Part shown: piece after piece, positions 1 through 39,914 of the stretch | How the letters are laid out: the number at the start of each line of letters is the position of its first letter | Position numbering within the stretch: the first letter of the stretch is position 1 | Virus record (IMG/VR): IMGVR_UViG_3300011116_000690 | Coordinates: 1 to 39,914 of that record | Origin: a virus | DNA: 39,914 bases | Reading direction: 5' to 3' (one strand) | Made by a program: the position numbers and the translations under genes | Notes under the pieces: generated by a model | Seen by the model: the letters and a program-made list of their open reading frames with translations, nothing else | What the model was told of the DNA's origin: nothing | Databases searched by the model: none

Positions 1-10
1 GCTGAACTAC

Positions 11-697
11 TTATTCCGCACTCTTTGCAACCTTGTCTTTGGCTATTTCACCTGCAAGCCATTGCACACCCTTAGCGGTGAATCTGGCTGTGTTGAATGC
101 ATGCCCGTTGTCTGCTGTGCCAGCCTTAACAGAAAAGCGCCCAGTGGTGATATGGTCAGCGTATGGCACCCATTCACCGCCCAGCTTGTACATGATCTTC
201 TTGTCGTCCAGGAAAGCGCGCAGATCAGGCTCCTTGATGTTGAGCAGCTTTGCTACTTGCCTGAATCCCTTTAATCCGGTGGAATCAACATAGCGGTCAA
301 CAAAGTCAATGGCAGGCTTTGCGGCCTCCAGTTGTGCTATGGCGGCTTGCTTAGATTCGACAGCATCAGCCCATGCTCTCGCAGCCGCTACAGGATCATT
401 AAAGTTGGGAAGTTGTACTGCTAAACCAGATTCAAGCTCTTGCCAGCGATCGACAAGGCGTGCGGTAAATGTAGGGGAAAGTTGCGCAACAATAACGTAA
501 GTGTCACGCTTTCCGATAAGATAGACTTTTTCAGTAATGCCATTTGCAGATTTATCGCCATCCCTCAATGCGGGTTGGGAAATTGCTCCTGATTTTACAA
601 GACGATCAATAGATGTCTTTACATGATCGTGCCTGGATTCGACTAAATCCGCTATTTCGCGGCTTGTCATGGTTGGGTTCGCTACTGTGAGGTTCAT
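11..697 (-). CDS. Rha/KilAC-type phage antirepressor, haplotype 1 copy
   Basis: 228 aa. Residues about 1-90 look like a phage Rha (pRha) DNA-binding domain: a start-proximal MTSREIADL helix and a region ending in VDRWQELE. Residues about 122-228 are a KilAC domain (QLEAAKPAIDFVDRYVDST, then KLLNIKEPDLRAFL). Proteins with this layout are phage antirepressors or regulators of lytic growth. The SD AAAGG lies 7 bases before the ATG. It is the last gene of the leftward early operon, and its leader carries the double hairpin at 718-821. A second copy at 37919-38602 has an almost identical C-terminus and a different N-terminus. Assignment to the antirepressor class is firm; its repressor target is not known. 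Confidence 0.85.
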   Translation of the reverse strand: MNLTVANPTMTSREIADLVESRHDHVKTSIDRLVKSGAISQPALRDGDKSANGITEKVYLIGKRDTYVIVAQLSPTFTARLVDRWQELESGLAVQLPNFNDPVAAARAWADAVESKQAAIAQLEAAKPAIDFVDRYVDSTGLKGFRQVAKLLNIKEPDLRAFLDDKKIMYKLGGEWVPYADHITTGRFSVKAGTADNGHAFNTARFTAKGVQWLAGEIAKDKVAKSAE

Positions 698-717
698 ATT
701 TTGCCTTTCGTTGGACG

Positions 718-821
718 AAAAAAAACCACGTTTTCAAGAGGTAGCAGCTCTAAAAAAGTGGTTTTTTGACGTTAGTGCTTTGAAATATAGCTCCTGCTAC
801 GGGCAATTTCAAAGCACTAAC
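718..821 (-). promoter_or_regulatory. Two adjacent long hairpins with complementary 7-nt loops (putative kissing-loop leader/attenuator)
   Basis: The first hairpin has outer arms 720-729 and 758-767, an inner stem agag/ctct and apical loop gtagcag (741-747). The second has perfect 16-bp arms 771-786 and 806-821, an inner stem gctc/gggc and apical loop ctgctac (794-800). The two 7-nt loops are exact reverse complements, so they could form a loop-loop kiss. Read on the minus strand, the first hairpin is followed by eight T residues, like an intrinsic terminator, and ends about 20 bases before the antirepressor start codon. Base pairing is seen directly; a role in attenuation is inference. The other strand would fold the same way. 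Confidence 0.6.
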
Positions 822-859
822 AAAATACAGGTATAATTCTACATCAAATCTTGCAAAAA

Positions 860-1117
860 TCAACCCTTTTTGCGGTTGTTCGTATGTATGTTTATTTTCT
901 TGATAGCTGACTTTACTTTTCTTAGTCGGCGTAATGCGTCTGATTTTCGGTACAATATGAAATTGATATACTTTTGCAATTTATCAGTTTTGGCTATGTT
1001 TCCATCATCGCTGGCAATTCCTTTCTCTATTTTCAATTGCCGGATATCTGCATCCAGTCCATCGATGATTTCGTGTAAGCCTTCTAGTTCTTCCGCAAGT
1101 TGTTCTTGATTGGTCAT
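860..1117 (-). CDS. Small predicted coiled-coil protein, unknown function
   Basis: 85 aa, not recognised. It is highly charged and predicted mostly helical: an acidic N-terminal half with leucine spacing suggesting a coiled coil, then a very basic C-terminal tail (RRLRKVKSAIKK, ending NNRKKG). SD AGGA stands 6 bases before the ATG. A 9-bp hairpin (1134-1158) followed by T5 lies directly upstream. The gene exists only in haplotype 1 of the accessory locus; the corresponding position in the second copy (38603-38852) has no gene. A nucleic-acid-binding or host-directed accessory protein would fit, but nothing in the sequence proves it. Confidence 0.6.
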   Translation of the reverse strand: MTNQEQLAEELEGLHEIIDGLDADIRQLKIEKGIASDDGNIAKTDKLQKYINFILYRKSDALRRLRKVKSAIKKINIHTNNRKKG

Positions 1118-1133
1118 GACTATTCCTAAAAAT

Positions 1134-1158
1134 AGCGCCAGGGGATTGTCCTAGCGCT
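1134..1158 (-). terminator. Hairpin with T-run before the 85-aa gene
   Basis: Arms 1134-1142 and 1150-1158 pair over 9 bp (one G-U) around a 7-nt loop. On the minus strand the stem is followed by ATTTTTAGG, so it could act as a partial terminator in front of the ribosome binding site of the 860-1117 gene. Confidence 0.45.
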
Positions 1159-1216
1159 TATGGTTGATATATAATTAAATATCCTACACCGACGATGCAG
1201 TAACGTATTGTCAAAG

Positions 1217-1248
1217 AAACGCGCTATTCCTTTACGGGTAGCGCGTTT
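1217..1248. repeat. Hairpin element B, copy 1 (CGCGCTA/TAGCGCG arms)
   Basis: A perfect 10-bp stem (1217-1226 with 1239-1248) around a 12-nt loop, immediately after the stop codon of the MazG-like gene. The same element, with nearly the same loop, follows the 67-codon-frame gene at 38853-38880 in the other haplotype. It has short T-runs on both sides, so it may terminate in either direction. It marks the downstream border of the swapped gene cassette. Confidence 0.7.
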
Positions 1249-1251
1249 TGT

Positions 1252-1674
1252 TTAGTATGCCTTGCCGCCCTCTTTAGCGCGATTCTCTGGCTTGTGGTCT
1301 GCCCTTTGCTCGTTATATGCCAATTTTTCAGCGATAGCGCCACCCAGGTCGTAACCCAATGCGCCCGCAAGATCAGCAATGCGAATCATGGCATCAGCCA
1401 GTTCTACTTCCAGCATCGGGCGATTCGGCAAATGGTCGTCCATCTTGTTTTTGCGGTGGCCTTCTAAGCCTTCGCTGATTTCGCTATGAATCAAGGCCAG
1501 CTTTTCTGCGACCAATGCTTTTCCAAAACGAGTACCGATACGCACTTCTTGTTTCAAATCCTGCGATCCTCCACCATTAGAGTGATACCACCATCCAGCT
1601 TTGCTTGCCGCTCCATGGCAAATACTTACAAGGGTTTCTCCAGCGGCTTGTGCTTGAATAAAATTACTCATCAT
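1252..1674 (-). CDS. MazG-like nucleoside triphosphate pyrophosphohydrolase
   Basis: 140 aa, all-helical. Residues about 57-125 carry the metal-binding pattern of the MazG/all-alpha NTP-PPase family: EKLALIHSEISEG gives E65 and E68, and EVELADAMIRIADLAG gives E89/E91 and D94. Family members hydrolyse (d)NTPs, or (p)ppGpp-related nucleotides, to monophosphates and pyrophosphate; phage versions are thought to tune nucleotide pools or blunt host alarmone signalling. The SD AAAGG precedes two adjacent ATGs (1674 and 1671); the second has better spacing. The gene lies between hairpin elements A (1689-1712) and B (1217-1248). In the second copy of this locus the same A-B interval holds an unrelated gene. 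Family call is good; substrate is unknown. Confidence 0.8.
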   Translation of the reverse strand: MMSNFIQAQAAGETLVSICHGAASKAGWWYHSNGGGSQDLKQEVRIGTRFGKALVAEKLALIHSEISEGLEGHRKNKMDDHLPNRPMLEVELADAMIRIADLAGALGYDLGGAIAEKLAYNEQRADHKPENRAKEGGKAY

Positions 1675-1688
1675 ATTTCCTTTGGTTA

Positions 1689-1712
1689 CGCGCTACTTGT
1701 GAGGGTAGCGCG
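1689..1712. repeat. Hairpin element A, copy 1
   Basis: Perfect 8-bp stem (1689-1696 with 1705-1712), 8-nt loop, between the 55-aa gene stop and the SD of the MazG-like gene. The element, including flanking ggggtgggg and cctttggtt, recurs at 39104-39127 in front of a different gene. It probably structures the mRNA leader; it also marks the cassette's upstream border. Confidence 0.7.
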
Positions 1713-1720
1713 GGGTGGGG

Positions 1721-1888
1721 TTAAGCTTTCGGCCATTCCATTTTTTCGACAAGTCGATGAAACGCAAAAGCACTGCGCGGCAAATGTGCATGTACTGTCT
1801 TGTCATGCTCACGATAATGCGATCCACAAGCAAAGCCAGCATACCTGCCTTCGCGCTTGTTGCGGGATATTAGGGGGCGAGTGTTCAT
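1721..1888 (-). CDS. Small conserved basic phage protein, haplotype 1 copy
   Basis: 55 aa, unknown function: M-N-T-R then a basic stretch ISRNKREGRYAGFACGSHYR and a C-terminal amphipathic helix. It is real because an equal-length homologue with mostly conservative differences is encoded at 39604-39771, so the reading frame is under selection. Its ATG overlaps the TGA of the 130-aa gene (ATGA, 1885-1888), indicating translational coupling in the leftward operon. Single Cys and three His could bind metal, but the pattern is not diagnostic. Confidence 0.7.
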   Translation of the reverse strand: MNTRPLISRNKREGRYAGFACGSHYREHDKTVHAHLPRSAFAFHRLVEKMEWPKA

Positions 1889-2277
1889 GATTTCACCTCA
1901 GCAGGGCGCTCGACCAGGCTATCACGCCAGGAGATGCCGGTGGTGTCGATGTTCAAAAAGCAGCTAATCTCTGCTGCCGAATATCCAGCACATGTCTTTG
2001 GATTTCCTGTATAGACATAAACAGCGCCATCACAAGTCATCATCGCAAATTTAAAATCTTTGAGGATATGCTCCCAGGGTATGGCTAGGCGCTTGATGGG
2101 CTTGGTGCGGTAGATTGAATCTATCAAAATGTGTGTTTTAATATGCATTTCTCGATAGTCGCCGTGCATAAAAGTTTCAGCATTGCAGTCCATGATGGCG
2201 TTCAGCAAAATATGCTGTTCTTCCCGCGAGCAGTCTTTGAATGGGAGTTTGGCTTCGTTCAGAAATTCTTGTGTCAT
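1885..2277 (-). CDS. Phage protein of unknown function (130 aa)
   Basis: Not recognised. Mixed alpha/beta composition with no signal peptide or membrane segment; a central DFKFAMMTCDGAVYVYTGNPKTC region and a C-terminal SWRDSLVERP. It overlaps both neighbours by ATGA junctions (2274-2277 upstream, 1885-1888 downstream), so it belongs to the leftward early operon. The last 133 bases of the window (39782-39914) encode the C-terminus of a near-identical copy, which is one of the observations tying the two window ends together. Confidence 0.7.
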   Translation of the reverse strand: MTQEFLNEAKLPFKDCSREEQHILLNAIMDCNAETFMHGDYREMHIKTHILIDSIYRTKPIKRLAIPWEHILKDFKFAMMTCDGAVYVYTGNPKTCAGYSAAEISCFLNIDTTGISWRDSLVERPAEVKS

Positions 2278-2513
2278 GATGTCATATTCCTTTCTTTTGT
2301 GAACATGAAGCGCAGCCAGTCTTGTGCACCTCCTTTGGATAAGTGACCCTGCTCATGCTTGTCTGTTATCCAGCCTGGGCACCATTCGGCATAGCCACTG
2401 CGGATCATGTGATTGCCCATTTGCTCAACAGTTACGGTATTGTTCCCGTACAATGTCAAGAAGGCGCGTATTGCTTGGTTCTCGCCGTCTTCGTCTATGA
2501 TTTTCTCAGCCAT
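2274..2513 (-). CDS. Small phage protein, unknown function (79 aa)
   Basis: 79 aa. The C-terminal half (GYAEWCPGWITDKHEQGHLSK with GAQDWLRFMF) resembles a small-protein family common in early regions of temperate phages, from memory and without an assigned role. No membrane segment or catalytic motif. Coupled to the 130-aa gene by an ATGA overlap, and follows NinG by 3 bases. SD is weak (AGGTAAATT before the ATG). Confidence 0.65.
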   Translation of the reverse strand: MAEKIIDEDGENQAIRAFLTLYGNNTVTVEQMGNHMIRSGYAEWCPGWITDKHEQGHLSKGGAQDWLRFMFTKERNMTS

Positions 2514-2516
2514 AAT

Positions 2517-3137
2517 TTACCTTTCAAGTCTTCGTGTTTTCTTTGAAAATATCCGGCGCATGCGCTCCAGGTATTCAACCGTGTAAGTTCTGGACTTAGG
2601 CGCATTGTCCAAAAAATCTACTTTCTCTTGCCCGATCAGCTTAATGAGTGCTGGCCTGAATTCGTGAATATTCCCTCCTTTTGCAACGTTGCAAGAATAG
2701 CAACATGGCCAGATGTTCAAAAGGTTGAATCTAAGAAACGAATTGCTACCACGGCTCTTGAAGTGCGATGCATTACGCACACCATCGTAAGCAGACTTGC
2801 CGCAGCATATACACGGCATGTCACGCCACTTCGTTAATACATACTTGTTAATTATGCGCTGAGTAATATCCAGGTGGTCTTTATTGGTCTTTAAAGCCTC
2901 CTTGCGCCGCTTATCCTCTGCACGCTCTTTACGTGCCTTGGCTGCTGCAATACGGGCCTTATCACGGATGCCAAGCTCTACTGAGCATTCAACAGAGCAA
3001 GCCTTCGCTGGTCGATCCTTGCCAAGTGGCTCAAACCGCTGTTTGCAGATCGCGCAACGTGGTAATTGTTTCTTCGGCTCGGCACCAAACGGTTTCCGCT
3101 TGAATGCCGATCGCTTAAGTTCTGTTGTCTGCTTCAA
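2517..3137 (-). CDS. ninG: NinG (Rap) recombination endonuclease family protein
   Basis: 206 aa, the usual length. The N-terminus has a zinc-ribbon pattern (CAICKQRF, then CSVECSVE about 20 residues later), followed by a long basic coiled helix of K/R/A residues. The C-terminal half carries the NinG/HNH-like core: CICCGKSAYDG, NASHFKSRGSN, and CCYSCNVAKGGN. Lambda NinG (Rap) is a structure-specific nuclease that cuts recombination intermediates in Red-dependent recombination; here Bet and a YqaJ nuclease are encoded at 7566-8946. ATGA overlap with the upstream gene (3134-3137). Confidence 0.88.
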   Translation of the reverse strand: MKQTTELKRSAFKRKPFGAEPKKQLPRCAICKQRFEPLGKDRPAKACSVECSVELGIRDKARIAAAKARKERAEDKRRKEALKTNKDHLDITQRIINKYVLTKWRDMPCICCGKSAYDGVRNASHFKSRGSNSFLRFNLLNIWPCCYSCNVAKGGNIHEFRPALIKLIGQEKVDFLDNAPKSRTYTVEYLERMRRIFSKKTRRLER

Positions 3138-3328
3138 GTCGCATCCTCATTTAGCTTAATTTTTACTGGGCCGGTATATTTCAAGCAGCCAAACCTTTTC
3201 TTTGGGAATTTCTTTGACTCTCGATTATATGCAGTTATACATTGCTCCTCGTTTTTAAATTCTTCAAGCCTGGGCATTGTGCTAATGTCGTTACCTATGA
3301 CCAAAACAAGCCAATATATTGTGATCAT
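3134..3328 (-). CDS. Small membrane-anchored protein, unknown function
   Basis: 64 aa if started at the ATG at 3328, which has SD AAGGA 6 bases upstream; the frame is open further but without a better start. N-terminal hydrophobic segment ITIYWLVLVIG (residues 2-12) looks like an uncleaved signal anchor, followed by a soluble, Lys/Glu-rich tail with two Cys (EEQCITAY, RFGCLKY). Located upstream of and overlapping NinG. Function unknown. Confidence 0.5.
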   Translation of the reverse strand: MITIYWLVLVIGNDISTMPRLEEFKNEEQCITAYNRESKKFPKKRFGCLKYTGPVKIKLNEDAT

Positions 3329-3395
3329 GATGATTCCTTTATGCCTGAGAGGGGCGAGACCGCTATACACCAGGCAAATATAGCGTATGGAACTT

Positions 3396-4211
3396 TTACT
3401 CTGGCAAATATTTGAAATGAGTAGGCTCAAAGTCTTCTAGCAATTCATTATCGGCACAAAGAAGCCAGTGATTTTCAAGCGCCTGCTCAACAACTATGTT
3501 CTGCACAACACCATCAACCTTAACCAGCACTGGCACATCAAAATCACAATGCTCAATCGGTATCCATGCGTTGTCTTCTTTCAGTTTCTGATTCTCCGCT
3601 TCCAGTTCTGCTATACGGGCAAGCAGTGCGGTATCTGGCTTCTTGTTTTCTTCAGCCCAGCGCAATGTCGCCCAGATGATGTGCGAATCTTCGCTATCTG
3701 CTCTGGTTATAACCTGACCTCTGACCGAATATTTATGCCTCATGTAGCTGTGACGTGCCCATGCATCAATTTGTTCATACATCTTGTCTTCGTGACCATC
3801 TGGCAACGAGTCAATAAACTTTTGCGTTTCGTCTGGCTCGGCATGCTCTGGCATTACTGGCAGGGGTAGGGCGGCAATAGCAGTAGAATAATCATTGATA
3901 GCCTGAGTATAAGAAAGTGAGTTCCAGCCACGGTTTTCTTTTCTCAGTAAATCGGCAACTCTTAGGCACCGTTCTTTATATTGCTCAAGTGCAGAAGCTG
4001 GATTTGATTGCTCCGGGATTGCTGGCGGTGCTAAAGTAAAAACAATATCGTCAACAAACTTATTAAATTTCTCGCGTGTTTCATTTGATTTATTTTGCTG
4101 GGCAATTGATTCAGAATCGGCTTGCAGCCAGTATGTCTGGCCAAAGTTAAATGACTTTCTCAGGGCTTGCTCTATTCGCGATGAATATTGCTCTATTGTT
4201 GTGGTGGTCAT
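3396..4211 (-). CDS. DUF551-type early phage protein
   Basis: 271 aa. The C-terminal 60 residues (AWIPIEHCDFDVPVLVKVDG ... THFKYLPE) match the pattern of DUF551-like domains widespread in phage early genes, with unknown biochemical function. It is preceded by a short coiled coil (ARIAELEAENQKLKED). The N-terminal two thirds is a helical, poorly conserved-looking part. ATG directly follows SD-poor AACC; the gene starts 3 bases after the 99-aa gene. The 67-base space downstream (3329-3395) holds no gene. Confidence 0.6.
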   Translation of the reverse strand: MTTTTIEQYSSRIEQALRKSFNFGQTYWLQADSESIAQQNKSNETREKFNKFVDDIVFTLAPPAIPEQSNPASALEQYKERCLRVADLLRKENRGWNSLSYTQAINDYSTAIAALPLPVMPEHAEPDETQKFIDSLPDGHEDKMYEQIDAWARHSYMRHKYSVRGQVITRADSEDSHIIWATLRWAEENKKPDTALLARIAELEAENQKLKEDNAWIPIEHCDFDVPVLVKVDGVVQNIVVEQALENHWLLCADNELLEDFEPTHFKYLPE

Positions 4212-4213
4212 GG

Positions 4214-4513
4214 TTAAATATCCTTTGTATCGTGGATTTCAGATTTAATTTGGCTTGCTCTGGCAATAGCTTCTTTTAACTTATCTATGCCAACTAGCTG
4301 AAGTTTGTATTTTGCTTTTTCGATTACGTCATCGATTGTCAAGCCAGCCTCAAGCCTGAATCCAGTATCGATATGCGTGACGCAAAAGACTTTAAAATCA
4401 TCATCATTTTTTATGTTTTGATGAACGGCAAATTTATCGTCAAAGCCATCAAAACTTACTTCTTCGCCAATGGTTTCATAAATGGCGTCACCGCATGTAA
4501 TTTTTACTCTCAT
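4214..4513 (-). CDS. Phage protein of unknown function (99 aa)
   Basis: 99 aa from the ATG at 4513, chosen because GAGGAG lies 7 bases upstream. Starts MRVKITCGDAIYET and has a beta-rich N-terminus and a helical, charged C-terminus (IEKAKYKLQLVGIDKLKEAI). No recognised motif. Starts directly after NinB in the leftward operon, so likely co-translated with it. Confidence 0.6.
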   Translation of the reverse strand: MRVKITCGDAIYETIGEEVSFDGFDDKFAVHQNIKNDDDFKVFCVTHIDTGFRLEAGLTIDDVIEKAKYKLQLVGIDKLKEAIARASQIKSEIHDTKDI

Positions 4514-4514
4514 T

Positions 4515-4958
4515 TCAATGCTCCTCAAATTGTTTAGGCGCAGACCAGCGAACACCATTATTCGCTCCCCATGCCATTACATACTCAATTAAACTTGCCA
4601 TGCGCGAGATTGACATTTCTGCTGTACTCTCTCTGATGTTGACGAACTCGCCTTCAAGCCCAGGAATCATATCAGCGCCGTTGCCAGTTGCGACCGCGTG
4701 CCCTGATACCATCAATACTTTCCACTGCTTCATTTCAAGCTTGCGCTTCATCCATTCGCATTGGCGCGAAACATCGGATAGCATTGCGTGCAGTTTTGCA
4801 TTCTGTTCTAATTTGCGCTTGTCTTCAGGCTCGGATATCGTGACCAGCAAGGGCTTCTCTTCATCCTCTGGCAATCGTTCAATCTCGGCAATGGCACTTT
4901 GCTTTTGCAACTTTCCGCGAATATAGAATTTGCGCTTGGTGAATTTTTGGCGGGTCAT
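4515..4958 (-). CDS. ninB: NinB (Orf) recombination mediator family protein
   Basis: 147 aa, the family's normal length. Typical NinB features: the early RPLLVTISEPxxxR-like element (KPLLVTISEPEDKRKLEQN), then LHAMLSDVSRQCEW, a middle MVSGHAVATG and the C-terminal ASLIEYVMAWGANNGVRW. Lambda NinB (Orf) is a homodimeric DNA-binding recombination mediator that can replace RecFOR, loading recombinase at SSB-coated DNA. With NinG, Bet and YqaJ it forms a Red-like recombination kit split over the two early operons. ATGA overlap with the upstream gene. Confidence 0.88.
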   Translation of the reverse strand: MTRQKFTKRKFYIRGKLQKQSAIAEIERLPEDEEKPLLVTISEPEDKRKLEQNAKLHAMLSDVSRQCEWMKRKLEMKQWKVLMVSGHAVATGNGADMIPGLEGEFVNIRESTAEMSISRMASLIEYVMAWGANNGVRWSAPKQFEEH

Positions 4959-5266
4959 GGCATTGATTCGCCTATCGTTGCTGCAACAAGAGTGATTGCT
5001 CTGCGTGTTGCTGCATATGGATCATCACCAAGCCCAAATAAGTCAGTAATAAAACCATTTGATGCCATTATTGATGGCGGGTGACAATGAGTAAGATCGA
5101 GTTTCAACTTGACCGCCAACTTAAAAGCATCTCCATCAACTTCTAATGGGTCCCAGCCAATAGGCCAATTCCATTCCCAGCCGTTTTTATTTTGACTGTT
5201 GTCCACCCATACACCGCCAGCCTTAGCCGCTAACTCTAAAATTTTTTTTGTTTCATCATCCATCAT
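4955..5266 (-). CDS. Phage protein of unknown function (103 aa)
   Basis: 103 aa; first Met at 5266 overlaps the previous stop (ATGA), the second Met is the next codon. Trp-rich N-terminal half (GVWVDNSQNKNGWEWNWPIGW) and a C-terminal GDDPYAATRRAITLVAATIG, a motif I recall from small early phage proteins of unknown role. No membrane segment. Position between a Cys-rich protein and NinB suggests an early function. Confidence 0.6.
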   Translation of the reverse strand: MMDDETKKILELAAKAGGVWVDNSQNKNGWEWNWPIGWDPLEVDGDAFKLAVKLKLDLTHCHPPSIMASNGFITDLFGLGDDPYAATRRAITLVAATIGESMP

Positions 5267-5463
5267 CCACCCCTACACAATTTACAATATTCATAAACCG
5301 GCACATTCTTGGCATTGCAGAACTGCCGGACTGATCTGGACTGGCCTGCACCATTTCTGCATCGTGGGCCGTAGCACATCCTCATTTCGCTCGGCTGAAT
5401 GTGCGGCTTCTGGTTGGCTATGTGGCGCTCGGCGGTGCGGGCTGCTGGGTCGTATGGGGTCAT
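5263..5463 (-). CDS. Small Cys-rich, probably zinc-binding protein
   Basis: 66 aa. Four cysteines in two pairs (MCYGPRC and FCNA ... YCKLCRGG) suggest one zinc site. The N-terminus is basic and disordered-looking. ATGA overlaps on both sides (5460-5463, 5263-5266) show tight translational coupling. Could be a DNA- or protein-binding adaptor; not identified. Confidence 0.6.
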   Translation of the reverse strand: MTPYDPAARTAERHIANQKPHIQPSEMRMCYGPRCRNGAGQSRSVRQFCNAKNVPVYEYCKLCRGG

Positions 5464-5642
5464 GGTTTATCTTCATCTCCAATTTGATAATTCAAAGCCA
5501 CGCAATCATCGCATGTATAGCTAACTAATTTGACCAATCTTTCCCATGCTTCTTGTGCATTTCTACGATCTGCACCACGATAATCCATCGCCAAAATGTG
5601 TAATTGCTCAAGCAAATTGTCATTCAGTTTTTGTTCTCTCAT
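5460..5642 (-). CDS. Small acidic phage protein, unknown function
   Basis: 60 aa, acidic, predicted helical (LLEQLHILAMDYRGADRRNAQEAWERLVKLV) with a CDDC-type pair (TCDDCVAL). Overlaps the repressor gene by ATGA (5639-5642), so it is the second gene after the early leftward promoter. No recognised family. Confidence 0.6.
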   Translation of the reverse strand: MREQKLNDNLLEQLHILAMDYRGADRRNAQEAWERLVKLVSYTCDDCVALNYQIGDEDKP

Positions 5643-5815
5643 TTCTCTCTCCGTTTAAAGTAAGCGTGTAATGTGTTGATTGTTGTCGGGCGCGGTATTC
5701 CTTTGCCGTTCAATATGTTTCTGATTGTGCTTAAGCTGACCTCTGTTTTAAACGTTACTTCTTTGTGTAAGCTTCTATCAGCTAGATGCATTTTTACGTA
5801 TTCAATTTTGTCCAT
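5639..5815 (-). CDS. Small HTH repressor (Cro/CI-like), first gene of the leftward operon
   Basis: 58 aa from the ATG at 5815, chosen for an excellent SD (AAGGAG, 5 bases upstream). Residues about 15-50 read as a helix-turn-helix: KEVTFKTEVSLSTIRNILNGKG, with the typical SLSTIRNIL recognition helix. It lacks the C-terminal oligomerisation/cleavage domain of lambda CI, so is Cro-sized. It is transcribed divergently from the 5963 gene, with a good promoter (-35 at 5859-5864, -10 at 5837-5842) and an inverted repeat overlapping the -10, consistent with autoregulation. Probably the switch repressor targeted by the antirepressors; that link is inference. Confidence 0.7.
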   Translation of the reverse strand: MDKIEYVKMHLADRSLHKEVTFKTEVSLSTIRNILNGKGIPRPTTINTLHAYFKRREK

Positions 5816-5836
5816 ATTGGCTCCTTTTCTGATATA

Positions 5837-5864
5837 AGCATACCACAAATATGCCATTATTCAA
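5837..5864 (-). promoter_or_regulatory. Leftward early promoter
   Basis: Minus strand: -35 TTGAAT (5859-5864), 16-nt spacer, -10 TATGCT (5837-5842), a close sigma70 match. It would start transcription about 15 bases before the HTH gene's start codon, leaving room for its SD. Confidence 0.6.
5838..5854. promoter_or_regulatory. Putative operator overlapping the leftward -10
   Basis: Inverted repeat gcata (5838-5842) / tatgc (5850-5854) with a 7-nt centre, lying across the -10 and spacer of the leftward promoter. A second short palindrome, ttac-tt-gtaa (5878-5887), lies between the two divergent promoters. Both are candidate binding sites for the small HTH protein. Confidence 0.4.
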
Positions 5865-5900
5865 GACCTAAAATAATTTACTTGTAACGCAGATTTGTGC

Positions 5901-5928
5901 TTGACTTTAGATTTTGAAGGTGTAAGAT
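5901..5928 (+). promoter_or_regulatory. Rightward early promoter
   Basis: -35 TTGACT (5901-5906), 16-nt spacer, -10 TAAGAT (5923-5928). Start of transcription would be near 5935, downstream of the ATG at 5927; this rules out 5927 as the usual start of the next gene and favours 5963 or 5966. Confidence 0.6.
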
Positions 5929-5962
5929 GATATCCAGCAGCAGCAAACAACAAACGGAGAAA

Positions 5963-6148
5963 ATGATGGATAAGCCAAAAGTAAAGCTCACTCAAGAAGC
6001 GCAGGACATGATTGATATGTTCAGCGAGCTGGATGAGGAACAGTGCAACGGTTTAGCCAAACTTTTGAATACAAAAGGCGTAGCTTTTGCCATTAAATTC
6101 AAAGAAAACATGCAAGAATGGGTTGATGCAAAACCAAGCGAAGATTAA
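5963..6148 (+). CDS. Small first gene of the rightward operon, unknown function
   Basis: 61 aa from 5963 (or 60 from 5966). SD CGGAG precedes the twin ATGs, and the promoter at 5901-5928 would not include the more upstream ATG at 5927. Sequence is charged and helical (KVKLTQEAQDMIDMFSELDEEQCNGLAKLLNTKG). No clear HTH, but its place immediately downstream of the rightward switch promoter is where phages encode a Cro- or CII-type regulator. It is followed by a long structured noncoding region rather than another gene. Confidence 0.55.
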   Translation: MMDKPKVKLTQEAQDMIDMFSELDEEQCNGLAKLLNTKGVAFAIKFKENMQEWVDAKPSED

Positions 6149-6285
6149 AGCAGTAAGGGGATAGGCCTACCTGAGTGAATTGGTGCAGCGGTTTTGGGCC
6201 GCGATAAATATACCGACCGAAGCTTTGCCGGTGATAGCCGCTCGCTCTGAGTTACGAGCCGTAACCTGGTCGCGTAAGTGCCAGG

Positions 6286-6357
6286 ACTTAATCACAATCA
6301 TCCTACTCTTGTTACGGCAAATTTCATGAGGGCTTTACAGGATGATTATGATTAAGT
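6286..6357. repeat. Near-perfect 19-bp inverted repeat
   Basis: Arms 6286-6304 and 6339-6357 match at 18 of 19 positions, the odd pair being A-C on one strand and G-T (wobble) on the other; loop 34 nt. Such a long stem is far beyond chance for a gap of this size. It may be an RNA stem or the core of an origin or protein-binding site. Confidence 0.75.
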
Positions 6358-6459
6358 TTGTTCAGATCAATTTTATACGGAGGCTATTTTCGGCAACTAG
6401 CTACCACTGCGGGGATGATCGCAGAAATACTTGAGAGATTAAAAAGGTAGAAATTAGGT

Positions 6460-6491
6460 AACAAGGCGGCAATTCACCGCTGCCTTGTTTT
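6460..6491 (+). terminator. Putative intrinsic terminator in the noncoding region
   Basis: Arms aacaaggcggc (6460-6470) and gctgccttgtt (6479-6489) form an 11-bp stem with one G-U, 8-nt loop, followed by a short T-run (GTTTTA). It would end a transcript from the rightward promoter after about 550 nt, unless antiterminated. Confidence 0.5.
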
Positions 6492-6512
6492 AGCCTGACT
6501 GGTTCCCAGTCA

Positions 6513-6625
6513 CCAGATAGAATCGGGTTGTACTTGGAGTTGGCAGGGCGACAGCTATGTCCTGATTGAAGTGAGTGGCGATCACAGTATAGGGTTCGAT
6601 TCCCTTCCAGCCTGCTTCTATCTGG
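6513..6625 (+). ncRNA. tRNA-like structured RNA candidate
   Basis: A perfect 10-bp stem (6513-6522 with 6616-6625) encloses elements arranged like a cloverleaf: gcagg (6543-6547) pairs with cctgc (6611-6615), then hairpins gaca-gcta-tgtc (6550-6561), gtga-gtggcga-tcac (6571-6585, 7-nt loop with T at position 2) and aggg-ttcgatt-ccct (6591-6605), the last looking just like a tRNA T-arm. It lacks a D-loop GG and a full 7-bp acceptor, so it is not a normal tRNA. Could be a tRNA mimic, a degenerate tRNA or an mRNA leader structure. Confidence 0.4.
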
Positions 6626-6651
6626 TAGCAACAACTTAACAGGGGATAGAG

Positions 6652-6873
6652 ATGAAAGGAATTGAATGTCCATCATGCGGCGCTGAACTTGAGCATGTTG
6701 ATATGTTCGGTAGATTTTTAGGATTTGGTGACGGCAAAGTAAATGGTGATATTTACCGTTGCCCTGTTGGTCGCGAAGAAGGTGAGTGTGACTCGGCAGT
6801 TTTCCATGTTGCTGGCAGTTGGTATGCATATCGCGAAGGCGATACATCACTGAAAGAGGGATATCCATGCTAA
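6652..6873 (+). CDS. Small zinc-ribbon protein
   Basis: 73 aa, SD AGGGGATAGAG before the ATG. An N-terminal CPSCGAEL pair (C6, C9) and a later RCPVGREEGECDS pair make a zinc-ribbon-like protein, similar to Lar-like restriction-alleviation proteins in general layout (short, CPxCG start, DSAVFHVAGSW). Lar assignment is only a possibility. First gene after the structured noncoding region; its stop overlaps the next start. Confidence 0.55.
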   Translation: MKGIECPSCGAELEHVDMFGRFLGFGDGKVNGDIYRCPVGREEGECDSAVFHVAGSWYAYREGDTSLKEGYPC

Positions 6874-7094
6874 AAATGTATCCAAAGCTAGCGCTGCTAA
6901 CCGTCTTCGCCCTATTCTGCTTTGTCAGCAAAATGGATTACCTGGATCAGGTCAAAGAAGAACAGCACACGAAAACTGTGCACAAGAAAGCAGACAAGCT
7001 TGCGCAATTGCAAAAGATGCGGGAGGCGGCAGAGTTTAATCGGCTGGCTGCTGAAGCTGAACGGATGACAGGAATGAAAGCGGGGATGAAATGA
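6867..7094 (+). CDS. Small membrane-anchored protein with charged helix
   Basis: 75 aa from the ATG at 6867 (SD GAGGG 6 bases upstream, start inside the end of the previous gene). A hydrophobic segment (LALLTVFALFCFVS, residues about 8-21) then a long charged helix (DQVKEEQHTKTVHKKADKLAQLQKMREAAEFNRLA). Likely a single-pass inner-membrane protein with a cytoplasmic or periplasmic coiled coil; role unknown. Confidence 0.55.
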   Translation: MLKMYPKLALLTVFALFCFVSKMDYLDQVKEEQHTKTVHKKADKLAQLQKMREAAEFNRLAAEAERMTGMKAGMK

Positions 7095-7456
7095 GCGAAA
7101 CACTACAAGACGAATTGCGTCACCGTTGCCAGCACAGCACGTCATCGCGCGATATTCAGCTTATGGCAAATGCTGCTGATCGGATAGATGAATTGGTGTG
7201 CAAACTTGCCGAGACTCAGCTTTCAGAATACGACGGAAGCTGCTTGAAGGCTGGGCAATACATACAGCAGGCTTGCAGCGAATTGCCTGATGGATACGAG
7301 ATCGAAATATGTCTTGAAAAGGATGCTGGCACTGTTTATTTGCTGGATAAATACAGTGACAGAATTGAACTTTGTGGCGATCAAGGCAGCTTTGCAGCTG
7401 ACATTTTTGAAGCTATTGAAGTAGCCAAAGAACATGCAGCAGAGCAAGCAAAATGA
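7091..7456 (+). CDS. Early phage protein, related at N-terminus to the 9925 gene
   Basis: 121 aa. The first 40 residues (MSETLQDELRH ... ANAADRIDELVCKLAE) parallel the product of 9925-10335 (MSEQTLQEKL ... ASADRIDELERQLAK), suggesting a shared N-terminal helical module with different C-terminal parts. C-terminal half is mixed alpha/beta. Coupled by ATGA on both sides (7091-7094, 7453-7456). No assigned function. Confidence 0.55.
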   Translation: MSETLQDELRHRCQHSTSSRDIQLMANAADRIDELVCKLAETQLSEYDGSCLKAGQYIQQACSELPDGYEIEICLEKDAGTVYLLDKYSDRIELCGDQGSFAADIFEAIEVAKEHAAEQAK

Positions 7457-7557
7457 AACTCCCACTCCTAACCCGCTGGCACTGGCTGCAAATCGATGTA
7501 CAGTATTTATGCCGCAAGCTGCGTCGGCGCGTGTTGCAGTGGATTATTAAACGATAG
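7453..7557 (+). CDS. 34-aa basic, Trp-rich small protein
   Basis: Short frame starting inside the stop of the previous gene (ATGA, 7453-7456) and ending 8 bases before Bet. Product MKLPLLTRWHWLQIDVQYL, then a strongly basic amphipathic tail (CRKLRRRVLQWIIKR). The overlap and the lack of any other gene in this gap support translation. Function unknown; might be a membrane-active or nucleic-acid-binding peptide. Confidence 0.45.
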   Translation: MKLPLLTRWHWLQIDVQYLCRKLRRRVLQWIIKR

Positions 7558-7565
7558 GGGAATGT

Positions 7566-8312
7566 ATGAGTACAGCATTAGTATCACTCACGAGCAAATT
7601 AGCTCAAACTTTCAATCTTGGCGATGGTCAAGACTTGATGCCAACACTGAAGGCCACAGCATTTAAAGGACAGGTATCAGATGCGCAAATGACTGCTTTG
7701 CTGATCGTTGCCAATCAATACGGCCTGAATCCGTGGACTCGTGAAATTTATGCCTTTCCTGACCAGAATAACGGCATTGTCCCGGTCGTTGGCGTTGATG
7801 GCTGGAGCCGGATTATCAACTCACACAGCCAGTTTGATGGCATGGAGTTTGACCAAGACGAAGAAAAATGCACATGCAAGATTTATCGCAAAGACCGTAG
7901 TCATGCCACATCTGTGACCGAGTACATGAGCGAATGCAGGCGCGAAGTAAAGCCCTGGAAATCGCACCCAAAACGCATGTTGCGTCACAAGGCCATGATT
8001 CAGTGTGCACGCTTGGCCTTCGGCTTTGTCGGCATCTATGAGCAAGACGAGGCCGAGCGCATCATGGAAGTTGACGCGCCAGCAGTTGAGCAGATAGATA
8101 TCACGCCGCTGGTCAATGCAGCAAGGCAGACAACGACCGACGAGGAAGCACTAAAATTCTGGAAAGAAAACAATGCTCAGTTGAATAAGTTTCCGGCAGC
8201 ACATGCGCAATTGAAGTCCGAAGTTATGGCGCACCGCGAATATCTGAAAACTCAGTCCGCAAAGACAATTGAACAGCCACCGGAAGAAGGCAAAGAATAT
8301 GTACCAGCATAG
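7566..8312 (+). CDS. bet: Phage recombination protein Bet (RecT/Red-beta superfamily ssDNA annealing protein)
   Basis: 248 aa. Core features of the Bet family: residues 30-60 ATAFKGQVSDAQMTALLIVANQYGLNPWT, then REIYAFP, GIVPVVGVDGWSRIIN and HPKRMLRHKAMIQCARLAFGF. Bet anneals complementary single strands and works with an exonuclease, here the YqaJ protein whose gene overlaps its 3' end. It drives recombination during replication and is a reason such phages are mosaic. SD AGGGG before the ATG. High confidence. Confidence 0.93.
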   Translation: MSTALVSLTSKLAQTFNLGDGQDLMPTLKATAFKGQVSDAQMTALLIVANQYGLNPWTREIYAFPDQNNGIVPVVGVDGWSRIINSHSQFDGMEFDQDEEKCTCKIYRKDRSHATSVTEYMSECRREVKPWKSHPKRMLRHKAMIQCARLAFGFVGIYEQDEAERIMEVDAPAVEQIDITPLVNAARQTTTDEEALKFWKENNAQLNKFPAAHAQLKSEVMAHREYLKTQSAKTIEQPPEEGKEYVPA

Positions 8313-8946
8313 GCCATTCACAATCATCGATACTGCGCAGAGGTCGCCAGAATGGTTTGCAGCCCGCCTGGCGCGTGTAACGGCAAGCAACGCTAAGTTG
8401 ATACTCATGGGAGATACAACAGCAGGGCGCAGTGGTTACGTGCTTCAGCTTGCCCTTGAGTCGCTAACTGGCAAAAGCGTTGAGGAAGAAATATTTGTTA
8501 GCAAAGAAATGCAGCGCGGCATTGATAAGGAACCTCTGGCACGCATGCAGGCCGAGGCTGGCGGTCACTTCATACGTGAGACAGGATTTCTTGCGCATGA
8601 CACTATGATGATAGGCGCGTCGCTGGATGGTGATGAAGATGATTTTGAAACCATTTGGGAGTTTAAATGCCCAAAATCAAATACGCATTTGAAGTACCTG
8701 GAATCAAATGGCGACTTGCTGCAAAAGGATTACCAACCGCAACTGATGCACGGTCTGTACGTCACTGGCGCAAAGCAGGCAATCATAGGCAGCTTTGATG
8801 ATCGTTTGCCTGAAGGCTTGCAGTGGGTTCAGAAAGAAATAAAAGTGCAAGACTTGCCTATGGCTGAATATGAGAATTCACTTATGAAATTTCTTAAAGA
8901 CGTTCAGGCAATGAAAGATAAACTTCAAGCCCTGCAATTGAGGTAG
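8299..8946 (+). CDS. YqaJ-family viral recombinase exonuclease (Red-alpha counterpart)
   Basis: 215 aa from the ATG at 8299 (GAAGG upstream, start inside the Bet gene). Pattern of the YqaJ/lambda exonuclease fold: RSPEWFAARLARVTAS near the start, then GASLDG (D110) and WEFKCPK (E121, K123), forming the PD-(D/E)xK active site, and DYQPQLMHGLYVTG. It should chew 5' ends of double-stranded DNA to give substrate for Bet. Overlap with bet and matching order confirm the pair. Confidence 0.9.
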   Translation: MYQHRPFTIIDTAQRSPEWFAARLARVTASNAKLILMGDTTAGRSGYVLQLALESLTGKSVEEEIFVSKEMQRGIDKEPLARMQAEAGGHFIRETGFLAHDTMMIGASLDGDEDDFETIWEFKCPKSNTHLKYLESNGDLLQKDYQPQLMHGLYVTGAKQAIIGSFDDRLPEGLQWVQKEIKVQDLPMAEYENSLMKFLKDVQAMKDKLQALQLR

Positions 8947-8948
8947 CC

Positions 8949-9227
8949 ATGGCACAAAAAGGCGAATACAAACCACCCATTGAAAGCTCATATGCTGCGT
9001 ATCTTAGGGCTATGGCTTTGCTTGATGAAGTCAACTGCGGATTCGCCTTATACATGGTTTCTGGACGCATAAGGTGTTCTCGTGAATCATCGCATGGATA
9101 TCACATGCGCGTTAATAAATTCAAAGATGCCTTAATCGGTGTCTATACAGAAGACGTCGATACGCGCCTGATAAAGCAGGACATTGACGCTTACTACGAA
9201 ATATTCAAACCAACCCAAAGCGCATAA
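8949..9227 (+). CDS. Phage protein of unknown function downstream of YqaJ
   Basis: 92 aa starting 3 bases after the exonuclease. Alpha/beta composition, contains EVNCGFALYMVSGRIRC and a C-terminal acidic DIDAYYEIFK. Not recognised. Position suggests co-expression with the recombination pair. An 82-base gap follows, containing a short hairpin (aaagc-tgc-gcttt, 9239-9251) with a T-rich tail that might be a weak terminator. Confidence 0.55.
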   Translation: MAQKGEYKPPIESSYAAYLRAMALLDEVNCGFALYMVSGRIRCSRESSHGYHMRVNKFKDALIGVYTEDVDTRLIKQDIDAYYEIFKPTQSA

Positions 9228-9309
9228 CTTTAAAGTATAAAGCTGCGCTTTTATTTTCGGCTAGATGTTATATTGTACGTATGTAGCTTTTATATAACAG
9301 GAGAAAGAA

Positions 9310-9510
9310 ATGGTCAATAATTGTAGTGGTATTTTTGGCAAATGGTTTGGGCATAATTACGAGTCAAGATTTAGTATTGGCCCTGGCGGCTTCACTGGAA
9401 TGGAAGGGAGTTTGCATGCTTGCCTCACAATGATGGAAGAAGCAAAATCCAAAACCTATGAATGCGACATTTGCACCCGATGCGGATCAAAAATTGAAAG
9501 GAACAAATAA
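9310..9510 (+). CDS. Small Cys-containing phage protein
   Basis: 66 aa, SD AGGAG 7 bases before the ATG. Gly-rich N-terminus and a C-terminal zinc-knuckle-like CDICTRCGSK. Unknown function. It restarts the operon after an AT-rich gap (9228-9309) with TATATT and TATAAC stretches that may be promoter -10 elements, but no good -35 is positioned for either. Confidence 0.5.
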   Translation: MVNNCSGIFGKWFGHNYESRFSIGPGGFTGMEGSLHACLTMMEEAKSKTYECDICTRCGSKIERNK

Positions 9511-9512
9511 CC

Positions 9513-9722
9513 ATGTCAAACAAACTTCTGAACAAAACAATGGAAATGCTTGAACTGAAAAATGACCGTCACCTGGCTGCAACTGTTGGCGTTGCGCCTC
9601 CCGTGATATCGAAAATCCGGCATGGTCATTTAAAAGTCGGCGCAGTGCTGATACTTCGCATCCACAAGCTGACCAATATTCCAGTGGTGGATATTGAGGC
9701 GTTGATAGGGGATAAGTCATGA
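9513..9722 (+). CDS. HTH regulator, XRE/Cro-like
   Basis: 69 aa. A full helix-turn-helix of the lambda-repressor type: MEMLELKNDRHLAATVGVAPPVISKIRHGHLKVGAVLILRIHKLT (residues 10-55 region), i.e. helix 2 HLAATVG and recognition helix APPVISKIRHG. No further domain. It lies in the rightward operon, where a Cro- or CII-like second regulator would sit, and overlaps the next gene by ATGA. Its operator is not known. Confidence 0.75.
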   Translation: MSNKLLNKTMEMLELKNDRHLAATVGVAPPVISKIRHGHLKVGAVLILRIHKLTNIPVVDIEALIGDKS

Positions 9723-9928
9723 TTGCAATTGGACTGGTGCTAGCCATCGTGTTTTTTGCTATGCACAAAGTAGCAAGAAAACTTGCTATTCAATTTCTTT
9801 TTACATGCGAAACTGACATGTACAATTTCTGGGAAAGCGCTCAATTCAACCTTTTGCTTTTATCGTTCGCATCCGGCCTTGTTGCGCTTGTCGGCTTCGG
9901 TATATTTCTTTGGAGAGTGATGCCATGA
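9719..9928 (+). CDS. Small two-span membrane protein
   Basis: 69 aa with two hydrophobic segments: IGLVLAIVFFAMHKVA (about 3-18) and FNLLLLSFASGLVALVGFGIFLW (about 43-65). No charge pattern diagnostic of a holin and it is in the early operon, so superinfection exclusion or membrane modification is as plausible. Coupled by ATGA on both sides. Confidence 0.55.
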   Translation: MIAIGLVLAIVFFAMHKVARKLAIQFLFTCETDMYNFWESAQFNLLLLSFASGLVALVGFGIFLWRVMP

Positions 9929-10335
9929 GCGAACAAACATTACAGGAAAAGCTACGCTTCATTGTCGCCAAATACGAAACTCCTGTCAGGCAAGGTGACG
10001 CAATGATTGCATCAGCCGACCGAATAGACGAGCTTGAGCGCCAGCTTGCCAAATCAGAAGTCTTGAATTTAGCGATAAATAGCCAGCTTATGTCTGCGAT
10101 AGATGAAAAATCGCAACTTGTTAGCCAGCTTGCCGAAGCGAAGAAAGACCAGGAGCGGCTGGAATGGATTATGAATAACAGTGTGTATGTGGCCTATTCA
10201 ATGGATGGTGAAGTTTGTCATGTGCGTATTACTGCTGATCGTGGCGAGGATGAATATCCGGCAGAAGGCTATCCATTGAAAGTATATGATGACCGTCGCC
10301 AAGCCATTGACTCAGCAATGAAGGTGAAGCCATGA
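9925..10335 (+). CDS. Early phage protein with coiled coil, paralogous N-terminus to the 7091 gene
   Basis: 136 aa from the ATG at 9925 (overlaps preceding TGA). Helical N-terminus shared in pattern with the 7091-7456 product, then a coiled coil (DELERQLAKSEVLNLAINSQ) and a C-terminal alpha/beta part (DQERLEWIMNNSVYVAYSMDG) resembling the tail of Ea22-like early proteins. Function unknown. Confidence 0.55.
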   Translation: MSEQTLQEKLRFIVAKYETPVRQGDAMIASADRIDELERQLAKSEVLNLAINSQLMSAIDEKSQLVSQLAEAKKDQERLEWIMNNSVYVAYSMDGEVCHVRITADRGEDEYPAEGYPLKVYDDRRQAIDSAMKVKP

Positions 10336-11027
10336 AAAAAGACCAAATACGCGAGATATTTCTACGCAACGGCTTCACGATCAAAGAAGGTCAGACTGAT
10401 CTAAAAGACTACGTTTATTCTGCTGCGAATGAATTGCTTGCTGCTCAACTGGAGAAAGCGCAAGAGCCACACAGTTACTGGACTGAATGGGCGGGACATG
10501 AAGATGCATTCATGGGTGAGCATGTCTTTGAATTGCCAGAAGACACAGACGGCTTTGATAATATTATTCCGCTCTACACATCCCCGCCAGAAGTAGCAGA
10601 GCTACAGAAGCAAATAACGATTTTGCGGAAGCAGGTGAACTCGTACAAAACTCTTGTATGGTCTAAGGAGCAATTGCAACTGGCAGCAGCAGAAGACAAG
10701 CGCACTGTTAAATCCATGACTAGTGACAATGTCGGGCTGGCGCAGTGCAATTCAATCTTAACTGAAGAAAGCGACGCATTACAGAAGCAGGTGCAGGCAC
10801 TTACCGAGAGATACGATTGCAACACAGCATTGATGCATGCGCGCACTGCCAAGATGAATGCATACTATGCACAGGTGCAGGCACTGCAAGCCGACAATGA
10901 GAAGCTACGCGACAAAGCCAACCACGCCGAGAAATGGCAAGGCATAGCACTGGCAAAACATGGCGACGGGCGGACGGAACAGCAGTTACGCGAAGATATT
11001 ATTGCAGAATTAAAAGATAAATCATGA
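10332..11027 (+). CDS. Early phage protein with long C-terminal coiled coil
   Basis: 231 aa. N-terminus (MKKDQIREIFLRNGFTIKEG, then TDLKDYVYSAANELL) is a motif I recall from many early phage proteins; a middle PLYTSPPE segment is typical of Ea22/DUF551-like mosaics; the rest is coiled coil (VAELQKQITILRKQVN onward). Such proteins are built of exchangeable modules and have no known reaction. Last full gene of the rightward operon, ATGA overlap at its start; it faces the convergent lysis genes. Confidence 0.55.
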   Translation: MKKDQIREIFLRNGFTIKEGQTDLKDYVYSAANELLAAQLEKAQEPHSYWTEWAGHEDAFMGEHVFELPEDTDGFDNIIPLYTSPPEVAELQKQITILRKQVNSYKTLVWSKEQLQLAAAEDKRTVKSMTSDNVGLAQCNSILTEESDALQKQVQALTERYDCNTALMHARTAKMNAYYAQVQALQADNEKLRDKANHAEKWQGIALAKHGDGRTEQQLREDIIAELKDKS

Positions 11028-11049
11028 CTGACACCATCCACCTATCCGG

Positions 11050-11535
11050 CTACTTATAAAACCCGTTATCCCTGATCCAGTTCTGGCAAGCGCCAAGCTG
11101 GATCACTACTTCGTCTGCTCGTTTGGCGTAGGCGTAAAGATCGCTTTCAACTCGTTCAGGAAGTCGAATTGAACTGGTTTCATTATCTGGTCCGGCGCTT
11201 GCGGCTTGGGAAGTGGTGGCAAATCCTTTACCATGATTTGCGGCGATGCGCAGCCCACCAGCAGCATTGATAGAAGCAATGCGCTTGTCATAGTTTGCAC
11301 TTTGGTCTTTGAGTTTGGCTTCATAGTCATTCACCACTTTCTGGGTTATTTCGTTCTGCTTCAGTTTCTCTGCTGCAATTTCGTGATTGCGCTTGTCCAG
11401 GGCTTCGTCAGACGCTTTTTTTAGCTCGGCGCGGACTTCTTGTCGGCCAGACTCTTTGATGTGATTGTAGCCCCATATAGCGCCGCCAGTGAGTGATGCT
11501 ACAAGGATTAATCCTATGATTGCGCGGTCAAGCAT
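11050..11535 (-). CDS. Rz-like inner-membrane spanin
   Basis: 161 aa. One N-terminal membrane segment (AIIGLILVASLTGGAIWGY, residues 5-23) followed by a long periplasmic coiled coil (KKASDEALDKRNHEIAAEKLKQ) and a C-terminal QLGACQNWI, the usual Rz end. With the outer-membrane lipoprotein nested inside it, it disrupts the outer membrane in the last lysis step. Overlaps the endolysin gene by 22 bases. Family is clear from layout and nested partner. Confidence 0.85.
   Translation of the reverse strand: MLDRAIIGLILVASLTGGAIWGYNHIKESGRQEVRAELKKASDEALDKRNHEIAAEKLKQNEITQKVVNDYEAKLKDQSANYDKRIASINAAGGLRIAANHGKGFATTSQAASAGPDNETSSIRLPERVESDLYAYAKRADEVVIQLGACQNWIRDNGFYK
11106..11330 (-). CDS. Rz1-like outer-membrane spanin lipoprotein, nested in Rz
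   Basis: 74 aa in a different frame wholly inside Rz. Type II signal peptide with lipobox LLVGC (lipidated Cys at residue 27), then a short Pro-rich tail (DLPPLPKPQAPDQ). This embedded arrangement is the classic Rz/Rz1 pair. The first ATG is followed by a second two codons later; either may start. Confidence 0.85.
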   Translation of the reverse strand: MTMKPNSKTKVQTMTSALLLSMLLVGCASPQIMVKDLPPLPKPQAPDQIMKPVQFDFLNELKAIFTPTPNEQTK

Positions 11536-11984
11536 AATTGCCTCTCTTTTTCACGACGCTTTGTTAGCCCAGGCAAGGATACCATTGCTCCAGCTACCCT
11601 GGCTTTATCCCATTTTGGCAACTCATTACAAGCGCCTTTATAATTGCCAGCAGCCAGCATGCGCGCCGCTGTTGAATTTGCTTTATCGCATGCCACTTTG
11701 GGCCCAATGTTATAGGCAGCGTCAGCAAATGCTGCCAGGACTGGCACAGGAAGCCCAGGAGCGCATTTATCGACATAGCTGATGGCTTTGAGCATGGACT
11801 CGTCCAGACGTCCCCTGCACTCTTCTAGCGTGTATTTGCGGCCTACCTCAACATTGAATGTCTCTCCATAGCACACGGTGAGAATTCCCACCGGATCACG
11901 ATATGCAATTTGGCGCAATCCTTCGGCTGGCACTATCAGGGCCACGGCAAGCGCCGCCGCAGCCTTTTGTCGTTCAGTCGGCAT
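11514..11984 (-). CDS. Endolysin, GH24 (T4-lysozyme-like) with N-terminal SAR-type segment
   Basis: 156 aa. Residues 8-19 (AAAALAVALIVP) form a weakly hydrophobic Ala-rich segment like a signal-arrest-release anchor. Then the catalytic region AEGLRQIAYRDPVGILTVCYG, giving E21, D30 and T36 with exactly the E-8-D-5-T spacing of T4 lysozyme. Further LPVPVLAAFADAAYNIG matches the GH24 fold. It cleaves the peptidoglycan glycan strand. Several cysteines could control activation by disulfide exchange, as in other SAR endolysins. Confidence 0.9.
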   Translation of the reverse strand: MPTERQKAAAALAVALIVPAEGLRQIAYRDPVGILTVCYGETFNVEVGRKYTLEECRGRLDESMLKAISYVDKCAPGLPVPVLAAFADAAYNIGPKVACDKANSTAARMLAAGNYKGACNELPKWDKARVAGAMVSLPGLTKRREKERQLCLTAQS

Positions 11985-12216
11985 CTTTTTTGCTCCGGTA
12001 CATTTTTGGCTGAGCTACCAACCTGGCAATAACTGCCGCGCATGTCACAAGAAACATGAGCGATGGATATAGCCATTTTGGAGTATGGAATCTGGTCTGA
12101 AGCCAGTTTTCGAGGAATGGTAAAGCGATTTCAAGGCCGGACAGAAAGCCAGCCAAGATGATGAGGCGGATTGCCCATGATTTTTTTAGTACGCGCTTCC
12201 AGTCAGGTATCAGCAT
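11974..12216 (-). CDS. Holin-like membrane protein
   Basis: 80 aa from the ATG at 12216 (GAGGT 7 bases upstream; an in-frame GTG at 12225 overlaps that SD). Two hydrophobic segments, SWAIRLIILAGFLSGLEIALPFL and PSLMFLVTCAAVIARLVA, with basic ends; this matches the DUF7940 phage holin group (short, two-span, ends in ARLVAQP). Overlaps the endolysin start. Likely forms the inner-membrane lesion that triggers lysis. Confidence 0.7.
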   Translation of the reverse strand: MLIPDWKRVLKKSWAIRLIILAGFLSGLEIALPFLENWLQTRFHTPKWLYPSLMFLVTCAAVIARLVAQPKMYRSKKDAD

Positions 12217-12412
12217 CTTTGCCACCTCTAAGGTCTTTGCGTAGCCCTATAAGCTGCCTCACTACCATTATTAATGTTAGGAGAATGCTGCATAAAACCG
12301 CAACATCTTGCAGGTTTACCGATGCCGCCACCCAACTCCAAGCAACGAAAAGCCAGCCTGCAATTTTGCTGTCAAGTGTCTGGCTTATCGCTTCCTTTGT
12401 TTCTTCTATCAT
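12203..12412 (-). CDS. Second small membrane protein of the lysis cassette (holin or antiholin candidate)
   Basis: 69 aa from the ATG at 12412. N-terminal helix MIEETKEAISQTLDSKIAG, then two hydrophobic stretches WLFVAWSWVAASVNL and VAVLCSILLTLIMVVRQLIGL and a basic end. Overlaps the DUF7940-like gene at 12203-12216 and the upstream gene by ATGA. Two adjacent small membrane genes before an endolysin suggest a holin/antiholin pair; which is which is not decidable here. Confidence 0.6.
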   Translation of the reverse strand: MIEETKEAISQTLDSKIAGWLFVAWSWVAASVNLQDVAVLCSILLTLIMVVRQLIGLRKDLRGGKDADT

Positions 12413-12876
12413 TCCGCTTCCTTCGGCAAATTCGCAGACCAATGCGGATAAGGATAACGAACCACAAAAGCCCGATAGCGAACTGATTTAAACTCATTAT
12501 CGCCGCCTGCTTTCAGGGTGAATATCATCCATATCTGCAATAGGTTAAGAACGTTTATTGATATATCATAAAGATCGAATGGCCACGACATGACAGTATC
12601 AATAACCGCATATTTCAACAAAATAGCCACAATGCAATAAGTCAGAAATCCGTAGAACTGAGCAAACATGGCAACCAAATTAACAAGCATCAAGCTTGTG
12701 ATTAGATCGCTTTCTGGCATCCTGTACAATCTCCACAGAATAACCAAGTTAAAACCCCCGCAGACCATGTAATAAAGATGGTTTTTGGGAGTTAGCATTA
12801 AAGCATAGTACGATAGTATTTCTACAATAATTAATATTGCGGCTGCTTGCACACGGTTATTTTTGCTTGGGGCCAT
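12409..12876 (-). CDS. Multi-span membrane protein of the lysis region, unknown function
   Basis: 155 aa if started at the ATG at 12876 (MAPSKNNRV). About four hydrophobic segments (AAAILIIVEILSYYALML, YYMVCGGFNLVILW, LMLVNLVAMFAQFYGFLTY, ISINVLNLLQIWMIF). No SD of quality is seen; translation may be coupled to the 31-aa frame that overlaps its start. Not a known holin class. Ends in an ATGA overlap with the next lysis gene. Confidence 0.5.
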   Translation of the reverse strand: MAPSKNNRVQAAAILIIVEILSYYALMLTPKNHLYYMVCGGFNLVILWRLYRMPESDLITSLMLVNLVAMFAQFYGFLTYCIVAILLKYAVIDTVMSWPFDLYDISINVLNLLQIWMIFTLKAGGDNEFKSVRYRAFVVRYPYPHWSANLPKEAE

Positions 12877-12952
12877 TTTTTGGCTTTGGCTTACGTGCTG
12901 TATCTGGCTCCTCTGGCTTCGGGCCGTTTCCACCAACCTTATAATGCTTCAT
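12857..12952 (-). CDS. 31-aa Lys/Pro-rich small protein
   Basis: Short frame with SD AAAGG 8 bases before its ATG; product begins MKHYKVGGNGPKPEE and ends KPKPKNGPKQK. It overlaps the start of the membrane protein gene, for which it could provide translational coupling. Supported by SD and position only. Confidence 0.4.
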   Translation of the reverse strand: MKHYKVGGNGPKPEEPDTARKPKPKNGPKQK

Positions 12953-12985
12953 TTGACTTGCCTTTCAGTTGTGTTATGTTACGTT

Positions 12986-13078
12986 ATGGACTACATCGAT
13001 TTCTTACTTGCTAAAGCCATCATAATGCTTATTGTGGCTTTTTTCTATGGATTTTTGCTAGCCATTACTGACCATTAA
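12986..13078 (+). CDS. 30-aa predicted membrane peptide, opposite strand
   Basis: A plus-strand frame among minus-strand genes: starts MDYIDFLLAKAIIM, then a hydrophobic run LIVAFFYGFLLAI and a polar end. It overlaps the last 14 bases of the ejection-protein gene in antisense. The sequence reads like a single-span phage micro-protein, but no SD or promoter is clear, so translation is uncertain. Confidence 0.3.
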   Translation: MDYIDFLLAKAIIMLIVAFFYGFLLAITDH

Positions 13079-14954
13079 ATCTTGCCAACAACCCCTGGGC
13101 GAGAACCGGCTGCATACTTCCAACATTATTCAGCAAACCTGCATAACGATTGACATCAAGCAGCCCCTTTGGTGCGGCCTGGGCGAAGGCTGGTGCTGCC
13201 AATTGTGGGTCAAGTGCCATAGCTGCCAACTTACCTTTTATTGCTTCGTTGGGACCGCTATACATGAGTTTGCCGACCTGACCAACAATCGGGCCAACCT
13301 TGTTCACCGCCAATTCGCCAAGACCAAATGGCAATGCGCTTTCCAAAATGTTATTCGTGGCAATGTTCTGATATGTATTTGATCCGCGAGAGCGTCCAAG
13401 GTCTTGATTTGTTTGGCGCAGCAGGTCGTCGCGGATTTTTGCCAATGTGCCCAGTTGATCCTGGGTCAGTGACTTTTCTGCCTTGATGCCTGGCTGTGCC
13501 ATTTTACGCTCAAGACCATCTATTGCGCTTTGCACTTTGGAGAGTGTCATTTCGCCTTTTGCATTGGTCAGGTTAAGGCCTTGCAACACTTCCATTTGGT
13601 TGACTGGCTGGCTCATTCTAGCGAATTCAGAACGCGCTGCAGCATATTCAGGATTGACAGCATCAATAACATTATCAAGCTTGTCTTTTACACTTTGCAA
13701 TATTTTTGCTTCTTCTTTATTGCCTCTTCCTATTGCATCGGATATCTGGTCACCCAAAGCGCGCCTTGTATAGTGCAGGCCCTGCAATGAGCCATCAGCA
13801 TTAATATTGATGCCAGCATTTTTTGCCATGATTTTGGCTTTTTCTACTGCATCCTGATAGGCTGGGCGCTTAGCCAAATCGCCAAGCTCAGCCAGTACTG
13901 GTTGCGTCATTTTTGCAGGGTCAATGCCTTTGGCTGCAGCCTGATCATAGAGATCACCAGCAATTTTAGAACGCGTCTCCCTGGCGGCGTCGAGAGCCTG
14001 CTTGCTACCAGATAAGGTATCAAATAAAGCTGATCTTGCATTTGCGTTTTGTGCCTCACGCTCAATAAACTGCTGTGGGCTAACGTCACGCATCAAGCTC
14101 TGCATACGAGCCAGGCCGGCATTGCCGGACGCCTCTGCCAAGGTCGGCATCGATCCAGGGACCAACTCTTGCATGTTCAAATTTACAGGGCTGCCGCCTG
14201 CCGCTTTCTTCATCAATTGCTCAGCAATGGCTGTTTGCCCTTTTTCTGTCCATGGCTGGTAAATTGCTTTGGCCAATCTTCCAGCACCACTGCCAAGCTT
14301 TGCCGCTGCAATAGCGCCACCAGGAAGGGCCCCGCCAATTGCAGCACCCTCCAATGCCTGGGATGGATCAATCAACCCAGAAGACACGCCGCCAGTAACC
14401 GCGCCACCGATAGCTCTCGCAGCAGTATTCCTTAGCCAAGGCAATACACCAGTGCCGACCTTGCCAGCCTCGCCTAAGTTAAAACCACCTGATGATAGTG
14501 CATTTGCCAAGATTGGCACGTTTGGCGCTGCCTTGGCTGCCAGATTGCCAAGCATGCCACCGACCGGCGCAGTACCCAGTACCTCAGTACCAAGCTTTGC
14601 GCCCTTGTAAGCGTATGACTCTGGGTCTGCCCCCAACTCTTTTAGGCCTGCATCAATGGCAGCACGGCGCTCCTGGTTTCGGCTCACTGGCTGCTTGCCA
14701 GTGACAAGGCCTGTGATATTCGGGCCACGGTCGCCGCTTATTAAATCCATGGTCTTATCATATGGCCATAATACTGTGGAGCCAATCGACCCAGCGCCAC
14801 GTACGCCACCAGCAACAAGATTGCCTGCCGTATCAAGCATACCTTGCGTGAAAGTTTTTTCCTGCTTTGGATAAAGCTCAGATGACAAATCCCTGCCACT
14901 AGGCTGATTTGCCGCAGAATATCCAAGTTCGTCAGAGAGATCACGTCCAGCCAT
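13065..14954 (-). CDS. Internal virion / DNA-ejection protein (large)
   Basis: 629 aa, last gene of the virion block. N-terminus has repeated short motifs (AGRDLSDELGY, SGRDLSSELYP). Residues about 100-250 are Gly/Ala-rich with amphipathic hydrophobic runs (GGAVTGGVSSGLI, GAAIGGALPGGAIAAAKLG), like membrane-inserting ejection proteins; the rest is helical with long charged stretches. No enzymatic motif is recognised. Position and composition resemble the injected proteins of P22- and BPP-1-like phages, which build a channel across the envelope. Starts by TAATG overlap with the next upstream gene. Confidence 0.6.
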   Translation of the reverse strand: MAGRDLSDELGYSAANQPSGRDLSSELYPKQEKTFTQGMLDTAGNLVAGGVRGAGSIGSTVLWPYDKTMDLISGDRGPNITGLVTGKQPVSRNQERRAAIDAGLKELGADPESYAYKGAKLGTEVLGTAPVGGMLGNLAAKAAPNVPILANALSSGGFNLGEAGKVGTGVLPWLRNTAARAIGGAVTGGVSSGLIDPSQALEGAAIGGALPGGAIAAAKLGSGAGRLAKAIYQPWTEKGQTAIAEQLMKKAAGGSPVNLNMQELVPGSMPTLAEASGNAGLARMQSLMRDVSPQQFIEREAQNANARSALFDTLSGSKQALDAARETRSKIAGDLYDQAAAKGIDPAKMTQPVLAELGDLAKRPAYQDAVEKAKIMAKNAGININADGSLQGLHYTRRALGDQISDAIGRGNKEEAKILQSVKDKLDNVIDAVNPEYAAARSEFARMSQPVNQMEVLQGLNLTNAKGEMTLSKVQSAIDGLERKMAQPGIKAEKSLTQDQLGTLAKIRDDLLRQTNQDLGRSRGSNTYQNIATNNILESALPFGLGELAVNKVGPIVGQVGKLMYSGPNEAIKGKLAAMALDPQLAAPAFAQAAPKGLLDVNRYAGLLNNVGSMQPVLAQGLLARFNGQ

Positions 14955-16597
14955 TATTGACCCCCTATTGTATAACCACGTGCCCTTAGATCAGCAGTAA
15001 CCTGGGCTGTTGATTTCCCGCTTTTTGCAGCAGTTGCCGCTATATCTGCAAGCGTTGCCGTTTTTGCTTCACCGCCAGATTGACTTTTATTTGCCAAGAC
15101 GGCCCTTGCCTCGTCGGAAAGAAACTTCTGATGAAAATCACTTTTACCAGTCGCTGATTTATATTGCCCTTCAAGCCCTTTTAACTGACCTACCATCAAT
15201 TCTTTGTATTGATTTATAACGCCTTTTAACTGGGCTGGACTGTTCGCTGAATTGATGGTTTTGGCTGCCTCTTCGCGATCACTGACGCCGCCACCAGTCC
15301 CAACGATAGCTTTTACAATCTCGTCGGCAACAATTTTCTTGGTTGCATCGAAATTTGTTGGCGCTGCTGCACCTGTTTGTGAAGCAATAAAATTACCTAC
15401 TTTATTGAATCCTTGAATATCCCGATTATGCAAAGCATCTGCCGCTGCACTAAGGGTGTCCAGGTGCGATAATGCTACGTTGAAAGAGCGAACGGAATTA
15501 CCCTGCTTTCCTGTAGCAAAATCCTTTTCGGCGCGGCCCATTGTAGCGATATCATTTGCACTATAGTTGCCATTGATATCTGAAACGCGCTTCATGATCG
15601 CCATACCAGTAGGCGTGGTGATATCCCTGCGACTCAGTGGCGGCATGCGATTAGAGGCTATGAGTTGCGCAATTGATTCGATATTTTCTGGCGCTATTGG
15701 CGCATCCTCTTTTGCTGACTTCTCTTTCTGAAAATTCAGATTTGCCCAGCCAAGACTATTGCTCATTTTCTCGCCTGGCGTGGCTACATGCTCAAAGCTT
15801 TGGGGACCGTTGTATGTGTTTTCATCAATGAGTTTGGTTATTCCACCAAGATTTAATTCGCGGATTTTTGCCTGCACACCAAGACCGGTGTCTTTCCACG
15901 TTCCATCATCGGCAAGTACATAATTATGCATCTGCCCATCCGGCCCCTTGGCTTGCCTAAAATCGGTTGAAAATTTTGGCTTACTCTTTTCGAGTTCCAA
16001 AGCTTGTTTTCGGTAATTGTCGGCAGATGAAACTAATCCTTTGCCTTCCATGTAGGCAGCACGGTTATTCAGATCATCAATCCGTGATTGTATTGCGCTG
16101 CCTTTATCACCTTGTGGCTGCATGACCTGCGCAATTCTAGATGGCTGGCTCCCTGGAATGGCAGAGGGAGTCGACTGAAATTCTCCATTGCCATCAGCGC
16201 CAAACTTTATCGCCAAAGGCTGCTGATCTTGCTGGATGGCAGGCTGTTGCTGCGTCATAACTGGCTGCTGACGTGCAGAATAGTAATCAATAGCCGCTTG
16301 TCTTTCAGCGTCGGCCTGGGCGATTGCTCTTTTCTTGCCAGATATATCCAGGCCCGTACCTTCATTGGTCAAGGCTAAGTGCTCCATCTGCAATTTTTTC
16401 AAAGCCTCAGCCGCTTGCCGGTCTTTATAAGCTTGAGAAGCCGCTGAGCCAGCCTGCATAGCTCCACTGAGTACTTGGCCCAGAGATATAGGCGTTCTCG
16501 ATGGGCCACCCATGCTAAAAGCTGCCATAGCAGCCGCCATTTGCGCCTGGGATTCAGGATCATCGCCGCCGCCTGAAAATATGTCTAGTAAGCCCAT
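14954..16597 (-). CDS. Internal virion / ejection protein (middle)
   Basis: 547 aa. Ala/Gly/Met-rich N-terminus (QAQMAAAMAAFSMGGPS, LSGAMQAGSAASQAY), a Gln-rich segment near residue 115 (MTQQQPAIQQDQQPL), then a mostly helical body with a C-terminal ANKSQSGGEAKTATLADIAATAAKSG. Such proteins are carried in the head and injected first. No lytic transglycosylase motif is visible. It lies between two other ejection-type proteins in the canonical three-gene order. Confidence 0.6.
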   Translation of the reverse strand: MGLLDIFSGGGDDPESQAQMAAAMAAFSMGGPSRTPISLGQVLSGAMQAGSAASQAYKDRQAAEALKKLQMEHLALTNEGTGLDISGKKRAIAQADAERQAAIDYYSARQQPVMTQQQPAIQQDQQPLAIKFGADGNGEFQSTPSAIPGSQPSRIAQVMQPQGDKGSAIQSRIDDLNNRAAYMEGKGLVSSADNYRKQALELEKSKPKFSTDFRQAKGPDGQMHNYVLADDGTWKDTGLGVQAKIRELNLGGITKLIDENTYNGPQSFEHVATPGEKMSNSLGWANLNFQKEKSAKEDAPIAPENIESIAQLIASNRMPPLSRRDITTPTGMAIMKRVSDINGNYSANDIATMGRAEKDFATGKQGNSVRSFNVALSHLDTLSAAADALHNRDIQGFNKVGNFIASQTGAAAPTNFDATKKIVADEIVKAIVGTGGGVSDREEAAKTINSANSPAQLKGVINQYKELMVGQLKGLEGQYKSATGKSDFHQKFLSDEARAVLANKSQSGGEAKTATLADIAATAAKSGKSTAQVTADLRARGYTIGGQ

Positions 16598-16599
16598 AA

Positions 16600-18222
16600 T
16601 TAAAACCTCAATATATCTGATACATCTGGCACGTTTGCAGTCTGATTTGGAACATATGAATTATTGCTTTGTGAACTTACAGCATATGGTCGATATGTAG
16701 AACTATTGTCACCACTGCCAAAATTTTTAAACAACTGCGACCCGGCTAGTGCCCCGCCAAGGATATTCGCGCCCTGGTTTTGATAAAGAGGTGCACTTGA
16801 GGTTTGGCTGCTATTCGCGCTCATGTATGGGGCCAGCAAGCCATTTACTTTACCGGCCTGGTTCAGTTGGTAATCATTGGCATTATTTGCCCAGTTGTAG
16901 GCATTATTCTGTATTCCACCTAGCAGCCCAACCCCTGTAGCCCTGTTTTGACTATTTAGCTGGTTGGTATTGAACTGCAGTCCAGTATTGTACTGGTTAG
17001 CCTGCTGCTGATTGGCCTGGTTCTGCATGCCGGTTTGCTGGCGGTTGCCCAGGTTTTGCAGATTCATTTGCTGCTGGCCTTGGTAATTGGTCGCATTTGC
17101 TGCCTGCTGATTCTGGGCATTTTGCAGAATGGAGCTTAGCAATCCGGCATAGGCTTGTTGCTGCGCTTGGTTGCCTGCATTTGCATTGAATTGCGCGCCC
17201 TGGTTGGTAAGCTGAGCATTGCTCAAATTGACCTGATTCTGTGCGCCAGCATTGGCACCAGCAACGCCAAACTGCTGACCGGATAGACCCATGGCTGCGG
17301 ACAATTGGTTTTGGCGATCTTGCGCGAATTGCTGGGCCTGCGCCGCCACCGCGGCATCCGTCTGATTCTGTCCGACCTGAGACAGCGCTCGCGTCATATT
17401 GCGTGTTAATGAATCTGCAGCCTTGCCTTCTGCCAAGCCCTGGCGAGAGCCGCCGTATTGCCCGTTCACGATGGCATCACCCCGGATGGAGGGCAACAAA
17501 TCTTGCTTGAAGCTGGTCAGCATGTCATCTTTGAGATTCTGGAAGTTTGCCGAGCTTTGGTTTAGGCCTTTTTGAATTGCGCCAGCAAGGTATGGATTAT
17601 TTCCAAGATCGCCATTGATGATGTTTCCCAGTGCCGGGTCAAGATTCAGATTATTCTGACTTGGCGCATTGATCTGCGCAGCTGGGCCAGCCAGGGATAT
17701 ACCCGCATTTTGCGCAGTATAGCCTTGAGGCGCAAATGCCTGGGCGGCCTGCATGGGGTTGGTAAATCCACCCTGAGCGGCAGAGCCATATGCAGAACTC
17801 ATTTGCGGGGCAGAATATGGGCTGTTAATCATGTCCATGGCAGCAAGACGCTGCTGAACTAGATCATTATAAGCAGTTCCACCAAGGAAGCTATCCGCAC
17901 CTTGCCCGGCCTGCTGCAAACCAGCGCTTTGAGGCTTATCAAGCAAGCCCTGGTAACGCGCCAGCAAACCCTGGGTTGGCTGGTTGTAGTCGGACTCGGC
18001 ATATATTGGATTGCCGTTGGCATCCGTACCTGTCGGCTTGGCCCCTTCTTTCAAAGTCTTGCTGCCAGAGCCAAATAATATCGAGGCTATGCGCGGGTCA
18101 AGTTGTTGCTGCGTGGTTTGGGTTTGCTGACTACTTCCACCGCCACTGCCGCCAAATAGGCCGCCGACCACTGAGCCAATCAGTGACCCACCTAATTTAC
18201 CTAATAGTGCTTCAGCGCCCAT
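16600..18222 (-). CDS. Q/N-rich internal virion protein
   Basis: 540 aa, extraordinarily rich in Gln and Asn with heptad-like repeats (QAQQFAQDRQNQLSAAMG; NQQAANATNYQGQQQMN). The N-terminus is Gly-rich and hydrophobic (LLGKLGGSLIGSVVGGLFGG), typical of P22 gp7-like transfer proteins that associate with membrane. The low-complexity body is expected to be flexible or to form an extended helical bundle. Overlaps the GNAT-like gene by 22 bases. Family assigned by position and composition. Confidence 0.6.
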   Translation of the reverse strand: MGAEALLGKLGGSLIGSVVGGLFGGSGGGSSQQTQTTQQQLDPRIASILFGSGSKTLKEGAKPTGTDANGNPIYAESDYNQPTQGLLARYQGLLDKPQSAGLQQAGQGADSFLGGTAYNDLVQQRLAAMDMINSPYSAPQMSSAYGSAAQGGFTNPMQAAQAFAPQGYTAQNAGISLAGPAAQINAPSQNNLNLDPALGNIINGDLGNNPYLAGAIQKGLNQSSANFQNLKDDMLTSFKQDLLPSIRGDAIVNGQYGGSRQGLAEGKAADSLTRNMTRALSQVGQNQTDAAVAAQAQQFAQDRQNQLSAAMGLSGQQFGVAGANAGAQNQVNLSNAQLTNQGAQFNANAGNQAQQQAYAGLLSSILQNAQNQQAANATNYQGQQQMNLQNLGNRQQTGMQNQANQQQANQYNTGLQFNTNQLNSQNRATGVGLLGGIQNNAYNWANNANDYQLNQAGKVNGLLAPYMSANSSQTSSAPLYQNQGANILGGALAGSQLFKNFGSGDNSSTYRPYAVSSQSNNSYVPNQTANVPDVSDILRF

Positions 18223-18596
18223 TTTTTTGTACTCCTGTAGATTTCTCCGTCTTGCCTAAAGCCAAGAGCGATTAGTATTTTATGCCCATCTTCTGTTGTT
18301 GCCCTTGAGATCACCTCACCATATTTATCTATGATCTCATTTATCACACGCAGCGCAACTCTTCCAAACCACTTGCCCTTTAATTCAGGGTCAACACAGC
18401 AATGCACCTCATTGCAATAGATTAGCATTCCACCTACGATTTTACTATCATGCTTTATTGCAACTATATTGCATTTATCCGTAACAGAAAAAAACTCATT
18501 TAAAGTCATGCCGCCCAATCTGTATTGGATTGCGGCGTAGGCCTTTTCTAAAGCTTCATTGCGGCCATGGTCCTGGTTGCTCTGTTGGTCCTGCAT
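18201..18596 (-). CDS. GNAT-fold protein in the virion module (T7 gp13-like position)
   Basis: 131 aa. Reads as a small GNAT acetyltransferase: central beta strands NIVAIKHDSKIVGGMLIYC, VHCCVDPELKGKWFG (the acetyl-CoA-binding P-loop region normally has Q/RxxGxG/A; here KGKWFGR) and C-terminal ALGFRQDGEIYR. Such GNAT-like proteins occur beside internal virion proteins in several podoviruses and may be structural instead of catalytic. Start has a strong SD (AGGAGG, 9 bases before), inside the end of the preceding gene. Confidence 0.65.
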   Translation of the reverse strand: MQDQQSNQDHGRNEALEKAYAAIQYRLGGMTLNEFFSVTDKCNIVAIKHDSKIVGGMLIYCNEVHCCVDPELKGKWFGRVALRVINEIIDKYGEVISRATTEDGHKILIALGFRQDGEIYRSTKKWALKHY

Positions 18597-18843
18597 TTTT
18601 CATAACCTCCTGAGAGATCATCATCAACTTTTGAGGGTCATTGGCTGCTTGCATTAACACCTTTGCCCAAACATCGGCATCAGGTATTTTTGCAGCCTGT
18701 ATTTGCGCAATGATTTTCTGCACTGTTTGTGGTGTAGGGCTTTGAGCGAGCATACTTGCCAATTGCTTGGGGTCCGTGCTCTGCTGCATCATTCCCAACA
18801 GCCCACCTTCAGGCGCTTGTGGTGAGCCAAATAATGTATCCAT
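18556..18843 (-). CDS. Small virion-region protein, unknown function
   Basis: 95 aa, helical with two similar halves (SMLAQSPTPQTVQKIIAQI; AANDPQKLMMISQEVM) and a Pro-rich end. Not recognised. Overlaps the GNAT-like gene by 41 bases, which contains that gene's SD. Likely a minor virion or assembly protein judging from location. Confidence 0.55.
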   Translation of the reverse strand: MDTLFGSPQAPEGGLLGMMQQSTDPKQLASMLAQSPTPQTVQKIIAQIQAAKIPDADVWAKVLMQAANDPQKLMMISQEVMKNAGPTEQPGPWPQ

Positions 18844-18846
18844 TTT

Positions 18847-19122
18847 TTATCCTAAAAATACCCAGGCCGATGTAGCACCCTTGAAATAATAAATACCGAC
18901 GCCTGACCCCGGATTCCAGAGCGTTCCATCGGCATACCTAATATCGCCATCCCTGGGCTTTGTCGGCGCTACTGTCGTCTTATCAAGATGTCCAGCACTC
19001 ACCAATGTCAAAGCAGAGCTAATTTTCTGTAATTCGCTGAAAAAATAACGATTAATCTCATCCGGGTCTGTTGGTAACTGCCCGGGTGAATACGAAACTG
19101 TATTTATATTTGGCGCTCTCAT
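18847..19122 (-). CDS. Conserved podovirus tail-region protein, unknown function
   Basis: 91 aa. N-terminal LPTDPDEINRYFFSELQKISSAL helix then KPRDGDIRYADGTLWNPGSG, ending with a beta-rich IYYFKGATSAWVFLG. This pattern (DGDIRYADG...GVGIYYF) is common in small tail proteins of podoviruses, from memory; its place next to the nozzle protein suggests a tail accessory or needle component. Confidence 0.6.
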   Translation of the reverse strand: MRAPNINTVSYSPGQLPTDPDEINRYFFSELQKISSALTLVSAGHLDKTTVAPTKPRDGDIRYADGTLWNPGSGVGIYYFKGATSAWVFLG

Positions 19123-19140
19123 ACGAAATTGTATTACCCT

Positions 19141-20694
19141 TTACCATGCCCCAGCGGTTTCAACATCAATATCAAACGAATCTATCCGCCATTGAAAAGC
19201 TGTGCCAGAAGCAAATTTAACTGCAATATACCTACCAGACACAAACAGATCAGCCGCCACCTGCGTACCAATAGTATAAGTCACATTCGTATATGTCGGG
19301 TCTGCATAAGGGCTGTCAGAAGCGCCAATACTGATAATGATTGTTTGACCATTATTTCCTGAAATGCGCGGGCGCAGCCCCTTCACAGTTTTAATGCTTT
19401 CTGGCGTATCAAAAGATAGACCGCGGCGCTCAAGATATGCGGTAGGCATTGTCCCATTGAACGATGCCGAGGCATCCAGCATGTAAAACTTTTGGTCTGT
19501 GGACGCCATCAGTACCCGGGCAGTGTCCGGCGTATAGTCGGGGCCGTTCCAAAATGTCAGATCAGAATCCCATGAATCGCTATCTTGTGACCACAATCCG
19601 CCAAGATCGTTTGACACTGAGCCGTAATTCGCATGATTCAGATTTGGCAGATCACGAAATGACACGGTTTTATCAACAAAATTGTAGACCATCGCTTTAT
19701 CGCATGAACTGGCTCCAATGGATGGATAGCATAAGAAAATCTCGTTCAGGAATGGGTTTTTGAAGCAGAACACAAGGCCGCGGTTAGTCACGTCGATATT
19801 CTGGAAGAAATACCGGCGGGTCAGTTTGTCCAGCACTGATGTTGCAGACTGTCCATCGTGAATAATCACGTCCGAGCCAGTGACCACAAAGTGCCAACCG
19901 TCAAACTCTACTGCACAATTTCGGTTTAGCATGCCAGACATGCCCATGATCTTAGAAAACCTGAAAACACCCTGGCCGCCGACGTAGTCCATGCGGTGCG
20001 TAGAGTTTTCGGTGTAGATGATGAATGAGTCGCGCAAAGGCAAACCGTCAACAATCGGGCTTGTGGCTTCTGCAAGATCAGTCTGCCCAGCGTCTTTAGT
20101 TGTGTCTGTTTCGTCCCACGACGCGGATATTGAACCTGGGTCGTATGGATGCGACCATTTCACCAAGAAAGGCTTATTGACGCCAGCAATGGTGACGTTC
20201 AGTGCTACCAGGAAATTCTTGTATGCACGTATTGCTTTGCATGAGTCGGCGCGTGCGGCGAAGTTTGCCAGGTCGACAAACTTGTTTGCGAGGTTTGTAT
20301 CCCACGACATGGGCACCTTCCCATCCCCAGCATTCAGCACTGGAATGCCGCCGATCACGGCGTATGTCCAACTGTTAGCCGTGCCGGTGCGTGGTGTGGC
20401 ATGCGTAATATCGGTATGAACAGCAGCAGAACCGCCTGATTGCGTTACTGCATAGGTCTTGGCAGCAGATGCATATATCCAGTAGCGTGTACCAGTGATG
20501 GTTATAGGTAATACATATTGTGGGACGACAGAAGGCGAGTTATACACTTCACCATGCCCATAAAACTGATAGGCATAGCCATCCAGGAAACGAATGTTCC
20601 TGGCATCAGTCCAGGCATTTATCGGCAGCTCATGCTGAGACAGATCGCGATTAACACCGAACTGCCCTGCACTCTGTATTTTAACGAGCGCCAT
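19141..20694 (-). CDS. Tail nozzle / packaged-DNA stabilisation (P22 gp10-like) protein
   Basis: 517 aa from ATG 20694. Begins SAGQFGVNRDLSQHELPIN, then AWTDARNIRFLDGYAYQFYG, a start typical of podovirus nozzle proteins that form beta-propeller-like tails. Repeated aromatic/Gly beta motifs continue to the end (FQWRIDSFDIDVETAGAW). Position between fibre/adaptor and ejection proteins fits the hexameric tail hub that seals the portal. No enzymatic motif seen. Class likely; exact family uncertain. Confidence 0.65.
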   Translation of the reverse strand: MALVKIQSAGQFGVNRDLSQHELPINAWTDARNIRFLDGYAYQFYGHGEVYNSPSVVPQYVLPITITGTRYWIYASAAKTYAVTQSGGSAAVHTDITHATPRTGTANSWTYAVIGGIPVLNAGDGKVPMSWDTNLANKFVDLANFAARADSCKAIRAYKNFLVALNVTIAGVNKPFLVKWSHPYDPGSISASWDETDTTKDAGQTDLAEATSPIVDGLPLRDSFIIYTENSTHRMDYVGGQGVFRFSKIMGMSGMLNRNCAVEFDGWHFVVTGSDVIIHDGQSATSVLDKLTRRYFFQNIDVTNRGLVFCFKNPFLNEIFLCYPSIGASSCDKAMVYNFVDKTVSFRDLPNLNHANYGSVSNDLGGLWSQDSDSWDSDLTFWNGPDYTPDTARVLMASTDQKFYMLDASASFNGTMPTAYLERRGLSFDTPESIKTVKGLRPRISGNNGQTIIISIGASDSPYADPTYTNVTYTIGTQVAADLFVSGRYIAVKFASGTAFQWRIDSFDIDVETAGAW

Positions 20695-22024
20695 AAGCAC
20701 TTAACAGACCATAGCGGTTCTGTCCTTGAGATTGTGGCTGCTGACCTTGGAATCTCTGCAACAGGCCTTGCGGCTTGTATTGCTGCTGTTGCTGGAACTG
20801 ATTCTGTTGGCCTTGTGGCTGCTGATATGGGTTTTGCTGGTTGCCATTATAGTATCCAGCCGCAGTAGGCTGACTAGCCCAATTCTGACCAACAGATTGC
20901 TTATAGGCGTCGGTTTGCTGGAATGGCTGCAAATATGGATTTTGTTGCTGACTTTGCTGCGGCTGATAAGGTGCCTGCTGTTGCTGCTGACCTTGCCATG
21001 GCATTTGCTGCACAAAACCTGTATTCGTTGCCCATGGGTTGACTGAGCCACGCTCTGTAGTCATTTGACCTGTATCTTGATTTACCTGACCAGGTAAGCG
21101 CGGCGCTTCACCGCGGTAGGTGTTGATAGGCACATAGTCAGGATGTGTTTGCATATACTGCTTCATCTGAAACTGTACTGATGCGTCATTCAGATTTTGG
21201 CCTGCAAATGGATCTTCGCGTGGTGCCTGATATTGATTCTGGTTCAGCGAGTCAAGAAAACCTTGGCTCATGTGACTATTTGATGTTCCACCGTAGCCCA
21301 ACTGGTTAGCCAGCATGGCATCAATCTGGGCTTGCTGACGCTGGTTGGCGTCAAATGTCACGCCCTGGCCGCCGCCATTGGCTAGAGAGCTGATGAAGGT
21401 TTCTGCGCCACCAAGAGAATTAAACTGATTTGCTGCATCGGTTGGGTTTGGCCCATATCCGGCATATTTTTGACGAAGCTGCGCTAGTACGTCATTTGGA
21501 TTTTGCTGCTGTGCTTGCGATAGTAGGCTTTGGAAGTTCTGTCCACGATAATTTCCAGATGGGACTGTGTATTCAGTCTTTGCTGCCATTGGCATTTTTG
21601 CGGCAGCAGGCTGATCCAGGCGCAAACCAGCTGCAGCAGTCTCAGCGGCAGTAGAAGGCAGGCCAGAATCACCCACACCTTTACCATTGACCATGTTTTG
21701 TGCAGCGGCAACCTGAAATGCGCGCTGGGCAGCTCCCATACCCTTTGTCTGTATTTCATTATTCCAGTAGTCGATGCCGCCTTGATCACCTTGCCGACCA
21801 AAGGCCGTGTAAAAATCTTTTGCGGTTTGCGGTGCTGGGCCGCCAGTTCCCGGGGCCATTGAAGTTCCAACGCCGCGCCCGTTCTGAAGGTTTTCAGCAG
21901 ATGCTGCATAAAAAGCTTTGTGCGCAGCATCCTCACCCTTGGATGCTGCGAGACGCTTCCAGTAATCAATGCCCGCCTGATCGCCGGTCGCCCCGAATTG
22001 TCCATACCAGTCTTCGACAGCCAT
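20681..22024 (-). CDS. Virion protein with two DUF4214-like repeats and Q-rich tail
   Basis: 447 aa. Two N-terminal repeats of about 50 residues: WYGQFGATGDQAGIDYWKRL and FYTAFGRQGDQGGIDYWNNE, each followed by an AFxxAAxxN helix; these resemble DUF4214 units found in Gram-negative surface proteins. The last 180 residues are Gln/Pro/Tyr-rich low complexity (QQQAPYQPQQSQQQ). Its 5' end is 13 bases from the secreted-protein gene, its 3' end overlaps the nozzle gene. Might link fibre and tail; function is not proven. Confidence 0.55.
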   Translation of the reverse strand: MAVEDWYGQFGATGDQAGIDYWKRLAASKGEDAAHKAFYAASAENLQNGRGVGTSMAPGTGGPAPQTAKDFYTAFGRQGDQGGIDYWNNEIQTKGMGAAQRAFQVAAAQNMVNGKGVGDSGLPSTAAETAAAGLRLDQPAAAKMPMAAKTEYTVPSGNYRGQNFQSLLSQAQQQNPNDVLAQLRQKYAGYGPNPTDAANQFNSLGGAETFISSLANGGGQGVTFDANQRQQAQIDAMLANQLGYGGTSNSHMSQGFLDSLNQNQYQAPREDPFAGQNLNDASVQFQMKQYMQTHPDYVPINTYRGEAPRLPGQVNQDTGQMTTERGSVNPWATNTGFVQQMPWQGQQQQQAPYQPQQSQQQNPYLQPFQQTDAYKQSVGQNWASQPTAAGYYNGNQQNPYQQPQGQQNQFQQQQQYKPQGLLQRFQGQQPQSQGQNRYGLLSAYGAR

Positions 22025-22037
22025 GATTACCTCTTAA

Positions 22038-22532
22038 TTAATTCAATGGATAAGCGCATTTGGTTATTGAATACCCGCTAGCAGTAACAACAGCGCCAGT
22101 TTTTAAAGTAATGGTGGCCGTATAAAAATCGCCGCCAGACGCATTTGTTTTTACACAAACTACTTTACGCATAGCGTCATATGGTATTACTGACTTAGCA
22201 TTACTCCCATAAGTTTCCACATAGTACAAAGGATTTCCCTGCGCTTTCCCGCCTGATGCTACCAGGAATTTATCCCAGATAGCGTTACATGTACCTGTGC
22301 TGCCGAAAGTCCAGTTTTCCACTGTGGCACCATCTGCATAGGTCAAAGCAATTGTCTGAGCTGCCGTACAGTTGTAGTCAGCACGCAGTAGATCGCGACT
22401 GTGTACGCCTGTAGCACTACCAATAGTTATATTGTCATCTACAGTTTGATTTGTGATGAATTTGCTATTCTGGGCAAATACAGTGCCGGACAACAGTGCT
22501 GCGGAAAGAATCAATATTTTGGTAATTTTCAT
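22038..22532 (-). CDS. Secreted four-cysteine protein within the tail module
   Basis: 164 aa from the ATG at 22532 (GGG 9 bases upstream). Clear Sec signal peptide: basic MKITK, hydrophobic ILILSAALLSGTV, cleavage likely after FA before QNS. The mature part is beta-rich with four cysteines (DYNCTA, TGTCNA, VVCVKT, TKCAYP), so probably two disulfides in the periplasm. A cleavable signal peptide is unexpected for a virion part; a superinfection-exclusion, receptor-masking or host-conversion role is possible. No family recognised. Confidence 0.6.
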   Translation of the reverse strand: MKITKILILSAALLSGTVFAQNSKFITNQTVDDNITIGSATGVHSRDLLRADYNCTAAQTIALTYADGATVENWTFGSTGTCNAIWDKFLVASGGKAQGNPLYYVETYGSNAKSVIPYDAMRKVVCVKTNASGGDFYTATITLKTGAVVTASGYSITKCAYPLN

Positions 22533-22604
22533 GATGAGCCCTATCAATTAATCAATTAATGCCCAGCACACGCCAGGTTATTCATTCTAGCACTTGCATG
22601 GCTA

Positions 22605-24770
22605 CTATCCAAGAACCTCTACAATTGTAGTATTTGGGAAAGTCGTGCCCGAAAGCCTATATCCGCTCAACATTTTACCGTTTGGTGTCACAGCAAGGGT
22701 TTGGTTGAATGATGATGCAGATTGTGTTGTTATCGGCGAGAAAGCTTTAATGTCTGTGTTGCCAGTCGCAGTTGATGCCCCAGCCTCAACAGATAGAAGC
22801 CATGCCTCAGTCATACTTGCCGGGGTTGTCATGGATATGGCTACCTTGCGGTTGTTAATTGGCGTCATTACAATGTTTGAAACTGACCCAGTCCTAAATT
22901 GAAGCTCGGTATATGCAGTTGCAGTTGTGCTTGATACGCTTGCTGTTCCCGCTTTTAATGTTGACGATGTTGAGTAAGAGTAAATAAACCTACTTCCATC
23001 TTTCAAGCTTGCTACAGTAATTTCCGTTGGTGTTACGGCAGCAACTAGTGTAGCGGCAGACCCTGGCGTAATAACATTGCCTGCCATGTTATGAACCATG
23101 TAAATCAGATTTGTACTAGCAGTCGTGTAAAGAATAACTGCTGCTGTTGCAGAAAGCACCGCCAAACATGGATATGTTGATGCGCTAGCAGAAAGAACAA
23201 CTCCAGCCGAACCGCCCGTAATTGTCGTGCCAGATACAGTCAACACTTTAGTGCTGAGGTTGTTTGACGTATCATTATACAAGACCATTGCAGTAGTGCT
23301 TGAAATGGTCTGCACGTTGGTAAAGTTCACGCTACCAGCATTGAAGTTGAGCGCTGCACCGACCGAGCTTATTGTGCTTCCGGATATGTTGATCGTCTTC
23401 GCCACGCCATTTGCGCCTGATCCGTCTTGGTAGCAAACAATTGCCTGGGTGGCAGACAGTGCGCAGATGCTGATAAATGTCGGGTTAGTCGTGGTGTGGA
23501 ATGACACCTCAGTGCCATAAGTTGGCGTGGTTCCTGATATATCCACCACTAGGCAGCGGCCAAGCGTGTTGGTCCCGTCAGAGTATGCCATGACGAATTT
23601 GTTGTTACCGAGCGATGCAACAGCCATCCGACCAGTGGCGGCAGAGATAGCTTTGGCGGCTACCTGAGTAGCAGAACCTGCATTCATTTGGCGCAACCCC
23701 ATGCCATCGTAGGACAGGTTATGCGCTTTCCATGTGCCTGTGGCCGTGCTTGCGTCTTCCAGTGTTATGCCGGCGGCCTGCCAGCCTTCAGCAACAGCGA
23801 TAGTATCGACTGAGCCATTAGTTACGACACGAACAGGGTAATCGCCACGGTTGATGATGATAGCAGTCTGTGAGCCTGTATTCGTGCTCATTGTCGTAGC
23901 GTCGGGAAGAATGACTTTCAAGCCTGATGTTGTCGGATAAACGACTTGCACCCTATTACTAGTTGCTGTAAGGGTCAGGTCGGAAGACATAGGGTTAGTT
24001 GTGGATGCGCCGCCATTGACTGACAGAGCGCCCCATGATGCTGTAGTTCCGTTGGTAGTTAGGAATTTACCTGCGTTGCCGCCTTGACCTGGCAAAGTGG
24101 CTGTAAGAACTTGATTGCTGACGAATGCCGTAGTAGCAACCTTTGTTGTGTTGTCGCCAGCTGATTGAGTTGCTGCGGTCAGAGTTGCACCGGTGAAGTC
24201 ATGAGCGCCGGTAAATGTGTCACCTGCCTTGTTGGCTTTGGCGGTCATGCTGGGGCCGGACAATGTGCCAGATACCGACAGATCGCCAGTAATTGCCCAG
24301 TTGCCCGCAATGGTCCAATTGCCAGTGACGGTTTGTGCGCCGGTGCGCTGCAATAAAGCGCTGCCAGCCAATATGACAAAATTTGTCCCGTCATACATCA
24401 GAAGAATTGGCTGATTTGCAATGATATCATTTGCAGTTGGATCAGCGCCGAGCGGTGTCTTAATGGACTTTGCGCCCAGGCCTGACACATTGACCGTCAC
24501 AGCGCCAGAACTATTCGCATTTGTCGGTCGATAAAGCAAGATCAAGCCGGCAGTGTAGCTCAGCAAGGCAGTTGATGGCGTCAGCACATGCGCGGCGGCT
24601 GTGCCAGCTTCAGTTGCAGTCAGCATGATGCCGCCTGTAAAGCCATTCAAGCATTGCTGCAAGACAGTTTTCAGCATGCGTATGTGATCATCGCCCTGAC
24701 TCTTTGGATCGCTTGCGGTCGGGTTTGTGGCTACCAGGCCTGCGATTACTGATGTGCTTTCGAGTCCCAT
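22605..24770 (-). CDS. Tail fibre protein
   Basis: 721 aa. N-terminal head-binding-like segment (GLVATNPTASDPKSQGDDHIRMLK, conserved in many tail fibres), then a Gly/Thr/Ala-rich shaft with trimeric-fibre motifs (TGNWTIAGNWAITGDLSVSG; GDTFTGAHDFTGATL; TTAFVSNQV). The C-terminal half (about 370-720) is a run of beta repeats each ending in I-x-x-L/SxTxAIV-like strands, resembling a propeller or receptor-binding tip (ISICALSATQAIVCYQDGSG). It should bind the host surface. Starts by TAATG after the adaptor gene. Confidence 0.8.
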   Translation of the reverse strand: MGLESTSVIAGLVATNPTASDPKSQGDDHIRMLKTVLQQCLNGFTGGIMLTATEAGTAAAHVLTPSTALLSYTAGLILLYRPTNANSSGAVTVNVSGLGAKSIKTPLGADPTANDIIANQPILLMYDGTNFVILAGSALLQRTGAQTVTGNWTIAGNWAITGDLSVSGTLSGPSMTAKANKAGDTFTGAHDFTGATLTAATQSAGDNTTKVATTAFVSNQVLTATLPGQGGNAGKFLTTNGTTASWGALSVNGGASTTNPMSSDLTLTATSNRVQVVYPTTSGLKVILPDATTMSTNTGSQTAIIINRGDYPVRVVTNGSVDTIAVAEGWQAAGITLEDASTATGTWKAHNLSYDGMGLRQMNAGSATQVAAKAISAATGRMAVASLGNNKFVMAYSDGTNTLGRCLVVDISGTTPTYGTEVSFHTTTNPTFISICALSATQAIVCYQDGSGANGVAKTINISGSTISSVGAALNFNAGSVNFTNVQTISSTTAMVLYNDTSNNLSTKVLTVSGTTITGGSAGVVLSASASTYPCLAVLSATAAVILYTTASTNLIYMVHNMAGNVITPGSAATLVAAVTPTEITVASLKDGSRFIYSYSTSSTLKAGTASVSSTTATAYTELQFRTGSVSNIVMTPINNRKVAISMTTPASMTEAWLLSVEAGASTATGNTDIKAFSPITTQSASSFNQTLAVTPNGKMLSGYRLSGTTFPNTTIVEVLG

Positions 24771-25378
24771 TATTTCGCCTTTACTCGCATAGTTGTACCT
24801 GAATACCAGTCGATAGAATTTATTGCATCGACGCTTTGCCCCAGCAGTTTTTCAAACGTTGGCAGCCTGGCGTCGTTCATGATAAATGGTTGCGCCGCCC
24901 ATAACGTAGCGTATAGATACACGTTAGGGAAGCCGGTTAGTAGCCAATTTGTGGTGTTTGTTGCGCTCAGTGCGGGTATGCGCTGGCGATATGTGCATTC
25001 GATGCTGTACGCCGTGTCTGGTATCGGGGCCAGCTGTATCTGACTGCCGATGATGGCGAACGAGTCAGGCTTGCCTACTTGCGCAGTCGGGTAGTCCTCA
25101 TCAATTTGATCAGGTGACTTGTACGTCAGAACAAATACCGGGTCCGTGACCAGCTTCAGCCTGCGCATTTCAAGCATGTCTGTCGGCAATGTCACGTATG
25201 CATTGCCAGCGGTTGCCGTCAGGTTGGTGCGCGTGTCCATCGGGCGGGCGACTATATCAGCCGACAACTGCCCTTCAGCAAGAGCGATGAAATCAGGGAT
25301 TAGCGCGGTCAAGTCTGTACGGTGCAGCCAGTTGGCTACAGCCGTTTGCAGACTTGCGTAATCGGTGATTGCGCTCAT
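24770..25378 (-). CDS. Head-tail adaptor protein (SU10 adaptor-like)
   Basis: 202 aa, the usual size. Family features: YASLQTAVANWLHRTDLTALIPDFIALAEGQL at residues 7-38 and later PTDMLEMRRLKL, QIQLAPIPD, YIVEC-type YRQRIPALS and a C-terminal helix. Proteins with this pattern bind the portal ring and connect it to the nozzle. Here it sits between small head genes and the fibre. Strong match to the adaptor pattern as I know it. Confidence 0.75.
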   Translation of the reverse strand: MSAITDYASLQTAVANWLHRTDLTALIPDFIALAEGQLSADIVARPMDTRTNLTATAGNAYVTLPTDMLEMRRLKLVTDPVFVLTYKSPDQIDEDYPTAQVGKPDSFAIIGSQIQLAPIPDTAYSIECTYRQRIPALSATNTTNWLLTGFPNVYLYATLWAAQPFIMNDARLPTFEKLLGQSVDAINSIDWYSGTTMRVKAK

Positions 25379-25665
25379 ACCTTTCCACCCCAGACGCGGA
25401 ATGCAGCCAATGCAGGGTCAGACAGCATTGCCCTAATGTGGGACTCGTCAGCCATGAACTCAGAGAACAGGATACCCTTGTCGTTCAGGTATTTTTCCAC
25501 CAGCACCATGGGAAACGAAGCAGCATGACGGAACTCAGACGAGCCATGATGCCCCTCTTTGTGCAGCGCCTGGGTATGCTCAGCAATAGCCGTGCAATCC
25601 TGGACGCGCTCAAAAGTTACCCGCCCATCGCCGTGCGTGTGGATTTTTGTCTGTACGTCGCTCAT
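25375..25665 (-). CDS. Small His-rich head-region protein
   Basis: 96 aa with several histidines (TKIHTHGDGRVTFERV, EHTQALHKEGHHGSSEFRHAAS) and a C-terminal helix. This pattern is shared with small proteins beside the adaptor gene in SU10/BPP-1-like genomes, as I recall, without known role. ATGA overlaps on both sides. Metal binding is possible but not shown. Confidence 0.6.
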   Translation of the reverse strand: MSDVQTKIHTHGDGRVTFERVQDCTAIAEHTQALHKEGHHGSSEFRHAASFPMVLVEKYLNDKGILFSEFMADESHIRAMLSDPALAAFRVWGGKV

Positions 25666-25961
25666 AGGTTTTCCAATGGCACGACGTTGACGGAACCAGC
25701 GGCAGTGCCTTGAATGTAGGCGATATGCGTGATATTAGCTGGCACTTGCAATATCACAGAGTCAGCTGGCTGCACAAGAATATCGTTTGTAGTTGCCACG
25801 ACTCCTGATAATCCTATTTTTACATAGCACTCATTCCTGGCAGCTACTCGAATGTAGCGCGGCCTATTGTTATCAGATGCTACAGGTATGGCCGTTGCCG
25901 CTGATGCCGCGCCAGTAGCTGCGGAAAAACCAGGCATCGTTACCGTTATAAAATCATCCAT
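25662..25961 (-). CDS. Small beta-rich head or head-tail protein
   Basis: 99 aa from the ATG at 25961, chosen for GGGGG 5 bases upstream. Sequence alternates small and hydrophobic residues (RYIRVAARNECYVKIGLSG, DSVILQVPANITHIAYIQG), predicting a beta sandwich like capsid-decoration or stopper proteins. Located between the putative decoration protein and the adaptor. Specific role not known. Confidence 0.55.
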   Translation of the reverse strand: MDDFITVTMPGFSAATGAASAATAIPVASDNNRPRYIRVAARNECYVKIGLSGVVATTNDILVQPADSVILQVPANITHIAYIQGTAAGSVNVVPLENL

Positions 25962-26000
25962 TATTACCCCCATGATGGGCGGGAGTTACCCCGCCCGTTT

Positions 26001-26429
26001 TTAGTTTGGAGCCAGCATAATCGTAACGACGCCAGTTGCGCTTGTGAGCGTACCGGTGAAGTCAATACCAATTGCCGTGCCTGCTGGGATGACCAGATCG
26101 CTTGCAGTCGTCGACAGCGTGAGAGCCTGGATAGTATCAGCCGTGCCCTTCAAGTTTGCTGTGCTGCTGTGCAAAGCTGTGCCAGCGGTAATTGCTGTGC
26201 CGGATGCAGCCTTTTTGACGACAGCCGTGACAGCGCTACCATCTGTGCCTGCGATTGTAGGCCTCCAGGTAATGCCCTGGACGATCATTGACCGCGTTGC
26301 CACATAGCTGACCTTATCAATGCTGGATGCGTTGTACTCGATATTGACCGGTACAAACGCACCCGTATCGAGATCAGTGCCGCGAATGCCGAAAGAACTA
26401 TCTGCGTTTTGTACTAAATTGCCTGACAT
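26001..26429 (-). CDS. Putative capsid decoration protein
   Basis: 142 aa directly downstream of the major capsid gene. Beta-rich, Thr/Ala-rich (TGAFVPVNIEYNASSIDKVSYV, DLVIPAGTAIGIDFTGTLTS), no charge clusters, no membrane segment. The VIPAGTxIGIDFTG motif and position fit a decoration or cement protein on the head surface. Name given by context. Confidence 0.55.
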   Translation of the reverse strand: MSGNLVQNADSSFGIRGTDLDTGAFVPVNIEYNASSIDKVSYVATRSMIVQGITWRPTIAGTDGSAVTAVVKKAASGTAITAGTALHSSTANLKGTADTIQALTLSTTASDLVIPAGTAIGIDFTGTLTSATGVVTIMLAPN

Positions 26430-26475
26430 TTTGTATCTCCTTTAATGGGCGACCGAAGCCGCCCTATGTTAGTGG

Positions 26476-27399
26476 TTACAGAACGTCGTAGATAGCGCCG
26501 TGAGCTTTGGGTGCGCGCATTTCGAGCGTGTACTCAACGACCAATTCACGCTGCACTGCATCGCCTGTCGTCGCCAGTTCAATAGTACTGAACGGACGAA
26601 GATAGGAGATTGCCAGCTTGTCGGCTTGCAGTACAAACACATCGTTTGCATCCTGAAAACGATTTGGCATCACCTTCAAGGAACCAAAGTCAGAGACATA
26701 CACATCAATCGCCGCATACAGCTTGGCATCTTCCGACTTGTCAAAGCGTGTCGCATTGCCAGAAAATGTAGAGAAAGTCTGCTTTTGAGATGGGCCGACC
26801 ATAATATTGTCAGGCTCGCCGCCAGCTGTGTAGCACTTCTGCAGAACATCTTTCAGCTGAGCTTCAGTGAAGGCACGTGCTGTACCTTTAGTCCGGCCAG
26901 TGTTGCCTGAGTAGCTTGCCAGTGTGCCGCCGTTTCTGTTGACGTTATCAACTACCCAGCCGACCAGGCCGCGTGCTTGACGTGGTGATGTGGCTGTAAC
27001 GTCCAGTTGGCACAGTGCAGATTCCATGTCACGTTTCAGTTCCAGGGAAGCAATGGACATTTGGTATGCCAATTCGTCTTTGCGGCCCGCTGGGTTCATC
27101 GCTTGTTGTGTGCCGGAAACGATCACTGTTTTAGTCGCGATCTGGGTGCGGTTGTTCAAGCGAACTGTTGGTGTCACGGTTTTGGCTGATGCGTTATCAC
27201 CCTCTGCTTGCGCATTGGTAGTAACGGCAGCGGCCAAATCTTGGGTTTGCCATTCGTGCAGCGTATTGCTGGCTTTTGTCTTCGCCGCCATGTTCATGAG
27301 CGGTGTCAGAGTTGGGGAAATGCGATAGATGATATCACTCAAATCTTCGCGGTTACCAATTGCTGCTGTGGTTAGGTAGGTACCTGATGGGGCTGTCAT
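26476..27399 (-). CDS. Major capsid protein, SU10 type (DUF5309)
   Basis: 307 aa. Strong family pattern: N-terminus TYLTTAAIGNREDLSDIIYRISPTLTPLMN, then EWQTQDL, RTQIATKTVIVSGTQQAM, ELKRDMESALCQ and a C-terminal VFVLQADKLAISYLRPFSTIELA. SU10/DUF5309 proteins take the HK97 fold and form the head shell. Scaffold gene lies just upstream and the decoration candidate just downstream, as expected. High confidence. Confidence 0.9.
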   Translation of the reverse strand: MTAPSGTYLTTAAIGNREDLSDIIYRISPTLTPLMNMAAKTKASNTLHEWQTQDLAAAVTTNAQAEGDNASAKTVTPTVRLNNRTQIATKTVIVSGTQQAMNPAGRKDELAYQMSIASLELKRDMESALCQLDVTATSPRQARGLVGWVVDNVNRNGGTLASYSGNTGRTKGTARAFTEAQLKDVLQKCYTAGGEPDNIMVGPSQKQTFSTFSGNATRFDKSEDAKLYAAIDVYVSDFGSLKVMPNRFQDANDVFVLQADKLAISYLRPFSTIELATTGDAVQRELVVEYTLEMRAPKAHGAIYDVL

Positions 27400-27423
27400 T
27401 TTATATTCTCCGGTGTCTCACGA

Positions 27424-28383
27424 CTAAATGAATTGTGCGAAAAGGCTTGCGGCGTCTTCGACCTTGCCAGACTTCGCCAGTTTTCGCATTTGCGCGTTAC
27501 GCTGGTCGTTGTCTTGCTCGTTCGCCACTACACCTGGTCTGACTACTTTTTGGGGCGCTGCCTGCACCTTCTTGGTTGCGGCATTTGCCTTTGCCATCAT
27601 TGCATCGTAGAGCATTGCTTTGCGTGATAATACCAAGGCGCGATGATCTGCCATGCCTGATATTGTGTCGACATCAAAACCTTGGTCCAGCAAATATGAA
27701 TGAATGGCGTTGCTTTCTTTCTTTGCAATTTCTGCATCTTTCCATTCTGGCAGCTTGGCAAGCAATTCTTGCTGCTGCGTCTGAAGGTAGTTTTGCGCCT
27801 GCAAATGTTGTTCTTGTTGGCCCTGAATTGCCAGCGCCTGCTGTTGCTGTAGATTTTGCTGGTATGCTGCTTGTCTCTTTTGAAAGAGGTGCTGCTGCCT
27901 AACAAATTCTACCGGGTCAGTGATTGAGAGGTTATCCCAATCAATATTTTGTTGCTGCTCAAGAACGCCTTCCAGTTGCGCTGCCATTTTTTTCAGGTTC
28001 GTTGCATACTCATGACGCTCTTGCTGAGCCTGGCGGGCTTGCGCTTCTGCTGCCTTGCGCTGTTCCGCCGCCTCCATGGTCTTTCTGGTGTAATCAGATT
28101 GACGCAAACCATTCTTATAAGCGTCTGCCAATTCAGCGGCACTTAGGGTCACATCTTTTCCATCAACTTTGATGGTGATTGCACCCTCCTCTGCATTTGG
28201 CTCTGCTGCCTCTACTGCTGGTGCTTCACTGGGCTTTTTTTCCAGTTCTGCAAGTGCTTCTTGCTCCAACTCTTGGGGACTCTTTTCGATTGCCTCTGCA
28301 GGTTCGAGTAAAGCGCCGAAGGCTTGGGCTGCACCGTCAATATTTAGTGGTTCGTTGCTGGGTTCAGTTGCCTGATTATCCAT
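27424..28383 (-). CDS. Capsid scaffolding protein
   Basis: 319 aa. Acidic N-terminal third, a middle TIKVDGKDVTLSAAELADAY motif seen in many podovirus scaffolds, then a long Gln/Ala/Arg coiled coil (QRKAAEAQARQAQQERHEY; QQQQALAIQGQQEQ) and a basic C-terminus (KKVQAAPQKVVRPG ... RKLAKSGKVEDA) that would bind the capsid protein. Immediately upstream of the major capsid gene. It directs head assembly and leaves or is degraded. Confident. Confidence 0.85.
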   Translation of the reverse strand: MDNQATEPSNEPLNIDGAAQAFGALLEPAEAIEKSPQELEQEALAELEKKPSEAPAVEAAEPNAEEGAITIKVDGKDVTLSAAELADAYKNGLRQSDYTRKTMEAAEQRKAAEAQARQAQQERHEYATNLKKMAAQLEGVLEQQQNIDWDNLSITDPVEFVRQQHLFQKRQAAYQQNLQQQQALAIQGQQEQHLQAQNYLQTQQQELLAKLPEWKDAEIAKKESNAIHSYLLDQGFDVDTISGMADHRALVLSRKAMLYDAMMAKANAATKKVQAAPQKVVRPGVVANEQDNDQRNAQMRKLAKSGKVEDAASLFAQFI

Positions 28384-28447
28384 TTTAATACTCCTGGGTC
28401 AATGCCCGGTTGCCCGGGCGCGGCGTCTCGCGACGTTTTATTATTGC

Positions 28448-28642
28448 TTAGTATGCTACTGGGCCATCTACTACTTCTATTTTCCATTCAGCGTGAATTG
28501 CTTTTGCCTTTGGATTTGGAAACGATACTCGATTGTAACTGTAACCGTTTTTGCTGCATTTATCTTCTACTGCTGCCGCGAATTCATCCCAGGACATCTC
28601 CTGGTCTGGGATTGCTGCCAAATCTGGGGCTGTTTTAGCCAT
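28448..28642 (-). CDS. Small head-region protein, unknown function
   Basis: 64 aa with a SD-like AAAAGGATGAAATATC before the ATG. Contains SWDEFAAAVEDKCSKNGYSYN and ends KIEVVDGPVAY. Not recognised. It lies between the 96-aa head gene and scaffold. The 64-base gap after it has no gene. Confidence 0.55.
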   Translation of the reverse strand: MAKTAPDLAAIPDQEMSWDEFAAAVEDKCSKNGYSYNRVSFPNPKAKAIHAEWKIEVVDGPVAY

Positions 28643-28754
28643 GATATTTCATCCTTTTTGCCATTTCTGGCATTGATAATGTGTACTTTACGGAATATTG
28701 CGCTTGTCTAACAATTTCGTCAAATATTTTATCCTCCCCAGATGCCAACGACAC
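28635..28754 (-). CDS. Candidate 39-aa frame bridging two head genes
   Basis: Open frame from GTG (28754) or TTG (28748) to a TAA overlapping the next gene's ATG. Predicted helical product with DKIFDEIVRQAQYSV and ends MPEMAKRMKYHG. It fills the only gap in this block and ends in a 4-5 base overlap, but has a non-ATG start and no clear SD. Weak call. Confidence 0.3.
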   Translation of the reverse strand: MSLASGEDKIFDEIVRQAQYSVKYTLSMPEMAKRMKYHG

Positions 28755-29019
28755 GTTGCGCCAGCGATTGACGGTGCTCAATCTCTACTTCTGCGAGCTT
28801 TCCAGAATCAAGCGTCGATTTCAATTGAGACTCCACCTTGTTTAGCATGGCCAGGTACATCCAGAGCTTTTCACGTCCTTCGGCGTCGCGTGCTGGTGAT
28901 GTTTCCCACTTCTCAGTAATATCAGCCTTGATATCGGAAAACACTTGCTGGAAGACCTCATTATCAAGGACTTCTTTTGCTCGTGCACCTTCATACCGGC
29001 GGGTTTCGATTGTTTTCAT
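28729..29019 (-). CDS. Small charged helical head-region protein
   Basis: 96 aa, helical and charged (EVFQQVFSDIKADITEKWETSP, LWMYLAMLNKVESQL) with a C-terminal hydrophobic end. This pattern (…KLWMYLAML…L) is frequent in small proteins near portal genes of podoviruses, function unknown. Starts 1 base after the upstream gene. Confidence 0.6.
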   Translation of the reverse strand: MKTIETRRYEGARAKEVLDNEVFQQVFSDIKADITEKWETSPARDAEGREKLWMYLAMLNKVESQLKSTLDSGKLAEVEIEHRQSLAQRVVGIWGG

Positions 29020-29020
29020 G

Positions 29021-30058
29021 TTAAGCCGCTACAGATTTTATGACAGAGAAATTGATTACAGGCGCATCAGTGGCTGTGCCGCCAGTTGTGAAGAATGTTA
29101 CGTTAAACGAGCCTGCCGCTACTGCGGTTACTGCCAATACATACAAATTGGTTCCTGACACTTGGTTGAGTATTACCGTATCCGTTGCTGCTACTGCAGA
29201 GTTTGTCACAGTGAACGTTGCGGCAGTCGCAGAACCAGCAGCAGAAAACATTGTGATCTGGCCGCATGACTTGTTAAGTGTCACGCCAGTTGTTCTGGAT
29301 GTGATCTGCGTTACTGCCCCGCCTGACCCGGTTGCATATCCTAATGCGCCAGATAATACTTTTACACCGTTGGCGTCAATGATCAGCCTGAAGTTTGTTG
29401 TAGCACTAAAGCCACCAGTTGCAAACTTTATGGCATTTGCTGAGCCGGTACTATCTGTGCCGATAATCATATTGCCGGTCTTTCCTGCCCCAGATGGGGC
29501 CGACATAAACAAATAGCCTTCGTTGGCTGTCGTGACGGCATAATTGGAGTCAGTGAAGCCGGATGATGTTATGCCCATATCCATAAATCCGGTCAAGTCG
29601 GATGAAGTGACATTATCTGGATATGCAATGATGTCGGCACTAGCCAAAGTCCCGGCGTTCTTGTTTTGGATGCTGATCTGGGTATAGCCAGCAATGGAGT
29701 TCGTTGCTTGCACTGTCGGGTTTGTCAGCGTGGCAGGCAATCCACCAACAAGCGCAGATATACGCTTTGTTGTCAATATGTCTTCAGGCTGAGCGCCAGT
29801 TGATGTGCTTCCCTGGCTTGCACCGTTGCCGAGTTCATACTGTACGCTGCCAGATGATGCCGTAACGCGCACGACGCCGGATGCGGGGAAGTTGGTTGAC
29901 AGTTGCCCGCCAAACTCGCGCTCCTGGAAGCCGGATAGACCTGAAACGATGGTCAGCTTGGCGCTGCCGCCCGGTGCACAGATAACTGACAATACATCTC
30001 CGTTATCGGTCACCGTGATATCTGCTGTATTGCCCTGGGTTATTGTCGTGAAAGACAT
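29021..30058 (-). CDS. Beta-rich virion protein between portal and scaffold
   Basis: 345 aa, Thr/Gly/Ser-rich, predominantly beta (TQGNTADITVTDNGDVLSVIC, then FTVTNSAVAATDTVILNQVSG and a C-terminal FTTGGTATDAPVINFSVI). The last 100 residues resemble a C-terminal domain repeatedly found in phage capsid or fibre accessory proteins. It overlaps the portal stop (TAATG). Head fibre or decoration is a reasonable guess; no enzymatic motif. Confidence 0.5.
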   Translation of the reverse strand: MSFTTITQGNTADITVTDNGDVLSVICAPGGSAKLTIVSGLSGFQEREFGGQLSTNFPASGVVRVTASSGSVQYELGNGASQGSTSTGAQPEDILTTKRISALVGGLPATLTNPTVQATNSIAGYTQISIQNKNAGTLASADIIAYPDNVTSSDLTGFMDMGITSSGFTDSNYAVTTANEGYLFMSAPSGAGKTGNMIIGTDSTGSANAIKFATGGFSATTNFRLIIDANGVKVLSGALGYATGSGGAVTQITSRTTGVTLNKSCGQITMFSAAGSATAATFTVTNSAVAATDTVILNQVSGTNLYVLAVTAVAAGSFNVTFFTTGGTATDAPVINFSVIKSVAA

Positions 30059-32388
30059 TATTCACCTCTCTCTTGTGTTTCGTCGTATTCAGCAGCTTCT
30101 GCCGCCGCGTTTTGTTGCGCTGTCAGTGTGGTTTTAGACTGCAACTCTGCAATCATCAACTTATTCTCCCAGTCTCCCTGGGCTTTCCATTGATCATACT
30201 GCATTTTTGCCATGTGTCGCTCATTTTCGAACTGGGCGCGCAACTGATCAAGCTGGGCCTGCTGCTGCATTTCCATCTGTTTCTGTTCGGCTTCTGCTCG
30301 CTGACGGTTATTGTCAACTTCGGCTTGCATCTGCATCTTTGCCTTCTCAAGCTCAAGCTCTTGCTGGCGCTTCATTTGCTCTATTTGGGCCTGCTGCTGC
30401 AGTTTCTGCGTTTCTATCTGCATTGTCGCTTGCATCTTCGCTTGCTCAATCTGCATTTGTGCCTGGGCTTTGGCTGCTTCTGGATCAGGCGGTGGAGGTG
30501 GGGGCGGCTGCTTGCTTGGGTCGGTAAAGAAGCGGTCGGCATTCTTGTAACCCATCGTCTTAGCCATTTCGGCATTCAGGTTAAACACGTTTGTGGGGTT
30601 TGATACGCCGATCTGGAAACCTTCTTGCTGACGCTGACCGAGCGCCATAAGCTGGTTGATCTTCTGGTCTTTGTTACCCAGGCCGATACCAACATTGATG
30701 CTGACGTCGAACTGATTGCGCCATTCGCGTGGGTCAATGTCAGCCCACCCGCCAGATAGTTTAACCTGGGCTCCCTTGTCTTGATGCTGGCAGATAAGCT
30801 TCAGCATCAGTTTGAACAGAGCTGTGTAGCCTTCGGCAAAGTTTCGCGCTATCAAATCAAGGCGCATGTCTGCTTTATTGGTGACTATGTTTGCCTGGGT
30901 TGCGGTCCCAGTGTGCAGGCCAGATGCATCGTTGCCCATTGATTGGCGCGACCATCCGGTACGATTCTCCAGGTCTTGCTGCATGTATTCCATCATCTGC
31001 ATGGACTCGCCGCTATCACCGTGGCCTTGGTCAAGTCGACCTACAGAATTAGGATGTTTCACGCGCACCACGCCGCCAGGGCGAGATGTCAGCAAGTCAT
31101 CCAGATTTACCTGGCCTTCAACAGCGAAATAACGCCCGTTGACGTTCAGATATAGATTATCAAGCTGTGATCGTAGAATGCTTGTTTTCGTCCTTTGTGA
31201 TTCCATCGCCAAGTCTGCGATCGATAGCCCAAAGAACGTGTGCGGCAGCGGAACTGGCGTGATGTCCACAAACGGGATGTAGTCGATCTCCTCATTGTCA
31301 AGCAGTTCATTGCCTGCCACCGTTACTTTCCGCAGTTCGACAATGCCATCACCATCAAAGTCGCATCGCACATATGCCTCAGTTATCCAGACTTTTCGTG
31401 ATGCATCGTCAGCGGTAATGATCTCGTCAGACAAATAGGCGTTCTCATCGTTGTATTGCAGACGCTGGATTCGCTCAATGTTGGCTGACTGGCTTTGCTC
31501 CTCGCCGCTGATGTTGTCCACGTTCTTATAGCCCATGGACTTTAACTCAGAAATAGTCCTTTGCACACGATGACCGACAAAGCGCGCTGTTTCTATGTCT
31601 TTGGCATTGCGGGCTATCAGGAATTCTTCTGGCGGCACGTTGTCAATCTGTATCTTACCGCCCTTCTTGACGCGCTTGCAGGATATGTCATAGACCATGA
31701 CTGGCGGCTGAGCCTGAATCTGTTGGTATTGCTGCTGAAGCTGCGGTATTGCCTGGGCCGTTTGCTGGTCGCCGGATTGCGCTGCCTGCATGGCCTGCTG
31801 CATCTTCTGGGCGATCTGCTCGATAGCTTGTTGACGTGCTTTTGCGTCATCAGGATCGGGGCTGGCTTGCTGATCGATAACCTCAATCTCTGGGTCGTCA
31901 AGTACCTGGGCAAGCTCGATCTGGCTCAGCGCCTTGTATTCTTCCTTGGTTTCTTCCCAGCGAGTGTCCCACCAGCATTTAACGATGCCGTTCTTTTGCA
32001 GCAAAGCATCTTTCATCCAGGTGTAGGATATGCGGTGCCCGTTATTCTTCTTGAAAAATAGATAGTTGATGTACTCTGTGGCCTGCTTGGCCTTTGGCTC
32101 GTCGTCGGGGTTCTGCGGCTCGAACTCAACCACTGAATCACCACCGCAGAATGTGACCATGAGTTGCGGCAGCATGGCCTCGATGGTGTCGCGCACGTCA
32201 GTTGATATGACCGAAGACCTGCCCTCTATCTCTGGCGGGGAAAGGTCTGATACTGGCAATGCAAGGTAATAGATCATTGCCTTCTGGCGCGCATTGGCAA
32301 GCTTGGATGAAGTATAGCCAAGACTTTGGCGCATTTCAGTATGCACCAGGGTTTTGAGTTCGTCTTGAGTGAGGCCTTTGCCCATCAT
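30058..32388 (-). CDS. Portal protein (P22-like)
   Basis: 776 aa, near the large size of P22 gp1. N-terminus YLALPVSDLSPPEIEGRSSVISTDVRDTIEAMLPQL is a strongly conserved region of P22-like portals; then INYLFFKKNNGHRI, DEEIDYIPFVDITPVPLPHTF, TKTSILRSQLDNLYLN and a C-terminal barrel made of a Gln-rich coiled coil (residues about 620-770). It forms the dodecameric ring through which DNA is packaged and ejected. Next to TerL as expected. Two adjacent Met codons at the start. Confidence 0.93.
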   Translation of the reverse strand: MMGKGLTQDELKTLVHTEMRQSLGYTSSKLANARQKAMIYYLALPVSDLSPPEIEGRSSVISTDVRDTIEAMLPQLMVTFCGGDSVVEFEPQNPDDEPKAKQATEYINYLFFKKNNGHRISYTWMKDALLQKNGIVKCWWDTRWEETKEEYKALSQIELAQVLDDPEIEVIDQQASPDPDDAKARQQAIEQIAQKMQQAMQAAQSGDQQTAQAIPQLQQQYQQIQAQPPVMVYDISCKRVKKGGKIQIDNVPPEEFLIARNAKDIETARFVGHRVQRTISELKSMGYKNVDNISGEEQSQSANIERIQRLQYNDENAYLSDEIITADDASRKVWITEAYVRCDFDGDGIVELRKVTVAGNELLDNEEIDYIPFVDITPVPLPHTFFGLSIADLAMESQRTKTSILRSQLDNLYLNVNGRYFAVEGQVNLDDLLTSRPGGVVRVKHPNSVGRLDQGHGDSGESMQMMEYMQQDLENRTGWSRQSMGNDASGLHTGTATQANIVTNKADMRLDLIARNFAEGYTALFKLMLKLICQHQDKGAQVKLSGGWADIDPREWRNQFDVSINVGIGLGNKDQKINQLMALGQRQQEGFQIGVSNPTNVFNLNAEMAKTMGYKNADRFFTDPSKQPPPPPPPDPEAAKAQAQMQIEQAKMQATMQIETQKLQQQAQIEQMKRQQELELEKAKMQMQAEVDNNRQRAEAEQKQMEMQQQAQLDQLRAQFENERHMAKMQYDQWKAQGDWENKLMIAELQSKTTLTAQQNAAAEAAEYDETQERGE

Positions 32389-32394
32389 GTAGCC

Positions 32395-33648
32395 TTATGC
32401 ATAGTTAAACCTCGGATAAGTTAAGCTGCCTCCCCATTCCTCATTGGTCATGGTTTCGGCATTTATGCAAATATAGCGCAAATTGTCGGCCCCGTGGCTA
32501 AATTCATCATGCATCGGTGCGCCAGCCTCGTTTGTTGTCTGGTTTATCACACGGCGATAGCGTTTAATGCACTCCACAAGCCGCTCTGTCTTGTCTTTGT
32601 TGAAATACATGCGCCCAAATGCCATGCGTGTCAGCCGTATACCATCTTCCACACTCATGCTGGGTGTTATTGCCACTTCCCAGCCCAGGGCAGTCATAAT
32701 CTCTTCTGAGCTCTTGCCGGTCTTGAAATCCTTGTTGCGACCATCGTGCGGCAGGAATAGCTTGCCCCAGTTCATGTTTTTGCCTTTGAGCATTGCCGAG
32801 TAGTAATCAAGCGTCTGGTGACTGTCTTCAATGTACTCAATGACGCGCAATTCTGAGCTTTGCTTCTGCACTAGGCTGATCGCCATGGCATCGTTCCAGC
32901 CAAGGTCAACAACCACATGCACCTTCAGCAATGGATCATATGGCACGTTGCAAATGCGATTGTTTGCCACTGCTGCGGCTGCTTCATTGTAGTAGATAGC
33001 GCCTGTAACTGCGGGCTTGCACTCGCCATCCCAGATGTTCTTGTAGCCCTCTGGATCGCGCTTCAGGCAGTCCAGGCGCTCTTTCTCCAGCACTGGAGGG
33101 AACCAGGGATTATCTCGCCAGTTCATCAATACTGAGATGCAATCATCTGGCGGCTTGGCAACAAATCGCTGATGCGTTGGGTCGGTGTCAAGCTCAGGAT
33201 TGTACGTTACCCAGATTTCTGATCCGGCAGTCCTGATAGTTGGAATCAAGATGCTCCATGACCGGTCACTGGTATTTTGCCCCTCCTCCACCCAGACTTT
33301 AGTGCACCCCTCGAAAGACTTGATGCTGTCAGCGGTTTGATCACTCAGGCCAGCAAAGTAGAATCTGGTGCCGTTCCTTCCGCGTATCTCTGTCTCAAGC
33401 ACCTCATAGAAATGACTGAGACCAAGCGCCTGCACCTGGTCTTTGAGCAGCTGATGCACAGACTGCTTGATGGACTTCTGAATCTCCCTGGTGCAAAGCA
33501 CACGCTCAACGTTCTGGACGCCATAAAGCAATAAAGCCCTGGCAAATCCCCAAGACTTACCAGAGCCGCGCCCACCCCGTGCCACTTTGTACCGAGCAGG
33601 GCGAAATAAGAAATCAAGCTTTTCGGGGAAATCTGGCGTCAATATCAT
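32395..33648 (-). CDS. terL: Terminase large subunit
   Basis: 417 aa, PBSX/Sf6-like family. ATPase half: Walker A GGRGSGKS at 25-32, Walker B VWVEE at 118-122, coupling motif WVTYNP at 146-151. Nuclease half with D248 (VVDLGWND), D302 (FLPHDG) and an acidic residue near 384 (HDEFSHGADN). It cuts concatemers and pumps DNA into the portal. Length and Walker spacing are normal. Such terminases usually package by a headful mechanism, which would give circularly permuted DNA. Confidence 0.95.
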   Translation of the reverse strand: MILTPDFPEKLDFLFRPARYKVARGGRGSGKSWGFARALLLYGVQNVERVLCTREIQKSIKQSVHQLLKDQVQALGLSHFYEVLETEIRGRNGTRFYFAGLSDQTADSIKSFEGCTKVWVEEGQNTSDRSWSILIPTIRTAGSEIWVTYNPELDTDPTHQRFVAKPPDDCISVLMNWRDNPWFPPVLEKERLDCLKRDPEGYKNIWDGECKPAVTGAIYYNEAAAAVANNRICNVPYDPLLKVHVVVDLGWNDAMAISLVQKQSSELRVIEYIEDSHQTLDYYSAMLKGKNMNWGKLFLPHDGRNKDFKTGKSSEEIMTALGWEVAITPSMSVEDGIRLTRMAFGRMYFNKDKTERLVECIKRYRRVINQTTNEAGAPMHDEFSHGADNLRYICINAETMTNEEWGGSLTYPRFNYA

Positions 33649-33681
33649 ACTGGTATCATCGCTTCCCGGTAAAAAGGCGCT

Positions 33682-33981
33682 TTATTCGCCATTTTTCTGT
33701 GTAGTGGTATTGCCGCTCGGGCTTACAAGGCGTATTTCGATGCCAGAAATCAGATGTTCACCGTTCTCGCCTGCGCCAATAATAGTTTGAGCGGCTTTTC
33801 CGTCTAACCTGTCGCCTATTTCGCGTATTGCGTTGATATCGCCTTCTTCTGCTTTATCGAACAAAGCTTCAGCCATTTTTCTCAAACGTTCACCGTTACC
33901 TTGGATGGCAACCCTGCGGATTGTATCCGTCCATAACCTATTGTTTTTATTTGAGTTTGTGTTTCCTTTAGGCGCGGCCAT
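33682..33981 (-). CDS. terS: Terminase small subunit
   Basis: 99 aa. N-terminal AAPKGNTNSNKNNRLWTDTIRR followed by EGDINAIREIGDRLDGKAAQ is the common pattern of small TerS proteins with a compact HTH-like DNA-binding part. Position 33 bases before TerL supports it. It recognises the pac site; that site is not identified, though TerS genes often contain it. Confidence 0.75.
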   Translation of the reverse strand: MAAPKGNTNSNKNNRLWTDTIRRVAIQGNGERLRKMAEALFDKAEEGDINAIREIGDRLDGKAAQTIIGAGENGEHLISGIEIRLVSPSGNTTTQKNGE

Positions 33982-34039
33982 AATATATTCCAGGGTTCCC
34001 TTCGGATTATCCTGCCTGTTGTTGATTATTTAATACAAA

Positions 34040-34119
34040 TTGGTCTGGGCAGCAGGATTTGAACCTGCGACATCTCGCTTCCAAGGCGAGGACTCTAAAC
34101 CGGACTGAGCTACACCCAG
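34040..34119 (-). tRNA. tRNA-Pro(TGG), CCA encoded
   Basis: A full cloverleaf on the minus strand: acceptor CTGGGTG/TGCCCAG with C1-G72, D-arm GCTC/GAGT, anticodon arm CTCGC-CTTGGAA-GCGAG (anticodon TGG, proline) and T-arm GCAGG-TTCAAAT-CCTGC; discriminator A and genome-encoded CCA (34040-34042). C1-G72 is a bacterial proline-tRNA identity feature. It lies between regulatory and packaging genes, so it would be co-transcribed with late genes. Confidence 0.93.
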
Positions 34120-34280
34120 ATAAATCTTGCGCACTACTATCGGCAGCATCGGATTAGGCGAAATTACCGATATTGCTAAGCACTAAGGAATGCTTGCCCC
34201 AACAGGAACCGCCGAGTTTATTCCTATCACATTGGCAACACATGTCTACTTCAGTAAATCTGTATTAATGCTAGTCCAAA
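34120..34280 (-). other. 161-base noncoding stretch before the tRNA
   Basis: No gene recognised. Two short hairpins: atcgg/ccgat (34148-34152 with 34167-34171) and aagca/tgctt (34178-34182 with 34191-34195). No T-runs after them. May serve tRNA processing or hold a late promoter, but I see no clear sigma70 boxes. Confidence 0.4.
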
Positions 34281-34469
34281 TCAGTTTTTTATGCAACTGT
34301 CAGTTTTTGTCTTGCGCAACTCAACATTAAGCGCATCATAAGCCAGCTGCCGGTCTGTGCTTAAAGCGTCGCATTGATTGCCAAAGACTACGGGCGTCAT
34401 TTCTGACACTACCAAGTAGTATTCCTCTTCTTTCCTAGCTATTGCGGATTTATAGGCTTGCTCTTTCAT
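34281..34469 (-). CDS. Small charged protein, unknown function
   Basis: 62 aa: basic/acidic helix KSAIARKEEEYYLVVSEM then MTPVVFGNQCDALSTD and a second helix. ATGA overlap with the preceding gene at 34466-34469. No recognised domain. Confidence 0.5.
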   Translation of the reverse strand: MKEQAYKSAIARKEEEYYLVVSEMTPVVFGNQCDALSTDRQLAYDALNVELRKTKTDSCIKN

Positions 34470-35008
34470 GATCCCCTCACTCTATCAGCAGCAGGCTTGA
34501 TGATGCGGTAGGCGATGATGTCATCATAACCATCGTCGTGCATCCATAAGAAATGATATGCGCGGCCCAGCGCAGTATTTCCATTTCTCCATTCTATTTT
34601 TACTAACGTCTCAGCATCCACCGGGCATTCCCCGCCATTCCACTTTATCCAGCCATCGTCAGCAATAGGGGCAGGATACTCAGTGATAAGCGCATCAACA
34701 TGATGCTTTTCCTCATCTGCTGTATATTCAATCGGCGAAACTCCACCGTTAGGCATGCCATTAAGAGGCTCCATCTTCCACGATCCACTTTCTTGCAGGT
34801 GCAGATATACAGGAAATTTACCCTCCGCTTCCTTCTCTGCTGCTTGCAGGGCTATTTGCAAACCAATGGCTGATGTAATCTCTTTCGCCAAAGCTAAAGC
34901 ATCACTGTATGTGCAACCTGGCTTAAACTTTATTTTTGCTGCAAGGCTTTTTGCTAGCGCATGTTGCGCCTCTTCTGCCTCTTGCTTTAGTTTTTCAATG
35001 TCAATCAT
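34466..35008 (-). CDS. Phage protein with modular C-terminus, unknown function
   Basis: 180 aa. N-terminal coiled coil (IEKLKQEAEEAQHALAKSL), middle region, and a C-terminal block WIKWNGGECPVDAETLVKI then DDIIAYRIIKP. The latter is a recurring module of early phage proteins (a WxxWxGGxCPV...IIAYR pattern) of unknown activity. Overlaps both neighbours by ATGA. SD GGGGGC upstream. Confidence 0.55.
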   Translation of the reverse strand: MIDIEKLKQEAEEAQHALAKSLAAKIKFKPGCTYSDALALAKEITSAIGLQIALQAAEKEAEGKFPVYLHLQESGSWKMEPLNGMPNGGVSPIEYTADEEKHHVDALITEYPAPIADDGWIKWNGGECPVDAETLVKIEWRNGNTALGRAYHFLWMHDDGYDDIIAYRIIKPAADRVRGS

Positions 35009-35214
35009 ATCGCCCCCTTCTCGTTCATCATATGGCTATTGTTCAATACTTTCTGCGTTGCCTTGGCGCGTTCGTGCTGGTGACGTATCTTCTCTACCCT
35101 GGCCTTGTCCAAATCGCGGTGTATGGCGATGATGGTGTCCTGTGGGCAGTTGGGCTGGTCACCGATGAACATGCGCGCTAGGGCATCGTATTTGGCTTGT
35201 AGATCGGCACTCAT
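35005..35214 (-). CDS. Small basic helical phage protein
   Basis: 69 aa, starts 1 base after the stop of the 126-aa gene. Sequence ADLQAKYDALARMFIGDQPN then IAIHRDLDKARVEKIRHQHERAKATQ; highly charged helix at the end. Not recognised. Confidence 0.5.
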   Translation of the reverse strand: MSADLQAKYDALARMFIGDQPNCPQDTIIAIHRDLDKARVEKIRHQHERAKATQKVLNNSHMMNEKGAI

Positions 35215-35595
35215 CTATGCACTCCTTGAGTGTTGTGTTTGGCCCCGGCTTTTTCTTCCAGGCATGTCTTTGAGGATTACTCCGTCTTCCTGCAGCTTGT
35301 CGGTTAGTTCTTGTACTGCGTTTTCGTAGCACTCAAGAGCGTCAAGCTTTGGAAATCGCCAGTACCGGTCTATGTGGTGATGGTAATTGATTGCTTGATA
35401 GCACCATGGCTGCTCAAGTGCGAGGTCGTTTATTTCCTGGTCTAGCAAGCGTATGGTGCGCTGGCGTTTGTTTTCTGGAGTGGCGTTTATGACACTTTGA
35501 AGGTAATTTACTCCACGTATCGGGCTTTGCGCCTCCATGTCGAGCATCCATGATTGCCAGAGTCTTAGCCAGTGTTTTACTGTATCTGAAGTCAT
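35215..35595 (-). CDS. Candidate phage late regulator, unknown family
   Basis: 126 aa. Helical with a YLQSVINATPENKRQRTIRLLDQEINDLALE region, then QPWCYQAINYHHHI and a basic C-terminus (MPGRKSRGQTQHSRSA). Arg-rich helical proteins of this size immediately upstream of packaging/late genes are often antitermination or late-activator proteins; I do not recognise the family, so this is context only. Coupled by ATGA to the RHH repressor gene (35592-35595), suggesting the pair is co-regulated. Confidence 0.5.
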   Translation of the reverse strand: MTSDTVKHWLRLWQSWMLDMEAQSPIRGVNYLQSVINATPENKRQRTIRLLDQEINDLALEQPWCYQAINYHHHIDRYWRFPKLDALECYENAVQELTDKLQEDGVILKDMPGRKSRGQTQHSRSA

Positions 35596-35726
35596 AGCTT
35601 TTCTTTCTTCAAAGCTGCTTCAATCGCATTCCTGATAAATTCGCTAACAGGAATCCCTAGTTTTTCAGAAACCTGCTTCAGCCTTGCAAGCATGACTTCT
35701 GGGAAGTAAAAGTTTGTTCGTTTCAT
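35592..35726 (-). CDS. Ribbon-helix-helix (Arc/CopG-like) repressor
   Basis: 44 aa from the ATG at 35726 (47 aa if the ATG at 35735 is used). Product MKRTNFYFPEVMLARLKQVS, then EKLGIPVSEFIRNAIEAALK, a textbook RHH: an N-terminal beta strand (TNFYF) and two helices with VSEFIRNAI. RHH dimers bind operators, usually autoregulating. A promoter overlaps its start (-35 TTGCAT 35755-35760, -10 TAATAT 35733-35738), so the message may be leaderless. The stop overlaps the start of the next gene (ATGA). Too short for automatic callers, but a confident domain. Confidence 0.78.
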   Translation of the reverse strand: MKRTNFYFPEVMLARLKQVSEKLGIPVSEFIRNAIEAALKKEKL

Positions 35727-35732
35727 AGATTT

Positions 35733-35760
35733 CATATTATCACATAAGTTAGCACATGCA
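35733..35760 (-). promoter_or_regulatory. Promoter overlapping the RHH start
   Basis: Minus strand: -35 TTGCAT (35755-35760), 16-nt spacer, -10 TAATAT (35733-35738). Direct repeats of ATGTG in the spacer could be RHH half-sites. Transcription would begin at or next to the ATG at 35726. Confidence 0.45.
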
Positions 35761-35787
35761 AGAACTATTTGAATTATTTTTTAGTGG

Positions 35788-36078
35788 CTACAGAAACATG
35801 CCAAATCTATCGATACTAGAAAATATCAGGCGGTCTTCTTCGCCTCTGCTTTTTACTTGCAATGAATCTGATTCGCCATGCAAAACAGCGCTAACAAATA
35901 CACTACTGTCAAACTCACCTGAGCCTATTACCTCTATAGTTCCTTTCGGCATCATCTGCCTGATCATGTCTAGCATGCTTTCAAATACTATTCTGTGAAC
36001 CAGCATGTTAGGAAATGACATTGGTAGGTTGTAGTGGAACCCATCTTCTTGGGTGCATTTTATGATGATGTATTTCAT
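35788..36078 (-). CDS. Phage protein of unknown function (96 aa)
   Basis: 96 aa from the ATG at 36078, overlapping the methyltransferase-like stop (ATGA). Alpha/beta (MKYIIIKCTQEDGFHYNLP, then MLDMIRQMMPKGTIEVIGSG and a C-terminal strand). Not recognised. Likely translated together with the gene above it. Confidence 0.5.
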   Translation of the reverse strand: MKYIIIKCTQEDGFHYNLPMSFPNMLVHRIVFESMLDMIRQMMPKGTIEVIGSGEFDSSVFVSAVLHGESDSLQVKSRGEEDRLIFSSIDRFGMFL

Positions 36079-36701
36079 AATTTGCTCCACTGCTCTGCCA
36101 TAGCATTAGCAATCGATTCTCTTGTACGGCTGCGTTCTTTTTCTCTGTTCGGTCCAAATGGCATATTGTGGCAATCTGCAAATATTTCTGGGTAGTCACT
36201 TTTCTGATGCGTCGGCACAAGCTTTGGCAAACCTTTTAACCACAGATACGCGCCCTTTGTGTATGGCTCACCAAACATCCAAGGCTGCACGATCTGGTCA
36301 TATTTGCCGATATGCGACATTGCCAAACCGTGCGGCTGAGAGTTTTCAAGGCAAATTTTGTCAATCGGCGCATTCTTAAGAGCATTGAAAAACGCAGCCC
36401 CTGCAAGAAAGTTATCCATCCTGTTAAGGTATTTTGGATGCCGCCTGCGCTTCTCTGCTGGCAAATGTGTATCTTCTGGGTGATACATCCAGCGAATGCC
36501 GGATAAACAGTTGTAGGTGCAATAAGGATGCCCTATCAGCATATCCCAGCCTTGATCAAGTATGCCCAGAACGTCGCCCTGTATATGCCAGCCGTGTGGC
36601 GATTCTGTCGGCCTCAAGTCACACGAAACTGCTGTATGTCCACGCTTTGCAAATGCGTCACGAACGCGACCTGAATATTCACACGCAATTAATATTTTCA
36701 C
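36075..36701 (-). CDS. Short cytosine-methyltransferase-like protein
   Basis: 208 aa from a GTG at 36701, chosen because AAAGGAAG lies 5-6 bases upstream and the next residues KILIACEYSGRVRDAFAKRG give the SAM-binding FAGxG-like motif I. Then SCDLRPTE (motif II), DMLIGHPYCTYNCLSG (motif IV, with Cys where C5-MTases have PC), and ICLENSQP (motif VI ENV-like). It lacks a full target-recognition domain, so it may be a non-catalytic or atypical family known as small phage DNA methylase-like proteins. Role: protection from restriction is possible, unproven. Confidence 0.7.
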   Translation of the reverse strand: MKILIACEYSGRVRDAFAKRGHTAVSCDLRPTESPHGWHIQGDVLGILDQGWDMLIGHPYCTYNCLSGIRWMYHPEDTHLPAEKRRRHPKYLNRMDNFLAGAAFFNALKNAPIDKICLENSQPHGLAMSHIGKYDQIVQPWMFGEPYTKGAYLWLKGLPKLVPTHQKSDYPEIFADCHNMPFGPNREKERSRTRESIANAMAEQWSKL

Positions 36702-36772
36702 AACACTTCCTTTCAATATTCGTACCCATGTTCTTTCGCTGCTTGCTCTGCAAATGTGCGCTGGATCATGGT

Positions 36773-37273
36773 TTAATGTGGTCGCCCTTTTAATGCGCTC
36801 ATTAATGCTTGGCTTCGCATTGCTTTGGCTTCCGGCGACATGTCACGCGGCACATCATCCGGCGCAGGCTGATACATTCTTGGTGCTTGCACTGGCATAA
36901 TATCGCCGCTTATTGCTAACTGAACTCGCCCCTTGAACGTGAACATGTTCTCGCCTGGATATGGGATCAGACCAAACTTTCGCCCCTCCGCCAAGATCAG
37001 TTCATCCGATGACCACCAAGCCGCCTTACCCTTGTTTGTAGCCTCTTTCTTCTCAGGGTAGATATCTGTCCAGTTATTCACAATGGACTGCTCCAGCACC
37101 TTTTCCAGGTCTTCGCCAGACTGCCTAAATTTAGCCAGCTTCTTGATCAGCAAACCCTTTGCAAACTCGGTAGGGGCTTTCTTGATTGACTTGCGCATGT
37201 CCAGGAAGGCTTGCCAGTGTTCGGCTGGGATGAAGTCGGGGAGTTCGTCAATTAGTTGCGCTGTTTTGCTCAT
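36773..37273 (-). CDS. Possible phage replication accessory protein
   Basis: 166 aa. Starts SKTAQLIDELPDFIPAEHWQAFLDMRKSIKKAPTEFAKGLLIKKL, then EKVLEQSIVNNWTDIYPEKK, a pattern found in the C-terminal parts of phage replication O-like proteins and helicase-loader-like proteins. It has no N-terminal winged helix, so might be only the C-terminal module. ATGA with the upstream gene. If it is a helicase loader it would recruit the host DnaB; this is inference. Confidence 0.5.
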   Translation of the reverse strand: MSKTAQLIDELPDFIPAEHWQAFLDMRKSIKKAPTEFAKGLLIKKLAKFRQSGEDLEKVLEQSIVNNWTDIYPEKKEATNKGKAAWWSSDELILAEGRKFGLIPYPGENMFTFKGRVQLAISGDIMPVQAPRMYQPAPDDVPRDMSPEAKAMRSQALMSALKGRPH

Positions 37274-37617
37274 ACTTTAGTCTCAGTCCATGCCAATACT
37301 TTCTTGCCCTTCCTCAAAACAAACTCGCCTTTACCATCAACCTTGAAAGCCTTGTTCATGATTTTCATCCGGCGCGCCGATCCGGTCTTTTCCGCCAGAT
37401 TAATCCAATCTCTCGCAAAGTGCGGCGCATCGAATGCTGGTGATATTTGGAATACTTTGCTTTCATCATCCGCGTACAGATGCTCGGCGAGCAGATTTGA
37501 GTATGTAGAAAATTCTTCAATACTTAGATATTTCTTGCCAATTCTTTCCGGCATTATTTTTCTTGCCTTGAGAACGCAATCACTGAACTTCAAACCAAAA
37601 ACACAAAATGTACTCAT
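37270..37617 (-). CDS. Phage protein of unknown function (115 aa)
   Basis: 115 aa from the ATG at 37617, chosen because GAGGA lies 6-7 bases upstream. N-terminus MSTFCVFGLKFSDCVLKARK, then EFSTYSNLLAEHLYADDESK and a basic C-terminal GEFVLRKGKKVLAW. First gene of this leftward operon, beginning just downstream of the structured region 37646-37791. Not recognised. Confidence 0.5.
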   Translation of the reverse strand: MSTFCVFGLKFSDCVLKARKIMPERIGKKYLSIEEFSTYSNLLAEHLYADDESKVFQISPAFDAPHFARDWINLAEKTGSARRMKIMNKAFKVDGKGEFVLRKGKKVLAWTETKV

Positions 37618-37918
37618 GGTATTCCTCACTTATCGTTTAGACATAGAGCAAGACAAGTAAAGGTTACCTACCCTTACTCTAGCCATTGTTTATAAAGACT
37701 GCATTAAACAACTACTACTGCCAAAAGCTAATCGTTCTTTTTCCAGAGCGCCGTTATCGTGGGCTAAACGCTAATGTAACCTTGTCTGCTCTGTTCTGGT
37801 GATACCCGATTAAAGTTCACCGCGCCGTCTTGCTAGTAAGCGCACCCTCTTTTGTTCCACGCGGGGAAGGACATGCCCCCTTAGTTATCCGTCTGGAGTA
37901 CGGTTGTAGCTGAACTAC
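37618..37918 (-). other. 301-base noncoding region with a large bulged stem
   Basis: No gene found. A long-range pairing of gagca-gacaa-ggttac (37646-37667, with bulged bases) with gtaacc-ttgtc-tgctc (37776-37791) encloses about 108 bases, with smaller stems inside. Further right, ggggaaggacat/gcccc (about 37862-37880) may form a small stem. This may be a structured leader for the 37270-37617 operon. Confidence 0.45.
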
Positions 37919-38602
37919 TTATTCCGCACTCTTTGCAACCTTGTCTTTGGCTATTTCACCTGCAAGCCATTGCACACCCTTAGCGGTGAATCTGGCTGTG
38001 TTGAATGCATGCCCGTTGTCTGCTGTGCCAGCCTTCACAGAAAAGCGCCCAGCGGCGATATGGTCAGCATATGGAACCCATTCACCGCCAAGCTTATACA
38101 TGATCTTCTTGTCGTCCAGGAAAGCGCGCAAAACAGGCTCCTTGATATTCAGCAGCTTTGCTACTTGCCTGAAGCCTTTTAATCCGGTGGAGTCAACATA
38201 GCGATCAACAAAGTCAATGGCAGGCTTTGCGGCCTCCAGTTGCGCATTCTGCGCGTCAATTGTCTCTTGCTGTGCCAATGCCAGCCTGAGCGCTTCTGTA
38301 AAGGTGGTAGGGGTCTTGAATTGCGGTGCGGCTTCCAGCTCAAGCCAGCGATCAATGATGCGCTTACGCATAACTACGTTGTAGCCAGATACCAATGTAA
38401 GCGTCAAATCTTTGGGAAGCACAAACTCAGAATAGGTTTGCTTGTTTTGGGGGTGTATCCAGTTTTGGAGATACCCTTGTCTGGGAATTTCTAACTCTGA
38501 CATCATGACTTCAATGTCACGGATGACATGGGCATGTTCTTTGCCAGTCAAGCCAGCTATCTCACGACTTGTCATCGTGGATTCTTTTATTGCGAGATTC
38601 AT
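37919..38602 (-). CDS. Rha/KilAC-type antirepressor, haplotype 2 copy
   Basis: 227 aa. Residues 1-90 are a typical Rha domain (MTSREIAGLTGKEHAHVIRD, then GYLQNWIHPQNKQTYSEF, LPKDLTLTLVSGYNVVMRKR and DRWLELEAA), closer to the standard Rha pattern than copy 1. From about residue 121 on (QLEAAKPAIDFVDRYVDST) the KilAC half is nearly identical to the 11-697 protein. Thus N-terminus swapped, C-terminus shared. Expressed from a leader containing the junction at 38622-38699; SD GAGGT. Confidence 0.88.
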   Translation of the reverse strand: MNLAIKESTMTSREIAGLTGKEHAHVIRDIEVMMSELEIPRQGYLQNWIHPQNKQTYSEFVLPKDLTLTLVSGYNVVMRKRIIDRWLELEAAPQFKTPTTFTEALRLALAQQETIDAQNAQLEAAKPAIDFVDRYVDSTGLKGFRQVAKLLNIKEPVLRAFLDDKKIMYKLGGEWVPYADHIAAGRFSVKAGTADNGHAFNTARFTAKGVQWLAGEIAKDKVAKSAE

Positions 38603-38621
38603 TGATTTTTACCTCAATCCC

Positions 38622-38699
38622 GCGCTCAGGGTGTGGAGCTGACAACTCCGAGAAGTTAGGAGCGTTGGCCTTGCGGTTGCAACTCTCCACCCTGAGCGC
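38622..38699 (-). promoter_or_regulatory. Structured 78-nt leader (three-way junction) before antirepressor 2
   Basis: Arms gcgctcaggg (38622-38631) and ccctgagcgc (38690-38699) plus tggag/ctcca give a 15-bp bulged stem. Inside, minus strand: a TTGC-AACC-GCAA tetraloop hairpin and a CAACGCTCC/GGAGTTG hairpin, i.e. a three-way junction. It ends 20 bases before the start codon, the same place where haplotype 1 has its kissing hairpins, yet unrelated in sequence. A regulatory RNA role is inference. Confidence 0.55.
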
Positions 38700-38852
38700 A
38701 CTTCTTTTGCGTTATCCACCTGCTGTCATACAGAATGGGGCTAATGGCTCATCTGAAATTGCTTCAGACAGTTATATCTTAATCCAAGATCATGAAAATT
38801 TCAAACAAAAATGCAAAGTATTCTGCATTTCCACATCGCAAAGTGTTGCAAG

Positions 38853-38880
38853 ACGCGCTATTCATTTACGGGTAGCGCGT
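38853..38880. repeat. Hairpin element B, copy 2
   Basis: Perfect 8-bp stem acgcgcta/tagcgcgt around a 12-nt loop that differs from copy 1 at one base. It follows the stop of the 38890 gene by 9 bases and is the same element as at 1217-1248. Confidence 0.7.
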
Positions 38881-38889
38881 TTTGTTTAA

Positions 38890-39084
38890 CTAAAAACGAT
38901 TAATACGCTGACCAAGAATTTGGCTATACTCTTGCATGTGAGTGCATTGTAGATTCAGCAGTTCCTGATCAAAAATTGCCAAATCTTGAAACCCAGCATT
39001 TGTTTCAATAAATTGCTCAAGTTTTTCAAGCTTATCATCAAGATCGTTTTTCTCATCAATTACACGTTTTTGATACGGGCTCAT
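38890..39084 (-). CDS. Small crAss001_48-related-like protein
   Basis: 64 aa from the ATG at 39084 (SD AAAGG 9 bases upstream; the ATG at 39093 is too close to the SD). Sequence SPYQKRVIDEKNDLDDKLEKLEQFIE, then LLNLQCTHMQEYSQILGQRINRF, is the all-helical pattern of a small-protein family that annotators call crAss001_48-related, frequent in phage accessory loci and of unknown function. It occupies the A-B cassette where haplotype 1 has MazG. Its location next to Tad1 suggests a counter-defence role, which is a guess. Confidence 0.6.
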   Translation of the reverse strand: MSPYQKRVIDEKNDLDDKLEKLEQFIETNAGFQDLAIFDQELLNLQCTHMQEYSQILGQRINRF

Positions 39085-39103
39085 TATTTTCATCCTTTGG
39101 TTG

Positions 39104-39127
39104 CGCGCTACTTTTGATGGTAGCGCG
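39104..39127. repeat. Hairpin element A, copy 2
   Basis: Perfect 8-bp stem cgcgctac/gtagcgcg with an 8-nt loop. Flanks cctttggtt and ggggtggggttaa are as at 1683-1723. Here it stands between the Tad1-like stop and the SD of the 38890 gene. Confidence 0.7.
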
Positions 39128-39135
39128 GGGTGGGG

Positions 39136-39552
39136 TTAAACTGTATGCGTACCTTCTACACCGCGACGCATGCGCTCTATGGTGCGCTGTTGCAGCCAGT
39201 GTTGCGCTTCTTCAATATGAGTCAGCGCGCAGGCATTAGCCTTACAAGAAAATGGGCCAGCTTGAAAGCTACGCAGGCGGTCTGCTACAATGGCAAGCAA
39301 TACTTCATGCGTTATGCCATTCACGCCAGCTTCAGGTATCGGGCCATTTTGGAAGACAATAGCAATATTCCTGCTATCTGTAGTAAACCCAGGGAGATGT
39401 CCTGATGCATCTCTTCCAGATGGATTATTTGCAACATCAAAACCAGTAATTTGATACCGATGATTTGCACCGCCCGAACCAGGCTCATCTGTCACTTGAA
39501 TTGTGATAGTGTCATTGGCAGGATTAATTTTGTGTTCGTTTATTTCACGCAT
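39136..39552 (-). CDS. Tad1-like cyclic-nucleotide sponge (anti-Thoeris/anti-CBASS)
   Basis: 138 aa from the ATG at 39552, chosen for SD GGAGAAG. Residues about 76-138 match the helical-hairpin domain shared by Acb2 and Tad1: AGVNGITHEVLLAIVADRLRSF, then AGPFSCKANACALTHIEEA and a C-terminal RRGVEGTH. Residues 1-75 are the beta-rich N-terminal part (NDTITIQVTDEPG; GANHRYQITGF; RNIAIVFQNGPI) that Tad1 has and Acb2 lacks. Tad1 proteins form hexamers that sequester gcADPR signals of Thoeris and some also CBASS cyclic oligonucleotides. Present in only one haplotype. Domain call from memory of the family, without a search. Confidence 0.75.
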   Translation of the reverse strand: MREINEHKINPANDTITIQVTDEPGSGGANHRYQITGFDVANNPSGRDASGHLPGFTTDSRNIAIVFQNGPIPEAGVNGITHEVLLAIVADRLRSFQAGPFSCKANACALTHIEEAQHWLQQRTIERMRRGVEGTHTV

Positions 39553-39572
39553 TTTTACTTCTCCATAAAGTT

Positions 39573-39589
39573 GCAATTGTCCGAATTGC
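39573..39589 (-). promoter_or_regulatory. Hairpin before the Tad1-like gene
   Basis: gcaatt (39573-39578) and aattgc (39584-39589) form a 6-bp stem with a 5-nt loop just upstream of the SD. Same relative place as the hairpins of the other accessory genes. Confidence 0.4.
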
Positions 39590-39603
39590 GGCGGCTCTAA
39601 AAA

Positions 39604-39771
39604 TTAATCTGTTGCCCATTTCATTTGTTCTACTAGTCTAAGTAATGCAAAGACACTTCTCGGCAAATGTACATATACTGACTTGTCACGGTCACGATAA
39701 TGCGATCCACAAGCAAAGCCAGCATACCTGCCTTCGCGCTTGTTGCGGGATATGAGAATTCTTTGGTTCAT
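39604..39771 (-). CDS. Small conserved basic phage protein, haplotype 2 copy
   Basis: 55 aa from the ATG at 39771 with SD AAAGGA 8 bases upstream, chosen to match its equal-length homologue at 1721-1888 (both have ISRNKREGRYAGFACGSHYR). In-frame Met codons further upstream lack an SD. Here it is separated from the preceding gene by 10 bases rather than overlapping. Conservation of frame with many base changes shows that it is a real gene. Confidence 0.7.
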   Translation of the reverse strand: MNQRILISRNKREGRYAGFACGSHYRDRDKSVYVHLPRSVFALLRLVEQMKWATD

Positions 39772-39781
39772 GATCATCCTT

Positions 39782-39914
39782 TCATTTATCAGCAGGGCGC
39801 TCGACCAGGCTATCACGCCAGGAGATGCCGGTGGTGTCGATGTTCAAAAAGCAGCTAATCTCTGCTGCCGAATATCCAGCACATGTCTTTGGATTTCCTG
39901 TATAGACATAAACA
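39782..39914 (-). CDS. 3' end of the 130-aa gene, cut by the window end
   Basis: Partial frame entering at 39914 and ending TGA at 39782-39784. The encoded C-terminus (VYVYTGNPKTCAGYSAAEIS ... SLVERPADK) is the same as that of 1885-2277 until the last three residues (PAEVKS there). It joins the two window ends when the sequence is treated as circular. Confidence 0.75.
   Translation of the reverse strand, partial: VYVYTGNPKTCAGYSAAEISCFLNIDTTGISWRDSLVERPADK

Follow-up and report, generated by a model that had tools for sequence, protein, structure and literature searches.

A covarying 29-nt hairpin in phage early-operon leaders, possibly an antitermination-like RNA element

The nut sites of phage lambda consist of boxA and boxB, work with the N protein and are found in both early operons. 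To our knowledge very few phage RNAs are known that alter host transcription on their own. The put RNA of phage HK022 is an RNA-only antitermination element made up of two stem-loops, with sites in both early operons (PMC9378689). The DNA analysed here, referred to as the window, is one virus record of 39,914 nucleotides (39.9 kb). An earlier note, made from the sequence alone, had pointed to a half-kilobase stretch without a gene (6149-6651) and proposed a regulatory RNA, an antitermination (put/nut-like) region or a replication origin. The position of this stretch fits a put/nut-like early-operon element, but homology to HK022 put is absent: neither the hairpin motif described below nor its covariance model R1 gave a match in HK022 25000-40751, which harbours the early, replication and gpQ genes.

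The rightward early operon and its leader

Nearly all genes of the window are read leftward. The leftward set comprises a repressor-like gene (5639-5857), followed by NinG, antirepressors, an O-like replication gene, terminase and structural genes. Two related antirepressor (Ant) genes are located at 11-697 (-) and 37919-38602 (-), and the phage encodes a tRNA-Pro (TGG) at 34041-34119 (-), just upstream of the terminase gene. A single short rightward operon (5963-11027) contains RecT/Bet and a RecE-like exonuclease. This layout indicates a lambdoid-type arrangement with a pL-like operon pointing right, of which the gene-free region would be the leader. The operon has the following features:

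5901-5928, + strand: putative promoter of sigma-70 type, TTGACT-16-TAAGAT, for the rightward early operon (consensus match only, 9/12)
5963-6148, + strand: first small rightward gene, 61 aa from ATG 5963 (from sequence)
6652-6873, + strand: next gene, encoding a 73-aa zinc-ribbon-like protein, 73 % identical to L184:4001-4225
7566-8946, + strand: recombination genes of this operon, encoding a RecT/Bet-like annealing protein and a RecE-like exonuclease (PHROGs, 3.5e-88 and 9.3e-24)

The promoter reported earlier at 5901-5928 does exist as a site, but such matches are no commoner in the window than in shuffled sequences. If this promoter is used, ATG 5963 and not 5927 is the start of the first gene, since 5927 overlaps the -10 box. 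The 61-aa product is acidic; searches for family matches of the 5963-6148 gene, and for relatives of a 73-aa version of its ORF, found none.

The region 6149-6651 is indeed free of genes, the + strand having no ORF of at least 50 aa. An antisense ORF over the region (TTG start, 6401-6931) is not credible: it has no family match and is antiparallel to the conserved gene at 6652-6873. The + strand has a predicted MFE of -173.8; shuffles gave -149.0 +/- 6.0 (z -4.15), and none of 100 folded as well. When compared, with GC adjustment, to every 500-nt window of the contig, the + strand lies at -2.6 sd and the - strand at -0.2. The inverted repeats are real, but seven pairs of at least 8 nt were counted instead of 'at least eight'. 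The near-perfect 19-nt repeat was recovered at 6286-6304/6339-6357 (95 % complementarity), as was a terminator-like hairpin near 6458-6491, and a second 19-nt pair is present at 6512-6530/6608-6626 (84 % complementarity). Direct searches of phages and plasmids revealed no DNA homology of the whole region, and Rfam 15 gave nothing for it at gathering score nor at E values up to 10; at 5850-6800 only mir-like and other chance matches appeared, far under cut-off. Matches of 15-17 nt in portal relatives were attributed to chance and sit in an orthologous gene. Conserved pairing in relatives, a check proposed in the earlier note, was found for a 29-nt hairpin inside the region, but not for the whole half kilobase.

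The cumulative GC skew reaches a minimum near 5.75-6.0 kb, which might suggest that the region is the replication origin of the phage. However, this turn merely tracks gene orientation: it coincides with the orientation change, and the skew turns again at the convergent point at ~11 kb. Direct repeats of at least 10 nt are absent from the region, a replication-O-like gene is located elsewhere (36.8-37.3 kb), and the covarying stem described below as well as the strand-asymmetric folding indicate RNA. The proposal of an origin at this position thus found no support, and we consider it highly improbable.

The 29-nt hairpin and its relatives

The hairpin had not been singled out in the earlier note and came from comparison with relatives. 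The 73 % identical relative of the 73-aa neighbour gene led to L184, an Undibacterium prophage with its own copy of the element, the record of which matches Undibacterium crateris (L193). L184 harbours its own gene-poor, structured stretch of 1.1 kb, in which one 25-nt segment is common with the window (TAACCTGGYCGSGTAAGNGYCAGGA). A pattern derived from this segment yielded further phage sites, including L188 and the cultured Bordetella phage PHB04. The three hairpin copies of L188 differ in stem sequence yet still pair. In the window the element is:

6258-6286, + strand: conserved covarying hairpin with CGTAA, a variable 5-bp stem CCTGG/CCAGG, a bulged T and a CGC-GTAA-GTG cap (from covariation)

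Its general pattern is CGTAA-[5-6 bp variable stem]-bulged Y-CGC-GTAA-GTG-[stem']. In an alignment of 24 distinct sequences 96.5 % of the stem cells are paired, and 37 cells carry double changes compared to 9.3 +/- 2.5 in shuffles. None of 500 shuffles matched the observed covariation, and all slid controls were far lower. The stem-free pattern CGTAAN{4,7}GYCGCGTAAGTGC was found in 38 viral stretches, nearly all with a stem of at least 4 bp, whereas a control with a changed loop (GTAA to GVAA) returned 15 stretches, 14 of these without a 4-bp stem. Covariation and the loop-changed control together indicate that what is conserved is pairing in the stem and sequence in the loop. Variants with a GAAA, GCAA or GGAA loop in viral contigs were almost all chance matches without stems. 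The exception to the GTAA loop is a convincing GCAA form in prophage L264, another Undibacterium-family genome.

The covariance model R1 scores window positions 6254-6288 at 47.1 bits, the window itself being in the training set. Run unfiltered over the whole window, it reported only one site above 10.7 bits and none in the leftward operon. Outside the training set R1 found copies in L071 and L063, two of 80 loci that had been selected by RecT alone. In each case the hairpin precedes recT on the same strand, and in L063 a long hairpin follows it as in the window. R1 also detected extra copies in L219 and L216 and the GCAA-loop form of L264. More than 30 phage contigs carry the hairpin, as do Bordetella phage PHB04 and two Undibacterium-family genomes; most of these records are uncultured fragments, and several sites are close relatives of one another. 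Usually there is one copy per phage record; L188 and L219 have three each. None of 49 portal-related phage records has the hairpin, which indicates that it travels with some early regions and not with phage lineage. A search of 369 genomes of the class and of plasmids gave nothing new, and matches in Spirosoma (L194) and in L185, L187 and L189 were taken as chance or coding. No matching family is present in Rfam 15 and no such hairpin was found in the open-access literature, which is weak evidence of novelty; motif-like strings sought in papers revealed nothing new. The 29-nt hairpin is probably an RNA family not described before.

ORF contexts around the sites, called mechanically, place the hairpin usually between genes. 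The commonest families downstream on the same strand are RecE, Sak4, exonuclease, Erf, SSB and RecT/Bet, which are unrelated as proteins and share one role in recombination. Upstream, on the opposite strand, NinB and NinG lead the families of a divergent operon. Several sites do not adjoin recombination genes. Judged from these contexts, the conserved feature is the place in the operon and not a particular neighbour.

Bulged hairpins with a fixed loop typically bind proteins, as does the MS2 operator. At several sites, for example in L203, L207, L210 and L220, the hairpin is located right after a stop codon, 8-20 nt before the next ribosome-binding site, a position from which it could govern the fate of mRNA after transcription, be it by RNase processing, by protection of 3' ends or by control of translation of the next gene. 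However, at other sites tmRNA or tRNA-like RNAs follow directly in place of a gene. As the next gene differs between phages, regulation of a single product is unlikely, and a post-transcriptional role as a whole is regarded as unlikely.

Structures around the hairpin

Several predicted structures surround the hairpin in the window:

6240-6259, + strand: hairpin with a 5-bp stem, GCTCG-N10-CGAGC, immediately before the conserved element (from folding)
6286-6357, + strand: long hairpin with 19-nt arms of 95 % complementarity, starting flush with the end of the conserved hairpin (fold z -4.91)
6458-6494, + strand: hairpin AACAAGGCGGC/GCTGCCTTGTT resembling an intrinsic terminator, with a T-rich tail after it (z -5.12)
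6512-6626, + strand: tRNA-like domain with an 11-bp outer stem ACCAGATAGAA/TTCTATCTGGT, an acceptor-like 7-bp stem and TA at positions 8-9

The upstream 5-bp hairpin has counterparts in several relatives, with no conservation of sequence. A long stem of unrelated sequence begins 0-8 nt after the hairpin at 12 of 37 sites, compared to 14 of 444 random positions; many of the sites without it are near-identical, hence not independent. The 19-bp repeat of the window is thereby explained as one of the long near-perfect hairpins that follow about one third of the sites. Strong intrinsic terminators within 300 nt downstream were found at 9 of 34 sites in sense, at 0 of 34 in antisense and in 10 of 165 random stretches. 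This is the stricter count; an earlier loose one (15/33 sites against 84/256 random) was uninformative. Five loci (L197, L199, L214, L221 and L228) have a promoter-like site 50-200 nt after the hairpin and then a terminator hairpin of 17-18 bp with differing stem sequence; these are candidate small RNA genes.

The tRNA-like domain has a T-arm TAGGGTTCGATTCCCTT and lacks a free CCA end. With a lowered threshold ARAGORN scores it at 91.1 (6525-6615), a value reached by 1 of ~400 shuffles; within the window only the real tRNA-Pro (117.5) scores higher. A functional tRNA gene is not apparent at 6525-6615: the score is below the normal ARAGORN threshold, Rfam shows no tRNA match and a free acceptor 3' end is missing. 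The + strand of the window has no T-arm match other than that at 6591-6605, the exact string of which was not found in viral contigs. T-arm-like elements occur within 600 nt of the hairpin at 9 of 35 sites and in 52 of 600 random segments. As the samples are small and partly related, the enrichments of long stems, terminators and T-arms are only suggestive. The canonical T-arm (AGGGTTCGATTCCCT, 6591-6605) could also mean that the tRNA-like 3' part is an attP site that includes the terminal part of a host tRNA gene. However, AGGGTTCGATTCCCTTCCAGCC is unmatched at up to 1 mismatch across 399 genomes from the order to which Undibacterium belongs, which may not be the order of the host, and no integrase is present among the scanned window proteins, making an attP site scarcely conceivable.

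Kilobase-scale gene-poor stretches built of repeated units are present in L188 (reverse strand, ~1740-3220) and L184 (5285-6400). The units contain the conserved hairpin, long closing stems, a hairpin NNGCA-RRCTGA-TGCNN and a T-arm-like element GCTGGTATCAAGCCCAGC, and the stretches possibly represent a new large phage RNA. PHB04 harbours an unannotated permuted tmRNA (L195:3093-3464; NC_047861 46061-46432; Rfam RF04321) with tag ANDDYIRAAA. It follows a tRNA Met-Asn-Pro array, has only a small hypothetical CDS annotated nearby, and is preceded ~4 kb upstream by a gene for RtcB. L219, a 4.3-kb uncultured phage contig, carries a tmRNA-like gene (~1600-2015, tag ANDDSYRPQLRIAA) beside its hairpin copies. 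Rfam 15 found nothing apart from tRNA and tmRNA in the stretches of the window, L184 and L195.

The hairpin might be one module of a large ncRNA with which the phage acts in trans, possibly a tRNA-mimicking decoy or scaffold. Such an RNA would combine conserved hairpins with long closing stems and tRNA-like domains and would span ~6160-6630 in the window. The excess of long stems and of T-arm-like elements near the hairpin speaks for this, as do the ARAGORN score of the window's tRNA-like domain against shuffles, the structured stretches of ~1 kb with repeated units in L184 and L188, and the tmRNA genes beside the hairpin in PHB04 (permuted, by Rfam) and L219. However, about two thirds of the sites lack the long stem, several sites lie just before a ribosome-binding site and leave no space for a large RNA, and between members only the 29-nt hairpin aligns. 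The array copies of L188 and L219 and the flush long stems keep this explanation alive, although it is rather doubtful.

A possible antitermination-like role

The hairpin at 6258-6286 is located after a promoter-like site and before RecT/RecE on the same strand, likewise in many relatives. A role at the level of the operon fits best, and of such roles antitermination is the simplest: the hairpin has a fixed loop, lies in the leader and has untranslated structured RNA as well as terminators ahead of it. The hairpin is therefore tentatively interpreted, at somewhat less than even confidence and from sequence comparison, as a cis-acting early-operon RNA that may work like nut and put sites and is not homologous to HK022 put. 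Region 6149-6651 would be the untranslated leader of the rightward pL-like operon, with the 29-nt cis-acting hairpin as its core. Once transcribed, the hairpin (GUAA loop, bulged pyrimidine, CGUAA flank and variable stem) would serve as a binding site for RNA polymerase or for a protein of host or phage origin. Such binding could make the elongating polymerase resist pausing or termination, so that it would read through the hairpins at 6286-6357 and 6458-6494 into the recombination genes. Against antitermination, these phages usually have one site, in contrast to lambda and HK022 with sites in each early operon, a clear terminator is found just downstream at only about a quarter of the sites, and the three-copy arrays of L188 and L219 would suit a repeated structural module.

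In a broader reading, phages would place the GUAA hairpin before recombination operons and also before structured or tRNA-like RNA arrays, including permuted tmRNA. It is conceivable, though we hold it to be somewhat unlikely, that phages of Betaproteobacteria, and probably of other hosts, have an RNA family that modifies host RNA polymerase by means of a minimal bulged GUAA hairpin, as a third antitermination signal beside N/nut and put. With strong covariation across dozens of differing early regions, the 29-nt hairpin is a small and easily tested candidate, either for a novel antitermination signal or for a structural module of phage ncRNA not seen before. In the annotation of uncultured phages it also serves to mark the early recombination operon.

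Comparison with described phage RNAs

GOLLD and ROOL (Rfam) are likewise structured phage stretches of half a kilobase to a kilobase, sometimes with tRNA-like parts; unlike these, the members described here have a common 29-nt hairpin and not a large common fold. Permuted tmRNA (RF04321) adjoins the hairpin in PHB04, whereas the window has no tmRNA and its tRNA-like domain, in contrast to permuted tmRNA, is closed by an 11-bp outer stem and has no CCA end.

The likeness to lambda nut consists of a variable stem, a fixed GNRA-like loop and a location in the leader of a recombination operon, before terminators. Unlike nut, the hairpin has a bulged pyrimidine and a CGC/GTG cap, the loop is GTAA almost without exception, and the divergent operon of the window has no second site. 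The conserved letters upstream of the hairpin, read from the alignment by eye, are CGTAA and differ from the boxA consensus. The small genes beside the hairpin have no family match, and no arginine-rich N-like protein was recognised there. Compared to HK022 put, the hairpin is usually single and its stem sequence is free. Both are small structured early-operon RNAs of lambdoid-type phages with bulged hairpins, and put acts in cis on elongating polymerase, as is proposed for the hairpin described here.

Follow-up and report, generated by a model that had tools for sequence, protein, structure and literature searches.

Two versions of one locus in a single viral record

The window, that is, the whole stretch of DNA analysed, comprises a whole virus record, 39,914 bases long, in which positions 37909-39914 are an altered version of positions 1-2023. 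The minus strand encodes every gene of the locus (Table 1). Read in the direction of the genes, the first version, hereafter haplotype 1, consists of a 130-aa gene, a 55-aa gene, stem-loop B, a MazG-like gene, stem-loop A, stem-loop C, an 85-aa gene and a Rha/KilAC antirepressor gene (KilAC), and haplotype 2 consists of the 130-aa and 55-aa genes, a Tad1 gene, stem-loop B, a crAss001_48-family gene, stem-loop A and KilAC. By window coordinate the order is KilAC, 85 aa, hairpin A, MazG, hairpin B and 55 aa in haplotype 1, and KilAC, hairpin A, crAss001_48, hairpin B, Tad1 and 55 aa in haplotype 2. The cargo of this slot is unalignable between the haplotypes (33% identity). Within KilAC, the C-terminal part is 95% identical at the nucleotide level and the N-terminal Rha part 52%, the Rha half having been replaced together with its leader. 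Large, stable and mutually unrelated stem-loops are found near the start codons of the two KilAC alleles (38602-38720 and 697-800, with -46.9 and -24 kcal/mol), and may be sites of translational or transcriptional control of the antirepressor.

Table 1. Coordinates of the features of the locus and of the candidate recombination genes
Feature	Position	Strand	Evidence
Left anchor (assembly overlap; KilAC C-terminus)	1..127	none	identical to 37909-38035
Rha/KilAC antirepressor, haplotype 1, 228 aa; C-terminal part shared, N-terminal swapped	11..697	-	PF03374 4.8e-24, PF09669 1.4e-9
85-aa ORFan, haplotype 1 cargo	860..1117	-	no Pfam or PHROG match; NCBIfam matches far below cut-off only
Stem-loop C, leader of 85-aa gene	1110..1160	-	97% over 37-39 nt to leader of unrelated 60-aa gene in L003
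Hairpin A, haplotype 1, 3' of MazG, terminator-like	1219..1254	-	35/36 identical to 38853-38888; z -5.1
MazG-like all-alpha NTP pyrophosphatase, haplotype 1 cargo, 140 aa	1252..1674	-	phrog_5658 8.7e-64; EXXE-N22-EXXD
Hairpin B, haplotype 1, 5' leader of MazG	1678..1727	-	46/50 identical to 39093-39142; z -4.0
55-aa flanking gene, haplotype 1	1721..1888	-	73% aa to haplotype 2 copy; homologue in L003
130-aa flanking gene, shared flank	1885..2277	-	57% aa identity to L003
Bet/RecT-like annealing protein and RecE-like exonuclease, candidate exchange drivers	7566..8946	+	phrog_252 3.5e-88, phrog_149 6.4e-23
Rha/KilAC antirepressor, haplotype 2, 227 aa	37919..38602	-	PF03374 5.8e-24, PF09669 1.5e-12
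Hairpin A, haplotype 2, 3' of crAss001_48 gene	38853..38888	-	35/36 identical to 1219-1254; folding
crAss001_48-family helical hairpin, haplotype 2 cargo, 67 aa	38890..39093	-	PF21825 1.5e-18; AlphaFold mean pLDDT 96.8
Hairpin B, haplotype 2, 5' leader of crAss001_48 gene	39093..39142	-	46/50 identical to 1678-1727; folding
Tad1 homologue, haplotype 2 cargo, 138 aa	39136..39552	-	phmmer 3.8e-19 to solved Thoeris anti-defense 1
55-aa flanking gene, haplotype 2	39604..39771	-	73% aa to haplotype 1 copy
Right anchor	39789..39914	none	identical to 1898-2023

Identity between the two versions is exact over 127 bases at the left edge, where the match then breaks, and over 126 bases at the right edge. 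Exact end overlaps of this length point to a de Bruijn bubble with k of about 127 that was unrolled as arm 1, core and arm 2, and hence to haplotypes; a linear duplication gives no reason for such start and end points, and the bubble reading is therefore preferred. We infer that the record contains a single circularly closing phage genome of about 37.9 kb and, in addition, an alternative form of one locus, the two versions being co-existing haplotypes of one population rather than a duplication. A second copy of any other part of the genome was not found in the window, in which the assembler may have collapsed smaller variation.

The MazG and crAss001_48 genes are bounded by the same two GCGCTA...TAGCGC stem-loops. 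With every gene of the locus read from the minus strand, the swapped gene has B as its 5' leader and A as its 3' hairpin: B stands immediately 5' of the ribosome-binding site of both genes, and A comes after the stop codons; the tail of A is T-rich in haplotype 1 and in the relative L003 (see below) and poor in haplotype 2. Between the arms, hairpin B is 92% and hairpin A 97% identical, with blastn E-values (2e-16 and 4e-12, respectively) that exclude chance. The strict GCGCTA/TAGCGC stem is present four times in the window, always inside the slot, against an expectation of 0.03. In both arms A and B fold far better than shuffled sequences (z -3.6 to -5.1), and C does so more weakly (z -3.0); the stems are too invariant for a covariation check of the pairing. 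A search for sigma-70-type sites detected no such promoter in the gene direction within A, B or C, and an Rfam scan assigned the stem-loops to no known RNA family, the only matches above threshold being tRNA in the window and int-alpA RNA in L095. The slot leaders follow the patterns GCGCTACC-N(6)-AGTAGCGCG and AATCCCCTGGCGCTATTTTT; in a scan of IMG/VR, the exact pattern of hairpin A had no match apart from its own (excluded) record.

The original prediction that one site holds alternative cargo is borne out by these 92-97% identical boundaries around unrelated genes. The gene sets and hairpins A and B that it listed are present, but Tad1 lies outside the A-B pair, the two hairpins are 3' and 5' elements, and there is a third stem-loop, C, in front of the 85-aa gene. 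What had been called the same 55-aa gene is instead a homologous one (82% nucleotide and 73% amino acid identity), and the antirepressor C-terminus is indeed shared, with the qualification that the N-terminal Rha part is swapped too.

Cargo genes and their relationships

The 138-aa protein of haplotype 2 is, on solid sequence grounds, a true Tad1 homologue. Its phmmer match to solved structures (8kbg, 7uav and others) spans residues 17-137 and covers the β-sheet and the helical hairpin, the homology extending over 120 residues; against Pfam PF24729 the protein scores 16 bits, below the cut-off of 27. It is about 13 residues longer than cbTad1. If a one-residue offset of the PDB construct is allowed, F96, N106 and R123 are aligned opposite F82, N92 and R109, which together with R57 we take to be the ligand contacts of cbTad1; I72 stands in place of R57, so that on this alignment three of the four presumed contacts appear to be conserved. 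In other phages Tad1 occupies unrelated accessory positions. According to PMC12043709, Tad1 blocks Thoeris and CBASS as a hexamer that sequesters gcADPR and cyclic di- and trinucleotides.

The MazG-like protein of haplotype 1 had no match in a Pfam search and matches the PHROG pyrophosphatase profile phrog_5658 (8.7e-64) as well as phrog_3301 (2e-22). Its metal-binding motif, EXXE(12-28)EXXD, is intact, with EXXE at residues 65-68 followed by 22 residues and then ELAD. The nearest solved structure is a weak match to MazZ (E 0.02), from which no Z-genome is claimed. MazG genes of other phages, like those for Tad1, are found at unrelated accessory positions. An anti-defence role would have a precedent in Atd1, a phage MazG-like pyrophosphatase reported to be an anti-TIR-STING gene (PMC10419184); the protein described here is likewise a MazG-like pyrophosphatase at a phage accessory position but, unlike Atd1, has no adjacent CD-NTase-like gene that could be seen in the slot. 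Cyanophage MazG is reported not to cleave magic-spot nucleotides (PMC6850273). The 85-aa protein of haplotype 1 and the 77-aa and 60-aa cargo proteins of the relative L003 matched no family.

The 67-aa protein of haplotype 2 scores 66.9 bits against PF21825 (cut-off 24.8), and its AlphaFold model consists of two long helices. Fold searches returned generic helical hairpins, with no Acb2 chain among the matches listed, and a sequence comparison with Acb2 by means of a nine-member profile gave no match; a literature search on crAss001_48 found nothing. Tad1 and crAss001_48 occur in the same record in only one of 50 Tad1-bearing viral contigs, which rules out a conserved operon of the two. Related proteins elsewhere are fused to other domains, whereas the member found here is a separate protein. 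The partner is a Tad2-like domain (PF11195) in Vibrio phage 1.205.O (L103:2986-3498), a fusion that aligns with six phage records over at least 80% of its length, and in Bacteroides phage BS162P1 (L131:475-1101); other partners are Gp49_66 and a small domain tied to Tad2-like sequence by a PHROG family. Pseudomonas phage phi1 has a crAss001_48 fusion gene two genes downstream of ninG, a position similar to that seen here. By guilt by association, the recurrent Tad2-like fusion suggests a link between crAss001_48 and counter-defence.

As a C-terminal domain, crAss001_48 is found behind Gp49_66, a phrog_1761 domain (which may be Acb2-like) or a 'YIGTKI' domain (L106:2051-2710, L107:1991-2704, L108:2246-2710, L109:2288-2719, L104:2761-3186 and L117:1085-1447). 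Judged by these architectures, Gp49_66, phrog_1761, 'YIGTKI' and crAss001_48 appear to be small phage domains that are shuffled among themselves. The N-terminus of the L109 fusion gave a single weak match to Acb2 (9ptq, 'Acb2 homolog 43', E 1.2), which was not reproduced with a family profile; a fold search was uninformative, and one of eight members of this type matched PF24729 at 0.057.

A third arrangement in a relative

Among 2.9 million viral contigs, searches with the 130-aa protein, leader B and leader C each returned one contig, L003 (genome G051, 44.8 kb), which is collinear with the window across most structural genes at 37-80% amino acid identity. It has the same flank of NinG, 130-aa and 55-aa genes, followed by two ORFans, one of 77 aa behind leader B and one of 60 aa behind leader C, and then by an A-type terminator; at the other flank of its slot there is no KilAC, and an HNH endonuclease gene directly adjoins the slot. 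When all leaders of both genomes were compared, matches before non-homologous genes were concentrated at the slot: 97% over 37 nt for the 85-aa and 60-aa genes, 94% over 35 nt for MazG and the 77-aa gene, 94% over 47 nt for MazG and crAss001_48, and 85% over 40 nt for crAss001_48 and the 77-aa gene. The haplotype 1 leaders B and C share 91-97% identity with their G051 counterparts, more than most shared coding regions do (67-77% at the nucleotide level). By these comparisons at least three gene sets occupy the slot, and its boundaries are better conserved than the cargo.

The 55-aa and 130-aa genes had no match in bacterial genomes and so led to no prophage relatives, and the survey of relatives rests on three arrangements; among named phages the 55-aa gene had no match. 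Several candidate relatives of the slot were rejected: L091 encodes a genuine 47-aa homologue of the 55-aa gene but in another neighbourhood, the 55-aa-like match in L090 was unconvincing, and the KilAC relatives L004-L008 do not have the flank in common.

The int-alpA RNA (RF02996, 40.4 bits; L095:2743-2807, minus strand) lies beside the HNH endonuclease gene that adjoins the slot in the relative. A non-coding-looking element in the gap between hairpin A and KilAC (window 38795-38849) is 89% identical over 57 bp to L003:4085-4139, which precedes a helicase gene.

Probable gene exchange at the slot and its possible meaning

Our preferred reading, to which we assign a probability of roughly 0.6, is that the nin/antirepressor region of a lambdoid-type phage has here a site at which accessory genes are exchanged, and that the record captures this site in two states within one population, with genes swapped by RecT/RecE-type recombination at the stem-loops and cargo biased to genes that act on nucleotides or nucleotide signals. 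Besides the annealing protein and exonuclease, the phage encodes NinB/Orf and NinG/Rap. Each swapped gene would be provided with a leader stem-loop (B or C) on its 5' side and the terminator-like A on its 3' side, all with the same GCGCTA stem; these elements would act as expression signals and, being conserved, would offer short stretches of homology for the phage's own RecT/RecE-type recombination to replace one gene by another. Conserved boundaries of 36-50 bp around unrelated genes, combined with an annealing system, make annealing-type recombination the simplest route, and we infer the roles of recombinase and stem-loops on that basis. The stem-loops probably persist because no cargo gene can do without a leader and a terminator, and would serve as homology at the same time. 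With Tad1 predicted to sequester alarm signals (cyclic ADP-ribose and cyclic oligonucleotides) and MazG-like enzymes to cleave nucleotides or alarmones, a swap of cargo could change the range of host defences that the phage survives.

The principle is already known from the promoter/stem-loop (PeSL) cassettes of T4-like phages (Arbiol 2010; Comeau 2014, cited in PMC4503421). PeSLs likewise are stem-loops between small early genes, with conservation tied to gene shuffling; a PeSL carries an early promoter, however, whereas no sigma-70-like promoter was detected in the elements described here, and our phage, unlike the T4-like ones, is lambdoid-like (NinG, NinB, KilAC) and displays the swap as two haplotypes. 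Boundary-sequence and Red/Rad52 mosaicism in lambdoid phages (PMC2327257, PMC3945230) likewise involves replacement between conserved flanks and a phage annealing recombinase; the boundaries here differ in being structured stem-loops with one common stem sequence. What is new is the haplotype-resolved example and the crAss001_48-Tad2 link.

Alternatively, the variation could be ordinary mosaicism, the nin/antirepressor region serving as a dump for non-essential early genes, the stem-loops being the plain leaders and terminators that every insert needs, and Tad1 and MazG having no special defence meaning. Relaxed phage recombination is a well-known source of such mosaicism (PMC2327257, PMC3945230), the 85-, 77- and 60-aa cargo genes are ORFans, Tad1 and MazG are elsewhere found at unrelated sites, and the N-terminal half of KilAC has been swapped as well. 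We nevertheless regard this explanation as somewhat unlikely, given that Tad1 is certain, that MazG-like proteins and crAss001_48 are each independently linked to counter-defence, and that A, B and, in part, C have a stem in common that the rest of the genome lacks.

That last distribution also bears on the idea that stem-loop and gene form a mobile cassette handled by a dedicated palindrome-recognising enzyme (attC-like or REP-like). The same palindromic core does flank each swapped gene, and the HNH endonuclease gene beside the slot of L003 could fit such a scheme; yet no recombinase, transposase or integrase gene is seen in the slot, the strict stem has no copies elsewhere in either genome, and no other IMG/VR contig contains the hairpin patterns, which makes a mobile cassette very improbable. 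Least probable of all, to the point of being nearly negligible, is a chimera of two different phages produced by the assembler. It is true that this is an IMG/VR assembly and that the record ends overlap by about one k-mer length, but the overlaps are exact at both ends, the same flanking genes are joined to both arms, L003 independently has the same leaders beside the same flank and, even in a bubble, real reads underlie both arms.

The slot is thus probably used by phages to trade accessory genes, those against immunity among them. That it is exchangeable is well supported by the sequence comparisons, including the expectation that relatives would hold still other genes: L003, the sole relative found, has two different ORFans behind the same leaders. 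That it is a counter-defence slot, as had also been proposed, is plausible and partly supported. The predicted Tad1 proved a real homologue, MazG has its precedent in Atd1 and crAss001_48 its fusions to Tad2-like domains, but the 85-, 77- and 60-aa proteins match nothing; and while the relative's genes differ from those of the window, as an exchangeable slot would have it, Tad1 and MazG also occur elsewhere, as they would if placed without regard to it. A bolder version, which we think unlikely, would make the stem-loops a dedicated, recombination-ready site for counter-defence cassettes and crAss001_48 an unrecognised partner or variant of nucleotide-signal sponges, the two haplotypes representing enzymatic (MazG) versus sequestering (Tad1 plus crAss001_48) answers to signal-based immunity.

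The record offers a population-level view of a phage that changes a small accessory set while the rest of the genome is assembled as a single version, the likely exchange points being marked by a conserved stem-loop. The slot can be mined, in that genes between these stem-loops in relatives are candidates for anti-defence functions, and the crAss001_48-Tad2-like fusions provide a concrete hypothesis and a possible clue to the function of the widespread PF21825 domain.

Two further observations concern the genome outside the slot. A DNA methyltransferase gene at 36075-36716 (phrog_757, 1.4e-48) is a possible anti-restriction gene. The region of a 60-aa gene at 5460-5652 has 89% DNA identity to L003, far above the genome average, with different genes downstream, and by this pattern appears to be another recent exchange point.
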